Of a DNA stretch of 64,000 nucleotides, positions 1 to 64,000 are shown piece by piece. Position 1 is the stretch's first letter, and each line of letters begins with the position of its first letter. The translations under genes were made by a program, and so were the position numbers. The notes below the pieces were generated by a model. The model was not told the DNA's origin, made no database searches, and saw only the letters and a list, made by a program, of their open reading frames with translations. Source of the DNA: Gemmatimonadaceae bacterium (GTDB taxonomy: Bacteria > Gemmatimonadota > Gemmatimonadetes > Gemmatimonadales > Gemmatimonadaceae); contig JADLCY010000001.1 in the NCBI GenBank assembly GCA_020846935.1, positions 620,001-684,000 of the forward strand. The letters run 5' to 3'.

Positions 1-102
1 AATGGAATCCAGCCGCTGGACCAGCGCCGCACGGGACGGAGCTTGCGCGGCCAGGGAAGACGCGCCCAGCAGCGTGGCGATCGTGAGCGACCGCAGGACC
101 AT
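1..102 (-). CDS. N-terminus of an exported protein (partial, runs off left edge)
   Basis: The reverse strand reads an ATG at 102 followed by 34 open codons to the window edge. The translation begins MVLRSLTIATLLGASSLAAQ, a typical Sec signal peptide: basic Arg4, hydrophobic core, and a cleavage site around Ala-Ala-Gln. The mature part visible (APSRAALVQRLDSI) is too short to name a family. It is divergent from the nuclease gene at 178, leaving a 75-bp shared upstream region. Confidence 0.6.
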   Translation of the reverse strand, partial: MVLRSLTIATLLGASSLAAQAPSRAALVQRLDSI

Positions 103-177
103 GGTTGTCTCCGGTTCAGGTCCACGAATGTTCGCGGTTGACGGCAGCTGGCGGGAGGGCGTAGGCTCCGACTTCTC

Positions 178-729
178 ATGCGGCGACTTCGCGCGTTCGC
201 TTCCCCACTCCTGCTCGCCGCCTCGCTCTCCCTGCCATGGGCGTGCGGCGCAGCCGCGCAGCGCCAGGTGCCCGGACTCGAGTGTCGCGTGTCTCGGGTG
301 GTGGACGGCGATTCGTTCGAGTGTACGCGCGAAGGTGCGGCCCACCGCGTGCGCCTGCTCGGTGTGGACGCCCCGGAGCTGGCGCAACGACCCTACGGCG
401 AGCGCTCGCGCGAGTTCGTGGAGCGCACGATGCCGGTCGGGGCGCTGGTGGGTCTGGAACTCGATGTGCGGGAGCGTGATCGGTATGGTCGTCTGCTCGC
501 CTGGGTGTGGCGCGACGACACGACCATGGTAAACGTTGCCGTGATCCGGGCCGGGCTGGCTGCGGTGTACGTTCTCCCGCCTAACGTGAAGTACGCCGCC
601 GTGCTGCGCGGCGCGGCGGACGATGCGCGGCGTGCTTCCGCCGGCCTCTGGGCGACTCCGTACTTTACCTGCACGGCGACGGACTTCCGCCGTGGTCGCT
701 GCGGTCGACCCGACGCCGGGTCGCGGTGA
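178..729 (+). CDS. Exported staphylococcal-nuclease-like (thermonuclease) protein
   Basis: 183 aa with a signal peptide (residues 1-27, cleavage near Ala-Ala-Ala-Gln), so the enzyme should act outside the cytoplasm. The SNase OB-fold follows at about residues 34-160. The catalytic layout matches Staphylococcus nuclease spacing: Arg59, Asp64 and Glu67 in VRLLGVDAPE (family R35/D40/E43) and Arg105 in DRYGR (family R87). Asp43/Asp45 in the DGD motif complete the calcium site. The expected activity is Ca-dependent hydrolysis of DNA or RNA. Its 3' end lies within the maximal open frame of the sulfatase gene, but that gene's likely ATG is 29 bp downstream of this stop. Confidence 0.88.
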   Translation: MRRLRAFASPLLLAASLSLPWACGAAAQRQVPGLECRVSRVVDGDSFECTREGAAHRVRLLGVDAPELAQRPYGERSREFVERTMPVGALVGLELDVRERDRYGRLLAWVWRDDTTMVNVAVIRAGLAAVYVLPPNVKYAAVLRGAADDARRASAGLWATPYFTCTATDFRRGRCGRPDAGSR

Positions 730-757
730 CGAGTGGCGCGCGCGCTCGTCTCGCGAT

Positions 758-2671
758 ATGGTCGCACGACGTGACTCCTACCTCCCCCTCGTGACAGCAT
801 CGGCCCCTTTGCCGGCGACGGCGCGGCTCTCGAACCTGCTCTGGGCGTGCGCGGCCATTGCCTTGACCTCGGGTTTCGCCGAAGCGACGGTGGCTGTGTA
901 TCGCAACCGGGTGCGTCACCTGCCCATCGGGCAATACGTGGCCGGCGAGGTGTTCTGGATGACGCCACTCGCCGCGCTCGTTGCCCTGGGGTTGGTCGTG
1001 GCGCTGTGGCTCGGCGTGAGCGCGCTCGTGCCCACGCAATGGGGCCTGCGTCGCTGGGCGGTGGCCCTGGCCGCCGGAGTGGCCACGTACGGACTGGTGA
1101 CCGCGATGTCTCTCGGACTGGGGACCTGGTCCAAGGTGATCTTCGGGGCCGGTGTCGCGGTCGCGGCGCAGCGGCTCTTTGATGGATGGCCCGCCGTCAT
1201 CGGTCGCATCGCGCGCGCCACGAGTCTCGGGCTTGCCGCGACGGCGCTGCTGACGGCGATCGTCGTGCCGTGGCGCCGACACGCACGCGAGGCGGCAGCG
1301 CTGCCAACCGCCCCGGCCCCTGCGGGGTCGCCGAACATCGTCGTGCTCATCTGGGACACGGCGCGCGCGCAGAATATGTCGCTCTACGGCTACGCGCGGC
1401 GCACGACGCCGGTGCTCGACAGCCTTGGGGCGCGCGGCCTGGTCTTCGAGCATGCCTTCGCCACGTCGCCGTGGTCGCTCCCTTCGCACGCCAGCATCTT
1501 TACCGGCCTCTATCCCGATCGCCTGAGCGTCGGGTCGGGGATCCCGCTGGACACCGTGCCGCCGACGATCGCCGAGTTCTTTTCGGCGCGCGGGTATGCC
1601 ACGGCGAGCATGACGGCCAACCTGTTCTACGGTTCGCCGGATTATGGCATCGATCGCGGCTTCGCCACGTACGACGCGCGCCCACCGATCCATGCCCCGG
1701 TCATCGCGCACACGTGGGAGCTGCTTGGCCGCAACGTGTTCAACGTCGGCGTGATGCTGGGCCGGCACCATACGTTGCTCCGCCGGCGCGCCACCCATGT
1801 GAACGCCTCGTTCCTGTCGTGGCTCGACCGGCGCGGCGACCGACCGTTCTTTGCGGTGCTCAACTACTTCGATGCGCACGAGCCGTATGCGGCGCCGGCA
1901 CCGTTCGACACCGCGTTTGCGCCACGGGGCACGCGCTACTGGGCCGACGAGACCCTGCGTTCGGCCCCGTCCGCGGTGCTGAACCAGCTGCGCGACATGT
2001 ACGACGGCGGCATTGCCTACGACGACCATTCGTTAGGCGAGCTGGTCGCGGCGCTGCGTGCGCGCGGCCTGGCCGACAACACGGTCCTCGTGGTCACGTC
2101 GGACCACGGGGAAGAGTTCGGCGAGCGCGGCCCGACGTTCCTGGGGCACAACCGCAGTCTGTATCGCGTGTCGCTCCAGGTGCCGCTGGTGGTCGTCGAC
2201 CCGCGGAATCCGGGGCTCATGGGTCGACGCCGCGACATCGTGTCGATCCGGGACATTCCGGCCACCGTGGCCGATCTCGCCTTTCCCGGTGTTGCCCACG
2301 GCTTCGAGGGAACCTCGCTCAACCAACTGGCCACGCTGCCCGACTCGGTGACGATGGGCGACAGCACGCGCGCCGCGATCGTGGACAAGCACCGCTGGGC
2401 GAGCGAGAAGAACGATTACTGGCCCACGGCGTGGGGGCCGATGTATTCCGTCATCTCCCCGCGGCAGCACTACATCATCGATGCGCGCGGGGGCGAGGCG
2501 CTGTATGACCTCGGGACCGACCCCTTCGAGGCGCACAACCTCGCCAGCGCGGACAGCGCGGGCCTGCAATGGCACCGGCGCCGGCTTGACGAGTATGTGG
2601 GGCCCGTAGGAGTCCGGGTGCCGCGAAAGGGAGCAAAGCCCCTGCCGCCGCCTTCGGCCGCGGGTCGTTAG
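758..2671 (+). CDS. Membrane-anchored sulfatase-superfamily hydrolase
   Basis: 637 aa from the ATG at 758. The open frame extends to 623, but that would overlap the nuclease gene, so 758 is preferred. Residues 25-170 hold several hydrophobic segments; a sulfatase/alkaline-phosphatase-type domain begins at SPNIVVLIWD (Asp200, metal ligand). The active-site signature reads S240-L-P-S-H244 where sulfatases have C/S-x-P-x-R. The formylglycine consensus is therefore not intact and a Ser-nucleophile phospho- or sulfo-ester hydrolase or transferase is as likely as a true sulfatase. Other conserved blocks are FDAHEPY and VVTSDHGEEFGERG (metal-binding Asp/His). The substrate cannot be read from the sequence. 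The stop lies in a CGTTAGG word. Confidence 0.82.
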   Translation: MVARRDSYLPLVTASAPLPATARLSNLLWACAAIALTSGFAEATVAVYRNRVRHLPIGQYVAGEVFWMTPLAALVALGLVVALWLGVSALVPTQWGLRRWAVALAAGVATYGLVTAMSLGLGTWSKVIFGAGVAVAAQRLFDGWPAVIGRIARATSLGLAATALLTAIVVPWRRHAREAAALPTAPAPAGSPNIVVLIWDTARAQNMSLYGYARRTTPVLDSLGARGLVFEHAFATSPWSLPSHASIFTGLYPDRLSVGSGIPLDTVPPTIAEFFSARGYATASMTANLFYGSPDYGIDRGFATYDARPPIHAPVIAHTWELLGRNVFNVGVMLGRHHTLLRRRATHVNASFLSWLDRRGDRPFFAVLNYFDAHEPYAAPAPFDTAFAPRGTRYWADETLRSAPSAVLNQLRDMYDGGIAYDDHSLGELVAALRARGLADNTVLVVTSDHGEEFGERGPTFLGHNRSLYRVSLQVPLVVVDPRNPGLMGRRRDIVSIRDIPATVADLAFPGVAHGFEGTSLNQLATLPDSVTMGDSTRAAIVDKHRWASEKNDYWPTAWGPMYSVISPRQHYIIDARGGEALYDLGTDPFEAHNLASADSAGLQWHRRRLDEYVGPVGVRVPRKGAKPLPPPSAAGR

Positions 2672-2758
2672 GAGCGGAGACGAGCGGTCCGCGTCGGCGT
2701 CTTGACGGCCCGGCATTCGGCGGCGAGCCTTGGGCCCGACCCCATCGCGAAGGCCGCC

Positions 2759-4222
2759 ATGTCACCACGTTCCCTGATCTCCCGAGCCCTCCGTGCGCGG
2801 CTCGGTGTCGTCCTCGTCGGCGGTATGGTTGCGGCAACGCCGGCCAGCGCCCAGAGCAGCTCGACCATCGCCAGCGACCCCGACGTCCTCGGCGCGGCCC
2901 GGCTCTTCTCGGCGTGGCTCGAAGGACAGATCGCATACAAGGGGTTGCCCGGCGTCGCAGTGGGCGTGGTGGCAGACCAGGACCTGGTGTGGTCGAAGGG
3001 GTTCGGCTGGGCCGACGTGAAGAACCGGGTGCCGATGACACCGGCCACGAAGTTCCGCATGGCGTCGCACAGCAAGCTCTTCACGGCCACGGCGATCATG
3101 CAGCTCCGTGAACAGGGCAAGGTGCGGCTGGACGATCCCGTGTCGAAGCACCTGCCATGGTTCCACGTGAAGCCGGCCGGCGACGACGACGGCCCGATCA
3201 CCGTGGAGCAGTTGCTCAGTCACAGCTCGGGCCTTCCGCGCGAGGCCGGCGACCACTGGTCGAGCAACAACTTCCCGACCGGAGAGCAGGTCAAGCAGCT
3301 GATCGGGGACCGCCAGGCGTCCTTCGCGCCATCGGTGCGCTGGAAGTACTCGAACCTGGCGTACACCATCGCCGGCATGGTGGTGGAGGCGGCCAGCGGT
3401 CAGACCTGGGCGGGATACCTTCAGTCCAACGTCTTTGACCCGTTAGGCATGTCCTCGTCGAGTGTGGACCGTGAAGTGCCCGGCCTGACGGTCGGCTACG
3501 GGCGACGCATGCCCGACGGCTCGCGCGCGATCATTCCGTTCATCGACGCCCGCGGCATGGGCGCGGCCACCGGGCTCACCTCCAACGTCGAGGACATGGC
3601 ACGGTTCGTCTCGGCGCAGTTCCGCAAGGGCGCACGTGGTGGGCCACGCATCCTCTCGTCGGGCTCCCTCCGCGAGATGCACCGCGTGCGCTCGCTGGAG
3701 AACTCCTGGGCGAACGGCACGGGCATCGGCTTTGGCGTGAACCGCTATCGCGACAAGGTCTACGTCGGCCACGGCGGCGGATATCTCGGCAACACCACCA
3801 ACACCCTCATCCAGCTCGACAGCCGCGTGGGCGTGATCGTGCTGACCAACACGAATGACTCCGACCCCGGCGGCATTGCGCGCCAGCTCATGAACACCGT
3901 GGGCGAGGCCGTGGCAAGACTCACCACGCCGAAGTCAGTCACGGTGGCGTGGGATCCGTCGTGGGCGCGATTTGCCGGGCTCTATCGCGGCGACTGGGGC
4001 GACCAGCAGGTCGTCGCGCTCAAGGACAAGCTCGTGCTGATCACGCCTAACGCCGACAACGTGGACACGCCGACGACGTTGGAGCCACTGGGCGAGGGCC
4101 GATTCCGCGTGGTGTTCCCGTCGGGCGGTGGTGCGGTCGGCGAGGTGGTGCGGTTCGTGGAGCGCGACGGCCGCGTGGTGCGGATGTACCTGGGCGACGG
4201 CTACACCGATCGCGTGCCCTGA
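2759..4222 (+). CDS. Exported beta-lactamase-family serine hydrolase (class C / esterase-like)
   Basis: 487 aa from the ATG at 2759, chosen because it opens a clean signal peptide (cleavage after ATPASA); an in-frame TTG lies at 2702. The family triad is visible: Ser103-x-x-Lys106 (SHSK), Tyr197-Ser-Asn199 (YSN) and a C-terminal His-Gly-Gly motif (VGHGGG) in the place of KTG. A C-terminal domain of about 100 residues follows. This family includes class C beta-lactamases, D-aminopeptidases, carboxylesterases and penicillin-binding proteins. HGG rather than KTG, and the genomic context, do not argue for an antibiotic-resistance role; the substrate is unknown. Confidence 0.88.
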   Translation: MSPRSLISRALRARLGVVLVGGMVAATPASAQSSSTIASDPDVLGAARLFSAWLEGQIAYKGLPGVAVGVVADQDLVWSKGFGWADVKNRVPMTPATKFRMASHSKLFTATAIMQLREQGKVRLDDPVSKHLPWFHVKPAGDDDGPITVEQLLSHSSGLPREAGDHWSSNNFPTGEQVKQLIGDRQASFAPSVRWKYSNLAYTIAGMVVEAASGQTWAGYLQSNVFDPLGMSSSSVDREVPGLTVGYGRRMPDGSRAIIPFIDARGMGAATGLTSNVEDMARFVSAQFRKGARGGPRILSSGSLREMHRVRSLENSWANGTGIGFGVNRYRDKVYVGHGGGYLGNTTNTLIQLDSRVGVIVLTNTNDSDPGGIARQLMNTVGEAVARLTTPKSVTVAWDPSWARFAGLYRGDWGDQQVVALKDKLVLITPNADNVDTPTTLEPLGEGRFRVVFPSGGGAVGEVVRFVERDGRVVRMYLGDGYTDRVP

Positions 4223-4242
4223 CACGCCGTTGGGCTGACGCG

Positions 4243-5085
4243 TTACCTGACGACGAGCTCCTTGAACATCCCGAGCTTCACATGCTCGGGCGCGCCGGTC
4301 GTGTCGGCAAACTCACAGAGCATGATGTACCGCTCGCCGCTGGCGAGTCGCACACGGATGTAGAAGGGATTCGGATCGCCGCCAGGCGCCGTGAGGACCG
4401 CGCCGTCGTCGCCAAGGGCGTAGTCGATCGGCTTGCCTGCGAGGTAGTCCGTGAGTACCTGGTGTCCCTGCACCGCGGGTGTGAGGCGACCGAACGAGAG
4501 CTCGTGGCGCTGCTTGCCGCGATTCTGCAGCGCGAGTCGCACAAGCCCGGCGTCGATCGTGTCGGGGACGTCGAAGGCGTAGTCCGTGGCCCCGACCTGG
4601 ACCACGCGCGCCGAGTCCGGCGGCGCGGCTCCGGCGACGCCGTTGCGCACGTGCAGTGGCTTGAACATGCCTAACGTGTAGTGCTCGGGCCGCCCGGCGC
4701 TGTCACTGAACTGACACCACAGCGCGTACGTTCTCCCTGGCTCGAGATCCACCGTGATCTCGTGGTCGCCAAGCTCACCGGGCGGCGCAAACAGCACGGC
4801 ACTTCCGCCATCAAGAAAGGGCTGCGTGCTGCGCCCGGCCTCGCGCGCCCGCAGCAGATCCTGCACCGATGATCCGGGACGTAGTCGGAGAATGATCATC
4901 TCGTGCAGCACCTTCCCGGTGTTGCGCAACCGGAACACGGTTCGCCCGGCATTCACGCTGTCCGGCGTGACGAACGCGTATTCGGTGCCAACGACCTCGA
5001 TCACCTGCTCCGGTGCGACGGCCGTCACCTCGCGCTTCTGCGCACACGCGAGCGCCACCAGGGCGCACCACGTCATCCTCCCCAT
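4243..5085 (-). CDS. Exported tandem cupredoxin-domain protein
   Basis: 280 aa from the ATG at 5085 (frame open to 5217; a second ATG at 5076). The N-terminus ends LVALAC, a probable though weak lipobox. Two homologous cupredoxin-like domains follow: one beginning VVGTEYAF and one beginning VGATDYAF. Each has a His in a 'GK-x-x-HE' turn and then a Cys-x10-His-x4-Met block (CQF...PEH...GMFK and CEF...PEH...GMFK). These are the four ligands of a type 1 copper site, so each half may bind copper and carry an electron. It is transcribed in the same direction as the two-component genes and 52 bp behind the regulator, so it may be co-transcribed with them. Confidence 0.75.
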   Translation of the reverse strand: MGRMTWCALVALACAQKREVTAVAPEQVIEVVGTEYAFVTPDSVNAGRTVFRLRNTGKVLHEMIILRLRPGSSVQDLLRAREAGRSTQPFLDGGSAVLFAPPGELGDHEITVDLEPGRTYALWCQFSDSAGRPEHYTLGMFKPLHVRNGVAGAAPPDSARVVQVGATDYAFDVPDTIDAGLVRLALQNRGKQRHELSFGRLTPAVQGHQVLTDYLAGKPIDYALGDDGAVLTAPGGDPNPFYIRVRLASGERYIMLCEFADTTGAPEHVKLGMFKELVVR

Positions 5086-5137
5086 TTGATGCCTGCGTTG
5101 CTCGCCATGGAAGGGAGTGTGCACCCTCGAGTGGCAG

Positions 5138-5770
5138 TCAGCCACCCACCAGCCCGCGCTCAAGGGCCACCCTGGCTGCTGCCGTTCGGTTGTCGACGCC
5201 GAGCTTCTCGAAGACATGGACGAGGTGCGCCTTCACCGTGGTCTCGGTGATGCCGAGCGCGGCGGCCACCTCCTTGTTCGACGCGCCGCGCGCGACGTGC
5301 GCGAGGATCGCGGCCTCCCGCTTGGTCAGGGCGCTCCGGGGTCGGGCGGTCCAGCTGGATACCAGGCGGTCGGCGACGCCCGGCGCGAGATACCGCTCGC
5401 CGCGTGCCACGGCCCGAAGCGCACGGAACAGTTCCTCGTGCGGCACGTCCTTCAGCAAGTAGCCCACCGCACCAGCCTCGATGGCACGCAGCACGTCGCC
5501 GTCGGTGGCGTATGTGGTAAGCACCACCACCCGGATCGCGGGCGCACGCCGGCCGATCTCTTCGATCGCCGAAACGCCGCCGCGCACCGGCATGCGCAGA
5601 TCCATCAGCACCAGGTCGGGGGCAAGCGAGACAGCCGCCTGCACCGCCTGCTCGCCATCCGCGCATTCCCCGACCACGGAAAAGTCAGGCTGCGTCCCGA
5701 GCACGCTCGCGATGCCGCTGCGCACCACCGGGTGGTCGTCGGCCACGAGGACGCGGATCGGCGTCGTCAT
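5138..5770 (-). CDS. NarL/FixJ-family response regulator
   Basis: 210 aa. The receiver domain (1-120) has the acidic pair Asp11/Asp12, phospho-acceptor Asp57 in LVLMDLRMP, the switch Thr in VVLTTYA and the conserved Lys of YLLKDVP. A LuxR-type helix-turn-helix occupies the C-terminus (LTKREAAILAHVARG ... NKEVAAALGI ... VKAHLVHVFEKLGV). Its ATG overlaps the stop of the upstream sensor kinase by four bases (ATGA), so the two are translationally coupled. The target genes are not known; the divergent permease at 7200 and the downstream cupredoxin are the obvious candidates. Confidence 0.95.
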   Translation of the reverse strand: MTTPIRVLVADDHPVVRSGIASVLGTQPDFSVVGECADGEQAVQAAVSLAPDLVLMDLRMPVRGGVSAIEEIGRRAPAIRVVVLTTYATDGDVLRAIEAGAVGYLLKDVPHEELFRALRAVARGERYLAPGVADRLVSSWTARPRSALTKREAAILAHVARGASNKEVAAALGITETTVKAHLVHVFEKLGVDNRTAAARVALERGLVGG

Positions 5771-7155
5771 GTGGGTTCCACCCGCGGGCTCTCACCAACG
5801 ACGGACAGCGGCAGCGCCAGGGTCACGCTGACCCCGTCCCCCGGCGCGCTGTCGACGAGCACGTAGCCGCCAAGCCGGCGCGCGCGATCGCGCATCCCGC
5901 GCAGCCCGAGGTGCTCGCCATCACCGTCGTCGGATGGCACAAACCCCCGGCCGTCGTCTTCGATGGCCAGCATCACCAGCTCGTCGACGCAGCTCAACGC
6001 CACGCGAACCGCTGCGGCACGGGCGTGACGCGCCACGTTGCTCAACGCCTCCTGCGTAACGCGCAGCAGCGTGACCTCGGCGTCGCCCTGCAGCGCCGGC
6101 ATCTCGTCGGCGGTGAACGTCGTTGCGACGCCGTGCGCCGAACCCCACTGCGCCACCACGCGCTCGAGGGCCTCGACGATCGGCGCATTGGCGAGTTCCG
6201 TCGGCCGCAGCGAAAGCACGAGCCGACGGATTTCCGTCAGGCTCGCGCGCGACACCTCCTGCGCGTGTCCCAGGTGCGTCAGAATGCGCGTCCGGTGCGC
6301 GTCATCGAGGGCGGCACCGTCGGGCAGCGCGAGCTGCACGGCCTCGAGCTGCCGCACGACCGACGCAAAGCCCTGGGCCAGCGTGTCGTGCAGGTCGCGG
6401 GACAGGCGTTGACGCTCCGCCAGCACGCCCGCTTCGCGCGCACGCGCCGCGAGATCGCGATGCGCGGCCTCCAGTTGCTGCAGCAGGTCGCGCCGAAGCG
6501 CGGCCTCGCGGTTGGCGCGATGGATGTAGAGCATGATCGCGCCGGGAAGCAGGGTCGCGGTCAGCGACGTTGCCACCCGCGTAAGCATGGCCGGCAGCCC
6601 CTGATCCCGCGCCGCACGCACGGTCAGGGCCACGAGGCCGCTGCCGAGGAGCGTCAGCGTCACCGCCGCCCAGGCAAACGGCAGAAAGAGAAAGCCCTGA
6701 AGCACGGCCCCGGGGATCATGATGCTGTAAAGACCGTGCAGCCGGAGCCCGAACAGCAGCGTGCTCCAGCAGAGCCCGCAATAGACGATCACGCGCCACC
6801 GACGCTGCAGGATCGCGCGGTACCGCGCGTACCCCAGGGCGTGCAGGGCCGCGACCACCGCGGCAAAGGCCGCGATCGCGCCCGGTGTGGTACCGCGCGC
6901 ACCGACGCCGTTGCCGTCGAGCGCCACGAGCGTGGCGATGCTCAACGCCACGCCCTGCGCGCCCACCCACGCCCTCAGCCACGCCTGGGCGTTGTGGGCG
7001 AAAAGCGGTTCGAGCGCGGCAGGAGGCACTGGCGACGGCAAGGAGATGGCGGACGACGAGAGGCTCGGGATGACGGAGCACCACAGGCCACGGAAGCTAC
7101 GGCCTGCCGGATCGACGACGGCATCCTTCGAAAGTTGGAGGTCGGCAGCAACCAA
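5767..7155 (-). CDS. NarX/DesK-type sensor histidine kinase
   Basis: 462 aa from the ATG at 7155; the first ~40 residues look non-conserved, so an internal GTG start is possible. About six hydrophobic segments (residues 60-220) form a membrane sensor with no recognisable periplasmic ligand domain. A coiled-coil leads into the HisKA_3 dimerisation domain with phospho-acceptor His256 in RDLHDTLAQG. The HATPase domain shows the N box (NVARHARA), the G1 box (EDDGRGF) and the G2 box (LGLRGMRDRA). It should phosphorylate the regulator encoded immediately downstream. Confidence 0.92.
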   Translation of the reverse strand: MVAADLQLSKDAVVDPAGRSFRGLWCSVIPSLSSSAISLPSPVPPAALEPLFAHNAQAWLRAWVGAQGVALSIATLVALDGNGVGARGTTPGAIAAFAAVVAALHALGYARYRAILQRRWRVIVYCGLCWSTLLFGLRLHGLYSIMIPGAVLQGFLFLPFAWAAVTLTLLGSGLVALTVRAARDQGLPAMLTRVATSLTATLLPGAIMLYIHRANREAALRRDLLQQLEAAHRDLAARAREAGVLAERQRLSRDLHDTLAQGFASVVRQLEAVQLALPDGAALDDAHRTRILTHLGHAQEVSRASLTEIRRLVLSLRPTELANAPIVEALERVVAQWGSAHGVATTFTADEMPALQGDAEVTLLRVTQEALSNVARHARAAAVRVALSCVDELVMLAIEDDGRGFVPSDDGDGEHLGLRGMRDRARRLGGYVLVDSAPGDGVSVTLALPLSVVGESPRVEPT

Positions 7156-7199
7156 CGTCCAATGCCGCGACAGACTCCCAGGCGCCTAAGGTTGGCCCC

Positions 7200-8441
7200 A
7201 TGGCATCTCCCTCCGTCGCTTCGATCACCGAAGGGCTCCTCGGCCTCTTCGTCAACCCGCTCCGGACCTCGCTCTCGACGATCGGTGTCGTCATCGGCGT
7301 CGCTTCGGTCATCGCCACCCTCACACTCGCCGATGGGCTGGAGGAATACGCGCGCGAACAGCTCGCCGCTCGGACCGATGTCCAGTCCGTGACGGTGGCG
7401 TCGCGGACAACGGAGAACCGAGACGGCTTTGATTTTCCGCTCGGTGGCTACGTCGTCTTTGACACCCACGACGCAGCTGAACTGGGAGAAACCATGATGG
7501 AACGCGCCGAGGTGACCATGGTGGCGACCGCGCGCGCGATCGTGAGTGGCGCCTTTACCGCGCCACGCGCGGCGGAGGTGACCGCGACGCTGGCGAACTT
7601 TCTGGACTTCGGCCGACGGAGCCTTCAGGCCGGACGCTACTTCACCGATGGCGAAGCGGCGCGCGGCGCGTCGGTCGTCGTACTCTCGCACAAGCTGGCC
7701 AGCGAACTGTCCCCAACGGGCGACCCGACGCTGATGCTGGGACGCACGATTCGCGTACACCGGCGCCCGCTCGTGGCCGTGGGGATCATGCCGCCGTTTA
7801 CCGGAGAGCAGCGGTATGAGGTCTACATCCCCGTGCGCAGCGCCGTGTCCATGTTCGGCGGCGGGCGCGCGCTCAAGCCTTCGCTCGTCGTGCGCGCCTC
7901 GCGCTTCGAGGCGGTGAACTCGGTGAAGGCCGAGATCGAGGAGTGGCTCGCCACGCGCTACCGCAACTGGCGCCAGCGCGTGCGCGTGACGACGCAGCTC
8001 GCGCGGATTGCCGAAGTGCAGACGGCAATGCTCGTCTTCAAGCTGGTCATGGGCAGCCTGGCCGGTATCGCGCTGTTCGTTGGCGGCGTCGGCATCATGA
8101 ACGTGTTGCTGGCCAGCGTGACCGAGCGCACGCGCGAGATCGGGGTACGCAAGGCGCTGGGCGCGCGCCACCGCGACGTGCTGCTGCAGTTCCTCGCCGA
8201 ATCCGTGGCGATCGCCGCGCTCGGAAGTGCATGCGGCACGCTGCTTGGCCTCGGAGCGGCGTATTCGCTGTCGGCGGTCGTGCGCGCGATGGTCCCGCTC
8301 GCGCCGCTGCGCGCCACCGTGACCGTCCCGACGTTGCTGACTGCAGTGGTTGCCGCCGTCGTGGTCGGGGTGGCCTTCGGCACGTTTCCGGCACTGCGTG
8401 CCGCGCGGCTCTCTCCGATCGACGCGATCCGGCACGAGTAG
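7200..8441 (+). CDS. MacB/FtsX-type ABC transporter permease
   Basis: 413 aa. The architecture is that of MacB-family permeases: one N-terminal membrane helix (about 22-42), a large periplasmic MacB_PCD domain (about 43-270) and three C-terminal helices forming the FtsX domain. The conserved GGVGIMNVLLASVTERTREI block and the PIDAIRHE tail are present. Such proteins use ATP hydrolysis by a partner to drive periplasmic mechanotransmission (macrolide, lipoprotein or peptide export). No ATPase or membrane-fusion protein gene is adjacent, so the partner must be encoded elsewhere. The gene is divergent from the histidine kinase, 44 bp apart. Confidence 0.9.
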   Translation: MASPSVASITEGLLGLFVNPLRTSLSTIGVVIGVASVIATLTLADGLEEYAREQLAARTDVQSVTVASRTTENRDGFDFPLGGYVVFDTHDAAELGETMMERAEVTMVATARAIVSGAFTAPRAAEVTATLANFLDFGRRSLQAGRYFTDGEAARGASVVVLSHKLASELSPTGDPTLMLGRTIRVHRRPLVAVGIMPPFTGEQRYEVYIPVRSAVSMFGGGRALKPSLVVRASRFEAVNSVKAEIEEWLATRYRNWRQRVRVTTQLARIAEVQTAMLVFKLVMGSLAGIALFVGGVGIMNVLLASVTERTREIGVRKALGARHRDVLLQFLAESVAIAALGSACGTLLGLGAAYSLSAVVRAMVPLAPLRATVTVPTLLTAVVAAVVVGVAFGTFPALRAARLSPIDAIRHE

Positions 8442-8617
8442 TGGTGCGTGGGTTCCACCGGGGATCCCTGACAGGCTGACCGTCCCCTTGTGATCTGGTG
8501 TCCCGTGATCGCCGTGCGTAGTATTGCCCTGCGAGCTCGGTGCTTGGTCATCCAGTCATTTCGCCCGACGGCAGCGCGGAGTCGCGCGCCACCACCTTCC
8601 CCGCTCGGAAGCATCCC

Positions 8618-11600
8618 ATGAAACGACGTCTCGTCGGCTCCCTCCTGGGCACGTTCCTCTTCGCCGCCACGGCGTTCGCCCAACAGCGCACGGTCACCGG
8701 TCGGGTGACCGACGCGCAAGCGGGCGGCCTGCCGGGAGTCCAGGTCATCATCAAGGGAACGAATCGCGGCACCCTGACCAACACCGACGGCAGCTACTCC
8801 GTGCGCGCCGATGTGGGCCAGGTGCTTGTGTATCGCTTCCTTGGCTATTCGCCTGCGGAGCGTACCATCGCAGCCGACGGCGCGATCGACGTGCAACTGG
8901 CCAAAGTCACGACGCAGCTCGACGCGGTCGTGATTTCCGCGCTTGGGCAATCGACCATGCAACGCGCGCTCGGCACCTCGCAGCAGATGGTGGCTGGCGC
9001 CGACATCGCGGGCACGCGGCGAGAGAACTTCATCAACGCATTGCAGGGTCGAGTGGCCGGCGTCGAGGTCACGAGCAGTTCCGGCGTGCCCGGCGCGTCA
9101 TCGTCGATCACGATCCGCGGCGTCAGCTCGATTTCGAGCAGCAACCAGCCGCTGATGATCGTCGACGGCCTGCCAATCGACAACAAGACGCTCAACACCG
9201 GCGTGCTCGCCTCCGATGCACCGGGCTCGCTGACCGCGTTCAGCAACCGCGGCGTGGACTTCACCAATCGTGCGGCGGACATCAACCCGGAAGACATCGA
9301 GACGCTGGTGGTGCTCAAGGGCCCCGAGGCGTCGGCGCTCTACGGCATCGACGCGGCCAACGGTGCCATCGTGATCACGACCAAGCGCGGCCGCGCCGGC
9401 AGCAGCGGGTTCGAATACAGCACGAGCTTCCGCATGGAGAAGACACGCGCCGAGCCCGAGCTGCAGCGCGTGTACGGACCTACCGGCATCACCGGTGAGC
9501 TGCTCAACTCCTTCTCGTACTTCGGAGCGCCCTACGCCGCCGGCACGAAGTTCTACGACAACGTCGACGGCTTCTTCCGCACCGGGCTCTCGCAGCAGCA
9601 CAACCTGTCGTTCAACGGCGCCACCGGCGACAACCGCATCAACTACCGGCTCGCCCTGGCCGGCAACCGCCAGGAAGGTGTGGTGCGCAACTCCGACTAT
9701 CGCCGCGTGAACCTGACCGGCGCATCGCAGGCGCAAGTAAACCGCTGGCTGCGCGCCGACCTCTCCATGGCCTACGCCGTGGCTGACAACGACCAGCCGT
9801 ACAAGGGCAACTTTGGCCCCTTGATGGGCCTTCTCCTCTGGCCGCAGAACGACGATGCCCGCGACTGGCTCACGCCCGCCGGCGGTCGGCGGCGCATCAC
9901 GTCGCTCGCCGAGGCGGGCGAAATCGACAACCCCTACTTCAACCTCGAGAAGAACCGCGTCAACTCGCGCAACGGGCGCATCGTGACCAACCTCGGTCTG
10001 CAGGTGACGCCGTTCACCTGGGGGAGCCTGCGCACCAACATCGGCCTCGACGGCTACACCAACGAGAACCAGATCCTCCGCCATCCGGAGAGCGCGCTCG
10101 GCTTCACCTACAACGGTGTCATCGACGAGGCCAACGACGTCGTTCGCAACCTCAATGCGCAGACGGTGCTCAACATCACCGAGCGCACGCTGGGTGGCGG
10201 GTTCAGCATCAGCGGGCTCCTCGGCAACCAGGTCTCGGACTTCAAGTCGGTGACCTCGGCGCTCAAGGGCCAGGACTTCCTCGATCCGAACTTTGTATCG
10301 GTCAACAACACCAACCTGCGCACCAACCGCACGACCACCTCGCAGCGCCGGCTGGTGAGCCTCTTTGGCAGCGCCACGCTGAGCTACCGGGACTACCTCT
10401 ACCTCACCGGCACTGCGCGCAACGACTGGACCTCGACGATCCCCACGGACCGCAACTCGTTCGTGTACCCGTCGATCTCCGGCAGCTTCATCTTCTCGGA
10501 TGCGTTTCCCTCGATCGGGAAGTTCATGAGTGGCAAACTGCGCGCTGCGTACGCCGAGGTGGGCAAGGACGCGCGTCCGTACGCTTATCGACCGTCGCTC
10601 GAGTTCAAGACCACGTCGTACGGCGGTTACGGGTACGGCTTCACCGGGCCGAATCTGGCGCTCAAGCCCGAGTTCGCGCGCTCCTACGAGTTTGGCACCG
10701 AGCTCACGTTCCTGGACGAGCGCCTTGGCGTCGACGTGACCTGGTACCGCAAGCAGACCAAGGACCAGATCGTCAACGACATCCGCGGCAGCTACGCGAC
10801 CGGCTTCATCCTGTTCAACCTGAACGGTGCGGTGACGCGCAACGAGGGCACCGAGGTCACGCTGCACGCGGTGCCGGTCGCGACGTCGGCCATCAACTGG
10901 GACGTGCAGGCGAACTTCGAGCGAGCGAAGGGTCGCGTGCTGGCCCTGCCCAACGCCTTGCCGGAGTCCTACGTGTCGGACACCTGGCTCTTCGGCAACG
11001 TGCGCAACGGCACGTCGCCGGGTATGTCCACACGCTCGCTCACCGGCCTCTTCTACCAGCGCAACAAGAACGGGGAGCTGCTGATCGACCCGACCACCGG
11101 CCTGCCGCTCCGCTCGGCGAGCTTCATCGACGCGGGCTACGATCGACAGCCGCAGTGGCTCCTCGGTGTCACCAACACGGTCACGTGGCGCAACATGCAG
11201 CTCAGCTTCCTGCTGGACTTCCGGCGGGGCGGCGACGTGTTCAACGCCACCGAGCAATACCTCACGGCGCGCGGCCTCAGCATGCGGACACTCGATCGTG
11301 AGCAACCCCGGGTGATCAAGGGCGTGCTGCGGGACGGCAAGGAGAACAGCGCGACACCGACGCCCAACAACATCGTGGTGATTCCGGCGACGCAGCTGGG
11401 GTATTACACCGGCATCAGCGAGGAACTGTTCATCGAGCAGGACATCAACTGGATGCGGCTGCGCGACGTCACGCTCTCCTATGCGCTGCCCAAGGGCTTT
11501 GCGAAGATGCGCGACGCGCGCGTGTTCATCACGGGCACGGACCTCTTCCTCATCACCAACTATTCCGGCCTCGACCCCATCGTGAACGGCAATACCGCCG

Positions 11601-11689
11601 CCGTTGGCGGCTCGGGCGCCTCCGGCATCGACTACGGCAACTTCCCCATGCCGCGCGGATTCAACTTCGGCTTCAAGGTGGGGTTCTGA
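8618..11689 (+). CDS. SusC/RagA-family TonB-linked outer-membrane protein
   Basis: 1023 aa from the ATG at 8618, which opens a signal peptide cut after TAFA. Residues ~25-100 form a carboxypeptidase-regulatory-like beta-sandwich (VTGRVTDA ... GTNRGTLTNTDGSYSV). A plug domain follows (IRGVSSIS ... PLMIVDGLPI ... ILKGPEASALYG variant), then a TonB-dependent beta-barrel ending in FNFGFKVGF with the C-terminal aromatic residue. It should import a large nutrient (glycan or peptide) across the outer membrane using TonB energy, together with the SusD-like lipoprotein encoded 2 bp downstream. Confidence 0.95.
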   Translation: MKRRLVGSLLGTFLFAATAFAQQRTVTGRVTDAQAGGLPGVQVIIKGTNRGTLTNTDGSYSVRADVGQVLVYRFLGYSPAERTIAADGAIDVQLAKVTTQLDAVVISALGQSTMQRALGTSQQMVAGADIAGTRRENFINALQGRVAGVEVTSSSGVPGASSSITIRGVSSISSSNQPLMIVDGLPIDNKTLNTGVLASDAPGSLTAFSNRGVDFTNRAADINPEDIETLVVLKGPEASALYGIDAANGAIVITTKRGRAGSSGFEYSTSFRMEKTRAEPELQRVYGPTGITGELLNSFSYFGAPYAAGTKFYDNVDGFFRTGLSQQHNLSFNGATGDNRINYRLALAGNRQEGVVRNSDYRRVNLTGASQAQVNRWLRADLSMAYAVADNDQPYKGNFGPLMGLLLWPQNDDARDWLTPAGGRRRITSLAEAGEIDNPYFNLEKNRVNSRNGRIVTNLGLQVTPFTWGSLRTNIGLDGYTNENQILRHPESALGFTYNGVIDEANDVVRNLNAQTVLNITERTLGGGFSISGLLGNQVSDFKSVTSALKGQDFLDPNFVSVNNTNLRTNRTTTSQRRLVSLFGSATLSYRDYLYLTGTARNDWTSTIPTDRNSFVYPSISGSFIFSDAFPSIGKFMSGKLRAAYAEVGKDARPYAYRPSLEFKTTSYGGYGYGFTGPNLALKPEFARSYEFGTELTFLDERLGVDVTWYRKQTKDQIVNDIRGSYATGFILFNLNGAVTRNEGTEVTLHAVPVATSAINWDVQANFERAKGRVLALPNALPESYVSDTWLFGNVRNGTSPGMSTRSLTGLFYQRNKNGELLIDPTTGLPLRSASFIDAGYDRQPQWLLGVTNTVTWRNMQLSFLLDFRRGGDVFNATEQYLTARGLSMRTLDREQPRVIKGVLRDGKENSATPTPNNIVVIPATQLGYYTGISEELFIEQDINWMRLRDVTLSYALPKGFAKMRDARVFITGTDLFLITNYSGLDPIVNGNTAAVGGSGASGIDYGNFPMPRGFNFGFKVGF

Positions 11690-11691
11690 CC

Positions 11692-13287
11692 ATGACGCCC
11701 ATGCGATTTCTGTCGACCCGCGCCCGCGTCGTGCGCGTGGCCGCGCTCGCCGCTGCGCTGACGACCAGCGGCTGCACGGACTTCCTCGACGTCAACACCA
11801 ACCCCAACGCTCCGCAGGTGGTCTCGGCAAACCTGTACCTCGCGCCGATGCTCCACTGGATGGTGACCGCGCCCCAGTATGATGGCCGGTTCGTCGGACG
11901 GTACACGCAACAGTGGACCCTGCCCGGGACGGTGGTCAGCACCTGGGATCGCATGGGGTACGACCCGAGCAGCGACAACGGCGCGCAGCAGTGGCGCGAT
12001 GTGTACTGGACGCTCGGCCAGAACCTCGTCGACATGATGGGCAAGGCCGAAGCGGAGCAGCGCTGGGATCTCCTGGGCGTCGGCAAGATCCTCAAGGCCT
12101 GGGGTTGGCAGGTCACCACCGACCTTCACGGCGAGATCATCGTCAAGGAAGCCATCGATCAGTCGAAGTTCAGCTTCAACTATGACACGCAGGAGTACGC
12201 CTATCAGGAGATCCAGAAGCTCCTGAACGAGGCCATCACGCTGCTCGCCCGCACCGACGGCGCGGTGGACCAGACCTACCTCGCGCGTACCGACCGGCTG
12301 TACGGCGGCGACCGCGCCAGGTGGACCAAGCTGGCCTGGGCCATGATGGCCGTGAACCTGAATCACTACACCAACAAGGGCACCTACAAGCCGGCCGACG
12401 TGATCGCGGCGGTGGACAAGTCGTTCGCGAGCAACGCCGACGAGCTGTTGCTGCCCTACCCCGCCACGCAAAACGACGACATCAACTTCTGGGGCCGCAC
12501 GCGCGGCAACATCACCAACTACCGACAGACCCGGTTTGTGCTCGGCCTGCTCAACGGGACTGTGTTTGGTGGTGTGGTCGACCCGCGTCTTTCGCGGATG
12601 CTGTCGCCATCGCCTGACGGACAGTATCGCGGCCTGGATCCCAATGTCACGAGTTTTGGCGCACTCACCACGGCGCAGCGGCCAAACAACTTCCACGGAT
12701 ACGCTGACGCCGGCGGCACCCAGCAGCCCGGTCGGTACATCTTCGACGACAAGGCCAAGCTGCCCGTGATCACCTACGCGGAGCTGCAGTTCATCAAGGC
12801 TGAAGCGGCGTACCGGATGGGCAACAAGGGCCTGGCGTTGAGCGCCTACACCGCGGGTGTCGGCGCGCACCTCGACTGGGTGAACGCCCGCAACTCCGAC
12901 AACGGTCAGTCGCCGACGCAGATCACGAGCGCCGAGCGCAACGCGTTCCTCGCGAGCCCGGCCATCGTGCCGACCAGCGCCGCCGCGCTCACGCTGACGC
13001 AGATCATGTCCCAGAAGTACATCGCGCTCTGGGGCTGGGGGCATAACGAGATCTGGATGGACATGCGCCGGTATCACTACACCGACGTCGACCCGGCGAG
13101 CGGCCAGCAGGTGTACCCCGGTTTTGCCCTGCCCACGTCGTTGTACCCCGACAACGGCGGCAAGGCGGTGGAGCGCATCCGCCCGCGCTTCAACTCGGAG
13201 TACGTCTGGAACCGGGCCGCGCTCGAGACCATCGGCGGACTCGCCCCCGATTATCACACCAAGCCGATGTGGATCATCACCCCGTAA
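11692..13287 (+). CDS. SusD/RagB-family outer-membrane lipoprotein
   Basis: 531 aa. A lipoprotein signal peptide ends at TTSGC (Cys28), followed by the family's TDFLDVNTNPN start. TPR-like helices and the SusD signature regions are recognisable (AYQEIQKLLNEAI, LAWAMMAVNLNHYT, ELQFIKAEAAYRMG, KYIALWGWGHNEIWMDMRRY). It should sit on the cell surface as the substrate-capturing lid of the SusC channel encoded just upstream. Glycan-degrading enzymes are not adjacent, so the ligand is not predictable. Confidence 0.93.
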   Translation: MTPMRFLSTRARVVRVAALAAALTTSGCTDFLDVNTNPNAPQVVSANLYLAPMLHWMVTAPQYDGRFVGRYTQQWTLPGTVVSTWDRMGYDPSSDNGAQQWRDVYWTLGQNLVDMMGKAEAEQRWDLLGVGKILKAWGWQVTTDLHGEIIVKEAIDQSKFSFNYDTQEYAYQEIQKLLNEAITLLARTDGAVDQTYLARTDRLYGGDRARWTKLAWAMMAVNLNHYTNKGTYKPADVIAAVDKSFASNADELLLPYPATQNDDINFWGRTRGNITNYRQTRFVLGLLNGTVFGGVVDPRLSRMLSPSPDGQYRGLDPNVTSFGALTTAQRPNNFHGYADAGGTQQPGRYIFDDKAKLPVITYAELQFIKAEAAYRMGNKGLALSAYTAGVGAHLDWVNARNSDNGQSPTQITSAERNAFLASPAIVPTSAAALTLTQIMSQKYIALWGWGHNEIWMDMRRYHYTDVDPASGQQVYPGFALPTSLYPDNGGKAVERIRPRFNSEYVWNRAALETIGGLAPDYHTKPMWIITP

Positions 13288-14069
13288 TGGCCCCGACCAT
13301 GACTTCCTATCGAGCGCTTGCGGCGCTGTTCGGCGCCATGCTCCTGGGCGCCTGCGACAAGAATGCGGTGCAGGACATCGCGGGACCGCCCCTCGCGACG
13401 AGTATCCGGTTTTTCAACTTTGGCGTTGGCGCGCCCGCGGTGAACTTCTATGCCAACACCACCAAGATGACCGCGATCTCGTCGGCCACCGGTGTCGAGT
13501 CCACCAACGGGGTCGCCTATGGCAGCGTGGGCTCCGGCGGCTACTACGCGACGATCGCGCCCGGGACCTACGCCATCACCGGTCGCATCGCCGCCACGAC
13601 CGACAAGGACCTGGCCATCGCCACGCTCAACGCGAACCTCGCGGCGGGCAAGCAGTACTCGTTCTTCATGAGCGGGATCTACAGCGCGACCGCCAAGAGC
13701 GTGGATGGCTTCGTGGTCGAGGATCCCGTTCCGGCGACGATCGACTACAGTGTGGCGACGGTTCGTTTCGTGAACGCGATCTCGAACTCCAGCGCCATGA
13801 CGTTGTACGCGCGTCATCAGACCACGGGGCAGGAGGTCGCGATCGGTGCGGCGGTGGCCTACAAGGCCGGTGGGGCGTTCGTGAACGTGCCTAACGGCCT
13901 GTACGATCTGGCGGTGCGTGTCACGGGTTCGACGAGCAATGCGATCGTTCGGACTGGCGTCTCGTTCAGTGCGGGGCGGGTGTACACGATCGGTGCGCGT
14001 GGCGACATGACGGTGACGTCGACGACCTCGGGGAACCGGCCGCAGCTGGACAACACGGCGAATCGGTAG
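13287..14069 (+). CDS. DUF4397-domain lipoprotein
   Basis: 260 aa. The ATG at 13287 overlaps the SusD stop by one base (TAATG), so it is the third gene of the operon; another ATG is at 13299. A lipobox (LLGAC) precedes two DUF4397-type beta-sandwich repeats, seen in ATSIRFFNFGVGAPAVNFYA and VATVRFVNAISNSSAMTLYA, with GTYAITGR and GLYDLAVRVTG closing strands. DUF4397 proteins are surface or periplasmic and of unknown function; the position suggests an accessory to the SusCD importer. Confidence 0.82.
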   Translation: MAPTMTSYRALAALFGAMLLGACDKNAVQDIAGPPLATSIRFFNFGVGAPAVNFYANTTKMTAISSATGVESTNGVAYGSVGSGGYYATIAPGTYAITGRIAATTDKDLAIATLNANLAAGKQYSFFMSGIYSATAKSVDGFVVEDPVPATIDYSVATVRFVNAISNSSAMTLYARHQTTGQEVAIGAAVAYKAGGAFVNVPNGLYDLAVRVTGSTSNAIVRTGVSFSAGRVYTIGARGDMTVTSTTSGNRPQLDNTANR

Positions 14070-14171
14070 CGACGGCGCGTGGACGGGTCTCAAACGACCT
14101 GACCTGCGGGACGCGTACACGGGGATCAGACGCCGCGATGCGTTTGTGGCGCTGCCGGCCACTCGGCACTG

Positions 14172-14297
14172 ATTGACGGAATCTGACGGGTTCACCGATT
14201 CGGGACTGGACCCGTCAGGCGCGAAGCAGCGTCATGGCATCCCATGGTCGGGTTCCGTGAAGCGCCAATTGCTTCTTGATGGCGCAGGGGGCCGCGA
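14172..14297 (+). repeat. Direct repeat A (left boundary of the ATP-grasp island)
   Basis: About 126 bp that recur at 19223-19350 in the same orientation with roughly 80% identity. The best-conserved blocks are TCTGACGGGTTCACCG, TTCATGGCATCCCAT (one base shorter here) and CTTCTTGATGGCGC. Copy A also contains a perfect 9-bp inverted repeat, CTGACGGGT at 14183-14191 and ACCCGTCAG at 14210-14218. No open frame is shared well enough to call it coding. The two copies bracket a lower-GC gene block, as a recombination or integration footprint would. Confidence 0.75.
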
Positions 14298-14451
14298 ACC
14301 CCGCGTGACGCAGGCGGCTGGTGCCGATCGGGGTAGGCGCAGTCGCCAACTGCTCACATCCTCACCAGGCGACCTCCCCGGAGCCACGCGCACTGCGGCC
14401 AAGTGCCGGGCGGCGCGTGTCGCGCAAATCAGACTGTCATCGGCCACAAGA

Positions 14452-14468
14452 GGCTCGGTGACCGAGCC
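14452..14468. promoter_or_regulatory. Perfect short palindrome GGCTCGG-TGA-CCGAGCC
   Basis: Seven-base arms with a three-base spacer, 250 bp upstream of the AraC-like gene. It could be a hairpin or a regulator-binding site; nothing else supports a specific role. Confidence 0.35.
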
Positions 14469-14664
14469 CGGTTGAGTGTTCATGCGCCCCCGTTCGCTTC
14501 CGATCACTGAATCCCGCCCGACGATCGTTCCATAAAGAACAACCCGACGACCACGGTGGAGCCTGCAGTTCGCAGAGTCCTGGCCACACCATGAACGTCG
14601 GCGGATGGAATCTGCGACGACCATCGCCGATCAGCGCGTGTGTGCGTTCCATCCTAGCGGCGGC

Positions 14665-14692
14665 TTGACTGCATGGCACAAGTAGGTAGCGT
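14665..14692 (+). promoter_or_regulatory. Sigma70-like promoter for the AraC-like gene
   Basis: TTGACT (14665-14670) and TAGCGT (14687-14692) are separated by 16 bp and end 27 bp before the ATG at 14720. The match is good at -35 and moderate at -10. Confidence 0.35.
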
Positions 14693-14719
14693 GTCTTCCG
14701 GCCGCGAGGCGGCTGACGT

Positions 14720-15529
14720 ATGTCAAACTCCGCTATACTCGATTCGGCGGCTGCCGCGGCCGATGTGCTCCTCGATGCGAGCCTGGGTTCCAACCTCGGT
14801 CTGGTACGAGGTGCACTCGCCGCGCACAAGTGTGCGATAGTCGACCTCCGATCTACGGAGCTCCAGCCGCGAACACCTGAAGGCGCCGGGGCTATCATTC
14901 TGGGTGAGGCCGGTAGCGCCGATCGCGGACTCTTATCGGAGCTGGGCGACTTTCGTTGCACCTTACCGCATCTGTCCGTCGTGTTGTTTCATTCCGATTC
15001 GACGGGTCGCAAAGGCGCGGCGGACCGCGCCTGGGCCGGCGTGGACTGGGAGTACCGCACTCGGGAGGGCACGGCAGGTCTCTCGGAGCTGGTGCGGCGT
15101 CGACTGTTGGCTCCGCCGCCGAAAGTGTCGCTGGCCGCGGTTGCTGCGCTGCTGGACCGACGAAAGATGCTCGCTCCTTCTCTCTGGTGCGTCCGGAACG
15201 GCTTCCTCGCCCTGGTCTGCGCGAGAGTTGCCGAGCGCTTCGGTCGCGATCGCAGAACGATGTTCGACTGGATGAGAGCGGACACGGGGCTTTCAGTGCG
15301 AGAGATGCTCGCCCTCGGGAGGTGTGAACATGCGCGCCTCCTCCTGGCCAGGTATTCCTTGACGCAGGCGGCCTCTCGCTTGGGCTACTCGGCTGGAGCT
15401 GGCGTCGCGAACCTCTTGTCACGACACCGCGCGCTCTCCGTCGCGTCTCTGAGATCCCCAGGCTGTGAAGACCGACCCCAAGTTGAAAGTGCCGACGGCG
15501 TGCCCGGACGTTGCGGAGCGAGCCGCTGA
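14720..15529 (+). CDS. AraC-type helix-turn-helix regulator of the island
   Basis: 269 aa. Residues 180-250 resemble the C-terminal DNA-binding domain of AraC/XylS proteins: FGRDRRTMFDWMRADTGLSVREMLALGRCEHARLLL followed by a second helix-turn-helix (LTQAASRLGYSAGAGVANLLSRH). Residues 1-130 look like an alpha/beta fold with no intact phospho-acceptor site and no recognised ligand domain. Codons are less GC-biased than in flanking genes. It precedes the DsbA-like gene by 24 bp and is probably the regulator of the genes behind it. Confidence 0.6.
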   Translation: MSNSAILDSAAAAADVLLDASLGSNLGLVRGALAAHKCAIVDLRSTELQPRTPEGAGAIILGEAGSADRGLLSELGDFRCTLPHLSVVLFHSDSTGRKGAADRAWAGVDWEYRTREGTAGLSELVRRRLLAPPPKVSLAAVAALLDRRKMLAPSLWCVRNGFLALVCARVAERFGRDRRTMFDWMRADTGLSVREMLALGRCEHARLLLARYSLTQAASRLGYSAGAGVANLLSRHRALSVASLRSPGCEDRPQVESADGVPGRCGASR

Positions 15530-15553
15530 CGGTTAACTGCGGAGGTTGGCTCA

Positions 15554-16246
15554 ATGCCAACACGCTTGGAGAACACCGCATCAGTCGTCCTGACCGTCGC
15601 AGCTGTTACTATCGCTGTCGCGATCGTGAAGCGGGAGTTCTGGTCGTCGCCCAGCCCCATTTGCGAGTCCACTGAACCAGCGCCGCCCACGCAGTTGGCG
15701 GATTGGGAGGAGCTCGTTGAGAAGGGCGTGTTTGTCGGCAACCCGGGAGCTCCCGTCACGGTTGTCGAGTTCAGTGACTTGGAATGCCCGTTCTGCAAGA
15801 AGTTTCATGAGACGTTGTCGGCTGCCCGTACTCGATACGGCGACTCGCTCGCATTTGTGCATGTATACTTCCCTCTTCCCATGCATCGCTTTGCACGGCC
15901 AGCTGCCAGAGCTGCTGAATGCGCACGCGGCCAAGGCCGTTTCTACGAGTTTGTTTCGGCGGTCTTCGCAAAGCAGGATTCCCTTGGGCTTCGGTCGTGG
16001 GTGGACTACGCGATTGACGCCAAGGTCGGTGACACCGTGACCTTCAGGCGTTGCGTCGCCGACACTGTCAGGTTGCCCCTTGTTGAGGCCGGAGTAGCCG
16101 CCGCTCAGCAACATTCCGTCCGAGTAACGCCAACCGTCATCGTCAACGGCTGGCGCTTTAGTCGCGCGCCTGACGACTCCTTGCTCGCGCAGACAGTGGA
16201 GACGATTCTCGCAGGGCTACAGCCTTTGCGAAGGGATAAGCCTTGA
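15554..16246 (+). CDS. DsbA-like thiol-disulfide oxidoreductase
   Basis: 230 aa. An N-terminal membrane anchor (about residues 10-25) places the domain in the periplasm. A DsbA/Thioredoxin_4-type domain follows with active-site C78-P-F-C81 in VEFSDLECPFCKKF, a helical insertion, and the cis-Pro loop RVTPTVIVNG. It should form, break or shuffle disulfides. It lies between the AraC-like gene and the beta-propeller gene, and its stop overlaps the propeller's TTG start (TTGA). A truncated relative occurs at 53162-53450 next to another propeller gene, so the pairing is recurrent in this genome. Confidence 0.85.
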   Translation: MPTRLENTASVVLTVAAVTIAVAIVKREFWSSPSPICESTEPAPPTQLADWEELVEKGVFVGNPGAPVTVVEFSDLECPFCKKFHETLSAARTRYGDSLAFVHVYFPLPMHRFARPAARAAECARGQGRFYEFVSAVFAKQDSLGLRSWVDYAIDAKVGDTVTFRRCVADTVRLPLVEAGVAAAQQHSVRVTPTVIVNGWRFSRAPDDSLLAQTVETILAGLQPLRRDKP

Positions 16247-17433
16247 CTGCACCTTCAGAGGTACTGGGACTGCGCGCGATGGCTTCGAGGGTATTGCACG
16301 CTGCCATCCTTGTCGGACCAATATCAGCGGTGGGCCATGCTCAGGCGCGGCCTTCGCTGGTTCTGACGGCTGGCAGAAGAGTGACGCAAGAGGGATTCAG
16401 CCGACTTGCGAGCGTTCGCCAACTGTCAGACCGATCGATCCTGGCTGTGGACAGTAAGGAGGACCGGCTGCTTCACATCCTGCAGGACGGGAGCGTGGTG
16501 AGCATCAGCCGGGTGGGCGATGGACCAGGCGACTACCGCGGAGTCGGGAAGCTTGTGCCGATGACCGCCGACTCGACTCTGGTGGAGTCGCGCGGGAACG
16601 GGAGGTGGCTTCTCTTGCACGGGGGCAAGGTTGTGGGGTCCATCAATCGGCGTCGTGAAGGAACGTTGGCCGGTGCAACGCCGTCCCTCCTCGGCGCGCA
16701 TGGCAACAGGATATTCGAGACTCACGCCGTCAGCTTTGCGAGCGCCGAGCGTGAGCGGCTATATCGCGCGCTCAACAACGCGGACTCGCTCTCAGTCGTT
16801 GCCTGGCAGCGTGGCAATGAGGGACGCCCGGACACTTTGGTGACGCTACGTGGAAGATTTCGCGGCATTGGGCGCGTCAAGCGGGGTGGCGGGCCCGGGG
16901 GGGGAGAGGTCCTGTGGGAGGTTGGCAATCCGCTCGATGTGCAGGAACAGGCCGTCATCCTGCCGGATGGGGGATTCGCGGTAGCACGACTTTCTCCCTT
17001 TCGCGTAGAGTGGTACGACGCGTCGGGTCGCCTACGGCGAAGTACCCTGCTGCCCCCGGAAGCCGAGCCTCTCACGCGCTCTGCACGCGCCCAGCTGTTT
17101 GCGAGATTTCGAGCTTCAGCGCTGCGTGCCGGCATTTCCTCGGAACAGGTCCCAGGGTGGCCGACTGAGCTTCCCCCTTTTCACAATGATGCGCTCTTCG
17201 TCACTCCGGATGGTGAGGTTGCGATCCGACGCCTCCGGCTTGCAGCCGATTCGTCCGAGGTCTACGAGCTCGTGGGAGTAGACTCGGACCACCGCCGGCT
17301 CGTAGTTGGCCCTGGAGAACGGCTGATTGGGTTTGGGCCTCGTCACGCTTTTCTTGCCGTCCGCGATCGCGATGATCTGGAGTACCTCGAGATGCGGCCA
17401 TGGGCGAATCCTTCCGGGCGACTAGTGCGTTGA
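16243..17433 (+). CDS. Exported six-bladed beta-propeller protein
   Basis: 396 aa from a TTG at 16243, supported by an AAGGGA ribosome site six bases upstream and by the four-base overlap with the DsbA-like gene; an ATG at 16279 is the alternative. A signal peptide ends near VGHAQA. The rest is made of repeated beta-strand blocks typical of NHL/6-bladed propellers ('LADGGFAVARLSPFRVEWYDASG' style, 'LFVTPDGEVAIRRL', 'GDGPGDYRGVG'). No catalytic residues can be identified. A similar protein is encoded at 51959-53137, also behind a DsbA-like gene. Confidence 0.7.
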   Translation: MTAPSEVLGLRAMASRVLHAAILVGPISAVGHAQARPSLVLTAGRRVTQEGFSRLASVRQLSDRSILAVDSKEDRLLHILQDGSVVSISRVGDGPGDYRGVGKLVPMTADSTLVESRGNGRWLLLHGGKVVGSINRRREGTLAGATPSLLGAHGNRIFETHAVSFASAERERLYRALNNADSLSVVAWQRGNEGRPDTLVTLRGRFRGIGRVKRGGGPGGGEVLWEVGNPLDVQEQAVILPDGGFAVARLSPFRVEWYDASGRLRRSTLLPPEAEPLTRSARAQLFARFRASALRAGISSEQVPGWPTELPPFHNDALFVTPDGEVAIRRLRLAADSSEVYELVGVDSDHRRLVVGPGERLIGFGPRHAFLAVRDRDDLEYLEMRPWANPSGRLVR

Positions 17434-17639
17434 CAGGCGCAGCGCAAGCCCGGGAAGGCGTGCCCCGGTTGGCCGAAGAGCTCTTCATTTCGCGGGCTCT
17501 CCGGGAAGGGGTTACGCATATTCCGGAAGACATCCCGCGGGCCCGGTGGGTGATCTGCCCTGAATGCAGTGAGCAGGCTGGAGCGCGCGGCGAGCCTGGG
17601 AGCACGGATGTCAAAGGTCCTACTGGTCGTGGGAGCTGA
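17430..17639 (+). CDS. Small protein between propeller and ATP-grasp; candidate modification substrate
   Basis: 69 aa from a TTG at 17430 that overlaps the propeller stop as TTGA, the same coupling seen one gene earlier; an in-frame ATG at 17400 would give 79 aa. Visible features are an acidic amphipathic stretch (LAEELFISRALREGVTHIPE), a CPEC motif and a Gly/Ser/Thr/Lys-rich tail. The tail overlaps the ATP-grasp gene start by about 30 bp. A small protein immediately upstream of an ATP-grasp ligase is the arrangement of graspetide precursors, but no known precursor core motif is seen. It could also be a small zinc-binding protein or a chance frame. Confidence 0.45.
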   Translation: MTGAAQAREGVPRLAEELFISRALREGVTHIPEDIPRARWVICPECSEQAGARGEPGSTDVKGPTGRGS

Positions 17640-19167
17640 GCGCGCTGGGCGCTCGTCGCAACTCGAAACAAGCTGCCATGCGCGCGGCTGGCAACCGCGC
17701 TACCTCGACGCGTGGACTGCATGCCGTGTCTCCATTCGCCCGGACACAGGCCGCCTACGTCTTGCGCTTGATGCGGAAGCGGAGCTGCGAGAACAGGACA
17801 TCGCTGGCGCAATCCTTGTTGCAAGCCCAACGTTGCCTGCTGTGGCTGCGGAAGACCTCGCGTTTCAAGCAGCTGAATGCGACGCATTGCTCTTTTCCCT
17901 GTTGCAGCTCGTGCAGCCCAATCTTGTCTTGCGGTGGCACGCGTTGGCCGCTGGCCTGTCCGATGTTGCCTTGGACTGGAACGAATACGGAGGGCACAAG
18001 GGCGCCGCGTTGTTCGCGGGCTTGGCGGCTGAGGGAATCGCGCACTGCGTGTTTGCGGATCGACAGTGCTTCTTTCACGGTGCTAGTGGAACACCTGAAG
18101 TGCGCGAGCACCTGCTTGAGCCGTCACCGACTCTTCCGACTTCGGTCTACTTCGAGTCGCGCGAGCGGTCGGTAGTGCCCTTTGCGGGGCGGGTGAGTTC
18201 CATGGGCTTGCGTCACCCGGGCCTGGTGGAGGCACTCTTGGCGCGGGCGGGGAGCGCGCACTCGTGGGCCAAGAAGGCGGCAGCGATAGGCAGGCGACCA
18301 GAGGTGGTCCTCGTGGGACACCCGGGTGATACTACGATGCGCCACGTAGCATCCGTTCTCAGAGAAGAAGGCGTGCGGTCAAGACATGTTGACCTTGCCA
18401 TGTGTGGAGACAATTCGACCAGCGACGCGACGTATCAAGGTGCGCTGGAGGTAATCGAGGAAGCTCCAGTCGCCTTCGCGCGCTGCATCGCGCTGCACAC
18501 GCCTCGTGCTGATCCGGTCTTGTTGAAGGCCAGACATCGCGGTGTGCTCCGGGCGCTTGAAAGGCGTGAGGCCAACACGATCAATAGCCCATCGGCAGCT
18601 GCTATCGCGTTGTCGAAGGCGAGTCAGCTCATGTGGTTCAGCCGAAGAGGCATTGCCGTACCCCGGACTCTACTGACAAACGACGCGCACGCCGCCCGTG
18701 ACTTCCTTGGAGAGGTGGGCTCCGTTGTCGTGAAGCCAGTCAGCGGCAGGAGATCTATCGTGCGAGCGCTTGCTGAGAGCGATGTTTCTCGGCTGCACCT
18801 TCTCGCGAACTGCCCGGTCATCCTGCAGGAGCTCCTGGGTGGGAGTAGCTGTCGTGTCCACGTTGTTCGCCAGTACGCGGAGTCCATCGAGATCCGGTCG
18901 AACGCGCTCGACTACCGTGAAGTGCCTGGAGGCGCAGACTACCGCTTGTGCGACATCCCGCGACCTTTGAGAGACAGCGTAATCGAGGCAGCCTCCGAAC
19001 TGGGATTGTGGCTCAGTGGTTGGGATTTGAAGTGGCATGTGCAACAGCACCGCTGGCTGGCCCTTGAAGTAAACCGAATGCCCGCGATCGAGTACTACGA
19101 GCACCGAACTGACGCCTCACGCGTGTCCAGGGCACTCTGTGCCACACTGAATCCCTCATCCATCTAG
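17608..19167 (+). CDS. ATP-grasp ligase of a RiPP-like locus
   Basis: 519 aa from the ATG at 17608 (GGGAG seven bases upstream); a GTG at 17569 is in frame. The N-terminal half contains two related Rossmann-like pre-ATP-grasp segments, VLLVVGAERAGRSSQLETS near residue 4 and VVLVGHPGDTTMRHVASVL near residue 230, suggesting internal duplication. The C-terminal part is an ATP-grasp fold: NSPSAAAIALSKASQ entry helix, VVVKPVSGRRS nucleotide-binding strand, and LALEVNRMPAIEYYE, which holds the Glu-x-Asn metal-binding signature. Such enzymes form amide or ester bonds through acyl-phosphates and include the peptide maturases MvdD/MvdC and RimK. The substrate is unknown; the neighbouring 69-residue protein is a candidate. 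Confidence 0.75.
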   Translation: MSKVLLVVGAERAGRSSQLETSCHARGWQPRYLDAWTACRVSIRPDTGRLRLALDAEAELREQDIAGAILVASPTLPAVAAEDLAFQAAECDALLFSLLQLVQPNLVLRWHALAAGLSDVALDWNEYGGHKGAALFAGLAAEGIAHCVFADRQCFFHGASGTPEVREHLLEPSPTLPTSVYFESRERSVVPFAGRVSSMGLRHPGLVEALLARAGSAHSWAKKAAAIGRRPEVVLVGHPGDTTMRHVASVLREEGVRSRHVDLAMCGDNSTSDATYQGALEVIEEAPVAFARCIALHTPRADPVLLKARHRGVLRALERREANTINSPSAAAIALSKASQLMWFSRRGIAVPRTLLTNDAHAARDFLGEVGSVVVKPVSGRRSIVRALAESDVSRLHLLANCPVILQELLGGSSCRVHVVRQYAESIEIRSNALDYREVPGGADYRLCDIPRPLRDSVIEAASELGLWLSGWDLKWHVQQHRWLALEVNRMPAIEYYEHRTDASRVSRALCATLNPSSI

Positions 19168-20002
19168 CGTTCGAGCGAGTTGACAGGTCAGGCACGCCAC
19201 CTTCGCACGGCCCACGGCACCGACCGACGGAGTCTGACGGGTTCACCGGTTCGGGATCGGACCGGTCTGGCTCGAAGCAGGGCTTCATGGCATCCCATCG
19301 TCGGATCCGTGTGGCGCGCACTACTTCTTGATGGCGCGGGAGGCCAGTCACATTCGTCCTGAACGCTTCTGAGGTATGCCCAGCCGTGCAACGGCGGCTC
19401 CGCCTTTCAGTGCTCCGAGAGCGCCGTTGCGACTGAGATGCCTTCTTGCCGCGTCTGCCACATGCCTTACGCCGCGGCGTCGATCGTGAGCGGGCCGAAT
19501 CGAGGGACGCTCCAGGCAGATACGCTACGGCGAACTTGACCCCCGCGAGCATTGGTGCGTGGCGCGCAGGTCGCCAGGCTGGCTCCTCACTGCGCTGAGC
19601 GTCTACAGAGGGTGAGACGACTGGCCACGGTGCGGCGCCGATCGCCCAGTGCGTGACAACTCTCAACCTCGTTGGCAGGCGCATGTGGGGCCCCTGCACG
19701 TCACCTACGACATCAGGGCCTCGTGTACACGTTGGTCACTCCGCCGGGCCCAGGATCGGTCATTGTCACAGACGTTCGCCTGTACTCTCCGACGCTCGGC
19801 GAGCCACCACTCCCCACTCGAGACGAGAGAGAAGCCCCCCACGGGCTACGCCGACTGGAGGCGTCGATGAGCGACCGTGTGCGTATCGATCACGATGGTT
19901 GACGGAGTAACCGGGGCGACGGCGGCCCGTCCCCTGAGGCTGCCGGGGCGGGCCAGCGGAACACACTCGACGCCGCTTGGAATGCGGGACAGGTTTGACC
20001 CC
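19168..20002. other. 835-bp gene-free stretch with direct repeat B
   Basis: Beyond repeat B at 19223-19350 I see no gene. The frames present have erratic composition and no recognisable domain. The stretch looks like degraded sequence between the island and the OPT transporter gene. Confidence 0.55.
19223..19350 (+). repeat. Direct repeat B (right boundary of the ATP-grasp island)
   Basis: About 128 bp, the partner of 14172-14297 in the same orientation, roughly 80% identical with two single-base gaps. It starts 55 bp after the stop of the ATP-grasp gene. The 9-bp inverted repeat of copy A is not intact here; instead ACCGGT occurs twice. Confidence 0.75.
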
Positions 20003-21958
20003 ATGAAACCACGGGAACTCACGATCCGCGGCCTCGTCCTCGGCGCGTTGATCACGACCGTCTTCACGGCCGCCAACGTCTACCTCGGCCTCAAGGTCGG
20101 CCTCACCTTCGCCTCCTCGATCCCCGCCGCCGTCATCTCGATGGCGATCCTGAGCGCGGTAAAGGACTCGTCGATCCTCGAGAACAACATCGTGCAGACC
20201 GTCGCCTCCGCGGCGGGCACGCTGTCCGCCATCATCTTCGTCCTCCCCGGACTCGTCATCGTCGGCTGGTGGACGACGTTCCCGTTCTGGCAATCGTTCC
20301 TCATCTGCGTGAGCGGCGGCGTGCTGGGCGTGCTGTTCACCATTCCGCTTCGACGCGCGCTCGTCACCAACTCGGACCTGCCGTATCCCGAAGGCGTCGC
20401 GGCGGCTGAGGTGCTCAAGGTTGGCTCGGGCACACGCGGCGAAACGAAGGACGAGAGCGGCGCCTCACGCGAAGGGCTCGTCGCAGTCATCCTGGGCTCG
20501 GTTGCGTCGGCCGGGCTCGCGATCGTTGGCGCCACGCGCATCGCAGCCGTCGAGCTGGCCGGGTTCTTCAAGCTCGGCGCGCTGGCGTCGAGCGGTTACA
20601 ACGTCGCCTGGTCCCTCGCGCTGCTGGGCGCGGGCCACCTCGTCGGACTCTCGGTCGGCATGGCGATGCTCACGGGGCTGATCATCGCGTGGGTGATCGG
20701 CGTCCCGATCCTCACATCGATGCAGCCCGCCGCCGAGGGCGTCTCGCTAGCCGCTCATACGACGGCGATCTGGCGGACGCAGGTGCGCTTCATTGGCGCG
20801 GGCGCGATCGGCGTCGCGGCGATCTTCACGCTGGCCCGGCTGGCGCGACCGGTGCTGGCCGGACTCGCGAGCACGCTCAAGGCTTCGCGAGCAGCCGCCA
20901 CCGCGGTCGACGACACGGACCGTGACCTGTCGGCCACGTGGATCCTCGTACTCACCGCGGTGTGCATGGCGATCTCCGGGTGGCTCGCGTGGTCGTTCGC
21001 CAAATCGACCGTGCTCGCCGGGAACGCCACCGGACTCACGCTCCTCGCGGTGCCGTTCGTGTTGCTCGTCGGATTCCTCATCGCGGGCGTGTGTGGGTAC
21101 ATGGCGGGGCTCATCGGCGCGTCGAACAGCCCGATCTCGGGCGTCGGCATCCTGTCGATCGTGATCTGCGCGTCCGCGGTCATCGTGGTCGTCCATCCGA
21201 CCGACGCGACGCGCCCGGCGCTCGTGGCCTTCGCGCTCTTCGTGACGGCGATCGTGTTTGCCTGTGCGACGATCTCCAACGACAACCTGCAGGACCTCAA
21301 GACCGGTCAGCTCGTCGGCGCATCGCCCATGCGACAGCAGATCGCGCTGATCGTGGGCGTGGGTGCCGGCGCCCTGGTGATTCCGTCGGTGCTCAACCTG
21401 CTGGCGCGCGCCTACGGGTTTGCCGGGGCCGCCAACGTGGGCGTGCTCGCGCCCAACCCGCTGCCCGCGCCACAGGCCACGCTGATCTCGGCACTCGCAC
21501 AGGGCGTGATCGGCGGCAACCTCGAATGGAAGATGATCGGCATCGGCGCGCTCGTGGGCGTCGGACTGATCCTGATGGACCTCGGGCTCGGCGCCATGAA
21601 CAAGCTGCGGATCCCACCGCTCGCCGTGGGCATCGGCATCTACCTGCCGATGTCGGCCACGTTCGCGGTGGTCGTGGGCGCCGTGCTCTCGCACTGGTAC
21701 GACCGGCGCACGAAGACGATGGCCGACCCCGAACGCGCCGAGCGCCTGGGGACGCTGGTAGCCTCGGGGCTGATCGTGGGCGAGAGCCTCTGGGGTGTGC
21801 TCAATGCCGGGCTCATCGTGGCGCTCAGCAGCGACGCACCGGTCCGCCTCGTGCCTGACGAGTTCGTGGCCGCGCCATGGCTGGGCGTGCTCGCGTTCGT
21901 CGGCGCCATCGTGTGGCTCTACGGCTGGATGCTCCGACGGTCACGCGCGATGCGTTAG
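20003..21958 (+). CDS. OPT-family oligopeptide/metal-chelate transporter
   Basis: 651 aa from the ATG at 20003 (MKPRELTIRGLVLGALIT); an ATG at 19982 is the alternative. About 14-16 hydrophobic segments cover the whole protein. OPT-family features are clear: VYLGLKVGLTFASSIPAAVISMAIL near the start, NNIVQTVASAAGTL, LPYPEGVAAAEVLK, and the later NDNLQDLKTGQLVGASP. The family imports oligopeptides or metal chelates by proton symport across the cytoplasmic membrane. It ends in a CGTTAGGC word and is convergent with the ankyrin gene. Confidence 0.93.
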   Translation: MKPRELTIRGLVLGALITTVFTAANVYLGLKVGLTFASSIPAAVISMAILSAVKDSSILENNIVQTVASAAGTLSAIIFVLPGLVIVGWWTTFPFWQSFLICVSGGVLGVLFTIPLRRALVTNSDLPYPEGVAAAEVLKVGSGTRGETKDESGASREGLVAVILGSVASAGLAIVGATRIAAVELAGFFKLGALASSGYNVAWSLALLGAGHLVGLSVGMAMLTGLIIAWVIGVPILTSMQPAAEGVSLAAHTTAIWRTQVRFIGAGAIGVAAIFTLARLARPVLAGLASTLKASRAAATAVDDTDRDLSATWILVLTAVCMAISGWLAWSFAKSTVLAGNATGLTLLAVPFVLLVGFLIAGVCGYMAGLIGASNSPISGVGILSIVICASAVIVVVHPTDATRPALVAFALFVTAIVFACATISNDNLQDLKTGQLVGASPMRQQIALIVGVGAGALVIPSVLNLLARAYGFAGAANVGVLAPNPLPAPQATLISALAQGVIGGNLEWKMIGIGALVGVGLILMDLGLGAMNKLRIPPLAVGIGIYLPMSATFAVVVGAVLSHWYDRRTKTMADPERAERLGTLVASGLIVGESLWGVLNAGLIVALSSDAPVRLVPDEFVAAPWLGVLAFVGAIVWLYGWMLRRSRAMR

Positions 21959-22037
21959 GCAGCGCTGGCGTGGCTGCTGGCAGCGATCGGCGCTCCAAAG
22001 CCGACCGCCGCCAGCACGCCGCCATGCGGGCGCCCTG

Positions 22038-23573
22038 CTATGCTCCGGCGGCCCGGCGCGCCGCTGCGAGCACCGCCTCCACCGGAGGCGAACCTCCGCT
22101 CGTATCCTGCCCGAGTGGCGCACCAGCTGCGACCAGGAGACGCGCCACGCCCGCGTGATCATGTGATCGATTGCCATTGACTGATCCATGGCAACACCAG
22201 CCAAGCGCGGTCGCACCATAGTGTGCGTCGCGGATCGTCACGAGCTCGGCGGCCGCGGAGTGGCGCAACAGGAGACCCACGATCTCCGACGACCCTTCCC
22301 AGGCCGCGCAGTGCAGCGCCGTTCCGGAATCGTGGCCCGGTGTGCGCGGATCGAAACCGAGGTCGAGCATCAGCGCCACGGCGTGCGCGTTGCCATGCCA
22401 CGCCGCGTTCGGAAGCGGGAGGTGATCGGTGGGTGCCATGGAGGCGACGAGACCTGGATGCTCTCGCGCGATGGCGTGTGCGGCCTGCTCATCGCCTCGG
22501 GCGCAGGCGGCCTGCAGGCGTTGCAACGGCGAGGCAAACGCCAGCATCGCTTGCGCCGTCGCCTCGTGCCCGAACTGCACCGCGACCTCGATCGGCGAGC
22601 AGCCGCCGCCGATCGTCCAGAAGTAGATGTGATAGCTGCTCGGCGGCTGCTCCGCGTACTGGCCCTGCCCGGTGCGCAGATCGAGCGCGGCCGGGTTGTC
22701 AGCGACGATCGCCGTTGCGCGCTCGGTGAGGCCGAGTGCTGCGGCGAGGAAGATGTCGACGGAGGCGCCGCGTTCCACGAGGTAGCGGGCCAGTTCGTAT
22801 CGTCCTCGCCCGCGGAACCGATCGAGCATCCATTCGGCTGGCGTCGCGCGATGGTCCACGTCGCGCGCGTCTATGTCGGCGCCGTTGGAGAGTAGCCGGT
22901 CGACCATGTCGCGGGAGCGTGCGAAGTGCAGCGGAGTCTGCCCGTCGCCACCGCGCTCGTGGACGCACGCCGGGTTCTCCGCGATGAGACGCGCCAGCAC
23001 GTCGCCGCGATCGAGGTGTGCCGCGGCACACGCATCGATGACGGCACCGGCGGCAACCAGGCGTTCCGCCGAAGCGCTCGTGGCGCCGTACAGGGCGTGA
23101 AAGCCGCCCGCCCACCACTCGCTCCTGCGATTGGGGTCAGCGCCGAACTCCAGCAGCACCTCGACCATCGCCGCGTCGCTCGACGTCGCGACGAGTGCCG
23201 GTGCGTCGAAGGCAAAGACGGGGTCGTTGATGTGGGCACGAACGCTCGCGTGCTGTTCGAGCAGTCGACGTGTCGCACGCGCATCGCGCCGCCCGACGGC
23301 CGTGTGCCACTGCCTGCGTACGGACTCATCGTCCGCGCGAACGGACTCGATATGGGCCCTGAGTGCCGCCCAGTTCGCGAACCCGTATTCGCGCGCGAGA
23401 ACGAACTGCGCGTCCGCAAGGACCACGGACGCCTTGTCGGGCAGTTCGGTGCGAACGCGGGCGATGGCCTCGGGATCCTCCCCAACGAAGGCCTGCAGGA
23501 GTTCCTTCGCCTGCGCCTTCTGCTGGTCGAGGTCCGGGCGTGCGGGGAGTGTGCGGTGGTACGGGGATGCCAT
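22038..23573 (-). CDS. Ankyrin-repeat protein
   Basis: 511 aa from the ATG at 23573, fixed by a strong GGAGG ribosome site six bases upstream; the frame extends to 23840 without a better start. The first 75 residues match the helical leader found in bacterial ankyrin proteins (LPARPDLDQQKAQAKELLQAF ... FANWAALRAHIES). At least seven ankyrin units follow, for example GGDGQTPLHFARSRDMVDRLLSNGADIDARD and SGTALHCAAWEGSSEIVGLLLRH. No signal peptide is seen, so it is probably a cytoplasmic protein-interaction scaffold. The partner is unknown. Confidence 0.88.
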   Translation of the reverse strand: MASPYHRTLPARPDLDQQKAQAKELLQAFVGEDPEAIARVRTELPDKASVVLADAQFVLAREYGFANWAALRAHIESVRADDESVRRQWHTAVGRRDARATRRLLEQHASVRAHINDPVFAFDAPALVATSSDAAMVEVLLEFGADPNRRSEWWAGGFHALYGATSASAERLVAAGAVIDACAAAHLDRGDVLARLIAENPACVHERGGDGQTPLHFARSRDMVDRLLSNGADIDARDVDHRATPAEWMLDRFRGRGRYELARYLVERGASVDIFLAAALGLTERATAIVADNPAALDLRTGQGQYAEQPPSSYHIYFWTIGGGCSPIEVAVQFGHEATAQAMLAFASPLQRLQAACARGDEQAAHAIAREHPGLVASMAPTDHLPLPNAAWHGNAHAVALMLDLGFDPRTPGHDSGTALHCAAWEGSSEIVGLLLRHSAAAELVTIRDAHYGATALGWCCHGSVNGNRSHDHAGVARLLVAAGAPLGQDTSGGSPPVEAVLAAARRAAGA

Positions 23574-24038
23574 GGCGCCTCCTTCGTATCGGCCGGCGTC
23601 CGCACGATCGGCCCGAAGAGGGCGTATCGGCTGTACGAGACTGTCGGGGTGGGCGCTGCCCTTTCCGCGGACCGGAGGCGCTCCCTTGCGCCGTGTCACA
23701 ATCTGCCGAGGAGGCCCGGGCGCGGAAAGGACTCGGTTGCATGCGGCGCGAGTCGGCCGCGCGATACGTGCAGCGTACCTCGTGGACGACGGCCAGTACG
23801 GCGACTCCCGGCAAGCGACCCCATCATGCACGGCCAGCAACCAGGCCTGATCGCTGCCTACGACCGGAGCGCCTCACGCGGCGGGCCGTCCGTTGCGCCA
23901 GCCCACCGCGCCTCGTCAGTACACGCCGACCCGGATCCGTGATTGGCCCTTGCGTGATTCACCAGGGATCGGTAAGCTGCCTGACCAGGCTCCACGTCGG
24001 CCAAACTACCAAAAGATACCAGCACCGAACCAACGCAC
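23574..24038. other. 465-bp gene-free stretch upstream of the ilv leader
   Basis: The ankyrin promoter must lie here on the minus strand and the ilv promoter on the plus strand. Apart from the candidate at 23950-23978, I see no other feature. Confidence 0.5.
23950..23978 (+). promoter_or_regulatory. Candidate promoter of the ilv-leu operon
   Basis: TTGCGT (23950-23955) and TAAGCT (23973-23978) with a 17-bp spacer, ending 60 bp before the leader peptide. The hexamers are only moderate matches, but spacing and position suit the attenuator downstream. Confidence 0.35.
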
Positions 24039-24161
24039 GTGACGCACCTCGCGCTCGTCTCGATTCGACTTCTTGGTCTCAGCCTTATTATCGCGCTTAT
24101 TAGCGCGGTAGTACGGGAGGAGAGGTCTTGTCGAACAACTCGAGCGATAGGTTTCGCGTAG
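24039..24161 (+). CDS. ilv leader peptide (transcription attenuator)
   Basis: A 40-codon frame from GTG 24039 to TAG 24159-24161. Residues 4-25 read LALVSIRLLGLSLIIALISA followed by VV, so 15 of these 22 residues are Leu, Ile or Val. It uses AT-rich codons (CTT, ATT, GTA) rare in this GC-rich genome, in tight clusters at 24069-24113. An intrinsic terminator follows 36 bp later and ilvD 52 bp after that. This is the layout of leader-peptide attenuation: ribosome stalling at Leu/Ile/Val codons when charged tRNA is scarce would prevent the terminator from forming. The frame is too short for most automatic gene calls. Confidence 0.82.
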   Translation: MTHLALVSIRLLGLSLIIALISAVVREERSCRTTRAIGFA

Positions 24162-24196
24162 CAGCAGTCCCGCCCTGACGGCGGTTCGAGTCGACC

Positions 24197-24229
24197 AAGG
24201 CCCCCTCCCTCGCGGATGGGGCCTTTTTT
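24197..24229 (+). terminator. Intrinsic terminator (attenuator) of the ilv-leu operon
   Basis: Perfect 8-bp stem AAGGCCCC (24197-24204) with GGGGCCTT (24218-24225), a 13-base loop and a run of six T at 24224-24229. It lies between the leader peptide and ilvD, so it must be bypassed for the operon to be expressed. Confidence 0.88.
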
Positions 24230-24280
24230 CGCGCCCTGCATCTCCCCCCCTCACGCAACGCACCACCGACCGCGCCCTTC

Positions 24281-25963
24281 ATGCGTTCCGACACGATCAA
24301 GCGTGGCTTTACCCGTGCTCCGCACCGGGCCCTCCTTCGGGCCACGGGCGCGGTGCGCTCGGCCGCCGACTTCGACAAGCCGTTCATCGCGGTCTGCAAC
24401 TCGTTCGTCGAGATCGTGCCCGGTCACGTGCACCTGCAGGAGCTCGGCCGCATCGTCAAAGAGGCGATCCGCGCCGCCGGTGGCGTGCCATTCGAGTTCA
24501 ACACCATCGGCGTGGACGACGGCATCGTCATGGGTCACGAAGGCATGCGCTACTCCCTGCCCTCGCGCGAGCTGATCGCCGATTGCGTGGAGACGATGGC
24601 CACCGCGCACTGCTTCGATGGCATGGTCTGCATCCCGAACTGCGACAAGATCGTGCCGGGCATGCTGATGGGCGCCGCGCGCGCCAACCTCCCGACGGTG
24701 TTCGTCTCCGGCGGCCCCATGCGTGCAGGACGCGATCGATCGGGACGCAAGGTCGACCTGATCTCGGTGTTCGAGGGCGTCGGCGCACGTGAGGCCGGCA
24801 CGATCGACGACGAACGGCTGCTCGAGCTGGAAGAGACCGGCTGCCCAACGTGCGGAAGCTGCAGCGGCATGTTCACCGCGAACTCCATGAACTGCCTCTG
24901 CGAGGCGCTTGGCATTGCGCTCCCGGGCAACGGGACCGTGCTCGCGGTGGATCCGGCGCGGCGCACGCTGGTCGAAGAGGCCGGCCGCACAGTGATACGA
25001 CTCGTTCGCGATGGCCTGTGCTTTGGCGATGTGGTCACGGCGGCAGCGATCGACAATGCGGTGGCGCTCGATGTGGCGATGGGCGGCTCGACGAACACGG
25101 TGCTCCATGTCCTCGCGCTGGCTCGTGAGGCCGGCGTGGACTATTCGCTCGCCCGACTCAATGCGGTCGCCGAGCGGGTGCCGCACCTCGCCAAGGTGTC
25201 GCCGGCGTGGGACGGGAACCGGCAGTGGCACGTGGAGGACGTGCACGAGGCAGGCGGGGTGTCGGCGATCCTCGCCGAACTGGCAAGGGTTCCCGGCACG
25301 CTGCATCTCGACGCGCCGACCGTCACCGGGCGGTCGGTGGGCGACAACATCCGCGATGCCGCTAGCCGCAATACCGAGTGCATCCGTGCGGCCCGCGACC
25401 CACACGCCGAACGCGGAGCGCTGTGCGCGCTGTTCGGCAACCTGGCCCCCGATGGCGCCGTGGTGAAGGTGGGCGCGGTCGATCAGCGCGAGATGATGTT
25501 CACGGGCCCGGCGCGCGTGTTCGAGTCCGAGGAAGACGCCACGCGCGGCGTGGTCGACCAGCTGATCCAGCCGGGTGAGGTCGTGGTGGTGCGCAACGAA
25601 GGGCCGCGCGGTGGACCGGGCATGCGCGAGATGCTGTCGCTCACCAGCATGCTCAAGGGCATGCCGCTCGGCGCGTCGGTCGCGCTGGTCACGGACGGTC
25701 GGTTCTCGGGCGGCACACGCGGACTCTGCATCGGCCATGTGTCGCCCGAGGCTGCCGAGGGCGGTGCCATCGGCCTCCTGCGCACCGGCGACATCATCGA
25801 CATCGACCTCCAGGGCCGGTGCCTGTCGGTGCGCCTTTCGCCCGACGAGCTGGCGCAGCGACGAACGCAGGTCACGCCGCGCGCCCCACGCGTCACACGC
25901 GGCTGGCTGGGTCGGTATGCCCGGCTCGTGACCAACGCCAGTCACGGCGCGGTGCTCGCATGA
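24281..25963 (+). CDS. ilvD: Dihydroxy-acid dehydratase
   Basis: 560 aa, the usual IlvD length. It dehydrates 2,3-dihydroxy-isovalerate and -3-methylvalerate to the 2-oxo acids of valine and isoleucine synthesis, using an iron-sulfur cluster. Cluster and metal ligands are visible in [12 protein letters not shown] and [19 protein letters not shown]; the C-terminal signature [21 protein letters not shown] is intact. It is the first structural gene of the operon, 51 bp behind the attenuator, and its stop overlaps the ilvB ATG (ATGA). Confidence 0.97.
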
Positions 25964-27675
25964 CCGTTTCGTCAAGCCAGACCCGCTCCGGCGCGCAGGT
26001 CATCTGCGAAGCGCTCGTGCGCGAAGGGGTCGAGGTGCTCTTCGGCATCCCGGGCGGCGCCATCATGCCCCTGTACCACGCGTTGTGGGAGTACCGCGAT
26101 CGCCTGCATCACGTGTTGTGCCGCCACGAGCAGGGCGCAGGGCACGCCGCCGAGGGCTACGCGCGCGCCTCCGGGCGCGTGGGCGTGTGCATCGGCACGT
26201 CGGGCCCGGGCGCGACCAATCTCGTGACACCGATTGCCGATGCCTTCATGGACTCCACGCCGCTGGTGGTGATCACCGGCCAGGTACACAGCGCGCTGCT
26301 CGGCACGGATGCCTTCCAGGAGACCGACATCACCGGCATCACCATCCCGATCACCAAGCACTCGTACCTGGTCACCGACGCCCACGAGTTGCCACGGGTG
26401 ATTCGTGAGGCGTTCCACCTGGCATCGAGCGGCCGGACGGGCCCGGTGCTCATTGACGTGACCAAAGATGCCCAGCAGACGCGCCTCGTGCCCGAGTGGC
26501 CGGCATCGTCGGATGCGGGTCGCATGGACGGCACCCCGCCGGCCGACCGTCTCCTGCGACACGCGGCCCGACTGCTCAACGTCTCGGCACGCCCGCTCAT
26601 CCTGGCAGGCAACGGCGTGATCCAGTCCGGGGCCCACCACGTCCTCATGGCGGTCGCCGAGCGCACGGGTGTGCCCGTCGTCACCACGTTGCACGGGCTG
26701 GGCGCGTTCCCGCAGGACCACCCGCTGTCGCTGGGGATGCCGGGGATGCACGGCTGGGTCCACGTCAACCGGGCGCTGCAGTCGTGCGACGTGCTGCTCA
26801 ACGTGGGCAGTCGCTTCGACGATCGTGTGACGGGCAAGGTCGCCACGTTCGCGCCGCGTGCGCGCGTGATCCACGTGGACGTCGATGCGTCGGAGATCGG
26901 CAAGCTGGTCCCCGTGACCGTCGGCATTCGCGGCGACGCGCGGCAGGTCCTCGAGGCGTTGCTGCCCCGCCTCGAGTCACGCGCACACCACGCCTGGCGG
27001 GCAGAGGTGCGCGAGATGCAGGCCACGCACCAGCCGCGGCAGACCTACGCTCGGCGCGATGGAGAGCGGCGCCTCATGCCCTACGATGTGCTGCGCGCCC
27101 TGAATGCGTCGTTCGCGTCACACGGTCAGTATCGCGTGATCAGCGACGTGGGGCAGCACCAGATGTGGACCGCGCAGTTGCTCGACTGGCGACGCCCTCG
27201 CTCCCACATCACGTCGGGCGGTGCCGGCACGATGGGCTTTGCCGTCCCGGCCGCCCTTGGCGCGGCGCTCGCCGCACCGGACGAGACCATCTGGGTGGTC
27301 GTTGGCGACGGCGGCTTCCAGATGACCAACCAGGAGCTGGCTACGCTGCAGCAGGAGGGCATCCGCAACGTGAAGATCGCCATCATCAACAACGGCTACC
27401 TCGGCATGGTGCGGCAGTGGCAGGAGCTCTTCGAGCAGCGGCGCTACAGCGGCACGCCGCTCTCCGCCCCGGACTTCGCCATGCTCGCGCGGGCCTACGG
27501 CCACCACGGCGTCGTCGTGGATCGCGTCGAGCAGGTGTCCGACGTTCTGACGCACGCGTGGAGCCACGACGGCGTCGTCGTCATCGATTTTCGCGTTGAG
27601 CGTGAAGCCAACGTGTTCCCCATGGTGCCGGCAGGCAGCTCGATCGGCGAGATGCTCACCGGGCCCGTTTCATGA
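25960..27675 (+). CDS. ilvB: Acetolactate synthase, large (catalytic) subunit
   Basis: 571 aa from the ATG at 25960, which overlaps the ilvD stop. It condenses pyruvate with pyruvate or 2-oxobutyrate using thiamine diphosphate, FAD and Mg. The catalytic Glu is in [19 protein letters not shown]; the ThDP/Mg motif is [20 protein letters not shown]...[12 protein letters not shown]. The three-domain order (pyrimidine-binding, FAD-binding, ThDP-binding) is complete. It pairs with the small subunit encoded next (ATGA overlap). Confidence 0.96.
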
Positions 27676-28250
27676 ACCCACACCTTCCCATGCAACACAC
27701 CGTCATCGCTCTCGTGCATGATCGTCCCGGCGTGCTCAATCGCGCCGTCTCCCTGTTCCGACGCCGAGCCTTCAACATCGACTCGCTTTCGGTGGCCACC
27801 ACGGAACAGTCCGGCTTGTCGCGGATGACCCTCGTGGTCCGGCGTGACGACGTCGCACAGGTCGTGCGCCAGCTCGAGCGGCTGGTCGACGTCGTGTCCG
27901 TGCGCGATGTCACGCACCAGCCGATGGTGGCGCACGAGCTCTGCCTCGTCAGGCTCGCCCCGCCGGGCAGCCGGCTCGGCGCGCTGCTGCGCATTGTTCA
28001 CGAGTGCGACGCGCGCGTGGTCGAGACCGCGCCGCAGGCCATGCTCATCGCCGTGATGGGGCCGCCGGAGTCGGTCAGTACCTGCATCGAGCGGTTGCGG
28101 GGCTTCGGCATCCTCGAACTGACGCGCTCGGGACGCGTGGCCATGACCGTCGCCGGGATCCCCACGCCCGGGCGTCCATCGGCGGCACCATCCACCGACG
28201 CACCCTACACGTGGCAAGCAGACGGCGCGCTCGATCACGAGGCCGCGTAG
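27672..28250 (+). CDS. ilvN: Acetolactate synthase, small (regulatory) subunit
   Basis: 192 aa, somewhat longer than the usual 160-175 because of a C-terminal tail (about residue 165 on) rich in Pro, Ala and Thr. An N-terminal ACT domain ([33 protein letters not shown]) binds valine and gives feedback inhibition; the second half ([21 protein letters not shown]) matches the ALS small-subunit C domain. Its ATG overlaps the ilvB stop. A 58-bp gap separates it from ilvC, the largest in the operon. Confidence 0.95.
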
Positions 28251-28308
28251 CCTCGCGACCGGTGTTCACGCGCCTCACCCTCCACCCGATGCCCAGGGCA
28301 CGCCGCAC

Positions 28309-29331
28309 ATGACCCGACTCTATTACGACGCCGACGCGACGCTCGATCGGCTCTCCGCTCGCCGCGTGGCGATCATCGGTTTCGGCAGCCAGGGCCACGC
28401 CCACGCCCTCAACCTGCGCGACAGCGGCGTCGATGTGCGCGTGGGCCTGAGCGAACACTCCGGGAGCCGGGAACGGGCGCGCACAGCCGGCCTGCGCACG
28501 CAGGGCGTCGCCGAGGCGACCCGCGAGGCTGATGTCGTCATGCTGCTCGTGCCCGATCACGTGCAGCGCACGGTGTACGAGGACTGCATCGCGCCGCACG
28601 TGCGCCCAGGCATGACGCTCATGTTCGCCCACGGGTTCAACGTCCACTTCGGCGAGATCGTGCCGCCAGCGCACGTGGACGTGAGCATGGTGGCGCCCAA
28701 GTCCCCGGGGCACCGCGTGCGCGAATTGTATGTCCAGGGCGGCGGCGTGCCGGCCCTGTTCGCCGTCCATCAGGACGCGTCGGGACACGCGACCGCCGAC
28801 GCGCTCGCCTACGCGCGCGCGCTCGGTTGCACGCGGGCCGGGGTGCTCGAGACCACGTTCCGCGAGGAGACCGAGACCGATCTGTTCGGCGAGCAGGCCG
28901 TGCTGTGCGGCGGCGTCTCGGCGCTCGTGAAGGCCGGCTTCGAGACGCTCACCACGGCGGGCTATCGCCCTGAACTCGCGTACTTCGAGTGCCTCCACGA
29001 ACTCAAGCTCATCGTGGACCTCATGTACCAGGGTGGCCTCAACTACATGCGCCACTCGGTGTCGGATACGGCGGAATGGGGCGACTACGTGGCCGGCCCA
29101 CAGATCGTGAACGACGCGACCCGCGAGACCATGCGCCAGCTCCTGCACCGCATCCAGGACGGTTCGTTTGCGCGCGACTGGATCCGCGAGAACCGCACCG
29201 GGCGCACGATGTTCGATCGGGCCCGGCGGGCCGACGTCGAACACCAGATCGAGCAGGTGGGTCGCGAGCTGCGCCGCATGATGCCCTTCATCCAGCCGCG
29301 TGAGGTCCGGCCGGGCGAGGGCGCCGCGTGA
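28309..29331 (+). CDS. ilvC: Ketol-acid reductoisomerase (class I)
   Basis: 340 aa, class I length. It isomerises and reduces acetolactate or acetohydroxybutyrate to the dihydroxy acids. The Rossmann motif [17 protein letters not shown] is followed by a cofactor loop ([12 protein letters not shown]) with Ser/Arg residues typical of NADPH specificity. Metal and substrate residues appear in the knotted C domain ([17 protein letters not shown] and [17 protein letters not shown]). The downstream leuA start GTG overlaps the stop. Confidence 0.97.
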
Positions 29332-30944
29332 CCACCGACACCGACGAGACGGTCCGCATCTTCGATACGACGCTGCGCGACGGCGAACAGGCGCCTTCGT
29401 GCACCATGACGCGCACCGAAAAGCTGCTCGTGGCGCGACAACTCGTCAGGCTCGGCGTCGACATCATCGAGGCCGGGTTCCCCGCGGCCTCGATCGGCGA
29501 CTGGGAGGCGGTACGAGCCATCGCCTCGGAGCTGGGCGATCCCGCTCACGGCACCATCATCTGCGGCCTGGCCCGCGCCACCGAGGCCGACATCGACCGC
29601 TGCGCCACGGCCCTCGCGCCGGCCTGCCGGAGCCGCATCCACACGTTCCTCGCTACGTCCGACATCCACCTCGAGCACAAGCTTCGACTGAGCCGCGCCC
29701 TGGCGCTCGACACCGTGTCGCGGATGGTGCGCTATGCGCGCAGCCGCTGCCGCGATGTGGAGTTTTCGCCTGAGGACGCGGCCCGTTCCGACCGCGCCTT
29801 CCTCCACGACGTGCTCGCCGCCGCCATCGAGGCCGGTGCGACGACCCTCAACATCCCGGATACGGTCGGTTACGCCACGCCTGACGAATACGGCGCGATG
29901 ATCGCCGCGATCCGCGACAACGTGCCGGGTGCCCGTGACGTCGTGCTCAGCACGCATTGCCACGATGACCTCGGCCTCGCCGTGGCCAACTCGCTCGCTG
30001 GCGTTCGGGCCGGCGCGCGGCAGGTGGAATGCACCATCAACGGCATCGGGGAGCGAGCGGGCAACGCGGCGCTCGAAGAGGTGGTGATGGCGCTCAACGT
30101 GCGCCAGGCCGCCTTCGGCGTTCGCACACGCATCGACACGCGCGAGATCGGCCGAAGCTCGCGGCTCGTGGCACAATGCACCGGGACGCGCGTCGCGCCC
30201 AACAAGGCCATCGTCGGCGCCAACGCCTTCGCGCACGAAGCAGGCATTCACCAGGACGGATTGCTCAAGCACCGCCTGACGTACGAGATCATCGACGCGC
30301 GCCTGGTGGGTGCGGAGGGCTGCCGCCTGGTACTGGGCAAACACTCGGGGCGGCACGCGTTGCGCCAGCACCTCGTGGCCACAGGTCATGACCTGGACGA
30401 ATACGAGTTCGCCAGGGTCTTCACCCGATTCAAGGACGTTGCCGACCGCAAGAAGTCGGTCGACGATCGCGACATCGAAGCGCTCGTGGCCGCCGAGACG
30501 CGCCGGCCGATCGCAGCACACACCCTCGATCAGGTGCAGATCGCGAGCGGGACACACGCGATTCCGACGGCGACGGTCCGCCTGCGTGGGCCGGACGGCG
30601 CGATGTCGGTCGCCTCGTCCCAGGGCGATGGACCGGTCGACGCCATCTGCCGCGCAGTGAACCTGGTCATGGGCGATGGCGCCGAACTCGTGGAGTTCTC
30701 CGTCGATGCGGTGACCGAAGGGATCAACGCGGTCGGTGGCGTCACGGTGAAGCTGCGCCAAACCACGGAGAGCGAACCAGTGGACAAAGGTCAACCGCTG
30801 CAGGCCACCGGGTTTGCCGCACACACCGACATTCTCGTGGCCACGGCCGAGGCGTACGTCGCGGCCATGAATACCCTGCGTCGGACCCGGCGAAGACTGA
30901 TGACTCCGGTCCCGGACACACCGGCCGCGGAAGGTGCCGCATGA
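29328..30944 (+). CDS. leuA: 2-isopropylmalate synthase
   Basis: 538 aa from a GTG that overlaps the ilvC stop (GTGA). It condenses acetyl-CoA with 2-oxoisovalerate, the first step committed to leucine. The TIM-barrel start [19 protein letters not shown] and the metal/substrate motif [16 protein letters not shown] are intact, as is [15 protein letters not shown]. The C-terminal LeuA dimer domain (from about residue 400) should bind leucine for feedback inhibition. Its stop overlaps leuC (ATGA). Confidence 0.96.
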
Positions 30945-32362
30945 ACGGGCCTCGCACGCTCGTGGACCGGATCTGGGACGCTCACGTCGTCCGCGCCGCA
31001 ACCACGGACACACCGGATATCCTCTACATCGACCTGCACCTCGTACACGAGGTGACGTCGGCGCAGGCCTTTGCCGAACTCGAGGCGCGCGGCCTTGGAG
31101 TACGCCGGCCCGAGCGCACCATGGCGACGCTCGACCACGCTACACCGACCGCCCGCGACGCCGCGACCGGTCAGCTCGCGCAGCCAGCTCCGCCCGCACT
31201 GGCGCAGATCGAGCGCCTCGCCTCAAACGCTCGGCAGCATCGCGTGCCGCTCCTCGACATGCAGGACCAGCGTCGCGGTATCGTGCACGTCGTCGGCCCC
31301 GAACTCGGCCTCACGCACCCAGGCATGACCATCGTGTGCGGCGACAGCCACACCAGCACGCACGGCGCGTTTGGAGCGCTCGCCTTTGGCATCGGCACGT
31401 CCGAGGTGGCCAACGTACTGGCCACGCAGTCCCTGCTCCTCGCGCGGCCCCGGACGATGGAGGTCCACGTGGAGGGCACGCCGGGGCCCGGCGTCACGGC
31501 CAAGGATCTCGTCCTCGCGATCATCGCGCGACTGGGCGTCGGTGGCGGCACGGGCCACGTGATCGAATACACTGGCTCCGTCATTCGCGCGCTCGACATG
31601 GAGGGCCGCATGACGGTGTGCAACATGTCGATCGAGGCGGGTGCGCGCGCCGGGCTCGTTGCGCCCGACGACACCACGTTTGCGTACCTGGCCGGACGAC
31701 CGCATGCGCCTCGTGGTGCCGCGTGGGACACAGCCGTCGCCACGTGGCGAGAACTGCGCACAGACCCCGGGGCTGTGTACGATGCCCGGGTCGCGATCGA
31801 CGTGACGGCGCTTGCACCGATGATCTCCTGGGGCACGAACCCGGGCATGACCATCCCCATCGACGGACGCATCCCGCAACCGAGCGGCGTGCCTGACGAG
31901 ACCGAGCGCGCACAACTCGAACGCGCCCTGGCGTACATGGCCCTCGAGCCAGGCACGCCAATGCTGGGACGGCGCGTGGACGTCGTCTTCGTGGGCAGCT
32001 GCACGAATGCCCGCATCTCCGACCTGCGCGCGGCCGCGTCTGTCCTGCACGGGCGTCGCGTGGCCAGCAACGTACGCATGCTGGTGGTACCGGGATCGCA
32101 GGCAGTGAAGCGACAGGCCGAGGACGAAGGGCTGGCGGAGGTCTTCGCGGCAGCGGGCGCCGAATGGCGGGAGAGCGGTTGCTCGATGTGCATCGCGATG
32201 AACGGCGATCAGCTCGATCGCGGGCAATACGCCGTGAGCACGAGTAACCGCAACTTCGAGGGCCGACAGGGCGCTGGCGGCAGAACTTTTCTCGCATCCC
32301 CGCTCACCGCCGCCGCGTCGGCCGTGGTCGGCCGCATCACCGACGTGAGGACCCTCAGCTGA
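30941..32362 (+). CDS. leuC: 3-isopropylmalate dehydratase, large subunit
   Basis: 473 aa, usual LeuC length. With LeuD it isomerises 2-isopropylmalate to 3-isopropylmalate using a 4Fe-4S cluster. The aconitase-family motifs are present: [20 protein letters not shown], the first cluster Cys in [13 protein letters not shown], and [11 protein letters not shown] with the other two cysteines, then [12 protein letters not shown]. The first ATG overlaps the leuA stop and the last base of its TGA is the first base of the leuD ATG. Confidence 0.97.
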
Positions 32363-32961
32363 TGCAACCCTTCACCCGACTCACCTCACACGCGGTCGTG
32401 CTGTTGCGCGACGATGTCGACACCGACCAGATCATTCCTGCCCGTTTCCTCACCACGACTTCCCGGGCAGGACTCGGTCGCCACCTGTTCGCCGACTGGC
32501 GAACGACGCCACCGTCCGGTGCGCCGTTCGATCGCGATCACCCGGCGCATTCCGGCGCGCGCATTCTCATCGTGGGCCGCAACTTCGGATGCGGTTCCTC
32601 GCGCGAACACGCCGCGTGGGCCATCGCCGGCTTCGGCTTCCGTGTGGTGATCGCCCGATCGTTCGCCGACATCTTCAGGAGCAACGCGCTCAAGAACGGG
32701 CTCGTCCCCGTGGCGCTCACGGACGAGGATCATGCCTCCCTGCTCGTCGCGATCGGACTCAATGGTGAATGCGAGATCCGCGTCGATCTGGCCACGATGA
32801 CCGTGTCAGCGGGCGCGATGTCCTGGGACTTCACGCTTCCGGCCTTCGCGCGCCGCTGCCTCCTCGATGGAGTCGATGAACTCGGATTCCTCCTCGGTGC
32901 CACTCCCGAGATCGCGGCGTTCGAGGCACGACATCCGGCCACGATCGCCACCACCGGCTGA
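32362..32961 (+). CDS. leuD: 3-isopropylmalate dehydratase, small subunit
   Basis: 199 aa, normal length. It begins with the conserved VVLLRDDVDTDQIIPARFL block and contains GRNFGCGSSREHAAWAI, the swivel-domain substrate loop, and RSFADIFRSNALKNGLVPV. It forms the second half of the LeuCD isomerase. leuB starts 5 bp after its stop. Confidence 0.97.
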   Translation: MQPFTRLTSHAVVLLRDDVDTDQIIPARFLTTTSRAGLGRHLFADWRTTPPSGAPFDRDHPAHSGARILIVGRNFGCGSSREHAAWAIAGFGFRVVIARSFADIFRSNALKNGLVPVALTDEDHASLLVAIGLNGECEIRVDLATMTVSAGAMSWDFTLPAFARRCLLDGVDELGFLLGATPEIAAFEARHPATIATTG

Positions 32962-32965
32962 CCCG

Positions 32966-34048
32966 ATGCACGCACGCATTGCCTTGCTCGCCGGCGACGG
33001 CGTGGGCCCCGAGGTTGCCGCCGAAGCCGTGAAAGTCCTGACGGCCGTCGGCCGCGTCGCGGGACATCGCTTCGAGTTTGCGCCCGCGCTCGTCGGCGGC
33101 GCCGCGATCGACGCGACCGGATCCGCGCTGCCAGCCGCAACGCGCGACGTGGTCGCCGCCTCGGACGCGACGCTCCTCGGCGCAGTGGGTGGGCCCCGGT
33201 GGAACGCGGCGCCCGTGCGACCCGAATCCGGGCTGCTCGAGCTGCGCGCGTTCATGGGCGTCTATGCGAATCTGCGGCCCGTTCCGCTGTTCGACGCCGG
33301 TCGACGCATGTCGCCCCTGCGTGCCGAGGTGCTCGATGGCGTGGACCTCGTGGTCGTTCGCGAGCTGACCGGGGGGCTCTACTATGGCGACCGGCATCGC
33401 GGGGGCGACGTGGCCTGGGAGACGTGCCGGTATTCGGAGTTGGAGGTCGCCCGTGTCGTGCGCGTTGCGGCGCGGCTCGCCATTACGCGACGCCGAAAGC
33501 TCACGTCGATCGACAAGGCCAACGTGCTCGAGACCTCTCGACTCTGGCGCCAGGTCACGGAGCGCGTGATGCGCGACGAGTTCCCCGACGTCACCCTCGA
33601 TCACCTCTACGTGGACGCAGCAGCCATGTTCCTCGTGCGCGAGCCGGCCCGATTCGACGTGCTCGTGACCGAGAACCTCTTTGGCGATATCCTGTCGGAC
33701 GAGTCGTCGGTGCTCGCCGGGTCCATCGGGCTGCTGCCGTCGGCGTCGTTGGGTGAGGCGGTCGATGGTCGGCCACCGGCCGGATTGTACGAACCGATCC
33801 ACGGTTCTGCGCCAGACATTGCGGGGCGCGGCATCGCGAACCCGATCGGCATGATCCTGAGCACCGCGATGATGCTGCGCCACTCGTTCGCGCTCGACGC
33901 CGAAGCACGCCTGGTAGAGGCGGCCGTGGCCGCGGCGCTCGATGATGGGTGGCTGACGCCGGACGTCGCGTCAGCGGAGCGTCCCGCACGATCAACGGCC
34001 GACGTCGGGTCGGAGATCGCGCGCCGGATTGAAGCTGGCTATCCGTGA
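32966..34048 (+). CDS. leuB: 3-isopropylmalate dehydrogenase
   Basis: 360 aa from the ATG at 32966. It oxidatively decarboxylates 3-isopropylmalate with NAD. Family motifs are LLAGDGVGPEV, the substrate arginines in ELRAFMGVYANLRPVPLF and ELTGGLYYGDRH, the catalytic Lys in LTSIDKANVLETSRLWR, DAAAMFLVREPARFDVLVTENLFGDILSDE with the metal-binding Asp residues, and the cofactor loop EPIHGSAPDIAGRGIANPIG. It is the last gene of the operon; the branched-chain transaminase and threonine deaminase genes are not here. Confidence 0.96.
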   Translation: MHARIALLAGDGVGPEVAAEAVKVLTAVGRVAGHRFEFAPALVGGAAIDATGSALPAATRDVVAASDATLLGAVGGPRWNAAPVRPESGLLELRAFMGVYANLRPVPLFDAGRRMSPLRAEVLDGVDLVVVRELTGGLYYGDRHRGGDVAWETCRYSELEVARVVRVAARLAITRRRKLTSIDKANVLETSRLWRQVTERVMRDEFPDVTLDHLYVDAAAMFLVREPARFDVLVTENLFGDILSDESSVLAGSIGLLPSASLGEAVDGRPPAGLYEPIHGSAPDIAGRGIANPIGMILSTAMMLRHSFALDAEARLVEAAVAAALDDGWLTPDVASAERPARSTADVGSEIARRIEAGYP

Positions 34049-34239
34049 GCTGTGGGCGTTAGGCTTCCGCCGCCGTTCAACGCGCGGTTCATCGTCGATC
34101 ACGACGACTCCGGGCGATGCATCCTCCAACGCGCCGATTATGAATGGCACGGCCATTCTGATGCGGCTGCGGGCGACAGATCGAAGGCAGGCTGATGGAC
34201 GGGTCGAGCGCCGCCCGTTCATCTAAAGCCCCCACCCAA

Positions 34240-35985
34240 CTACCGCTTGATCCATTGCGGCGCGAGCCCTCCGCCCCAGGCGGCGTTCACCGTTCGCAGT
34301 CGCAGACCCGTTCCGTCGGGCCGCAAGGTATAGAGATCGCCACGACCACCAAGAGAGAAGGCGATCAGCGTGCCATCCGGCGACCACGAGGGGCCCGACT
34401 CCAGCCCCAGGACCGGCAGGCGTGTTGACACCAGCGTGGTGACGTCGATGATCGTGATGTCCGCCTCGGCGCCGTAGTAGCGCAGGAACGCGAGCCGCTG
34501 GCCATCTGGCGACCAGGTTGGCGAGCTGTCGAATCCCGTCGTCGTGCTCGTGACCTGGCGCTTGTCGCTCCCATCGGCGCGCATCGTCCAGATGCTGGCC
34601 GTCGTGCCGCCCGGTCCGCTCTCGGACTGCGAGAACGCGATGCGCTGACCATCCCTCGACCACGAGGGCGCGCTCCGAAAGCCATTCGCCGACATGTCAC
34701 CCGTGAGGTTCACCTGCGCGCTCCCGTCCGCGGCCATCACCCAGATGTCCGAGCGGCCGCCCCGCTCCCAATGATGCCAGGCGATCCGGTTCCCCACCGG
34801 CGACCAGTCCGGAAGGTCGTCGAATCCGTCGAGACTCGTCAGGCGCTTCATGTGGAGACCGGTGCGGTCGACCGCAAAGATGTCGTCCACCCGTGTGCCC
34901 GTGCCGAGTTCCTCCATCACCACCGCGAACGCGATGCGCTTTCCGTCGGGAGACGCGGTGGGCGTGCGCGACACCGTGCCCGCATTGATGCGCACCGGAT
35001 CGGCAATGCCATCGAGCGGCAGCACGAACAGCTCGGCGCTGCCGTTCACCGACTGTCGATAGTACACGAGGTCGTGATCCGTGGGCGTGGGCTCGATGAT
35101 GGTTCCGCCGATCGAAACCGACACCCCTTCGACCGTCGCCGTGATCGTTGCGTACCCGTGGCGCATGCCCGTCACGAGCCCCGTCGGCGTCGTGACCGCC
35201 GTCGCGTTGTCTACCGACCACTGCGCCACGCGGCCCTGGAGAATCGTGCCGCGCGCGTCCTTGGCCACCGCCGTCAGTTGCTGTCTCTCACCCACCTCGA
35301 GCACGAGCGGCGTCGGCGAAATCGTGACGGTGGCGACGGGGGCTGGCCGCACACTCACCGCTGCGTGCGCGATGCGACCTTCGATCGTGGCGCTCACCTG
35401 TGTCTCGCCGACGGCGACGGCGGTGACACGACCGGCGCCATCGATCGTGGCCACGGCGGCGTCGCCGGTCGCCCACGTGACGATGCGGCCGGGGAGCACC
35501 GCCCCCGTGGCACTCGTGGCCGTCGCGACGAGCGTGCGCGTATCGCCAGGGACCAGCTGAACGGTCGCGAGATCCAACACGACGGCGGCCACGGGAACCT
35601 GCGTCACTTCCAGTGCCGCCGCTCCGGTCTTGCCATCCACGGTGGCGCGAATCGTCGTCGTGCCCGGCGTAAGCGCCGTGACGAGACCCACGACCGACAC
35701 CGACGCGATGGCCGGATCGGTCGACGTCCACTCCACGGCGCGACCCGACACCTCGACGCCCTGGGCGTCGAGAGCGCGCGCGATGTAGGTCGCGGTTTGT
35801 CCTGCGACGAGGGCATGCTGGGCCGGCTGCACCAGCACCTGCGCAACGGTCGGGGCCGGGCTCGGGCCAGCGCCTTCACCGCCCGCGCAGGCCGCGACGA
35901 GGACCGAGAGCAGGAGTGCAGCGGTTGCACAGCGAGCTGGGCGCGCCGAACGGCCGTGCCTGAAGTCTTTCAAGAAGGTCGACAT
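34240..35985 (-). CDS. Ig-like (Big_2) and TolB-like beta-propeller lipoprotein
   Basis: 581 aa from the ATG at 35985. A lipoprotein signal (LVAAC) is followed by three bacterial Ig-like group 2 repeats, each with a 'W-t/s-d-x-a-v-A-t/s-v-...-G-x-V-T-a' pattern (EWTSTDPAIASV, TWATGDAAVATI, QWSVDNATAVTT). Residues ~290-580 contain PD40/TolB-like blades ('SPDGKRIAFAV', 'SPVGNRIAW', 'SRDGQRIAFSQS', 'SPDGQRLAFLR', 'SPDGTLIAFSL'). A surface-attached binding protein is likely. It is convergent with the ilv-leu operon and no terminator is obvious between them. Confidence 0.85.
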   Translation of the reverse strand: MSTFLKDFRHGRSARPARCATAALLLSVLVAACAGGEGAGPSPAPTVAQVLVQPAQHALVAGQTATYIARALDAQGVEVSGRAVEWTSTDPAIASVSVVGLVTALTPGTTTIRATVDGKTGAAALEVTQVPVAAVVLDLATVQLVPGDTRTLVATATSATGAVLPGRIVTWATGDAAVATIDGAGRVTAVAVGETQVSATIEGRIAHAAVSVRPAPVATVTISPTPLVLEVGERQQLTAVAKDARGTILQGRVAQWSVDNATAVTTPTGLVTGMRHGYATITATVEGVSVSIGGTIIEPTPTDHDLVYYRQSVNGSAELFVLPLDGIADPVRINAGTVSRTPTASPDGKRIAFAVVMEELGTGTRVDDIFAVDRTGLHMKRLTSLDGFDDLPDWSPVGNRIAWHHWERGGRSDIWVMAADGSAQVNLTGDMSANGFRSAPSWSRDGQRIAFSQSESGPGGTTASIWTMRADGSDKRQVTSTTTGFDSSPTWSPDGQRLAFLRYYGAEADITIIDVTTLVSTRLPVLGLESGPSWSPDGTLIAFSLGGRGDLYTLRPDGTGLRLRTVNAAWGGGLAPQWIKR

Positions 35986-36086
35986 GGAACCTCGCGAGTC
36001 GTTGGTTTGGGACACACGCAACGATGACCCGGGGCGCTTAATGGGCGCCTAATCGGGTCCCACGGCCGGGCACTTACGCGGGCGGT

Positions 36087-36533
36087 ATGCGGCAGGCCCC
36101 AGCGTTGTCCAGCATGAATGACCTCACCACGACCCTGCGCCGAGCGATCGTGATCGCCAACGGGAGGCCCTCGGAGTTCCTGGTTTCCGGGGCGGGCCGG
36201 CCGCTCCTGTTTCTGGCGGAGCCGCCCCTCGACGAGGCCCTCGTGAGCGAGGTGGGTCGCGTGGCTCGCGTGTTCGCGCCGGTCGTTCCCGCCGAGTTCC
36301 TGAGGTCGATGCTTGGTCCGCTCGACGAGGGTGCGGCCCACCACTCGTGGCTCGACGGCGTGCTTGATGCGCTCGGATTCATCGAAGGGCCGGTGCTCGC
36401 CACGACACCCCTCCTTGCCGCCATTTCCACCTACGCCGCCGTGTCTCCCGGTCGCGTGGGCTCCGTCATCGCCATCGAACCCTGTTGCATCATTGACCTT
36501 GATTGGCTCGCCACTAGGCTTGGTCAGCACTGA
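36087..36533 (+). CDS. Degenerate alpha/beta-hydrolase-like protein
   Basis: 148 aa (an ATG at 36114 would give 139). It opens like an alpha/beta-hydrolase (FLVSGAGRPLLFLAEPPL) and has a nucleophile-elbow-like region (GPVLATTPLLAAISTYAAVSPGRVGSVIAIEPC). The usual G-x-S-x-G serine is replaced by A-T-T-P-L and the fold stops halfway, with no Asp/His part. It is either a relic or a non-enzymatic domain. Its stop overlaps a CTG that opens the frame of the regulator encoded next (CTGA), and a frameshift fusion of the two is possible. Confidence 0.5.
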   Translation: MRQAPALSSMNDLTTTLRRAIVIANGRPSEFLVSGAGRPLLFLAEPPLDEALVSEVGRVARVFAPVVPAEFLRSMLGPLDEGAAHHSWLDGVLDALGFIEGPVLATTPLLAAISTYAAVSPGRVGSVIAIEPCCIIDLDWLATRLGQH

Positions 36534-39502
36534 TCCGGTCATCCGCGGACGCCGCGGGAAGGACCAGCTCAGCACCCCATCGGCGACAACGGCCCATTTC
36601 GACCCACCAGTCCAGCTCGCTCCGCCTCCGTGGCGCGCCAATCCAGGTCACCAGCTTCGTCGGACGCGATCGGGAAATTGCCGCGGTCCGTGACGCACTG
36701 TCGGCCACGCGGTTGCTCACGCTCACAGGTGCGGGCGGCAGCGGGAAGACGCGCCTGGCACTCGAAGTCGTCGAACGAGAGACCGCTGCGACGGACATCG
36801 AGGGCACGTGGGTCGAACTCGCGCCGCTGTCGGATCCGGCACGCCTGGGCGACACGGTGCTCGCCGCGATGGGCGTTCGCGACGAATCCGATGCGCCGGC
36901 CGTCGATCGCATTAGCGCCGCAATCGGTGAGCGTCCCTACCTCCTAGTGCTCGACAACGCCGAACATCTGGTCGACGCGACCGCTGCGCTCGTGCATGGG
37001 CTGCTGCGCGCGCAGCCTCGCATGCGTGTTCTCGTCACGAGCCGGGCCCCGCTGGGCGTCACGGGAGAGACGGCGTGGCTCGTCCCCCCCATGTCCCTGG
37101 GCGCCGGCACCGATGCCGAAGAAAGCGAAGCCGTGCAGCTCTTTGTGCAGCGCGGGCGTGCCGTCGTTCCTGCGTTCCGCCTGACGACTACCAACCGTGA
37201 CGCCGTGCGGCAAATCTGCGCTCGGCTCGATGGGCTTCCGCTCGCGCTGGAACTCGCCGCGGCCCGCCTCCGCGCGTTGTCGCCGATGCAGATCGCGAAC
37301 CGGCTCGACGACCGCTTCCGGCTCCTGACGACGGGCAATCGCGCCGCGCTGCCCCGCCAGCAAACGTTGCGCGCCGCGATCGACTGGAGCTACGACCTGC
37401 TCGCCGTGCCCGAGCGGCGGCTCTTCCAGCGTCTCAGTGTGTTTCGCGGCAGCTTCACCCTCGAGGCCGCGGAGTCCGTCACCGCCGGGGGCGACGTGGC
37501 AGGCGACGATGTGCTCGACCTCCTCGCCGCATTGATCGATCAATCGCTGGTGGAGGTGGTGGAGACACCGCTCGGCACGCGCTACCGGTTGCTGGAGACG
37601 ATGCGTGAGTACGGCGAGCAGTGCCTGACGACGGCGGGAGACGTCGCGCATCGGATGCACGCGCATGCCAGCTACTTCGTCGATCTGGTGCGCGAACTCG
37701 AACCGCGCCTGCGAACACCCGAGCGACCGGCGGCCATGGATAAGCTCGTCGCCGAGATCGAGAACCTGCGCCATGCGGTGCGGTGGACGCGCGAAGGCGA
37801 CGTGCAGCTCCATCTGCGACTCGTCGGCCTGCTTTACTGGTTCTGGTTCGGCACGGGACTGTGGCCCGAGGCGACCGGATGGCTGCATGGTGCCCTTTCT
37901 CTTCCCGAGGCCGCTGGAGAGACGCGTGACCGTGCCGCGTTGCTGTTCTCCGCGGGGGCGATCGCCGCCTTGCAGGCGCGGGGTGAGGAGGCGCGGCGAT
38001 TCCTCGAAGAAGCCGAGGTCATCGCCGAGCGCGAGGGCGACCGGCAGCTCCTGGCCAATGTGCGCAACTACCTGGGCATTGCGCTCAACCACGTTGGCGA
38101 TCCCGGCGCCGAGGCGGTGATCCTCCGCGCCAGGCCCTGGCTGCGTGAGGCGAATGACCTGTATGGGCTGCGCCTCAACTTCCTGCTGCAGGGCCAGTCG
38201 CTGGCCTCGCGTGGCGAACTCTCCGAGGCCGTTCGCGTCACCGAAGAGGGCGTACGCGTAGCGCGCGTGTTCGGCCAGGCGCGCGAACTCGGCATCGCGT
38301 TGCAGCAGCTCGCCAACGTAGTTGCCGCCACCGGCGACTGGCCACGAGCCAGATCCCTGCTGCGCGAGGCGCTCGACGCCATGCGGCGCGACCCGATGCT
38401 GCTCTTCACCGCGCGCGCGATCGAGCTGCTGGCGGCCAGCGCCGCGCACGAAGGCGCGTGCGAGGACGCGGCACGCCTGTATGGAGCTGCCCGCGGAATC
38501 CGTGACGCGATCGGTGCGGAGATGTGGGGCATCGACCGACAGCAACACGAACCGATCGTCGCGCGCGTGCGCGAGGCACTCGGGAGCGCCGCCCACGATC
38601 GCATCTTCGGGATCGGCCGAACGCTGACGGCCGTCCAGGCGCACGACCTGTCCATGGAAGTGGGCGAGCGACTCGGCGGGCCCACGGAGCCCGAACCCAC
38701 GCTGCAGACCGGAGAGTACCGCGCCAGCGTGGTGGAACGACCGCTGACACCGGTGCATGCCCTCGACGTGCGCGCGTTGGGCGCACTCGAGGTTCGAGTT
38801 GAGGGCGTACCGATGGCGCGGCGGGATTGGGCCTACTCAAAGGCGCGCGAACTCCTGGTGGCGTTGCTCGTCCGCCGCGACGGACTCAGCCGGGAGCAGG
38901 TGGGCGTGTGGCTCTGGCCCGATGCCTCGCCGACACAGCTACGCAACAACTTTCACGTCGCGCTGCACCACCTTCGCCGGAGCATCGGTCATCCCGAGTG
39001 GGTGCGATTCGACAGCGATCGGTATCGGCTCGACGTGCCTGGAACCGTCACGTTCGACGCGGCGACCTTCGAGCAGTCCGCCGAGGCCGCACTGCGCGAT
39101 GCGCGCCGCGGGAAGGGCGACGTCGACGCGCTGCGGACCGTGGTCGAGCGGTACCACGGCGAGTTTCTCGAGGGTGAGAGCGTGGGCGACTGGCAGCTCG
39201 AGATTCGCGACCGCCTCTCGCGCCTCTTTGCCGATGCCGCAGAGCGCCTGGGCTCGGCGCTGCACGACGGCCAGCATCCCGCGGAGGCCATCGTCGTGCT
39301 CGAGAGGCTGGTGGCTCGCGAACCCCTGCGCGAGAGCGCGTGGCGCGCGCTGATGTCGGCCCGCACCACGCTCGGCGATTCTGCTGGAGCCATCGCCGAC
39401 TATCGTCGGCTCGAGGCGACGCTCCGGCGCGAGGGCATGGGCGCTCCCTCACGCGAGACCGCCAACCTCGCGCAGCGCATCCGCGACGGTCGCCGCACGT
39501 GA
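36530..39502 (+). CDS. Large ATPase-TPR regulator with C-terminal winged-helix/BTAD domain
   Basis: About 990 aa if started at the CTG at 36530; the first conventional start, TTG 36713, would cut into the conserved motif VTSFVGRDREIAAVRDAL that precedes Walker A. There is no ATG, GTG or TTG between the in-frame stop at 36515 and 36713. Domains in order: NB-ARC/predicted ATPase with Walker A GAGGSGKTR and Walker B-like LVLDNAEHL, a helical linker, TPR-type repeats (about 350-620), then a winged-helix/BTAD module (about 740-985) with VRALGALEVRVEGVP and LLVRRDGLSREQVGVWLWPD. In SARP/AfsR proteins the winged-helix/BTAD module is N-terminal, so the order is reversed. Probably an ATP-dependent transcription regulator; targets unknown. 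Confidence 0.8.
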   Translation: MIRSSADAAGRTSSAPHRRQRPISTHQSSSLRLRGAPIQVTSFVGRDREIAAVRDALSATRLLTLTGAGGSGKTRLALEVVERETAATDIEGTWVELAPLSDPARLGDTVLAAMGVRDESDAPAVDRISAAIGERPYLLVLDNAEHLVDATAALVHGLLRAQPRMRVLVTSRAPLGVTGETAWLVPPMSLGAGTDAEESEAVQLFVQRGRAVVPAFRLTTTNRDAVRQICARLDGLPLALELAAARLRALSPMQIANRLDDRFRLLTTGNRAALPRQQTLRAAIDWSYDLLAVPERRLFQRLSVFRGSFTLEAAESVTAGGDVAGDDVLDLLAALIDQSLVEVVETPLGTRYRLLETMREYGEQCLTTAGDVAHRMHAHASYFVDLVRELEPRLRTPERPAAMDKLVAEIENLRHAVRWTREGDVQLHLRLVGLLYWFWFGTGLWPEATGWLHGALSLPEAAGETRDRAALLFSAGAIAALQARGEEARRFLEEAEVIAEREGDRQLLANVRNYLGIALNHVGDPGAEAVILRARPWLREANDLYGLRLNFLLQGQSLASRGELSEAVRVTEEGVRVARVFGQARELGIALQQLANVVAATGDWPRARSLLREALDAMRRDPMLLFTARAIELLAASAAHEGACEDAARLYGAARGIRDAIGAEMWGIDRQQHEPIVARVREALGSAAHDRIFGIGRTLTAVQAHDLSMEVGERLGGPTEPEPTLQTGEYRASVVERPLTPVHALDVRALGALEVRVEGVPMARRDWAYSKARELLVALLVRRDGLSREQVGVWLWPDASPTQLRNNFHVALHHLRRSIGHPEWVRFDSDRYRLDVPGTVTFDAATFEQSAEAALRDARRGKGDVDALRTVVERYHGEFLEGESVGDWQLEIRDRLSRLFADAAERLGSALHDGQHPAEAIVVLERLVAREPLRESAWRALMSARTTLGDSAGAIADYRRLEATLRREGMGAPSRETANLAQRIRDGRRT

Positions 39503-39748
39503 ACAGGTCGTGCGTGGTGCCGCGCGGGGCGGCCTCGGCCTCTAAGGGCGGTTCGCATATCCGGCGCCGGGCCGCTGGTTTCGACTCGCTGTCGGTCGCA
39601 CCACGGAGCGGACCGGCCTCCTGCGTCTGACGCCCTTGCTGCGTCGCGACAACAGCCTCGCAGGGTGCGCCACCGAGCATGCACGGTGGCTGCTGCGGAA
39701 GTCGCGGCGCCGACCTAACTTCTTGTCGCCTTCCGCAAGGACCCGCGC

Positions 39749-41158
39749 ATGGCCAGGCTGCCACGGATTGTCTCAGCCCTTCTCGCGCTGTCGCCGATGT
39801 TCGCCGCGCCCGATCCCGCGGCGGCGCAGGCCCCACGCCGTCCGAACATCGTGTTGATGTTCCCGGACAATCTTGGCTGGGGGGAGGTGGGGGCCTACGG
39901 CGGCGTACGCGGCGTGCCGACTCCAAATATCGACAGCATCGCCGCCCAGGGCATACGCCTCGACAACTTCAACGTCGAGTTCTCCTGCACGGTGTCGCGT
40001 GCCGCGTTGCTCACCGGCCGGTACGCCATCCGCTCGGCGGCGACGCAGCCCAGCGGCATCACGCAGTGGGAAGTCACGATCGCGGAGTTGCTCCAGTCCG
40101 CAGGCTACGCCACCGCCCTGTTCGGCAAATGGCATCTCGGTGGCACGAACTGGATTGAGGGGCGCACGCCCATCAACCAGGGCTTTGACGAGTGGTACGG
40201 CATCCCCAACACGAGCAACGAGGCGCAGACGACGACGCTGCCGGGCTACGATGCGTCGAAGGTCGAGGCGCCCTACATATGGGAGCAGAAGGCCGGCGGG
40301 CCGCCTACCAAGGCCAAGGTCTTCGATCTCGCGACACGCCGCACACTCGACCGCGAAGCCGCCATGAGGAGCATCGCCTTCATGGAGCGCAATGCGCGAG
40401 CGCAGAAGCCGTTCTTCCTGTTCTATCCACTCACGCAGGTGCACTTCCCCACGCTCCCGCATCCGGACTTTGCGGGGAAGACCGGCGCGGGCGACATCGG
40501 CGACGCCATGGCCGATGTCGACTACAACGTCGGACTCATCACGGCCGCCATCCGGCGTCTCGGGCTCGATGACGACACCATCGTGCTCTGGTGCACCGAC
40601 AACGGCGCGGAAGGACGGCGCCCGTGGCGCGGCAGTTCCGGCCCATGGCGTGGCTTCTACAACACCGTGATGGAAGGCGGCATCCGCACGCCGTGCGTAG
40701 CGAAGTGGACGGGTCACTTTCCCCGCGGCCGCACCTCCAGCGAGATCGTCCACGAGATGGACCTGTTTCCCACGCTCGCCGCGGCCGCCGGCATCACGAC
40801 CCTTCCCACCGACCGCGCCATCGACGGCATCAACATCCTTCCGTTCCTCGAGGGCAAGCGCTCCACCTCAGGTCGCGAGAGCGTGCTCTATTTCACCGGG
40901 ACGCAGGTGCGCGCCGTCAAATGGAAGGACTGGAAGTTCCACTACGCGTTCATGCCGGAGCCTCGCGTGACGGAGCCTCCGCTCGTGCGGCTGTTCAACC
41001 TGCGTTCCGACCCGCGCGAGGAGACCGACATCAAGGACGCCAACCCGTGGGCGCCCGGCACCTTCGACCGGATCGTCGCCGAATACACCGCGAGTCTCGA
41101 GCGTTTCCCCAACGTGGCGCCCAACGCCCGTGACCCCTGGGTGCCCCCGCGACGTTAG
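39749..41158 (+). CDS. Exported arylsulfatase-family protein
   Basis: 469 aa with a signal peptide cut near PAAAQA. Sulfatase-family motifs: NIVLMFPDNLGWGEVGAYGG with the metal Asp40/Asn41, C80-T-V-S-R84 with the putative formylglycine Cys, GKWHLGG, and WCTDNGAEG. The catalytic Cys and Arg are present but the consensus Pro (C-x-P-x-R) is Val, so maturation by the formylglycine enzyme is uncertain. It should hydrolyse sulfate esters outside the cytoplasm if active. Its stop overlaps the convergent gene's stop within CGTTAGGC. Confidence 0.88.
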   Translation: MARLPRIVSALLALSPMFAAPDPAAAQAPRRPNIVLMFPDNLGWGEVGAYGGVRGVPTPNIDSIAAQGIRLDNFNVEFSCTVSRAALLTGRYAIRSAATQPSGITQWEVTIAELLQSAGYATALFGKWHLGGTNWIEGRTPINQGFDEWYGIPNTSNEAQTTTLPGYDASKVEAPYIWEQKAGGPPTKAKVFDLATRRTLDREAAMRSIAFMERNARAQKPFFLFYPLTQVHFPTLPHPDFAGKTGAGDIGDAMADVDYNVGLITAAIRRLGLDDDTIVLWCTDNGAEGRRPWRGSSGPWRGFYNTVMEGGIRTPCVAKWTGHFPRGRTSSEIVHEMDLFPTLAAAAGITTLPTDRAIDGINILPFLEGKRSTSGRESVLYFTGTQVRAVKWKDWKFHYAFMPEPRVTEPPLVRLFNLRSDPREETDIKDANPWAPGTFDRIVAEYTASLERFPNVAPNARDPWVPPRR

Positions 41159-41721
41159 GCGGGTGGCACGTTCTGGCGCATTCGCACGAGCGTGGTGCGG
41201 GTGACGGTGGCGGCGGCTCCGCTCGCAGCGTCACGCATCGTCTCCACCATCAACGTATCGGTCGCCGGCAGGCGCAGTGACTGCCGCACCTCCACGCGCG
41301 CATCGCGGCCCAGCGCCGGCGCCGGCCAGCTGGTCGTGATCACCAGCGCCCCGCCCTGCCACGAAGCGCGCGAACGGTGCATGACCTCGGCGTGGCCGAT
41401 CATCAGGGTATTGGGCGACTCGGACCCGTCCAGCGCTACCGCCATACGCACCGGTGGCTGCAGGTCGTAGGTGGAGAACCAGGGGTACTCGAGCACCAGG
41501 GAATCGCCTCGCTGCCGGATTGTGAGCGGGGTGCCCCACCCGCTCCCCATGTCTCCCGTCCGGAAGGCCGCGTCACCCGTGGAGGCCACGGTGGGCCGGG
41601 GCGCCGCGGCAGTCGGCACGCTCCAGGTGCCGCTCAGGTCCGGTCGAGCCTGCGCTCGGGCGGTTCGGCTCGCGATCGACATGAGCGTCAGCATAACGAG
41701 GCGAAGCGCGTGTGCTCGCAT
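41155..41721 (-). CDS. Exported protein of unknown function
   Basis: 188 aa from the ATG at 41721. A signal peptide is cut after ARA-QA. The mature part starts DLSGTWSV and is mainly beta (LTIRQRGDSLVLEYPWFSTYDL, HRSRASWQGGALVITTSW, EVRQSLRLPATDTLMVETMRDA), a pattern seen in lipocalin-like secreted proteins of this kind of bacterium. No catalytic motif is seen. It is convergent with the arylsulfatase and its stop overlaps that gene's stop. Confidence 0.7.
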   Translation of the reverse strand: MRAHALRLVMLTLMSIASRTARAQARPDLSGTWSVPTAAAPRPTVASTGDAAFRTGDMGSGWGTPLTIRQRGDSLVLEYPWFSTYDLQPPVRMAVALDGSESPNTLMIGHAEVMHRSRASWQGGALVITTSWPAPALGRDARVEVRQSLRLPATDTLMVETMRDAASGAAATVTRTTLVRMRQNVPPA

Positions 41722-41988
41722 GGTCGTCTCCGGTGACGTCTCCAGTCTATGGTTTGCTGCAAGATCGTCAAGCGGATACGGCGCAGGCGGCCACCGCTGG
41801 CAAGCGACGTGACCGAAGCCAAACTGCAAATCGCACCTCTGGGTCGTGGTCCGCCCGATTGCCCACTCAGGCCACTCCGGCGTTTACGACGTGCGCTTCA
41901 CCTTGACTCCCATACCGTCTCACAGGAGGAGCCTCCGGGTCTCCCCGGTCGATCGAACGCATTTGGCATTCAGGTGCCACAGTCCACT

Positions 41989-42462
41989 CTAGTGCGTCAC
42001 CTGGAATGGCTGCGAAACCGTCCTGTACCAAGGGAGGAGCGGCGGACTTCCCCCCGGGCGTGCCACGAACGCGCGAACCCTGTAGGTGCCGTCCACCGTC
42101 GCAGGCCCCCACCTGGTTGGATCTGGCGCGGTTGCGGTACTCGCAGTCACGACGAACTGGAGTTGGCGACCGGGCTCAACGCGAACATTGGTATCGGTCC
42201 CGAGCGAGCAGATCGGCGCCCAGACCTGCTCCCACCTCTCGCCGGTCTCGCGCTCGAGAACGATGGCGCAGTAGGAGAAGGAGATCGGTTCCTCGAGGGA
42301 GTTTGCCAGGACCGCAGGTACGACCAGCACCGTATGCCCAGCCGACGAGGAGATTGTGACCTGCTCGCCAACCACGGAAAGCAGAGACTCACGCGTCGGT
42401 GAAATGAATGAGTTGCAGGCCGCTGGCAGGAGGAACACAAGGGTGAGCAGGGTCGATCGCAT
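41989..42462 (-). CDS. Small lipoprotein of unknown function
   Basis: 157 aa. The N-terminus MRSTLLTLVFLLPAAC is a clear lipoprotein signal peptide (Cys16). The rest is predicted beta-rich, with a strand pattern typical of an Ig-like sandwich (QVTISSSAGHTVLVVPAVLAN ... PISFSYCAIVLERETG ... VEPGRQLQFVVTAST). No family is recognised. Its codons are visibly less GC-biased than those of the GH20 and sulfatase genes around it, so it may have been acquired. Confidence 0.65.
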   Translation of the reverse strand: MRSTLLTLVFLLPAACNSFISPTRESLLSVVGEQVTISSSAGHTVLVVPAVLANSLEEPISFSYCAIVLERETGERWEQVWAPICSLGTDTNVRVEPGRQLQFVVTASTATAPDPTRWGPATVDGTYRVRAFVARPGGSPPLLPWYRTVSQPFQVTH

Positions 42463-42595
42463 GGACGCCTCCTCTCAGGGAATCGGGTTGACTCCAGCCC
42501 CGAACAGATGGGACCAGATCCCGGAGAAGTTCGAGTAGCAGCACGGGCACGGGGAAGGTGCAGCGCGCTCGGCGTGGCGGCCTCAGCGTTCGCGC

Positions 42596-44224
42596 CTAAC
42601 GAGCCCACGGAACCTGCGGCGACCGGTAGAAGTTCACGCCGAGCGCCTGCAGCCGTGGGCCGTGGGCCGCGAGCCGCCATCGGAACTGCTCCCAGCCACG
42701 CACCGCCGGCGATGACCACCCAAGTTCGGCCACGGCCGCCAGCCGCGGAAACGCCATCAGTTCGAAGTCGGCCAGCGTCTCCAGTGTCTCGGACCAGAGC
42801 GGCGCCTCGACGCCAAGGATCGCCGTCTCGTTCACGCCGGGCCGGAACGTCGCTGGCTCCCAGTCGTAGGCCTGGCGGACGTCGATCAGCCCGGCCCAGC
42901 GCAGCCCGAGCACCGTCGCGCTGTCGTACTTCATGTCGAGATACATCCGCGGGCCGGGCGACAGGATGACCTTGCCACCGCGCGCCGCGTGGACGTGCGC
43001 CGAGTCCGCTCGCCAGTGCTGCACCACGGTGGAGGGAGCAAGGTTCGCCGTCGCGATCTCGCCCCAACCGATCATCTGCTTGCCGTGCGCCTGCACGATC
43101 CCCTGCGCGCGCTCGACGAATCGCACGTACTGCTCGTGTGTGAGCTTCTCCACCTCGTCGCCGCCGATGTGGAACCACGGGGACGGCACGAGGGCCGCGA
43201 TCTCGCGCACCACGTCATCCACGAAACGCCACGTGGCCGCGCCGTCGCTGCACAGTGCGCTGAACCCCACGCGTATCCCCGTGTAGGGCGGCGGCGCGAC
43301 CCCATCGCAGCTGAGCTCCGGATACGCCGACAGCGCTGCATTCACGTGCGCCGGCATGTCGATCTCCGGAATGACCTCGATGAAACGCGAACGCGCGTAG
43401 GCCACGATGTCGGCGAACTGCTCCTGCGTGTAGAACCCTCCAACGCCGCCGCCCACCTCCATGCGCCCACCCATCTGCGCGAGGTTTGGCCACGACCTGA
43501 TCTCGATGCGCCATCCCTGGTCGTCGGAGAGATGCAGGTGCAGGCGATTGAGCTTGTAGAGCGCCATCAGGTCGACGTGCCGCTTGACGTCGTCGGGCCC
43601 GAGAAAGTGGCGGGACACGTCGAGCATCGATCCCCGCCATGAGAACCGCGGCGCGTCGACGATGCGAACCGGCGGCATCCACAATCGCCGCCCGATGGCG
43701 TCGCGATGCTCGACCGCCGGAGGCAGCAACTGACGGATCGTCTGCACACCATGGAACAGACCGCGTACATCGACGGCCACCAACGTCACGTGGTCGGGAC
43801 CGACGTCGAGCTCGTAGCCTTCCGCGGGCATCGACGACCGATCGGCCACCAACTTCAGCGCCACCGTGTTCGCTGCCTGCGGAGCGCCAGCGATCGATCG
43901 CGTCACCTCCGGACGGCGCGGCCCCACCACGCGTGCGCTGCCTGGCGTCGCCGCGGCCGGATGCAGGTACAACATTCCCGCGAGCATGTCGGCCACCCGC
44001 GCGACCTCCTCGCTCGCGTCGGTCTCGATCACCACTCGCGTCATGGAATCCACCACGAACGGCTCGCCGCCGCGCGGCTCCGTGTTCAGTGGTGCGGGAA
44101 TCACCGCGTGCACGAGCCGCGGCGGGACATCGCGGGTGGCGACGTTGGCTCGCCCGGAGGCGCAGCCAACGAGGAACACGGCCGCCGACAGTCGGGCGGC
44201 GCGGGACAGGTCGAATGAGCGCAT
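42596..44224 (-). CDS. Beta-N-acetylhexosaminidase, GH20 family, lipoprotein
   Basis: 542 aa. A lipoprotein signal (LVGC) precedes an alpha/beta GH20b domain (about 40-170) and a GH20 TIM barrel (about 175-540). The catalytic Asp-Glu pair is in WFHIGGDEVEK; the substrate-binding HLSDDQGWRIEI, EVIPEIDMPAHVNAAL and W residues near the C-terminus (LGVEAPLWSETL) are intact. It removes terminal beta-linked GlcNAc or GalNAc from chitin oligomers, glycoproteins or peptidoglycan fragments by substrate-assisted catalysis with a retained N-acetyl group. Divergent from the Ig/cohesin operon. The stop lies within GCCTAACG. Confidence 0.93.
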   Translation of the reverse strand: MRSFDLSRAARLSAAVFLVGCASGRANVATRDVPPRLVHAVIPAPLNTEPRGGEPFVVDSMTRVVIETDASEEVARVADMLAGMLYLHPAAATPGSARVVGPRRPEVTRSIAGAPQAANTVALKLVADRSSMPAEGYELDVGPDHVTLVAVDVRGLFHGVQTIRQLLPPAVEHRDAIGRRLWMPPVRIVDAPRFSWRGSMLDVSRHFLGPDDVKRHVDLMALYKLNRLHLHLSDDQGWRIEIRSWPNLAQMGGRMEVGGGVGGFYTQEQFADIVAYARSRFIEVIPEIDMPAHVNAALSAYPELSCDGVAPPPYTGIRVGFSALCSDGAATWRFVDDVVREIAALVPSPWFHIGGDEVEKLTHEQYVRFVERAQGIVQAHGKQMIGWGEIATANLAPSTVVQHWRADSAHVHAARGGKVILSPGPRMYLDMKYDSATVLGLRWAGLIDVRQAYDWEPATFRPGVNETAILGVEAPLWSETLETLADFELMAFPRLAAVAELGWSSPAVRGWEQFRWRLAAHGPRLQALGVNFYRSPQVPWAR

Positions 44225-44517
44225 CTATGGATAGTAGCCGCACCGACCGGACTGACGCTCACCCAGTGCCCTCTTTCCTGGGACCGCCGCGTGGTGCGCG
44301 GCACCGACATCGTGCGGCACGATCACGGATCGCCGTACCTGCTCGAACCATGGCACCCGACCGCGGCTCGGTCGCAAGGCCGTGAGCCGCGCGATCGCCG
44401 CAATGCGCCTGTCCCTTCGGAGGGCGTCCCGGTCGCGGCGCGCGCTCCATGCACGCCCACCATGGGCCAGACTGACCCGTTCGCCCCTCCGGCGCGATGG
44501 GCTTTGGGAGACAATCG

Positions 44518-46863
44518 ATGCGCGTACCGGGCTCACCGACCGTCGTGCAGGCGGCAGCAGCACTCCTGTTCCTACTCCTCGCGGCCTGCGGTGGAGGGGG
44601 GGATGGGAACACCGGCCCAGGCCCCACCAATCCCCCAGTCCGCGTTCCTGCGTCGGTCACGTTCGAAGGCGGCAGCACCGCAACCGGCACAGTCGGGGTC
44701 GCGCTGCCAGCCGTCACGGTCCTCGTTCGCACCGCAGACGGACTCCCGGTGGCGCGGGCCAGCGTCAGCTTCTCCGTGTCGGCCGGCTCCCTGGCCTCGA
44801 CGAGCGCCCAGACCGACGACGCCGGTCGAGCCTCGTCAGGCGCCTGGACGCTGGGCACGACAGCCGGCACGCAAACGCTGACCGCCACCGCGGGTCCGGC
44901 CAGCGGTGCGCTCGTGGTGACCGCGCGCGCCGGCACGGCCGTTCGGCTTGAGTTCGTGACCGCCGCACCGGCCACCGTGCGCGCGGGAGTTCCCATGAAC
45001 CCCGCGCCCTCGCTTCGGGCCGTCGACCAGTTCAACAACGCAACGACCGGGGTGCAGGTCAGCGCCACGATCCAGACCGGAGGCGGCACGATCTCCGGCG
45101 GCTCGGCCACAGCCGACGCTGCGGGTGTTGCCACCTTCACCGGCTTGTCGATCGGCGGCACGATTGGCACGCGGGTGCTCGCCTTCTCCAGCCAGGGACT
45201 GCCGGTGGTGGCGAGCGGCGCCATCGCCGTCGACCCAGGCCTGGCCTCCGCCATCACGCTCACCAACGTCCCGGCCACCGCTCGTGCGGGTATCGTCGTC
45301 GTCCCAGCCGTCGAGGCCACGGTGAGCGATGCGTTCGGCAACGCGCTTACCAAACCGTCCACAGCGGTCACGATCAGCATGGCCCAGGGTGGCGGAAGCG
45401 TGGCCGGAGGCACGGCCACGACCGACGCTACCGGCAAGGCCACCTTTCCAGCCCTCGCCGTCGAAGGTCTGATCGGTGACAAACGACTGCGAGTCTCGGC
45501 CGACCAGGCCAGCGTGACCACGGGCATCATTCCGCTCTTCGCCGGGCCGGCCGCGTCGCTCGCCATTGCCTTCCAGCCTGCCCGGACAGATAACGCGGCG
45601 CCGTTCGCACAGCCCATCCGCGTGCAGGTCGCTGATCGATTTGGCAATGCCGTCGGCGACGTGCGCGACGTGACCGCGGCCATCGCCTCCGGCGGTGGCG
45701 CCATCGTCGCCAACACGGTGCGGAGCGACGCGGCCGGCGTTGCCACGTTCAGCCTGCTCAAGATCGTTGGGCTCTCGGGCCCGCGCACGCTCTCCTTCGC
45801 CGCCGCCGGGCTCACGAGCGCCCTGACGGCGCCTATCCAGCTCGACCCTGGACCGGTGCGCGGCTTCGTCATGCTGCAGCCGCCCTCGCCCGTGGTGGCG
45901 CACGGCGTGCCCTTTGCGCAGCAGCCCGTGCTGCAGGCCGCCGACACCTCGGGGAACCTGATCAAGCGCAGCGGGATCCTCGTGCGGGCCACGCTCCTTG
46001 ACGCCTCTGGTGAGCTGCTGAACGAGTCGACACTCACCGATGCCGCCGGCGTGGCCACGTATCAGCAGCTCACCTATCTCGCCCCCGGTACGCTGCCACC
46101 GGCCTTCAGGCTGCGCTTCAGCAGCGGCACGCAGGCCGTGCTCACCACCGGGAGTGTCGGCGTTCAGCTCCCCGTTCCCACCGGCGTGTCGGGTGTGCTG
46201 TACGGCGCGAGCACGCGCAAGCTCTACGTGATGGACGCCGGCACATCGCTGCCGCTCACGGCCGCGGCGTTCGGGCCCGGTGGCGCGCCCATGCCCGGAG
46301 TGCCGATGGTCTACACCTCGGCCAACGCCGCCGTGGTGGACGTGGCGAGCAACGGGACGCTCCGTGCCATGGCGCCCGGCAGCGCGTGGGTCCGCGCCTT
46401 TGGCGCCGGCTCCCCGTCGGTGCGCGATTCGGTGTACGTGACGGTCCCGCGCGACGCGACCGGCCCCGTCGTCATGACGACGCAACTCGTGCCGATCGTC
46501 GTGCGGCCCGGCCTCTCGCACGACTTCGACCTGGTCCTCGACACGCGCGGCACGACCGTGGGCGCGGCGACCATCCTGGTGGGCGTGCCGCAGGAACTCG
46601 TCAAGAACAGCGGCATCGCGTGGCAGGGCTCGCCCGGTACGCAGATCGGGTTCGACACGGGCTTCAACACGCTGCGCATCAGCTATGTGAACGCGACGGG
46701 CGCGACCGGGCAGGTCGTGCTCGCGAAGATACGCATCAACACGGGCCAGCCCGACTTCTTCGTCGACCGCGAGATCGTCATCACGCCGCAGGAAGTCGTG
46801 AGCGTGAACCTCGTCAACCTTGCCGGTCGCGCCACCGGCGTGAACATCCCCCTCGTGCCATGA
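44518..46863 (+). CDS. Ig-like (Big_1) repeat lipoprotein with C-terminal cohesin-like domain
   Basis: 781 aa from the ATG at 44518, supported by GGGAG nine bases upstream; an ATG at 44497 is in frame. A lipobox (LLLAAC) is followed by a Gly-rich linker and about five bacterial Ig-like group 1 repeats, each containing 'T-d-a-a-G-v-A-t-f' (TDDAGRASSGAW, TADAAGVATFTG, TTDATGKATFPA, RSDAAGVATFSL, LTDAAGVATYQQ), then a Big_2-like domain (TSANAAVVDVASNGTLRA). The last ~125 residues (TTQLVPIVVRPG ... ISYVNATGATGQVVLAKIRI) have the strand layout of a cohesin-type sandwich. It is the first gene of a four-gene overlapping operon and is probably the surface anchor. Confidence 0.82.
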   Translation: MRVPGSPTVVQAAAALLFLLLAACGGGGDGNTGPGPTNPPVRVPASVTFEGGSTATGTVGVALPAVTVLVRTADGLPVARASVSFSVSAGSLASTSAQTDDAGRASSGAWTLGTTAGTQTLTATAGPASGALVVTARAGTAVRLEFVTAAPATVRAGVPMNPAPSLRAVDQFNNATTGVQVSATIQTGGGTISGGSATADAAGVATFTGLSIGGTIGTRVLAFSSQGLPVVASGAIAVDPGLASAITLTNVPATARAGIVVVPAVEATVSDAFGNALTKPSTAVTISMAQGGGSVAGGTATTDATGKATFPALAVEGLIGDKRLRVSADQASVTTGIIPLFAGPAASLAIAFQPARTDNAAPFAQPIRVQVADRFGNAVGDVRDVTAAIASGGGAIVANTVRSDAAGVATFSLLKIVGLSGPRTLSFAAAGLTSALTAPIQLDPGPVRGFVMLQPPSPVVAHGVPFAQQPVLQAADTSGNLIKRSGILVRATLLDASGELLNESTLTDAAGVATYQQLTYLAPGTLPPAFRLRFSSGTQAVLTTGSVGVQLPVPTGVSGVLYGASTRKLYVMDAGTSLPLTAAAFGPGGAPMPGVPMVYTSANAAVVDVASNGTLRAMAPGSAWVRAFGAGSPSVRDSVYVTVPRDATGPVVMTTQLVPIVVRPGLSHDFDLVLDTRGTTVGAATILVGVPQELVKNSGIAWQGSPGTQIGFDTGFNTLRISYVNATGATGQVVLAKIRINTGQPDFFVDREIVITPQEVVSVNLVNLAGRATGVNIPLVP

Positions 46864-47408
46864 CGTCCATGACCCGCTTCTTCCTGCTCCCGCTCGCGGT
46901 GTGCGCCCTGATCGTTGCGTGCGACGACCGCGTGACCGTGGCCCCGCCGCAGCCGCTCGCGCCACCGGTGCCGGCCAACGCGCGACTCGTGCTCTCCGAT
47001 TCCACCGCGCGCGTGGGAGACGTGGTGACCGTCACCGCCTACGCGGCGCTCCCCGAGGGTGGCGCGATCGGCAGCTTCACGGCCCGCATGCTCTACGATT
47101 CGCTGCAGCTCGATGTCATGGAAGCCGAGGAGCCCGGCGATGGTGCACTGCGTGCGGTGAACCCGGTGACCGGCGCCTGGCGACTTGCGGGCGCGAGCGA
47201 TCGCGGCCTCCGCGAGGGACTGCTCTTTCGCGTCAAGGCCAGGGTGAAGGATCCACGCGGGCTCCGCCGCATCGCCCTCGCCATCGACGAGTTGCACAGC
47301 ACGCGATTCGCCGAGCTCACGCGTTCGCTCGACATCCGTGACGGCCGCGCCGAGTTGTTGAGCGGCATCAAGGGCATGCGCGTACAGCAGAAGGAGCCCA
47401 ACCGATGA
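46860..47408 (+). CDS. Cohesin-like lipoprotein
   Basis: 182 aa. The ATG overlaps the upstream stop (ATGA). A lipoprotein signal peptide (LIVAC) and a short Pro-rich linker are followed by one cohesin-like beta-sandwich: RLVLSDSTARVGDVVTVTAYA, the 'G-s-F-t-A-r-m-l-Y-D-s-L-q-L-d-V' signature, GLLFRVKARVKDPRGLRRI, and a final strand. Type I/II cohesins bind dockerin domains; here the only dockerin candidate is the last gene of the same operon. Confidence 0.75.
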   Translation: MTSMTRFFLLPLAVCALIVACDDRVTVAPPQPLAPPVPANARLVLSDSTARVGDVVTVTAYAALPEGGAIGSFTARMLYDSLQLDVMEAEEPGDGALRAVNPVTGAWRLAGASDRGLREGLLFRVKARVKDPRGLRRIALAIDELHSTRFAELTRSLDIRDGRAELLSGIKGMRVQQKEPNR

Positions 47409-47797
47409 CGCACCGTCACGCGCTGGCGGGACTCCTGCTGATCGCCGCCGGCTGCGCACGTTCGCGCGCCGAGTCGACGGCAACGGTCGCGCCCAGTCTC
47501 GAACGCATCGCGCCTGACACGATCGCAATCGGTCAGGGGGCGATTCCGACGCTCACGCTCACCGGCCGCGGCTTTGCCCCTGGCGCCGGTGGGAACACGG
47601 TTCGCGTCGGCCCCGCCGAAGTCCTCGGCGTCGATGCGGACAGCAGCGGCACCACGATGCGCGTCGTGCTGCCGCTCACCTACACGGATACAGCATCCCG
47701 CGGACGCCCATCCGGGTTTCTCCCCGGCCGGTACGACGTCATCGTCGTCACCTCACGTGGCGCCAGCAACCCGCTCACCCTGACGATGATCCGATGA
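47405..47797 (+). CDS. IPT/TIG-domain lipoprotein
   Basis: 130 aa; ATGA overlap with the upstream gene. A lipoprotein signal (LIAAGC) is followed by one IPT/TIG-type Ig fold: PSLERIAPDTIAIGQ, TLTLTGRGFAPGAGGNTVRVG and LPGRYDVIVVTSRGASNPLTLTM. IPT domains occur in extracellular receptors and enzymes as structural modules. It is likely a structural member of the complex encoded by this operon. Confidence 0.75.
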   Translation: MTHRHALAGLLLIAAGCARSRAESTATVAPSLERIAPDTIAIGQGAIPTLTLTGRGFAPGAGGNTVRVGPAEVLGVDADSSGTTMRVVLPLTYTDTASRGRPSGFLPGRYDVIVVTSRGASNPLTLTMIR

Positions 47798-50268
47798 CCT
47801 CCACGCCCTTCATCCGAGCCCTGGGACGCCTCGCCGTCCTGCTCCTCGCCGCGGTGGCGGGCTCTCGCGCCGAGGCTCAGCGCCCCAGCGTCGAAGACAT
47901 GCGCGAAGGCAGTCATCGCGAGCGCCTCGAATGGTTCGTCAACATGCGCGCGTATCCATTCAAACGCATGCCAGCCGACAAGGTGGCGGCAATGCGTGAG
48001 CTGCGCGGCAACGTCCGCGCCGGGGCTTATGCGTCCGGCAGCATCGGCGAGCGCTGGCAACCCATCGGGCCGTCCGGGTTCATCAGCATGAACACGCCGT
48101 ATTCGTCGAGTCCGATGACCGACGAGGGTCGCTTCACCTCGGTGGCGATCAACCCGCAGAACCCTCGGAACATTGTCGCCGGGTCGGGCAGCGCGGGCGT
48201 GTGGCGCACCGTCAATGGTGGCGCGTCGTGGCAAGCGGTGAGCGACAATGAGTGCGCCACGTCGATCGGGGCCATCACGTTCGACCCCGTCGACCCGCGG
48301 ATCATCTACGCCGGCACGGGCGAGATCTTCGACCCCTCGGGGCTCGGCCTCACCGACGGCTGCGGCATTCTCAAGTCCACCAACGGTGGCGACAGCTGGA
48401 CGCGCGTCGGCACGCAGCTGCTGTCACTCGGCGCGCAGTTCGGATCGGTGGTGTATCGCATGGCGGTCGATCGCGCCACCGCCGGCACGGCAAACGCGAC
48501 GACCGTGCTTGCCGCCACCAGTGTGGGGCTGCTGCACTCGAGCGACGGCGGCGCGAGCTGGACGCGCGTGCTCACCGGCGAGGTCACCGACGTCGTGCAG
48601 CATCCCACCAACCCGGCCGTGTTCTACGCCGCGATCGGTTCCTTCCGCGGCGCCACCGAAAACGGCGTCTATCGATCGTCGGACCGCGGGTTCACCTGGG
48701 TGCGGATCTCCGGGTCGCTGGGCACTCCGACGTCACTCGGTCGCACCACCCTGGCCGTGAGCCCGGCGCGGCCGACGGCGCTCTGGACTCTCGTGGCCAA
48801 CCCGCAGAACGAGAAGTTCCGCAGCCTGTCGCGCTGGGACGATGTGACACAGAGCTGGGTCAACCTCGCCGCCAACGGCGTGATGTTTCAGTCCGATTTC
48901 ATCGATTTCGGGACGCAGAGCAGCTACAACCTCGTGATCGGCGTCGATCCGGACGATGAGAACCGCGTGATCATCGGTGGCGTGCGACTGTTCCGGTCGC
49001 GCGACGGCGGCCAGAACTTCCAGCAGATCGCGGCCAACGTGCACAGTGACTGGCACGCGCTCGCCTTTGACCCCACCGACCCGCGACGACTCGTGACCGG
49101 GTGTGACGGCGGGATCTTCACGTCGACCAACGGCGGCGACACCTGGCGCAGCCTCAACAACGGCATCACCGCGACGCAGTTCTATCCCGGCATTCAGGTG
49201 CACCCGACCAACCCCAGCATCGTCGTCGGCGGCACGCAGGACAACGGCAGCATGATGTCCAACGGGGCCCTGCACTGGGCCGGCATCAGCTACGGCGACG
49301 GTGGATGGGCGATGATGGACTACACCAACCCCAACCTGCTGCTGACGTCCTCGCAGAACGGCAACCTGCAGCGCCACGACCTGAGCACGCGGTCGTTCCA
49401 GCCCCTGCAGCCGCAGTATCGCTTCCGCCCTTCGTTCATCACGCCGTTCATCATCGACCCGCTGAACCCGCGTACCGTGTACGCCGGCACGCTCGCCATC
49501 GAGCGATCGACCGACTTCGGCTCCAACTGGGCGCAAATGTCGCCCCAGTTCCAGAGCAACGTGACGGCGATGGCCATCAACCGTGGCTCGCCGCAGACCA
49601 TGCTCATCGGCACCGCCACCGGGCAGGTGGGACTGAGCCGCGATGGCGGTGTGCTGTGGGCCATCGGTACCCTGGTCTCTCGCGCCGTCTCCGATGTCGC
49701 CTACGACCCCAACGATCCACTGCGTTTCCTGATCACCTGGTCCGGCTTCAGCGCTCCAAAGGTCGCGCTGAGCGTGAACGGTGGCCTGAACTACACCAAC
49801 ATCTCGGCAAACCTGCCGGACATTCCCGTCAACGCGGTGGTGTTCACGCCGACTCGGGACCGCTTCTTCATCGGCAGCGACGTCGGAGTCTGGGAGACGG
49901 TGAATGGCGGCCAGAGCTGGAGCCTCACCCAGGGCCTCCCCAGCGTGCCGGTCACCGACCTGGTGTACCACGCGGCGTCCAATCGGATCGTCGCCGGCAC
50001 GTATGGGCGCGGTATCTGGTCGCTCCCGCTCACCACGGAGCCGCCGGTGCTGCGCGGCGACGTGGACCGCAACGGCATCGTCAACGCGGCGGATGCGTTG
50101 CTGATCCAGCAGGCCCTCGCGCAGATTCGGCTGCCCGCGACGTTCACGAGCATGCCGCACGGCGACGCCAACTGCAGCGGCGGCCTCGATGCCGCGGACG
50201 CGCTCATCGTCCTGCGCTTTGCCGTCGGGCTGGGCACCGGCGGGACCTGTGTGAACACCGCGCAGTAG
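47794..50268 (+). CDS. BNR/VPS10-like beta-propeller protein with C-terminal dockerin-like domain
   Basis: 824 aa; ATGA overlap with the upstream gene. A signal peptide is cut near RAEAQ. Residues ~85-750 hold about ten BNR-type repeats ('S/N-x-G-G-x-x-W': VNGGASW, TNGGDSW, SDGGASW, RDGGQNF, TNGGDTW, RDGGVLW, VNGGLNY, VNGGQSW), giving one or two large propellers as in sortilin or GH74-like exo-acting proteins. The last ~65 residues contain two dockerin-like calcium-binding repeats: GDVDRNGIVNAADALLIQQA and GDANCSGGLDAADALIVLRF. The module should dock to a cohesin, and cohesin-like folds are in the first two genes of the operon. No catalytic pair is identified. Confidence 0.85.
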   Translation: MTSTPFIRALGRLAVLLLAAVAGSRAEAQRPSVEDMREGSHRERLEWFVNMRAYPFKRMPADKVAAMRELRGNVRAGAYASGSIGERWQPIGPSGFISMNTPYSSSPMTDEGRFTSVAINPQNPRNIVAGSGSAGVWRTVNGGASWQAVSDNECATSIGAITFDPVDPRIIYAGTGEIFDPSGLGLTDGCGILKSTNGGDSWTRVGTQLLSLGAQFGSVVYRMAVDRATAGTANATTVLAATSVGLLHSSDGGASWTRVLTGEVTDVVQHPTNPAVFYAAIGSFRGATENGVYRSSDRGFTWVRISGSLGTPTSLGRTTLAVSPARPTALWTLVANPQNEKFRSLSRWDDVTQSWVNLAANGVMFQSDFIDFGTQSSYNLVIGVDPDDENRVIIGGVRLFRSRDGGQNFQQIAANVHSDWHALAFDPTDPRRLVTGCDGGIFTSTNGGDTWRSLNNGITATQFYPGIQVHPTNPSIVVGGTQDNGSMMSNGALHWAGISYGDGGWAMMDYTNPNLLLTSSQNGNLQRHDLSTRSFQPLQPQYRFRPSFITPFIIDPLNPRTVYAGTLAIERSTDFGSNWAQMSPQFQSNVTAMAINRGSPQTMLIGTATGQVGLSRDGGVLWAIGTLVSRAVSDVAYDPNDPLRFLITWSGFSAPKVALSVNGGLNYTNISANLPDIPVNAVVFTPTRDRFFIGSDVGVWETVNGGQSWSLTQGLPSVPVTDLVYHAASNRIVAGTYGRGIWSLPLTTEPPVLRGDVDRNGIVNAADALLIQQALAQIRLPATFTSMPHGDANCSGGLDAADALIVLRFAVGLGTGGTCVNTAQ

Positions 50269-50284
50269 ACAGATCATTCAGTCC

Positions 50285-50323
50285 CCAAGGCTCCTCGCCC
50301 GCCCGTCGCGCGAGGGGCCTTGG
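50285..50323 (+). terminator. Hairpin terminator after the cohesin-dockerin operon
   Basis: CCAAGGCTCCTCGC (50285-50298) pairs with GCGAGGGGCCTTGG (50310-50323): 14 base pairs with a single T-G wobble and an 11-base loop. It lies 17 bp after the operon's last stop. There is no long T run, so it may be a weak or factor-assisted terminator. Confidence 0.65.
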
Positions 50324-50536
50324 CTTGCAGAGCCGTCCGGCTGGTCGGGGAGGGCGCCCATCGGGGAGGTTCGTCCAAGTGGGAGTCGCTGGGCGCCCCC
50401 GCGCGCGACCTCGCCCCTGCGACCGTTCCCACGCGCTCCGGGAGCGGAGGGCTAGCCGTAGTTCATTCAGGGTTTAGCTTGCTCCTCGTCCTAAACTTTG
50501 CATGAACAGGGGGCGCGGATCTTGTAAGGGCGGGCT

Positions 50537-50555
50537 AACGGGCTCCAAGCCCGTT
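50537..50555 (+). promoter_or_regulatory. Perfect 8-bp hairpin in the PepSY leader region
   Basis: AACGGGCT (50537-50544) and AGCCCGTT (50548-50555) with a CCA loop, 80 bp upstream of the PepSY ATG. It could be an RNA hairpin in the 5' leader or an operator; no T run follows. Confidence 0.35.
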
Positions 50556-50634
50556 GCGTCCAAACCGTCGAGCCCTTGGCGCGACGACATCCCGCCCTCC
50601 CAGGAAGGCCGACCAAGTCCCATGAAACACACAT

Positions 50635-51906
50635 ATGCCGGGTAGCCGCTCCGGGCCGATCGCGCTCATCACGAGCAGCGCGGCGGCCCTTCGTACCGTC
50701 CTGTTCTGGTCGCACCTGGCCATCGGCGTGGCCACGGCCGTGCTCGTCCTGCTCATGTCCGTGACCGGAGTAATGCTCGGTTTCGAGCGCCAGATGATCC
50801 TTTGGTTCGACGGCGCGCCGAGGCTGACCCAGGCGCCCGCGTCTCCGCGGCTCTCTATTGATTCACTGCTCGCTCTTCACCACGCTGCGCCCGGCGATGT
50901 CGCGAGTGTGTCGCTCCGCGCCGATCCGCTCGACAACGTCACCGTGCGGTTTCGCGATCGCGAACGCACGCCGCTCGTCATGAACCCGTACACCGGCGAG
51001 GACATCAGCGTCCCTCCTGGCGGGGACGGTCAGGCGTTCTTCAGCGGACTGCGGCGATGGCATCGCTGGGTGGGCGTGACGTCGGACGAAGCGCGCGCCA
51101 CCGCGCGCAAGTACACTGGTGCAGCCAACCTGCTCTTTGCGCTCCTCGCGGTGTCGGGGCTCTACCTGTGGTGGCCGCGCCGATGGACCCGCGCCATCGT
51201 GAAGTCCACCACCGTGTTCAGCTGGTCACTTCAGGGCAAGCCGCGCGATTTCAACTGGCACAACTCACTCGGCTTCTGGTCGGCGATCCCGCTGTTCCTC
51301 ATTGCGGCGACCGGCGTGTTCATCTCCTACCAGTGGCCAGGGCGCTGGCTCGATCGTGTTGCCGGCACCCCGGAAGAGCGAGAGGCGGCCATTGCCGCAT
51401 CGCGGCCCGGCCCCACAGGTGGCGCGCGAGGTGCCGCAGGGGCCGCCGGTGCCGGCGCACGTGCTGGTGAAGGGCGCGGCGAACCCGCTGGCGACACCGA
51501 ACCGGCGCCAGCGCGCGCCTCGTTCGACGTTCTTGCGCGTCAGGCCGCGGCGCAGGTTCCGGAGTGGCGGTCCATCTCGATCACGGCGGCCGCCGCACGT
51601 GACACCGCCGCTCTCGTTGCTGTCGCCGAAGGCAACACCTATCGACCGGACCTCCGAAGCACCTTGGTGCTGGATGCTGGCACCGGCGCCGTGCTGCAGG
51701 TGCGCGACTATTCATCGCTCAGCACGAGCCGGAAGATCCGCGCCTGGACGCGCTTTGGGCACACGGGCGAGGTGTTCGGGCTGACGGGCCAGGTGCTCGC
51801 GACCCTGTTCAGCGCCGTGGCGTGCGTTTTGGTGTGGACGGGCATCGCGCTCTCACTGCGCCGGTTCTCGGCGTGGTGGCGACGTCGCACAGGCGTCGCG
51901 GCGTAG
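50635..51906 (+). CDS. PepSY-associated membrane protein (siderophore-reductase-like)
   Basis: 423 aa. Four membrane segments with the family layout: helix 1 (FWSHLAIGVATAVLVLLMSVTGVML), a periplasmic PepSY part, RRWHRWVGV with heme-type histidines, helix 2 (ANLLFALLAVSGLYLWW), helix 3 (FWSAIPLFLIAATGVFISYQW), and a last helix (VLATLFSAVACVLVWTGIALSL). A low-complexity Gly/Ala/Arg linker occupies about residues 260-297. This family reduces ferric siderophores in the periplasm and usually accompanies a TonB receptor. Here only a C-terminal fragment of such a receptor remains nearby (53647-54303). Confidence 0.87.
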   Translation: MPGSRSGPIALITSSAAALRTVLFWSHLAIGVATAVLVLLMSVTGVMLGFERQMILWFDGAPRLTQAPASPRLSIDSLLALHHAAPGDVASVSLRADPLDNVTVRFRDRERTPLVMNPYTGEDISVPPGGDGQAFFSGLRRWHRWVGVTSDEARATARKYTGAANLLFALLAVSGLYLWWPRRWTRAIVKSTTVFSWSLQGKPRDFNWHNSLGFWSAIPLFLIAATGVFISYQWPGRWLDRVAGTPEEREAAIAASRPGPTGGARGAAGAAGAGARAGEGRGEPAGDTEPAPARASFDVLARQAAAQVPEWRSISITAAAARDTAALVAVAEGNTYRPDLRSTLVLDAGTGAVLQVRDYSSLSTSRKIRAWTRFGHTGEVFGLTGQVLATLFSAVACVLVWTGIALSLRRFSAWWRRRTGVAA

Positions 51907-51958
51907 CTCGCGCGGCGTCGCGTGCTGCATCTCGACCACGCTGTGATTGGCGCCGCCT

Positions 51959-53137
51959 TCAACGACGCACCGGGGTTCGCAGCAACCGATGTATCTCGAT
52001 GTACTCCTCGTCTTGATCGAAGGCGACACCGGCGATGTAGTCGCTGCCGAACTCCCACGGGTAGAAGAAGGCGGGTAGCCACACCTGAGCGAGCCAGTCT
52101 CCGAGCGACGAGAAAACGTCCCACCTGACCGGCTTGGATGGCGCGAGCAGCTGCCCAGCGCCCCGCTGCGATGTCGATGGGTCGAACTCGCTGACCCACA
52201 GCTCACCGGACGTTGAGACTCTCACACTCCCGAAGAGCGGCGCCCACTCTGCGACGCGAGTCCTCCTCACCTCTTCCTCCAAGCGTTGCCGCGACGCGCG
52301 AGGATTGGAGCCAAGATGATCTCGTCGGAGATAGTCCTTGTCCGCCTCAGTGATCGGCCTTCGAGGCACGGAGCGGCGAACGCGCGCTATCGGCTTGCCT
52401 GAGTCGTCGAAACAGCCGATGTCGTAGCGGGATGTGTATCCGATGCACAGCGCTCTCGCACCCACGGCTAGGACTCCGCTGGGGTCAAAACGCACGGAGA
52501 CGGGCTTTCCTCCGATCCGCTTGCGATAGTAGCCAGGAAACGCCAGCAGCCGTTCAAGGGTGTCTGCTCGTGGGCGCTGTCTCCACACAACGCGCTCCAC
52601 GAGGGTAGAATCCGCGTCCGTGGCAGACGAGGGAGAGTAGGCGGAGACGATCACCGAGCCATCCTCGAAAACCCCGACAATCTCCGGGAACAGTTCTGAT
52701 GTTGACAGCGGGCGAGGGATCTGCTTGGCGAACTCCCCGCTCGTTGAAAAGACCTGTCCCTTTCCGCTGTTGTCGATGGCGACAAGAGTGTCCCGGTAGG
52801 CAAAGAGCATCCACGGCACCCTGTCGAATTCGCCGGGGCCGGGTCCCGGGCGCCCGAAGGTCCGAATGTAGGTCCCCTGGCGGTTGAACATCAGAAGTGC
52901 ACCGGCTGCCTCGCTAGCGACAACAATGTCGCCGTTCGGACGAACGTGAATCCCGGAGACGCTTCCGACCACACGATCCTCCAGCACAGCGTCTGGGTCG
53001 ATTCTCAGCGCGGGCTGCTGTCCAAGGTGCCACGTGCGCGGCGCCGGCCGGTTGCCGTAGTCACGCACCTGCGCGGCCGACACCGAGGCCAACGTCAGGC
53101 AGCCGAGGAGAACTGGCGCACAGGCTCGAATGGACAT
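51959..53137 (-). CDS. Exported six-bladed beta-propeller protein (second locus)
   Basis: 392 aa with a signal peptide cut near SAAQ. NHL/6-bladed propeller features are clear: VSGIHVRPNGDIVVASEAAG, LLMFNRQGTYIRTFGRPGPGPGEF, AYRDTLVAIDNSGKGQVFSTSG, GVFEDGSVIVSAYS, SVRVSTSGELWVSEFD. No catalytic motif. It starts 24 bp behind the stop of a truncated DsbA-like gene, repeating the DsbA-propeller order of 15554-17433. Codon use is less GC-biased than in flanking genes, suggesting that the pair was acquired. Confidence 0.75.
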   Translation of the reverse strand: MSIRACAPVLLGCLTLASVSAAQVRDYGNRPAPRTWHLGQQPALRIDPDAVLEDRVVGSVSGIHVRPNGDIVVASEAAGALLMFNRQGTYIRTFGRPGPGPGEFDRVPWMLFAYRDTLVAIDNSGKGQVFSTSGEFAKQIPRPLSTSELFPEIVGVFEDGSVIVSAYSPSSATDADSTLVERVVWRQRPRADTLERLLAFPGYYRKRIGGKPVSVRFDPSGVLAVGARALCIGYTSRYDIGCFDDSGKPIARVRRSVPRRPITEADKDYLRRDHLGSNPRASRQRLEEEVRRTRVAEWAPLFGSVRVSTSGELWVSEFDPSTSQRGAGQLLAPSKPVRWDVFSSLGDWLAQVWLPAFFYPWEFGSDYIAGVAFDQDEEYIEIHRLLRTPVRR

Positions 53138-53161
53138 GATGCGGAGACTGAGATATGCCGA

Positions 53162-53450
53162 TCAGCGGCGGGAGAGTTCTTTGAGCTTCGCCGAAACTAC
53201 CGCCGACATTCGCTCCAAGCCGGGGTTCGATTCAAACCTGGTCGTTGCGACAAGTATAGTCGGCGTTCCAGTCACGGCCAGGCGGCGCGCATCTGCGACA
53301 TCCGCCGCGATGCGAGCGATAGTTCGGGCGTCAACCATACAATCGATGAACGCAGACGAGTCGGGAATCCCCGCTCGGTGGGCCCAAGTGGACCAGGGAA
53401 GCAGGCCGATCGAGTCGGCCTTGGAAAAGAGGCTATCGCACTCGCTCCAC
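53162..53450 (-). pseudogene. DsbA-like gene truncated at its 5' end
   Basis: The last ~95 codons match the C-terminal half of a DsbA-like protein: ECDSLFSKADSIGLLPWSTW, a helical part with Cys (FIDCMVDARTIARI) and the cis-Pro loop VTGTPTILVATTRF. The N-terminal half with the CxxC active site is missing. Upstream of about 53450 the frame continues only through the antisense of a PepSY-type sequence, so the break is a sequence junction and not a sequencing stop. The residue pattern parallels the intact relative at 15554-16246. Confidence 0.75.
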
Positions 53451-53451
53451 C

Positions 53452-53603
53452 ACGCGCTTGGCACACGGCCGAGGTGTTCGCACTGACGGGTCAGGTGCTC
53501 GCGACCCTGTTCAGTACCGTTGGGTGCGTGCTGGCGTGGGCGGGGACCGCGCTGTCGCTGCGGAGGTTGTCGGCGTGGTGGCGCCGTCGCAGCGGCGCGC
53601 GGC
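53452..53603 (+). pseudogene. 3' remnant of a second PepSY membrane-protein gene
   Basis: About 50 codons read TAEVFALTGQVLATLFSTV and then the SLRR-SAWWRRR tail, aligning with the last 50 codons of the intact PepSY gene (51750-51900) at roughly 80% nucleotide identity. There is no start, the first ~370 codons are absent, and the frame has no stop where the intact gene ends. It abuts the truncated DsbA sequence on the opposite strand, marking an old recombination breakpoint. Confidence 0.75.
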
Positions 53604-53646
53604 GGCCTAACGAGCGTAGCACCGCGAGCCCCGCGGATCGCGACAC

Positions 53647-54303
53647 TCACCACGCCAGGCGTAGACCCAGCTGCACCTGGTACGGTTCCCCGCCCTTCGC
53701 GAGCACACCCGCCTGCTCGTTCACCGAGTATCGGAATGTCGAACTCGCGGGGTCGAATCCGGTCACACGGAGGAGCGGGATGCGATTGACCACGGGATTC
53801 TGCGACGAGATCCCCATGGGGAGCACGTACTGGGCGCCCCACCGACGGTTGATCAGGTTCGCCGCGTTGAAGACATCGAGCGTGACACCAAGGCGCGAGC
53901 CACCAAGGACGACGACATCGCGACGCGCTCGTACATCGATGCGGTGGTTCCAGGGCGTGGCAATGACGTTGCGGCCGGCGATGCGGCCGAGGTTCGCGGC
54001 GATGTATGCGCGCGCCCGATTGCTCCGGTTGGCGAGCAACCGCCGCATCGAAGCCGCCACCGCAGGGTCGGTGGCCGGGTCGTCGGGATCGAAAAGAAAA
54101 GCGAGATCGTTGCCGTTGGCCTCATCACCGTTGACGTCGCCATCGACGACCAGGGAGAACGGCCGCCCACTCGACGCCGCATATCGTGCGGCCAGCGCGA
54201 TGCCAAATGGCCCTTTCGCTTCGAACATGCCCACCACGCGGTGGCGCGTATCGAGGTCGGCGCGGCCCCAAGCCTGCGCGAGATCACGAAGGTCGTCGCG
54301 CAC
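53647..54303 (-). pseudogene. C-terminal fragment of a TonB-dependent outer-membrane receptor
   Basis: About 219 codons match the end of Oar-like TonB-dependent receptors: WGRADLDTRHRVVGM, SGRPFSLVVDGDVNGDEANG, NLAFLFDPDDPATDP-type turn, WNHRIDVRARRDVVV, LDVFNAANLINRRWGAQY and a final beta strand ending LRLAW with a C-terminal aromatic. Such receptors are normally 900-1100 aa, so plug and most of the barrel are missing. The open frame extends to 54453 but the upstream part is unrelated. It is convergent with the PepSY remnant, as expected for a decayed siderophore-uptake pair. Confidence 0.78.
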
Positions 54304-55039
54304 CTGCCGCCGACGTGCAGTACCTCCGGCGTCACCTCGCCCCCGCGCCGCGACGGTGACGGCCGCGTCACGCGATATATACGGGCGGATATAGCGCTCG
54401 CAAGGGCCTGACACCCGATGCCGCCGCGTCGAGTTGCGACTGTACGGCTCCAAACCACCTCTGCGCTTTCGGTACCAACCGGGTTGAGTCTCGGGCCGGA
54501 GCGATCATGCCGACGTGCACCCGAGCATGCGCCAACGCCCAGGCGCGTGCTGCGACTGCCGCACCACCTCGGGAGGCTGGAGCGCTGGTTCGAGCGGAGG
54601 GCGCGGGTCGGAGGTGCGGCGCCCTCCGGATGAGCCGCCAGAGGTTGTCCAACCGGGCACGCATCGCTCGGCGGCTCCGGCGAAGGCAGCGGTCCGAGGC
54701 CACGCGCTCGGCAGCTGGACCTTCAGGAGCGAGTGGTACGGGACGTCCTGTCCGTTCGCCCGCACCTTGAGCTTCTCCAGAGGGTCCGCAGCCAGCCAAG
54801 GGGAGATCGTCTCCCTGCGGTGCGTCAGCGCCGCCAGCCGGCCGGCGCGCGTCACGTCAGTCGAGGTACTCTGAGGAGTCGGGCGTTGCCCCTAGCGTCC
54901 GCTCCGCCAACTCAGACGCGAGACGGGGTACCAGCCTCGCCCTGCTATTCACTGCTTGCCGCTTGCGCTCGGCCATGCACAACGCCAGGGGGAAGGCGGC
55001 ATCGCCATCAGCAGCACTCTCAGCTGCTGCCACACAGCG
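54304..55039. other. 736-bp stretch with decayed sequence
   Basis: No intact gene. It contains the antitoxin-like relic at 54697-54813; the remaining frames have no recognisable domain. It lies between the receptor fragment and higA. Confidence 0.5.
54697..54813 (-). pseudogene. CopG/ribbon-helix-helix antitoxin-like relic
   Basis: On the minus strand, about 39 codons read ETISPWLAADPLEKLKVRAN followed by GQDVPYHSLLKVQL. The spacing resembles antitoxins of the 'I-S-L-R-L-P-x-D-L-L-E-x-I-K-x-x-A-x-x-x-x-x-P-Y-Q-S-L-I' type, with the first strand altered. The flanking frame is unrelated and no toxin partner is next to it, so this is a relic at best. Confidence 0.4.
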
Positions 55040-55372
55040 TCATACCGCTCTCCGTGCCGCACGGCGCGTGGTGGCCTGGCGACGGTGAATCTGAGCCAAC
55101 TCGCGAGATGCCGCGAGCTGCGCGTCATACAAAGCACAGCGCTGTTGCAGGTTCATCCAGAACCCCGCGGTCGTGCCGAAGTACCTGGCCAGACGCAAGG
55201 CGGTCTCCGGGGTAATGCCGCGTCGCCCGTTGACGAGCTCGTTGACGCGCTGGTAAGGCACCCGAATGGCGTCGGCGAGTTCTCGCTGGGTGACGCCCAT
55301 CGGAATGAGGAACTCCTCCTGGAGAATCTCTCCGGGGTGTATGGGCGCGCGGTGCGTGGGGATGCGAACCAT
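55040..55372 (-). CDS. higA: HigA-family antitoxin (XRE helix-turn-helix)
   Basis: 110 aa. The HigA start HPGEILQEEFLIPMGVTQRELADAI is followed by an XRE-type helix-turn-helix (VPYQRVNELVNGRRGITPETALRLARYFGTTAGFWMNLQ). It neutralises the HigB toxin and represses its own operon by binding the operator upstream of higB. It lies 11 bp downstream of higB, the toxin-first order typical of higBA. A basic tail (HRRQATTRRAARRAV) extends beyond the usual domain. Confidence 0.92.
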   Translation of the reverse strand: MVRIPTHRAPIHPGEILQEEFLIPMGVTQRELADAIRVPYQRVNELVNGRRGITPETALRLARYFGTTAGFWMNLQQRCALYDAQLAASRELAQIHRRQATTRRAARRAV

Positions 55373-55383
55373 GATGCGGTCAG

Positions 55384-55677
55384 TCAGTGGTAGTCGACGA
55401 TCTCGACGTCGCTTGGACCGGCGTCGGTCCAGACGAAACAGATCCGGTACTGATCGTTGATGCGAATGCTGTGCTGGCCGACGCGATCACCCCGCAGAAC
55501 CTCCAGCCGGTTGCCTGGAGGGATCCTCAGATCGCTGAGGTCCTCCGCCGAGTCGAGGGCTTCCAGCTTGCGCTGCGCCACCCGCCAGATCGCCGACGCA
55601 CAGGTTCGACGAGCAGACTTCGTGTCGGCACCGTTGAAGACATCCTCCGTGCCGGCACCCCGGAACGATCGTATCAC
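55384..55677 (-). CDS. higB: HigB-family toxin (RelE superfamily mRNA interferase)
   Basis: 97 aa from a GTG at 55677. It begins MIRSFRGAGTEDVFNG, and has RKLEALDSAEDLSDLRIPPGNRLEVL and GQHSIRINDQYRICFVWTD, the signature of RelE/HigB toxins that cleave mRNA on the ribosome. The catalytic basic residues of the family (Arg in SIRINDQYRICF, C-terminal His in VDYH) are present. The predicted -10 element ends only six bases before the GTG, so the transcript may be leaderless. Confidence 0.92.
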   Translation of the reverse strand: MIRSFRGAGTEDVFNGADTKSARRTCASAIWRVAQRKLEALDSAEDLSDLRIPPGNRLEVLRGDRVGQHSIRINDQYRICFVWTDAGPSDVEIVDYH

Positions 55678-55684
55678 CTACCCA

Positions 55685-55709
55685 CGATAGCATGACTCCC
55701 ATGCTATCG
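55685..55709 (-). promoter_or_regulatory. higBA operator and promoter
   Basis: A perfect inverted repeat, CGATAGCATG (55685-55694) and CATGCTATCG (55700-55709), with a 5-base spacer. On the minus strand it is spanned by a promoter TTGCGA-17 bp-TATCGT whose -35 and -10 fall in the two arms. A repressor bound here would block RNA polymerase, which is how HigA proteins autoregulate. It ends eight bases before the higB start. Confidence 0.78.
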
Positions 55710-55844
55710 CAACGGGGCACGTGAGCGACAACAACGCGCACGAGGCGGCGCCTTGAGAAGCCGCTCGCGCACGCACCCACGGGCCCCGGCGTCGGCACAG
55801 CGACGTCGGCAGCGCGTCGACTCCGGGTCGCGCTCGCCAGGTCG

Positions 55845-56519
55845 TCAACCCCCAACGACCGCAATCAGGAGGCCGTCATACCCCTTGCTCCCCACCGTCT
55901 GGATCACCGTGGTCGCGATCCGCGACTGGTCGGCGAAGCGCGGAAGCATCTGCTGGAGGCCGCGGATATCGGCGTCGGCGGGCGCGGGCTGGGTGATGGC
56001 CCCATCACGTACCACGTTGTCGACGACGAGGATTGTGCCCGGTCGCGAGAGCTTCAGAGCAAAGGCCACGTACGCATCGCTGCTCGCCTTGTCGGCGTCG
56101 ATGAAGACCAGGTCGAACGGCTCCACCCCGGCCTGCACGAGCGCGGCCAGGGACTCCGCGGCCGGCGCCACCCGCACCTCCACCCGATCACTAAGGCCCG
56201 CACGCGCGATGTTGTCACGCGCCAGGGCCGCGTGCTCAGGATTGATCTCCAGCGAGAGCAGCCAACCACTCGGCGGCAGTGCACGCGCCATCCAGATGGT
56301 GCTGTAGCCGCCGAGGGTTCCGATCTCCAGGATCCGCGTTGCGCCCCGCAGAGCAACCAGCATCTGCAGCAGCTTGCCCTGCGCCGCGGTGACGCTGATC
56401 GGTGGAAGCCCGGCGGCGTTGCTCGCGGCCAGTGCCGCGTCGAGCACCGGGTCGTTGAGCTGCAGACGGTCCTCGTACCAGCGATCGACCTGCGTCCAGG
56501 TCTCCTTGGGGTCGCTCAT
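55845..56519 (-). CDS. O-methyltransferase (caffeoyl-CoA/catechol OMT family)
   Basis: 224 aa. A class I SAM-dependent methyltransferase fold with the SAM-binding motif ILEIGTLGGYSTIWMA, the acidic LSLEINPEHA loop, and the metal-binding residues typical of cation-dependent OMTs in FDLVFIDADKASSDAYV and LVVDNVVRDGAI. Such enzymes methylate catechol-type hydroxyls of small molecules. The substrate is unknown. It is divergent from the heme-copper gene cluster with about 260 bp between start codons. Confidence 0.92.
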   Translation of the reverse strand: MSDPKETWTQVDRWYEDRLQLNDPVLDAALAASNAAGLPPISVTAAQGKLLQMLVALRGATRILEIGTLGGYSTIWMARALPPSGWLLSLEINPEHAALARDNIARAGLSDRVEVRVAPAAESLAALVQAGVEPFDLVFIDADKASSDAYVAFALKLSRPGTILVVDNVVRDGAITQPAPADADIRGLQQMLPRFADQSRIATTVIQTVGSKGYDGLLIAVVGG

Positions 56520-56720
56520 CAGGGGTTCGTGGCTCGCATGGGGTTCATGCCGGTAACGAACGACCGTTCACCTGCGACAGCAAGGCCCGTGGGCCGCACG
56601 CACGATCCCGCAAGAGGGGATTCTCCGCCTGCCGGTCGGGGCTCACCCGCGAGACTCCTTGGGGTTCGCAGCAGGACGTGCGTGCCAGTGCGTCGCCACG
56701 GGAGGGAGCGAGTTCGAGCA

Positions 56721-56749
56721 TTGACGCGACCTGGCCCCCGTCGTATGTA
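56721..56749 (+). promoter_or_regulatory. Sigma70-like promoter of the heme-copper gene cluster
   Basis: TTGACG (56721-56726) and TATGTA (56744-56749) with the ideal 17-bp spacer, 32 bp upstream of the subunit II ATG. No FNR/NnrR-type TTGAT-N4-ATCAA box is evident around it. Confidence 0.55.
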
Positions 56750-56781
56750 GTCGAAGTTCACACCGGAGCGTGGAGATCGAC

Positions 56782-57327
56782 ATGACCATCCAGGACAGGA
56801 TCTGGGCGGTTGCCCTCGTGGGAATCGGCCTGGTCGCACTGGCCTTCCTGTACGTGATCAGCCAGGCGAGCAAGCCGGCAGACGCCAACGCCGCCTCGCG
56901 ATCCGCGCACACGGCACATCGCCTGCGCACACTGCTCTTCGTGGCCCTCCTGACCGTCTTTGCTGTCGGCAGTTGGGCCACGCTCCGTCCGTTCCCCATC
57001 GCGTCTCAGCGGTCGACAAGCGACGCGCAGCAGGTGGTGGACGTGACGGCCGGGCAGTGGTACTGGAAGATCGACCCGGATACGGTGGAAGTGGGGCGCC
57101 CGGTGGAGTTTCGGGTGACGAGCGCTGACGTGAACCACGGATTCGCGATCTACGCACCGGACGGACACATCGCGACGCAGACGCAGGCCATGCCGGGGTA
57201 CACCAACGTCCTGCGCTACCGCTTCGAGGAACCCGGCACCTACACGGTGCAGTGCCTGGAGTTCTGCGGTCTGGGACACGCGCCGATGCTGGTCACCCTC
57301 CAGGTGGCGGCGCCCATGCTGCAATGA
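56782..57327 (+). CDS. CuA-containing subunit II of a heme-copper oxidoreductase (NorS-like)
   Basis: 181 aa from the ATG at 56782, with GGAG six bases upstream. Two membrane helices (IWAVALVGIGLVALAFLYVI and LRTLLFVALLTVFAVGSWATL) anchor a periplasmic cupredoxin domain. The dinuclear CuA site is complete: His in SADVNHGFAIY and C-x3-C-x3-H-x2-M in CLEFCGLGHAPM. It should accept electrons from a soluble cytochrome c or cupredoxin and pass them to subunit I. It is short like subunit II of B-family enzymes. Confidence 0.9.
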   Translation: MTIQDRIWAVALVGIGLVALAFLYVISQASKPADANAASRSAHTAHRLRTLLFVALLTVFAVGSWATLRPFPIASQRSTSDAQQVVDVTAGQWYWKIDPDTVEVGRPVEFRVTSADVNHGFAIYAPDGHIATQTQAMPGYTNVLRYRFEEPGTYTVQCLEFCGLGHAPMLVTLQVAAPMLQ

Positions 57328-57379
57328 CTGGCGCGCCACCGCTGATCCATCGACGTCGGACCCGACGAGGCAATTGATC

Positions 57380-58882
57380 ATGGCCGCACTCACGCTCTAC
57401 CCCGAGGACGAACGGCTCGACGGCGCGAACCGCGTGGCGTTCAACCTCTACGTCGTCACCGCACTGGCCCTGTTCGTGGTGATGATGCTCATCGGCCTCA
57501 CCATGCGCATGTCGCAGGCCACCTGGCTCACGGTGCCGCCGGATCTCTTCTACAAGCTCCTGTCGATGCACGGGGCGGGCATGGTCGGCACAGCCTCGCT
57601 GATCACGACCGCGGTGATGTGGTTCTTCCTGCGCAAGTACGTGCCGCTGCACCGATGGGCGTTCGTCGCCAACTACGTGCTCTTCATGCTCGGGGCGCTG
57701 TGCATCATCGCCGCGATCTTCATCGGCGGCTACGGCGGCCTGTGGACCTTCCTGTATCCGCTGCCGGTGCGCGGCATGGGCCTCTGGAGCACGCAGACCG
57801 CCGCCCTGTTCTTCCTCGGGTACCTGCTGATCGGCGTCGGGAGCCTCCTGTTCTACCTCGACGCCGCCGCGGCGATCATCAGGGTCCACGGCAACCTTGC
57901 ACGCGCGCTCGGCCTGCAGTGGCTGTTTAGTGGCACGATCGACCCAGACCACCCCAAAACGGTCGTCGCCAGCACGATGGTCATCATCGCCAACTCGCTC
58001 GGCATTCTCGCCGGCGCCGTGGTGCTCGTGATGAGCCTCATCAACGTCTTCGTCCCGAGCGTCACGCTGGACGCGTTGCTCGCCAAGAACCTGACCTACT
58101 GGTTCGGGCACATGTACATCAACGCGACGATCTACATGGGCGTGATCGCAGTGTACGAGCTGCTGCCGCGCTACACCGGCAAGCCGTACCCCATCTCGCG
58201 GCCGTTCCTGTGGTCCTGGGCCGCGAGCACACTGTTCGTGATCATCGTGTATCCGCACCACCTCATGATGGACTTCGCCCAGCCGCGCTGGCTCACCATC
58301 ATGGGCCAGGTGATCTCGTGGATGGCCGGTTTTCCCGTCTTCCTCGTGACCACGTACGGCGCGCTCACCAACGTGTACCGCTCCGGCATGCGCTGGATGA
58401 TGCCGTCGCGCCTGCTCGTGCTTTCGCTCTTTGGGTGGGCGGCCGGCATCATTCCGGCCATCCTCGACGGAACCGTGCGCAACAACCTCGTGATGCACAA
58501 CACGCAATGGGTGCCAGGGCACTTTCACTTCTACCTGCTCCTCGGCGTGCTCTCGATGACGCTCGCGCTCATGTTCCACGTCATCGGGAGCCGAGTGGGC
58601 GCCGCACCAGACGCGGCCTCCGACCGGGCGGGCCTGCTGGTCTACCTTGGCGGTGCACTGATCTTTGTGTTCGCGTTCCTCCAGGCGGGCCACCAGAGCG
58701 TCGCGCGCCGCATGGCGACGCACCTGCCCGCGTGGACAGGCACGGACAAGCTCGGATCCGTCGGGGCGATCCTCGTGGTGCTCGGCATGGTGTTCTTTGC
58801 CGCGCGCATCACGGCCGGACTCCTCGGACGGTTGCCGACGCGGGATGGACAAGTTGTCGGCACGGCGGGCGGTTCCGGCTAG
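57380..58882 (+). CDS. Heme-copper oxidoreductase subunit I, probable sNOR-type NO reductase (NorY-like)
   Basis: 500 aa from the ATG at 57380 (GAGG nine bases upstream). About 12-13 membrane helices. Heme and CuB ligands are all present: His64 (low-spin heme), His244, His293-His294 (CuB), His381 (active heme) and His383 (low-spin heme) in VPGHFHF. The surrounding sequence is closest to B-family (ba3-like) enzymes. In oxygen reductases of that family His-x3-Tyr follows the first CuB ligand; here the segment is H244-M-Y-I-N248, so Asn replaces the cross-linked Tyr. Together with the gene order CuA subunit-subunit I-SenC-membrane protein, this points to NO reduction, although residual oxygen reduction cannot be excluded. 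Confidence 0.82.
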   Translation: MAALTLYPEDERLDGANRVAFNLYVVTALALFVVMMLIGLTMRMSQATWLTVPPDLFYKLLSMHGAGMVGTASLITTAVMWFFLRKYVPLHRWAFVANYVLFMLGALCIIAAIFIGGYGGLWTFLYPLPVRGMGLWSTQTAALFFLGYLLIGVGSLLFYLDAAAAIIRVHGNLARALGLQWLFSGTIDPDHPKTVVASTMVIIANSLGILAGAVVLVMSLINVFVPSVTLDALLAKNLTYWFGHMYINATIYMGVIAVYELLPRYTGKPYPISRPFLWSWAASTLFVIIVYPHHLMMDFAQPRWLTIMGQVISWMAGFPVFLVTTYGALTNVYRSGMRWMMPSRLLVLSLFGWAAGIIPAILDGTVRNNLVMHNTQWVPGHFHFYLLLGVLSMTLALMFHVIGSRVGAAPDAASDRAGLLVYLGGALIFVFAFLQAGHQSVARRMATHLPAWTGTDKLGSVGAILVVLGMVFFAARITAGLLGRLPTRDGQVVGTAGGSG

Positions 58883-59471
58883 CCTGCTGATCCTGGCGGC
58901 CGGCGTCGCGGTCCTGGCGTTCGCCACCGACGGGTTCCGCGCGTTCACGACGGAGACCGCGCGCCGCCTCGACGTGCGTGCGCGCCCGCGCCCCGTTCCC
59001 GCTGTGGCGCTGGAATCGGCCGACGGCAGCCGCATGCCCTTCACCGCTCTGCGCGGGCGTTGGCTGCTGGTGGACTTCATCTACACGCGCTGCACCACGT
59101 GGTGCGTGGCCCAGGGTGGCGCATTCGCCAGGCTCCAGGACAGCCTGGCCGCACCGATCAACCGCGGACAGGTGATGCTCGTGAGCGTCAGCTTCGACCC
59201 GGCGCACGACGATCCCGCGCGGCTCGCCGACTACCTGCACCACTCCGGCGATCGCGGCGCCGGGTGGATTGCCGCGCGGCCCACGGAGGCGACGGGTCTC
59301 GAGGCGCTCATGCGCACCTTCGGCGTCACCGCCGTGCCTGATGGGCTTGGAGGGTTCGTCCACAACTCGGCGATCGCTGTCGTCGATCCTGCCGGGCGAC
59401 TGGTGACCATCGTGGACTGGAACGACGCGCCGGCTGCGGCGCGATACGTGACCGATCGTCTCGGATCATGA
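58845..59471 (+). CDS. SCO1/SenC-family copper chaperone
   Basis: 208 aa from the ATG at 58845, overlapping the end of subunit I by 38 bp. One N-terminal membrane anchor and a thioredoxin-like domain with the copper-binding C-x3-C (YTRCTTWC) and the third ligand His in FVHNSAIAVVD. It should deliver copper to the CuA site of subunit II. SenC adjacent to a CuA subunit and subunit I is the arrangement of the norSY-senC-orf1 cluster of ammonia oxidisers. Its stop overlaps the next gene (ATGA). Confidence 0.9.
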   Translation: MDKLSARRAVPASLLILAAGVAVLAFATDGFRAFTTETARRLDVRARPRPVPAVALESADGSRMPFTALRGRWLLVDFIYTRCTTWCVAQGGAFARLQDSLAAPINRGQVMLVSVSFDPAHDDPARLADYLHHSGDRGAGWIAARPTEATGLEALMRTFGVTAVPDGLGGFVHNSAIAVVDPAGRLVTIVDWNDAPAAARYVTDRLGS

Positions 59472-60049
59472 CGCATCGGCCACCGCTCGCGCTGGTGGGC
59501 GGCGTGCTCTGGCTCTCGCTCCTCGCGCCGCCGCTCCGCGCGGCGCTGGAGGCGACGATGACCGCGCAGATGCTCGTGCAACTTCCGCTGCTTGGCGCCG
59601 CGGGCTGGATGGTGGCGCGCGCCGTGCCGGCCCCCGTGGAGCGAGCGCTGGCACAATGGGACGGAGGCGGTGTCCCCGGGCTGCTGCTTGCCTCACTGGC
59701 CAGCGCCGTATGGATGCTGCCACGGATGCTGGACGCCGCCGTGGATGACCCAGCGACGGCCGCGCTCAAGTTCATGAGCGTGCCGCTCCTGGTCGGCGTG
59801 CCGATCGCGTTGAGCTGGCCACGGGCCGGTTTCGTCGTGCGCGGGGTGGTCCTGCTCGAAGCCGTGGCCAGCGCGTTCCGACTCGGCTGGCTCTACCTGA
59901 TCGCCCCCGAGCGTCTGTGCAGCAACTACCTCCTCGGCGACCAACAGCTTCTTGGCAAGTCGCTGCTGGCCCTCGGCGCCGTCGCGTGCCTGGTCATCGC
60001 GTGGCGGCTCATGTGGGGCCACGTGCGCGTGGAGCCGGACGTGCCCTAG
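59468..60049 (+). CDS. Membrane protein of the heme-copper cluster (orf1-like)
   Basis: 193 aa, five or so hydrophobic segments (PLALVGGVLWLSLLAPPL, MLVQLPLLGAAGWMVA, GLLLASLASAVWMLPRML, FMSVPLLVGVPIALSW, SLLALGAVACLVIAW). It contains a lone conserved-looking LCSNYLLGDQQLLGK segment. No known catalytic motif. Its start overlaps the senC stop, so it is certainly co-translated with the cluster; an assembly or accessory role is inferred from position only. Confidence 0.72.
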   Translation: MTHRPPLALVGGVLWLSLLAPPLRAALEATMTAQMLVQLPLLGAAGWMVARAVPAPVERALAQWDGGGVPGLLLASLASAVWMLPRMLDAAVDDPATAALKFMSVPLLVGVPIALSWPRAGFVVRGVVLLEAVASAFRLGWLYLIAPERLCSNYLLGDQQLLGKSLLALGAVACLVIAWRLMWGHVRVEPDVP

Positions 60050-60062
60050 CCGTCACCGGCCT

Positions 60063-60103
60063 GTTCACGTGCGCGACGCCCGTTTGACGTCGCGCACGTG
60101 AAC
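60063..60103. terminator. Perfect 16-bp inverted repeat between convergent genes
   Basis: GTTCACGTGCGCGACG (60063-60078) and its exact complement CGTCGCGCACGTGAAC (60088-60103) with a nine-base loop. It starts 14 bp after the heme-copper cluster and ends 7 bp before the HMA gene's stop, so it can serve as a bidirectional terminator. There is no T run on either side. Confidence 0.75.
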
Positions 60104-60109
60104 CGCTCG

Positions 60110-60349
60110 TCAGACGTGTTCGAGGTCGACCGGGTCCGTGCAGGCGCCGTAGCCGTAGCCACAGCCGTCCACCAGCGAGCGCACGTCATCGACGGTGAGC
60201 TGTGCGTCGTCGTAGGTGATGTGCGCGACGTAGGCACCGGGATCCACCTCGACCTTCGAGACGCCACGCACCCGGCTCAGTTGCGGGCGCAATCCGATGG
60301 GCGAGTGCTCGAAGATGACCTGCTCGATGGCAATGTCGACGCGTTTCAT
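60110..60349 (-). CDS. HMA-like small protein without the CxxC metal motif
   Basis: 79 aa. The beta-alpha-beta-beta-alpha-beta pattern of heavy-metal-associated domains is seen: VDIAIEQVIFEHSPIGLRPQLSRVRGVSKVEVDPGAYVAHITYDDAQLTVDDVRSLVDGCGY with 'v-r-G-V-s-k-V-e-V-d' in place. The metal loop GMTCxxC is replaced by EHSPIG, so copper transfer in the usual way is not possible. Two cysteines near the C-terminus (GCGYGYGAC) might bind metal instead. It is convergent with the heme-copper cluster. Confidence 0.72.
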   Translation of the reverse strand: MKRVDIAIEQVIFEHSPIGLRPQLSRVRGVSKVEVDPGAYVAHITYDDAQLTVDDVRSLVDGCGYGYGACTDPVDLEHV

Positions 60350-60501
60350 GATCTGCCCTCCTCTTCATCGCTCGATCAGTCTCGCGTATTCACAAGGTGG
60401 CCCCGGGGACACGAATGTGTCAGTCGGGCGAGGGAGTACGCCGCGTCAGCGCGCGCCCTACCACAGCCCAACCGGTGCCGCCGAGCCCGCTCGCGCCGGG
60501 C

Positions 60502-62262
60502 TCAGGCGAACAGCTCGCGGTCGAGCACCTTTCGGGGGTCGGAGTAGTCTGCGCTCCACCATGGATGCTCCCCGGGCTTTCGCGGCGGCCTCTTCAGGTG
60601 CAGGCGCGTGCGCGCCTTGCTCGCGTCCGCCTGCGCCACCCGGAAGTGATAGTGATCGAAAATGCGGAGCGCCTCGACCACGTAGCTCACGGCGACGCGA
60701 CGGTCGCGGATCAGGAGCAGGTTCTCCCCGTTTGACGCATCCGCGGCCTTCGAGAAGTTGTACGACCCGGTGTACACACGCGCCGTGGGTTTGTCGAAGT
60801 CGATCACGATGAACTTGTGGTGCAGGCGCGTGCCGCCCCCGCCGGTCGGCTCCGCCTTGAACGGCTGCGGGAGGTGCTTCGACAGCGCCTCGGGATGGAT
60901 GAGCGTCACGCGGCCACTGGGTTTTTGCAGCTTGACGCCGAGTGCGTCTCCCTTGGGGTCGCCGTCCTTCGTGAGGCCCTTCACGGCGTGGTCTGAGATG
61001 CCGTAACAGAAGACGCGATCGTCCGCCTGCAGTTTGGCGATTGCCTCCTGGATGGCGCCCGGCGTCTGGTACAGAAAGGCCAGCGAGAAGAAGAGGCTCG
61101 AAGTGGTCTGATCGGCGATGTCCTTGCCGATGGCCTCGAGTGCCGAATGCTCCCTGACCTTCGGCGAGAAGCTCACCTGCGCGTCGATGCCCGGGAGTTG
61201 CAGGTCGCTCCACATAGCCGAGCTCGTTCCGCCAAACGCCTTTGCCGTGTCATTGGCTTCGTAGTGATCGTACGCCGCACGAAAGAGCTGCACCGCTCTG
61301 GCGCCCCGCAGCACGATCGCATTGTTGTTCTGCACGAAGAATCCGCGCCACGAGAGATTCGTCGAACCACAGACGCAGCGCTGCACGCGCTTGCCGTCGA
61401 CCACGATCGTCTTGTTGTGCTGAAGCTTGCCCAGGTGCTGTCGCTTGACGAAGGCTGCCGTACCGGCGAGTCGCGCCGCGGCCCGTGATTCCGCCGAGGT
61501 CTCCTCTCCATGCGCCCCGTCGTCGTCGATGATGATGCGCAGGCGCTGGCCGAGCCGCTCCAGACGCGAGAGTACGTCTGGCTCGTTGAGGTCGTAGAGC
61601 ACCGCGCGCACCTGTGCGGTGGGGTCGGCGATGGCCTCGTCGAGCACCTCGAGGATCGCGCTCCGCGCCTCGAAGCCCATCCACTCGAGCGCTGCACTGG
61701 CCCTGGGGTGCGTGGGGACGAACTCCAGACCGGCGTCGGCCTTTGCCGGGAGCAGCATGCGCACCGCCTCGGTCGGCGTCTGCCCCTCGAGTACGTACTT
61801 GTCGACGAAGGCCTGCGACGAGACAAACCCGCGCGTGAAGGTAACGTTGAGCTTGTTTGGATACGTCTCACGCCGCAGCGCGATCTCCACGACCTGTGGC
61901 TCGCCGTAGCTCAGCTCATCGAGGTCGTTCATGAACACCGGCGTCACGCGATAGGTGAACTCGCCGGGCAGCTCCGCGTTCCGCGGAAAGTGGACCCACC
62001 GGAACTTCTGGATCGGCGAGAGGCGCGTGGACAGCCGGTTGGGATTCGTGTCGCCCGCGGCCGTGGGAAACGCGATGCGGTTCTTGAGGGCGTAGAACCG
62101 ATCGCCATCGGGCTCCTTGTATTCGATGGCAAAGCCCACGAAATCGGTCGGCGGCCTGGTGCGCTTCCAATTCATGGCCAGCAGGCACATCCCGTCGCCG
62201 CGGTGGACCCGAAGGGTGAACAGCGCCTTCGCGTTGCGCGCGTTCTTCTGGTATTCGCTCAT
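60502..62262 (-). CDS. Phospholipase D-family protein with two HKD motifs
   Basis: 586 aa. The N-terminal ~130 residues form a fibronectin-like beta domain (ALFTLRVHRGDGMCLLAMNW ... FVGFAIEYKEPDG). Two PLD catalytic H-x-K-x4-D motifs follow: LQHNKTIVVDGKRV with CGSTNLSWRG, and LHHKFIVIDFDKPTARVYTGSYNFS. The pair forms the usual pseudo-dimeric active site acting on phosphodiesters (phospholipid or nucleic acid). No signal peptide is seen. A GAGCCCG/CGGGCTC hairpin overlaps its stop codon (60483-60503). Confidence 0.88.
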   Translation of the reverse strand: MSEYQKNARNAKALFTLRVHRGDGMCLLAMNWKRTRPPTDFVGFAIEYKEPDGDRFYALKNRIAFPTAAGDTNPNRLSTRLSPIQKFRWVHFPRNAELPGEFTYRVTPVFMNDLDELSYGEPQVVEIALRRETYPNKLNVTFTRGFVSSQAFVDKYVLEGQTPTEAVRMLLPAKADAGLEFVPTHPRASAALEWMGFEARSAILEVLDEAIADPTAQVRAVLYDLNEPDVLSRLERLGQRLRIIIDDDGAHGEETSAESRAAARLAGTAAFVKRQHLGKLQHNKTIVVDGKRVQRCVCGSTNLSWRGFFVQNNNAIVLRGARAVQLFRAAYDHYEANDTAKAFGGTSSAMWSDLQLPGIDAQVSFSPKVREHSALEAIGKDIADQTTSSLFFSLAFLYQTPGAIQEAIAKLQADDRVFCYGISDHAVKGLTKDGDPKGDALGVKLQKPSGRVTLIHPEALSKHLPQPFKAEPTGGGGTRLHHKFIVIDFDKPTARVYTGSYNFSKAADASNGENLLLIRDRRVAVSYVVEALRIFDHYHFRVAQADASKARTRLHLKRPPRKPGEHPWWSADYSDPRKVLDRELFA

Positions 62263-62298
62263 CGTCCCTCCTCCATGGCGCGCGCCCGCGCCGTCCCG

Positions 62299-62814
62299 TT
62301 ACACCGCGGCCAGCGTCGCAATGTGTGCATGAAGGGCGTCCACCGCAGCCCCGATGTCGCGCGGCGACAGGTCCAGCACGGGAAGCTCGAGCGCGCGCGC
62401 CTCCGTCCGCAGGTCCGTTGCCCAGCGCGCCCGGTCTGCCGAGGGCAGGCTCAGCAGTTCGCCCATTGCCAGTGGCGCGTCGCTATCGGCGTGCGCGCCG
62501 TCGACCACGAGGATGTGACCATCCACGTGATGGCGCGCGAATGCGTCCCGGGCGGTCGAGGGCAGCACGTGACCTTCGAGCACACAGAGTCCTTCGCGCC
62601 GAGCGAGGCATGCGACCCATCGGTCGATCGTCGTCGCCATTCCCGCCGCTGCGCTCTCGTAGTCCCGTGCCATGAGGTGCGACGACGAGACACCGGTGGC
62701 CTCGCATGCGTGAAACGATGCGCCGGGCACGCCGCGCTCCTCGACCGTCCGCAGCAGTGTCGCCGCATCGACGCCCGGCGCGGCCGTCACCAGCAGAATG
62801 CGCGCGCACTGCAT
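62299..62814 (-). CDS. Degenerate P-loop-kinase-like protein
   Basis: 171 aa if started at the ATG at 62814; the frame is open to 63234 but overlaps the divergent gene there. It begins CARILLVTAAPGVDAATLLRTVEERG, where nucleotide kinases have a Walker A; here GVDAATL lacks the Lys-Ser/Thr. Later strands VCVLEGHVL and HILVVDGAHADSD, and RWATDLRTEARALELPVLDLSP, fit a P-loop kinase-like fold. No enzyme activity can be claimed. It may be a non-binding relative or a relic; neighbours do not help. Confidence 0.5.
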   Translation of the reverse strand: MQCARILLVTAAPGVDAATLLRTVEERGVPGASFHACEATGVSSSHLMARDYESAAAGMATTIDRWVACLARREGLCVLEGHVLPSTARDAFARHHVDGHILVVDGAHADSDAPLAMGELLSLPSADRARWATDLRTEARALELPVLDLSPRDIGAAVDALHAHIATLAAV

Positions 62815-62977
62815 CACGAAGCCGCTCCCGAAGTCAGACGCTGCAACGTACGGTTCGCGCCGCACGGCTGGAACCGCGCCGCACTGCGAATCGACGGCGG
62901 CACCAAGAGGGGGCATCCGGTCGAAAGGGCCGGTCCTCCCAGTGGCACGTCGACGTCGACACGCATATCGTGCAGAC

Positions 62978-63394
62978 ATGATCCGCTCGTGCAGGTCGCA
63001 GCGACGGTGGTGGGGCCTGGCGCTCCTGTCGTCTCTCGTGCTCGGTGTGCCCGAGCACGCGATCGCTGACGTGCACGATGGAGACATGGGTCGCTCGGCG
63101 ACGCCAGCCACCGTGGCGCCGGTCAGCGGTTCACACGGCTGCGCTGACGACCGCCTCCCACACGTCTCGGACCGCGAGACCGCGCTTGCACACGAGGCCG
63201 CCGAGCATGGTCTCCCGGCGTCGACCGGGCACACGCGTCACGTCTGTCACGATGGACACGGTCACGGCGTGACACTACCCGACGCGTCCTCTGAGGCCGC
63301 CCCACGCCTGCCGAACGTGGCGCCCGCCATCCACGTCGCGCATCGGCCACCGAGCCGAATTGGCGAGCCGGCGTTGCGCCCGCCGATCGCCTGA
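62978..63394 (+). CDS. His-rich exported protein upstream of an efflux gene
   Basis: 138 aa from the ATG at 62978. A signal peptide (RRWWGLALLSSLVLGVPEHAIA) precedes a low-complexity mature part with many His (HGCADD, HEAAEHG, HTRHVCHDGHGHG, HVAHRPP). Such proteins are common next to CzcCBA-type heavy-metal efflux genes and may bind metals in the periplasm. Its stop is 179 bp before a CzcC/TolC-like gene start. No conserved domain is recognised. Confidence 0.6.
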   Translation: MIRSCRSQRRWWGLALLSSLVLGVPEHAIADVHDGDMGRSATPATVAPVSGSHGCADDRLPHVSDRETALAHEAAEHGLPASTGHTRHVCHDGHGHGVTLPDASSEAAPRLPNVAPAIHVAHRPPSRIGEPALRPPIA

Positions 63395-63573
63395 GCCGAC
63401 CGCGGAGCGCTGCCCGATTTCGGGTGGCCCCGCGTTGTCGCCACGAACGTGGCGACCCCCAGACAACATCACGAGTCGAGCCCCGGTCCGGGAGCGCGCG
63501 GCACATCGGCCGCCGCTCCGGCCGGCCCGCAGCGTGCGCTGCCCGCTCGGCCACCGATCCATGGGAGTCGGTT

Positions 63574-64000
63574 GTGCCAGTCTCTGTCTGCCCTCGGCCA
63601 CATGTTGGCCTCCGTTTGTTGCTGCTCTGCTGCGTCGCAGCGCCCCTGCGCGCACCCGCGCAGGGTGCGTCCGACAGCGACACACTCGTTCTCTCGGCGC
63701 GCGACGTCCGTCAGCGGGCCGCGAGCCGATCGCCTGATCTCCGCGCTGCCGTCCTGGCGATTGCTGCCGCCCGCGGCGATCTCCGACAGGCGCATCTCCT
63801 GTCCTTCAATCCCGAACTCCAGATGGTTTCACCGGGCACGGCTCCGGCCGGCCAGGGGAGCCCCATTGAGCTGTCGCTCATTCAGGAGCTGGAAATCGGA
63901 GGTCAGCGAGGCCTGCGCGTCGAAGCCGCGCAGCGCGGGCTCGCACGTACCTCGTTCGAGGTCCGGGATCGCGCGCGCCTCGTGATCGGTGAGGCGCTGC
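63574..64000 (+). CDS. CzcC/TolC-family outer-membrane efflux protein (partial)
   Basis: 142 codons from a GTG at 63574, with GGGAG eight bases upstream; it runs off the right edge. A signal peptide (LLLLCCVAAPLRAPAQ) is followed by the first outer-membrane-factor helix pair: ARDVRQRAASRSPDLRAAVLAIAAARGDLRQAHLLSFNPELQMVSPG, then ELSLIQELEIGGQRGLRVEAAQRGL, the conserved 'q-e-l-e-l-G-G-k-R' block of CzcC proteins. It should be the outer-membrane channel of a heavy-metal RND efflux pump whose other genes lie beyond the window. Confidence 0.8.
   Translation, partial: MPVSVCPRPHVGLRLLLLCCVAAPLRAPAQGASDSDTLVLSARDVRQRAASRSPDLRAAVLAIAAARGDLRQAHLLSFNPELQMVSPGTAPAGQGSPIELSLIQELEIGGQRGLRVEAAQRGLARTSFEVRDRARLVIGEAL

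Follow-up and report, generated by a model that had tools for sequence, protein, structure and literature searches.

Four genes on the forward strand of the window (the whole 64,000-nucleotide stretch of DNA that was analysed) form a single overlapping transcription unit for three lipoproteins and one soluble exoprotein. Gene 1 (44518–46863) encodes a lipoprotein with the lipobox LAAC, in which a stalk of the bacterial Ig-like Big_1 type (Pfam E 2.5e-17) is followed by a C-terminal cohesin domain at 46468–46860 (residues 651–781). Gene 2 (46860–47408, lipobox IVAC) is a lipoprotein with a single cohesin at about 46977–47360, gene 3 (47405–47797, lipobox AAGC) is a small accessory lipoprotein with an IPT/TIG-like domain, and gene 4 (47794–50268) encodes a secreted beta-propeller of BNR/Sortilin-Vps10 type that ends in a dockerin (50056–50238) with two F-hand repeats, GDVDRNGIVNAADALL and GDANCSGGLDAADALI. 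The lipoprotein signal peptides of genes 1, 2 and 3 and the Sec-type signal peptide of gene 4 were recognised by inspection of the sequence. The listing of open reading frames and the sequence agree on ATGA overlaps at all three junctions (46860, 47405 and 47794), and the four-gene operon of the first-pass annotation stands with its coordinates, strand and junctions. A GGGAG motif lies 7 nt upstream of ATG 44518, and this start of gene 1 is preferred over the in-frame ATG 44497. A scan for an operon promoter or terminator gave no signal above shuffled sequences.

A gene for a GH20 beta-hexosaminidase lipoprotein (42596–44224, reverse strand) is divergent from the operon, as first annotated, but is no part of the system, because none of the other operon loci that we read has a GH20 gene alongside, and we rejected it as a component. 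A sulfatase is encoded near it (39749–41158, forward strand), and the two possibly belong to an amino-sugar or glycan utilisation neighbourhood. Another gene at 36713–39502 (forward strand) encodes a regulator-like protein that combines NB-ARC and TPR regions with a C-terminal BTAD, which is an unusual domain order.

The two cohesins are divergent, as neither the gene 1 nor the gene 2 sequence of the window matches Pfam Cohesin (PF00963), and searches of PDB sequences with each of them singly retrieved no cohesin. These misses are a matter of sensitivity, which family profiles solve. In the alignments that we built for 17 gene 2 domains and 17 gene 1 C-termini, PF00963 is matched by 12 of the former (best E 1.4e-7) and 5 of the latter (best E 6e-12), so that the HMM search proposed with the first-pass annotation gives no match for the window sequences but does for part of the homologues of each. 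Against the PDB, the gene 2 family profile retrieves 23 sequences, each a cohesin to judge by names and titles, and the gene 1 C-terminal profile finds 11, 10 of them cohesins; the two profiles also match each other in hhalign (probability 98.5). The AF2 model of gene 2 (pLDDT 88) has nine strands, and its top 46 structural matches are all cohesins, the best being 2jh2 (Z 13.4, rmsd 2.4, 118 residues aligned). For the gene 1 domain (pLDDT 89) the top 25 matches are all cohesins, with 2vo8 and 2xdh the best (Z 13.3), followed by CLIPPER, integrin and pilin sandwiches at Z 10–11. Foldseek likewise leads from the gene 2 model to cohesins and from the gene 1 model mostly to cohesins, with integrin domains interspersed. 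Gene 2 is thus predicted to adopt the nine-stranded jelly-roll cohesin fold, and the gene 1 C-terminus the cohesin fold as well. Both sandwiches match cohesins best rather than generic Ig folds, and the earlier description of gene 1 as ending in a cohesin-like sandwich and of gene 2 as a lipoprotein that is nearly all one cohesin is borne out at the family level and by predicted structure.

Among 54 gene 2 homologues remaining after removal of near-duplicates, conservation is higher in strands 8-3-6-5 than in the other sheet (mean Jensen-Shannon 0.41 versus 0.31, p 0.0017, in a comparison without control for structural constraint). From established cohesin structures, we take 8-3-6-5 to be the dockerin-binding sheet of cellulosomal cohesins.

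The partner module is at the other end of the operon. Pfam finds Sortilin-Vps10 (E 6.5e-24), BNR and Dockerin_1 in gene 4, which confirms a BNR propeller with C-terminal calcium-binding repeats, but the two repeats make up one dockerin and not two. The Dockerin_1 (PF00404) score is 32.5 bits for the tail alone and 26.4 for the whole protein, against a gathering cut-off of 22.9, and it is the only PF00404 match over the cut-off genome-wide. Among PDB sequences, the dockerin matches mostly cellulosomal ones. The calcium-ligand positions 1, 3, 5, 9 and 12 are filled in both loops of the sequence (D-D-N-N-D and D-N-S-D-D), and D756, D767, D791, N793 and D802 are invariant across 10 gene 4 homologues (mean column identity 53%). 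Equally invariant in these homologues are two cysteines, one in loop 2 (Cys794) and one immediately past the domain (Cys819), and 36 of 41 C-terminal dockerins have both a loop 2 and a tail cysteine, the tail reading CVGTxR or similar. The pair is likely to form a disulphide clasp, and together with the conserved 8-3-6-5 sheet it supports real docking. The propeller itself bears a distant resemblance to sortilin propellers and to BNR glycosyl hydrolases: its matches to PDB entries of BNR glycosyl hydrolases are weak (6p2l, E 2.8e-4; 3b7f, E 5.7e-9), with no reliable alignment over the catalytic residues that would tell whether it has the Asp pair of a GH74-type enzyme, and the NCBIfam model of F510_1955 glycosylhydrolase scores 133 bits against a cut-off of 175.

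The assignment of gene 3 as an IPT/TIG lipoprotein was right as to the lipoprotein, and the gene belongs to a family conserved in the operon, but its TIG (PF01833) match (E 0.04, 14.4 bits) lies under the cut-off of 20.9, hence the wording IPT/TIG-like only. CoaZ_rpt, at 25.4 bits, is also under its cut-off of 30. The gene 3 family occurs in 18 of 24 related operons, one of which encodes it as a fusion with the gene 2 cohesin.

Is the association between these cohesins and dockerins general? Of 200 genomes from the phylum, 38 have a match to gene 2, some of the weakest by chance. Among 17 loci found via gene 2 alone, 15 encode a dockerin protein within the cluster; the contig of one exception ends within the next gene (L047) and the other has no dockerin protein (L055). 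One locus from the gene 2 search (L050, G126) proved to be a false positive with no cohesin by profile. Conversely, at the 24 loci found via the propeller-dockerin alone that have upstream DNA present, a gene 1-type cohesin is encoded in 24, a gene 2-type cohesin in 23 (L126 is an operon lacking gene 2) and an IPT-like protein in 18. The two sets partly overlap, as some genomes are in both collections. The same gene order, which it had been suggested to look for in other Gemmatimonadota, does therefore recur there. Across 298 genomes of the phylum, the gene 2-type cohesin is present in 51, a dockerin in 64 and both in 42, so that a dockerin accompanies the cohesin in 42 of 51 genomes as against 22 of 247 without it (Fisher p 3.9e-26, a significance inflated by species relatedness). 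Adjacency within the operon is independent of this inflation by kinship. Gene 2-like cohesins without a neighbouring dockerin also exist, at L055, L091, L093 and L094.

Near-universal adjacency also bears on a different reading of the repeats, namely that they serve C-terminal sorting or are a calcium-binding module of generic kind, to which the cohesin-fold lipoproteins do not bind. The CVGTxR tail or a close form of it ends most C-terminal dockerins, which suggests a sorting tag, and dockerin repeats in giant Omnitrophota ORFs have been reported as possible adhesins (PMC10066038). However, in other families the dockerin is N-terminal, without such a C-terminal tail following it, and cohesin lipoproteins are still adjacent. 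With the strands of the dockerin-binding sheet conserved in addition, we strongly doubt this explanation.

A cohesin elsewhere in the genome offers another potential partner. Contig 15 of G000 encodes a lipoprotein (L053:5369-7837) beside a type IV pilus secretin, in which a cohesin domain is combined with a stretch of lactonase-like propeller. No other cohesin passed the Pfam cut-off in the genome-wide search, and the protein is encoded next to pilQ, so the gene 4 dockerin could mainly dock there, as part of secretion. Homologues of this protein occur in 51 of 150 genomes, however, many of which have no dockerin at all, and genomes with the operon such as G056, G062, G082 and G091 yielded none. 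We consider the pilus-linked cohesin hardly credible as the main partner of gene 4.

The proteins that carry the dockerin vary among genera and families; what persists is the dockerin itself, together with the cohesin pair. Dockerins are found on an S8 subtilase beside cohesin lipoproteins (L044, with L049 alike by sequence), on M6 (L095) and M8-type (L098) peptidases and, by a weak match, on a peptidase of M12 type that also has PPC domains (L086). Others are carried by right-handed beta-helices (L099, L100), RCC1 propellers (L088, L052), a PD40 propeller (L099), a nidogen-like protein (L100) and very long proteins of Ig/invasin type (L096, L097). At L099 a single cohesin pair is adjoined by four consecutive dockerin proteins, and cargo chains reach 2,500 aa. 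The second batch of loci was chosen for cohesin or dockerin matches and so displays the variety of cargo, not its frequency. In the 21 exoproteins scanned in related loci there are no cellulase, xylanase or other plant-wall hydrolase families; they carry peptidase, propeller, helix or Ig domains instead. The statement that the operon lacks a polysaccharide-degrading domain thus holds, and extends to these 21 related exoproteins, subject to the distant likeness of the propeller to BNR glycosyl hydrolases. At several loci (L044, L045, L051, L088, L098, L099 and L100) the dockerin is directly adjoined by a further cohesin within the same chain. Such cohesin-dockerin dyads, which are comparable to X-dockerin dyads, occupy one or the other end of the exoprotein, and in several cases cysteines flank the dockerin.

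What would such a set of proteins do? We consider it quite probable that the operon encodes a calcium-dependent, lipoprotein-anchored cohesin-dockerin docking system for swappable exoproteins. The gene 4 propeller would be exported via Sec, bearing a calcium-folded and probably disulphide-clasped dockerin, which would plug into the gene 2 cohesin as a short anchor and/or into the gene 1 cohesin, which would sit atop the Ig-like stalk as a long anchor. Lipid would tether both cohesin proteins to a membrane, and the propeller would thereby be held at the cell envelope, most likely at its outer surface. The identities of the domains, the types of signal, the order and conservation of the genes and the swapping of cargo are shown by sequence or prediction; the binding of the gene 4 dockerin to the cohesins of genes 1 and 2, the need for calcium and the surface retention of the propeller are what we infer. 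The system is modular, in that relatives have peptidases, beta-helix proteins, RCC1 propellers or adhesins in place of the propeller and keep the cohesin pair and dockerin. Since the set recurs across the phylum with different cargo, it reads as clip-on retention at the envelope and not as a machine for cellulose. The earlier suggestion that the pair builds a non-cellulosomal complex around a propeller is supported as an interpretation by the cohesin matches and the conserved gene order.

The side of the envelope on which docking would take place also has to be considered. In didermic bacteria lipoproteins often face the periplasm, and the operon encodes no outer-membrane translocator, so the lipoproteins could face inwards and form an envelope complex in the periplasm, where the propeller would serve assembly or quality control. 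The cargo that takes the place of the propeller in relatives (S8, M6 and M8 peptidases, Big/invasin-type adhesins, beta-helices and chains of up to 2,500 aa) is, in contrast, of kinds typical outside the cell. Behind the lipid cysteine, 27 of 38 gene 2-like lipoproteins have an acidic residue between +2 and +5, recalling the surface-export signal of Bacteroidota, but this is only suggestive because gene 1-like lipoproteins show the same (18 of 29). We therefore regard periplasmic docking as a serious though fairly unlikely alternative to docking at the outer surface.

A more specific version of surface docking is that the phylum shares a display platform in which each dockerin bridges the short and the stalked lipoprotein cohesins, with one repeat for each, and the disulphide clasp makes docking near-permanent. 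The idea arises because nearly every locus has two distinct cohesins per dockerin and the cargo is freely swapped; in this full form it is distinctly unlikely.

The closest known parallel is the cellulosome (type I and II of Clostridium/Acetivibrio thermocellum), which likewise combines the cohesin fold with a two-repeat type I dockerin, and in which the likeness extends to anchored cohesins that here would retain dockerin-bearing exoproteins. In contrast to the cellulosome, the operon has no multi-cohesin scaffoldin and no recognised cellulase or xylanase, lipoproteins serve as the anchors, the genes of each cohesin pair come with those of its own cargo and the dockerin has a conserved cysteine pair. 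Pfam and family-profile searches of the organism's own genome, of which the Pfam search misses divergent cohesins, revealed no tandem-cohesin chain, and no dockerin is found on a plant-cell-wall hydrolase, the only one over the cut-off in the genome being that on the propeller. With no scaffoldin and no recognised wall-degrading enzyme found, the system is not a cellulosome, although it would act much as the anchoring part of one does.

Structurally the window cohesins are nearest to non-cellulosomal ones, from Archaeoglobus fulgidus (2xdh) and from the GH84 and GH33 enzymes of Clostridium perfringens (2jh2, 2vo8). In ANME archaea (PMC9012536) and Cloacimonadota (PMC8542988), dockerin and cohesin proteins go together with peptidases or binding proteins and, in some cases, with proteins resembling scaffoldin. 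Compared with such non-cellulosomal cohesins, including those of ANME archaea (PMC9012536), which likewise occur apart from cellulose degradation, the Gemmatimonadota set differs in its conserved operon, its two single-cohesin lipoproteins and its swappable cargo. Candidatus Stygibacter (Cloacimonadota) resembles it in having an S8 peptidase among the dockerin bearers and in lying outside the classical cellulolytic Firmicutes, but its scaffoldin of 3,755 aa, which carries CBMs and tandem cohesins, and its GH18/GH57 cargo are not seen in the Gemmatimonadota operons (PMC8542988). The literature searched, which lacks most subscription papers, contains no description of cohesin-dockerin systems in Gemmatimonadota, an absence that is not proof.

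Outside the class of the window's organism, six genomes of family f10 (G001, G003, G005, G007, G009 and G011) have 13–21 dockerin matches each among those listed, on FG-GAP propellers, an S8 peptidase, a beta-helix, an FGE-sulfatase domain and cadherin/Ig proteins. Four of the f10 genomes were searched for cohesins and have 8–11 matches, including a multi-cohesin protein of ~1,120 aa with a type IX-like C-terminal tail. The f10 set, with loci such as L147 (G003:C41) and L148 (G007:C105), is apparently a separate, scaffoldin-like and non-cellulosic system.

The Gemmatimonadota operons may be a source of new orthogonal cohesin-dockerin pairs, apparently disulphide-clasped, for protein display. 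The roles of cohesins and dockerins outside cellulosomes have long been an open question, partly because scattered genes make the partners hard to match. Here a dockerin, two cohesins and the cargo are encoded in one overlapping and conserved operon, so that partner, stoichiometry and location become directly testable in a phylum that is widespread and poorly understood.
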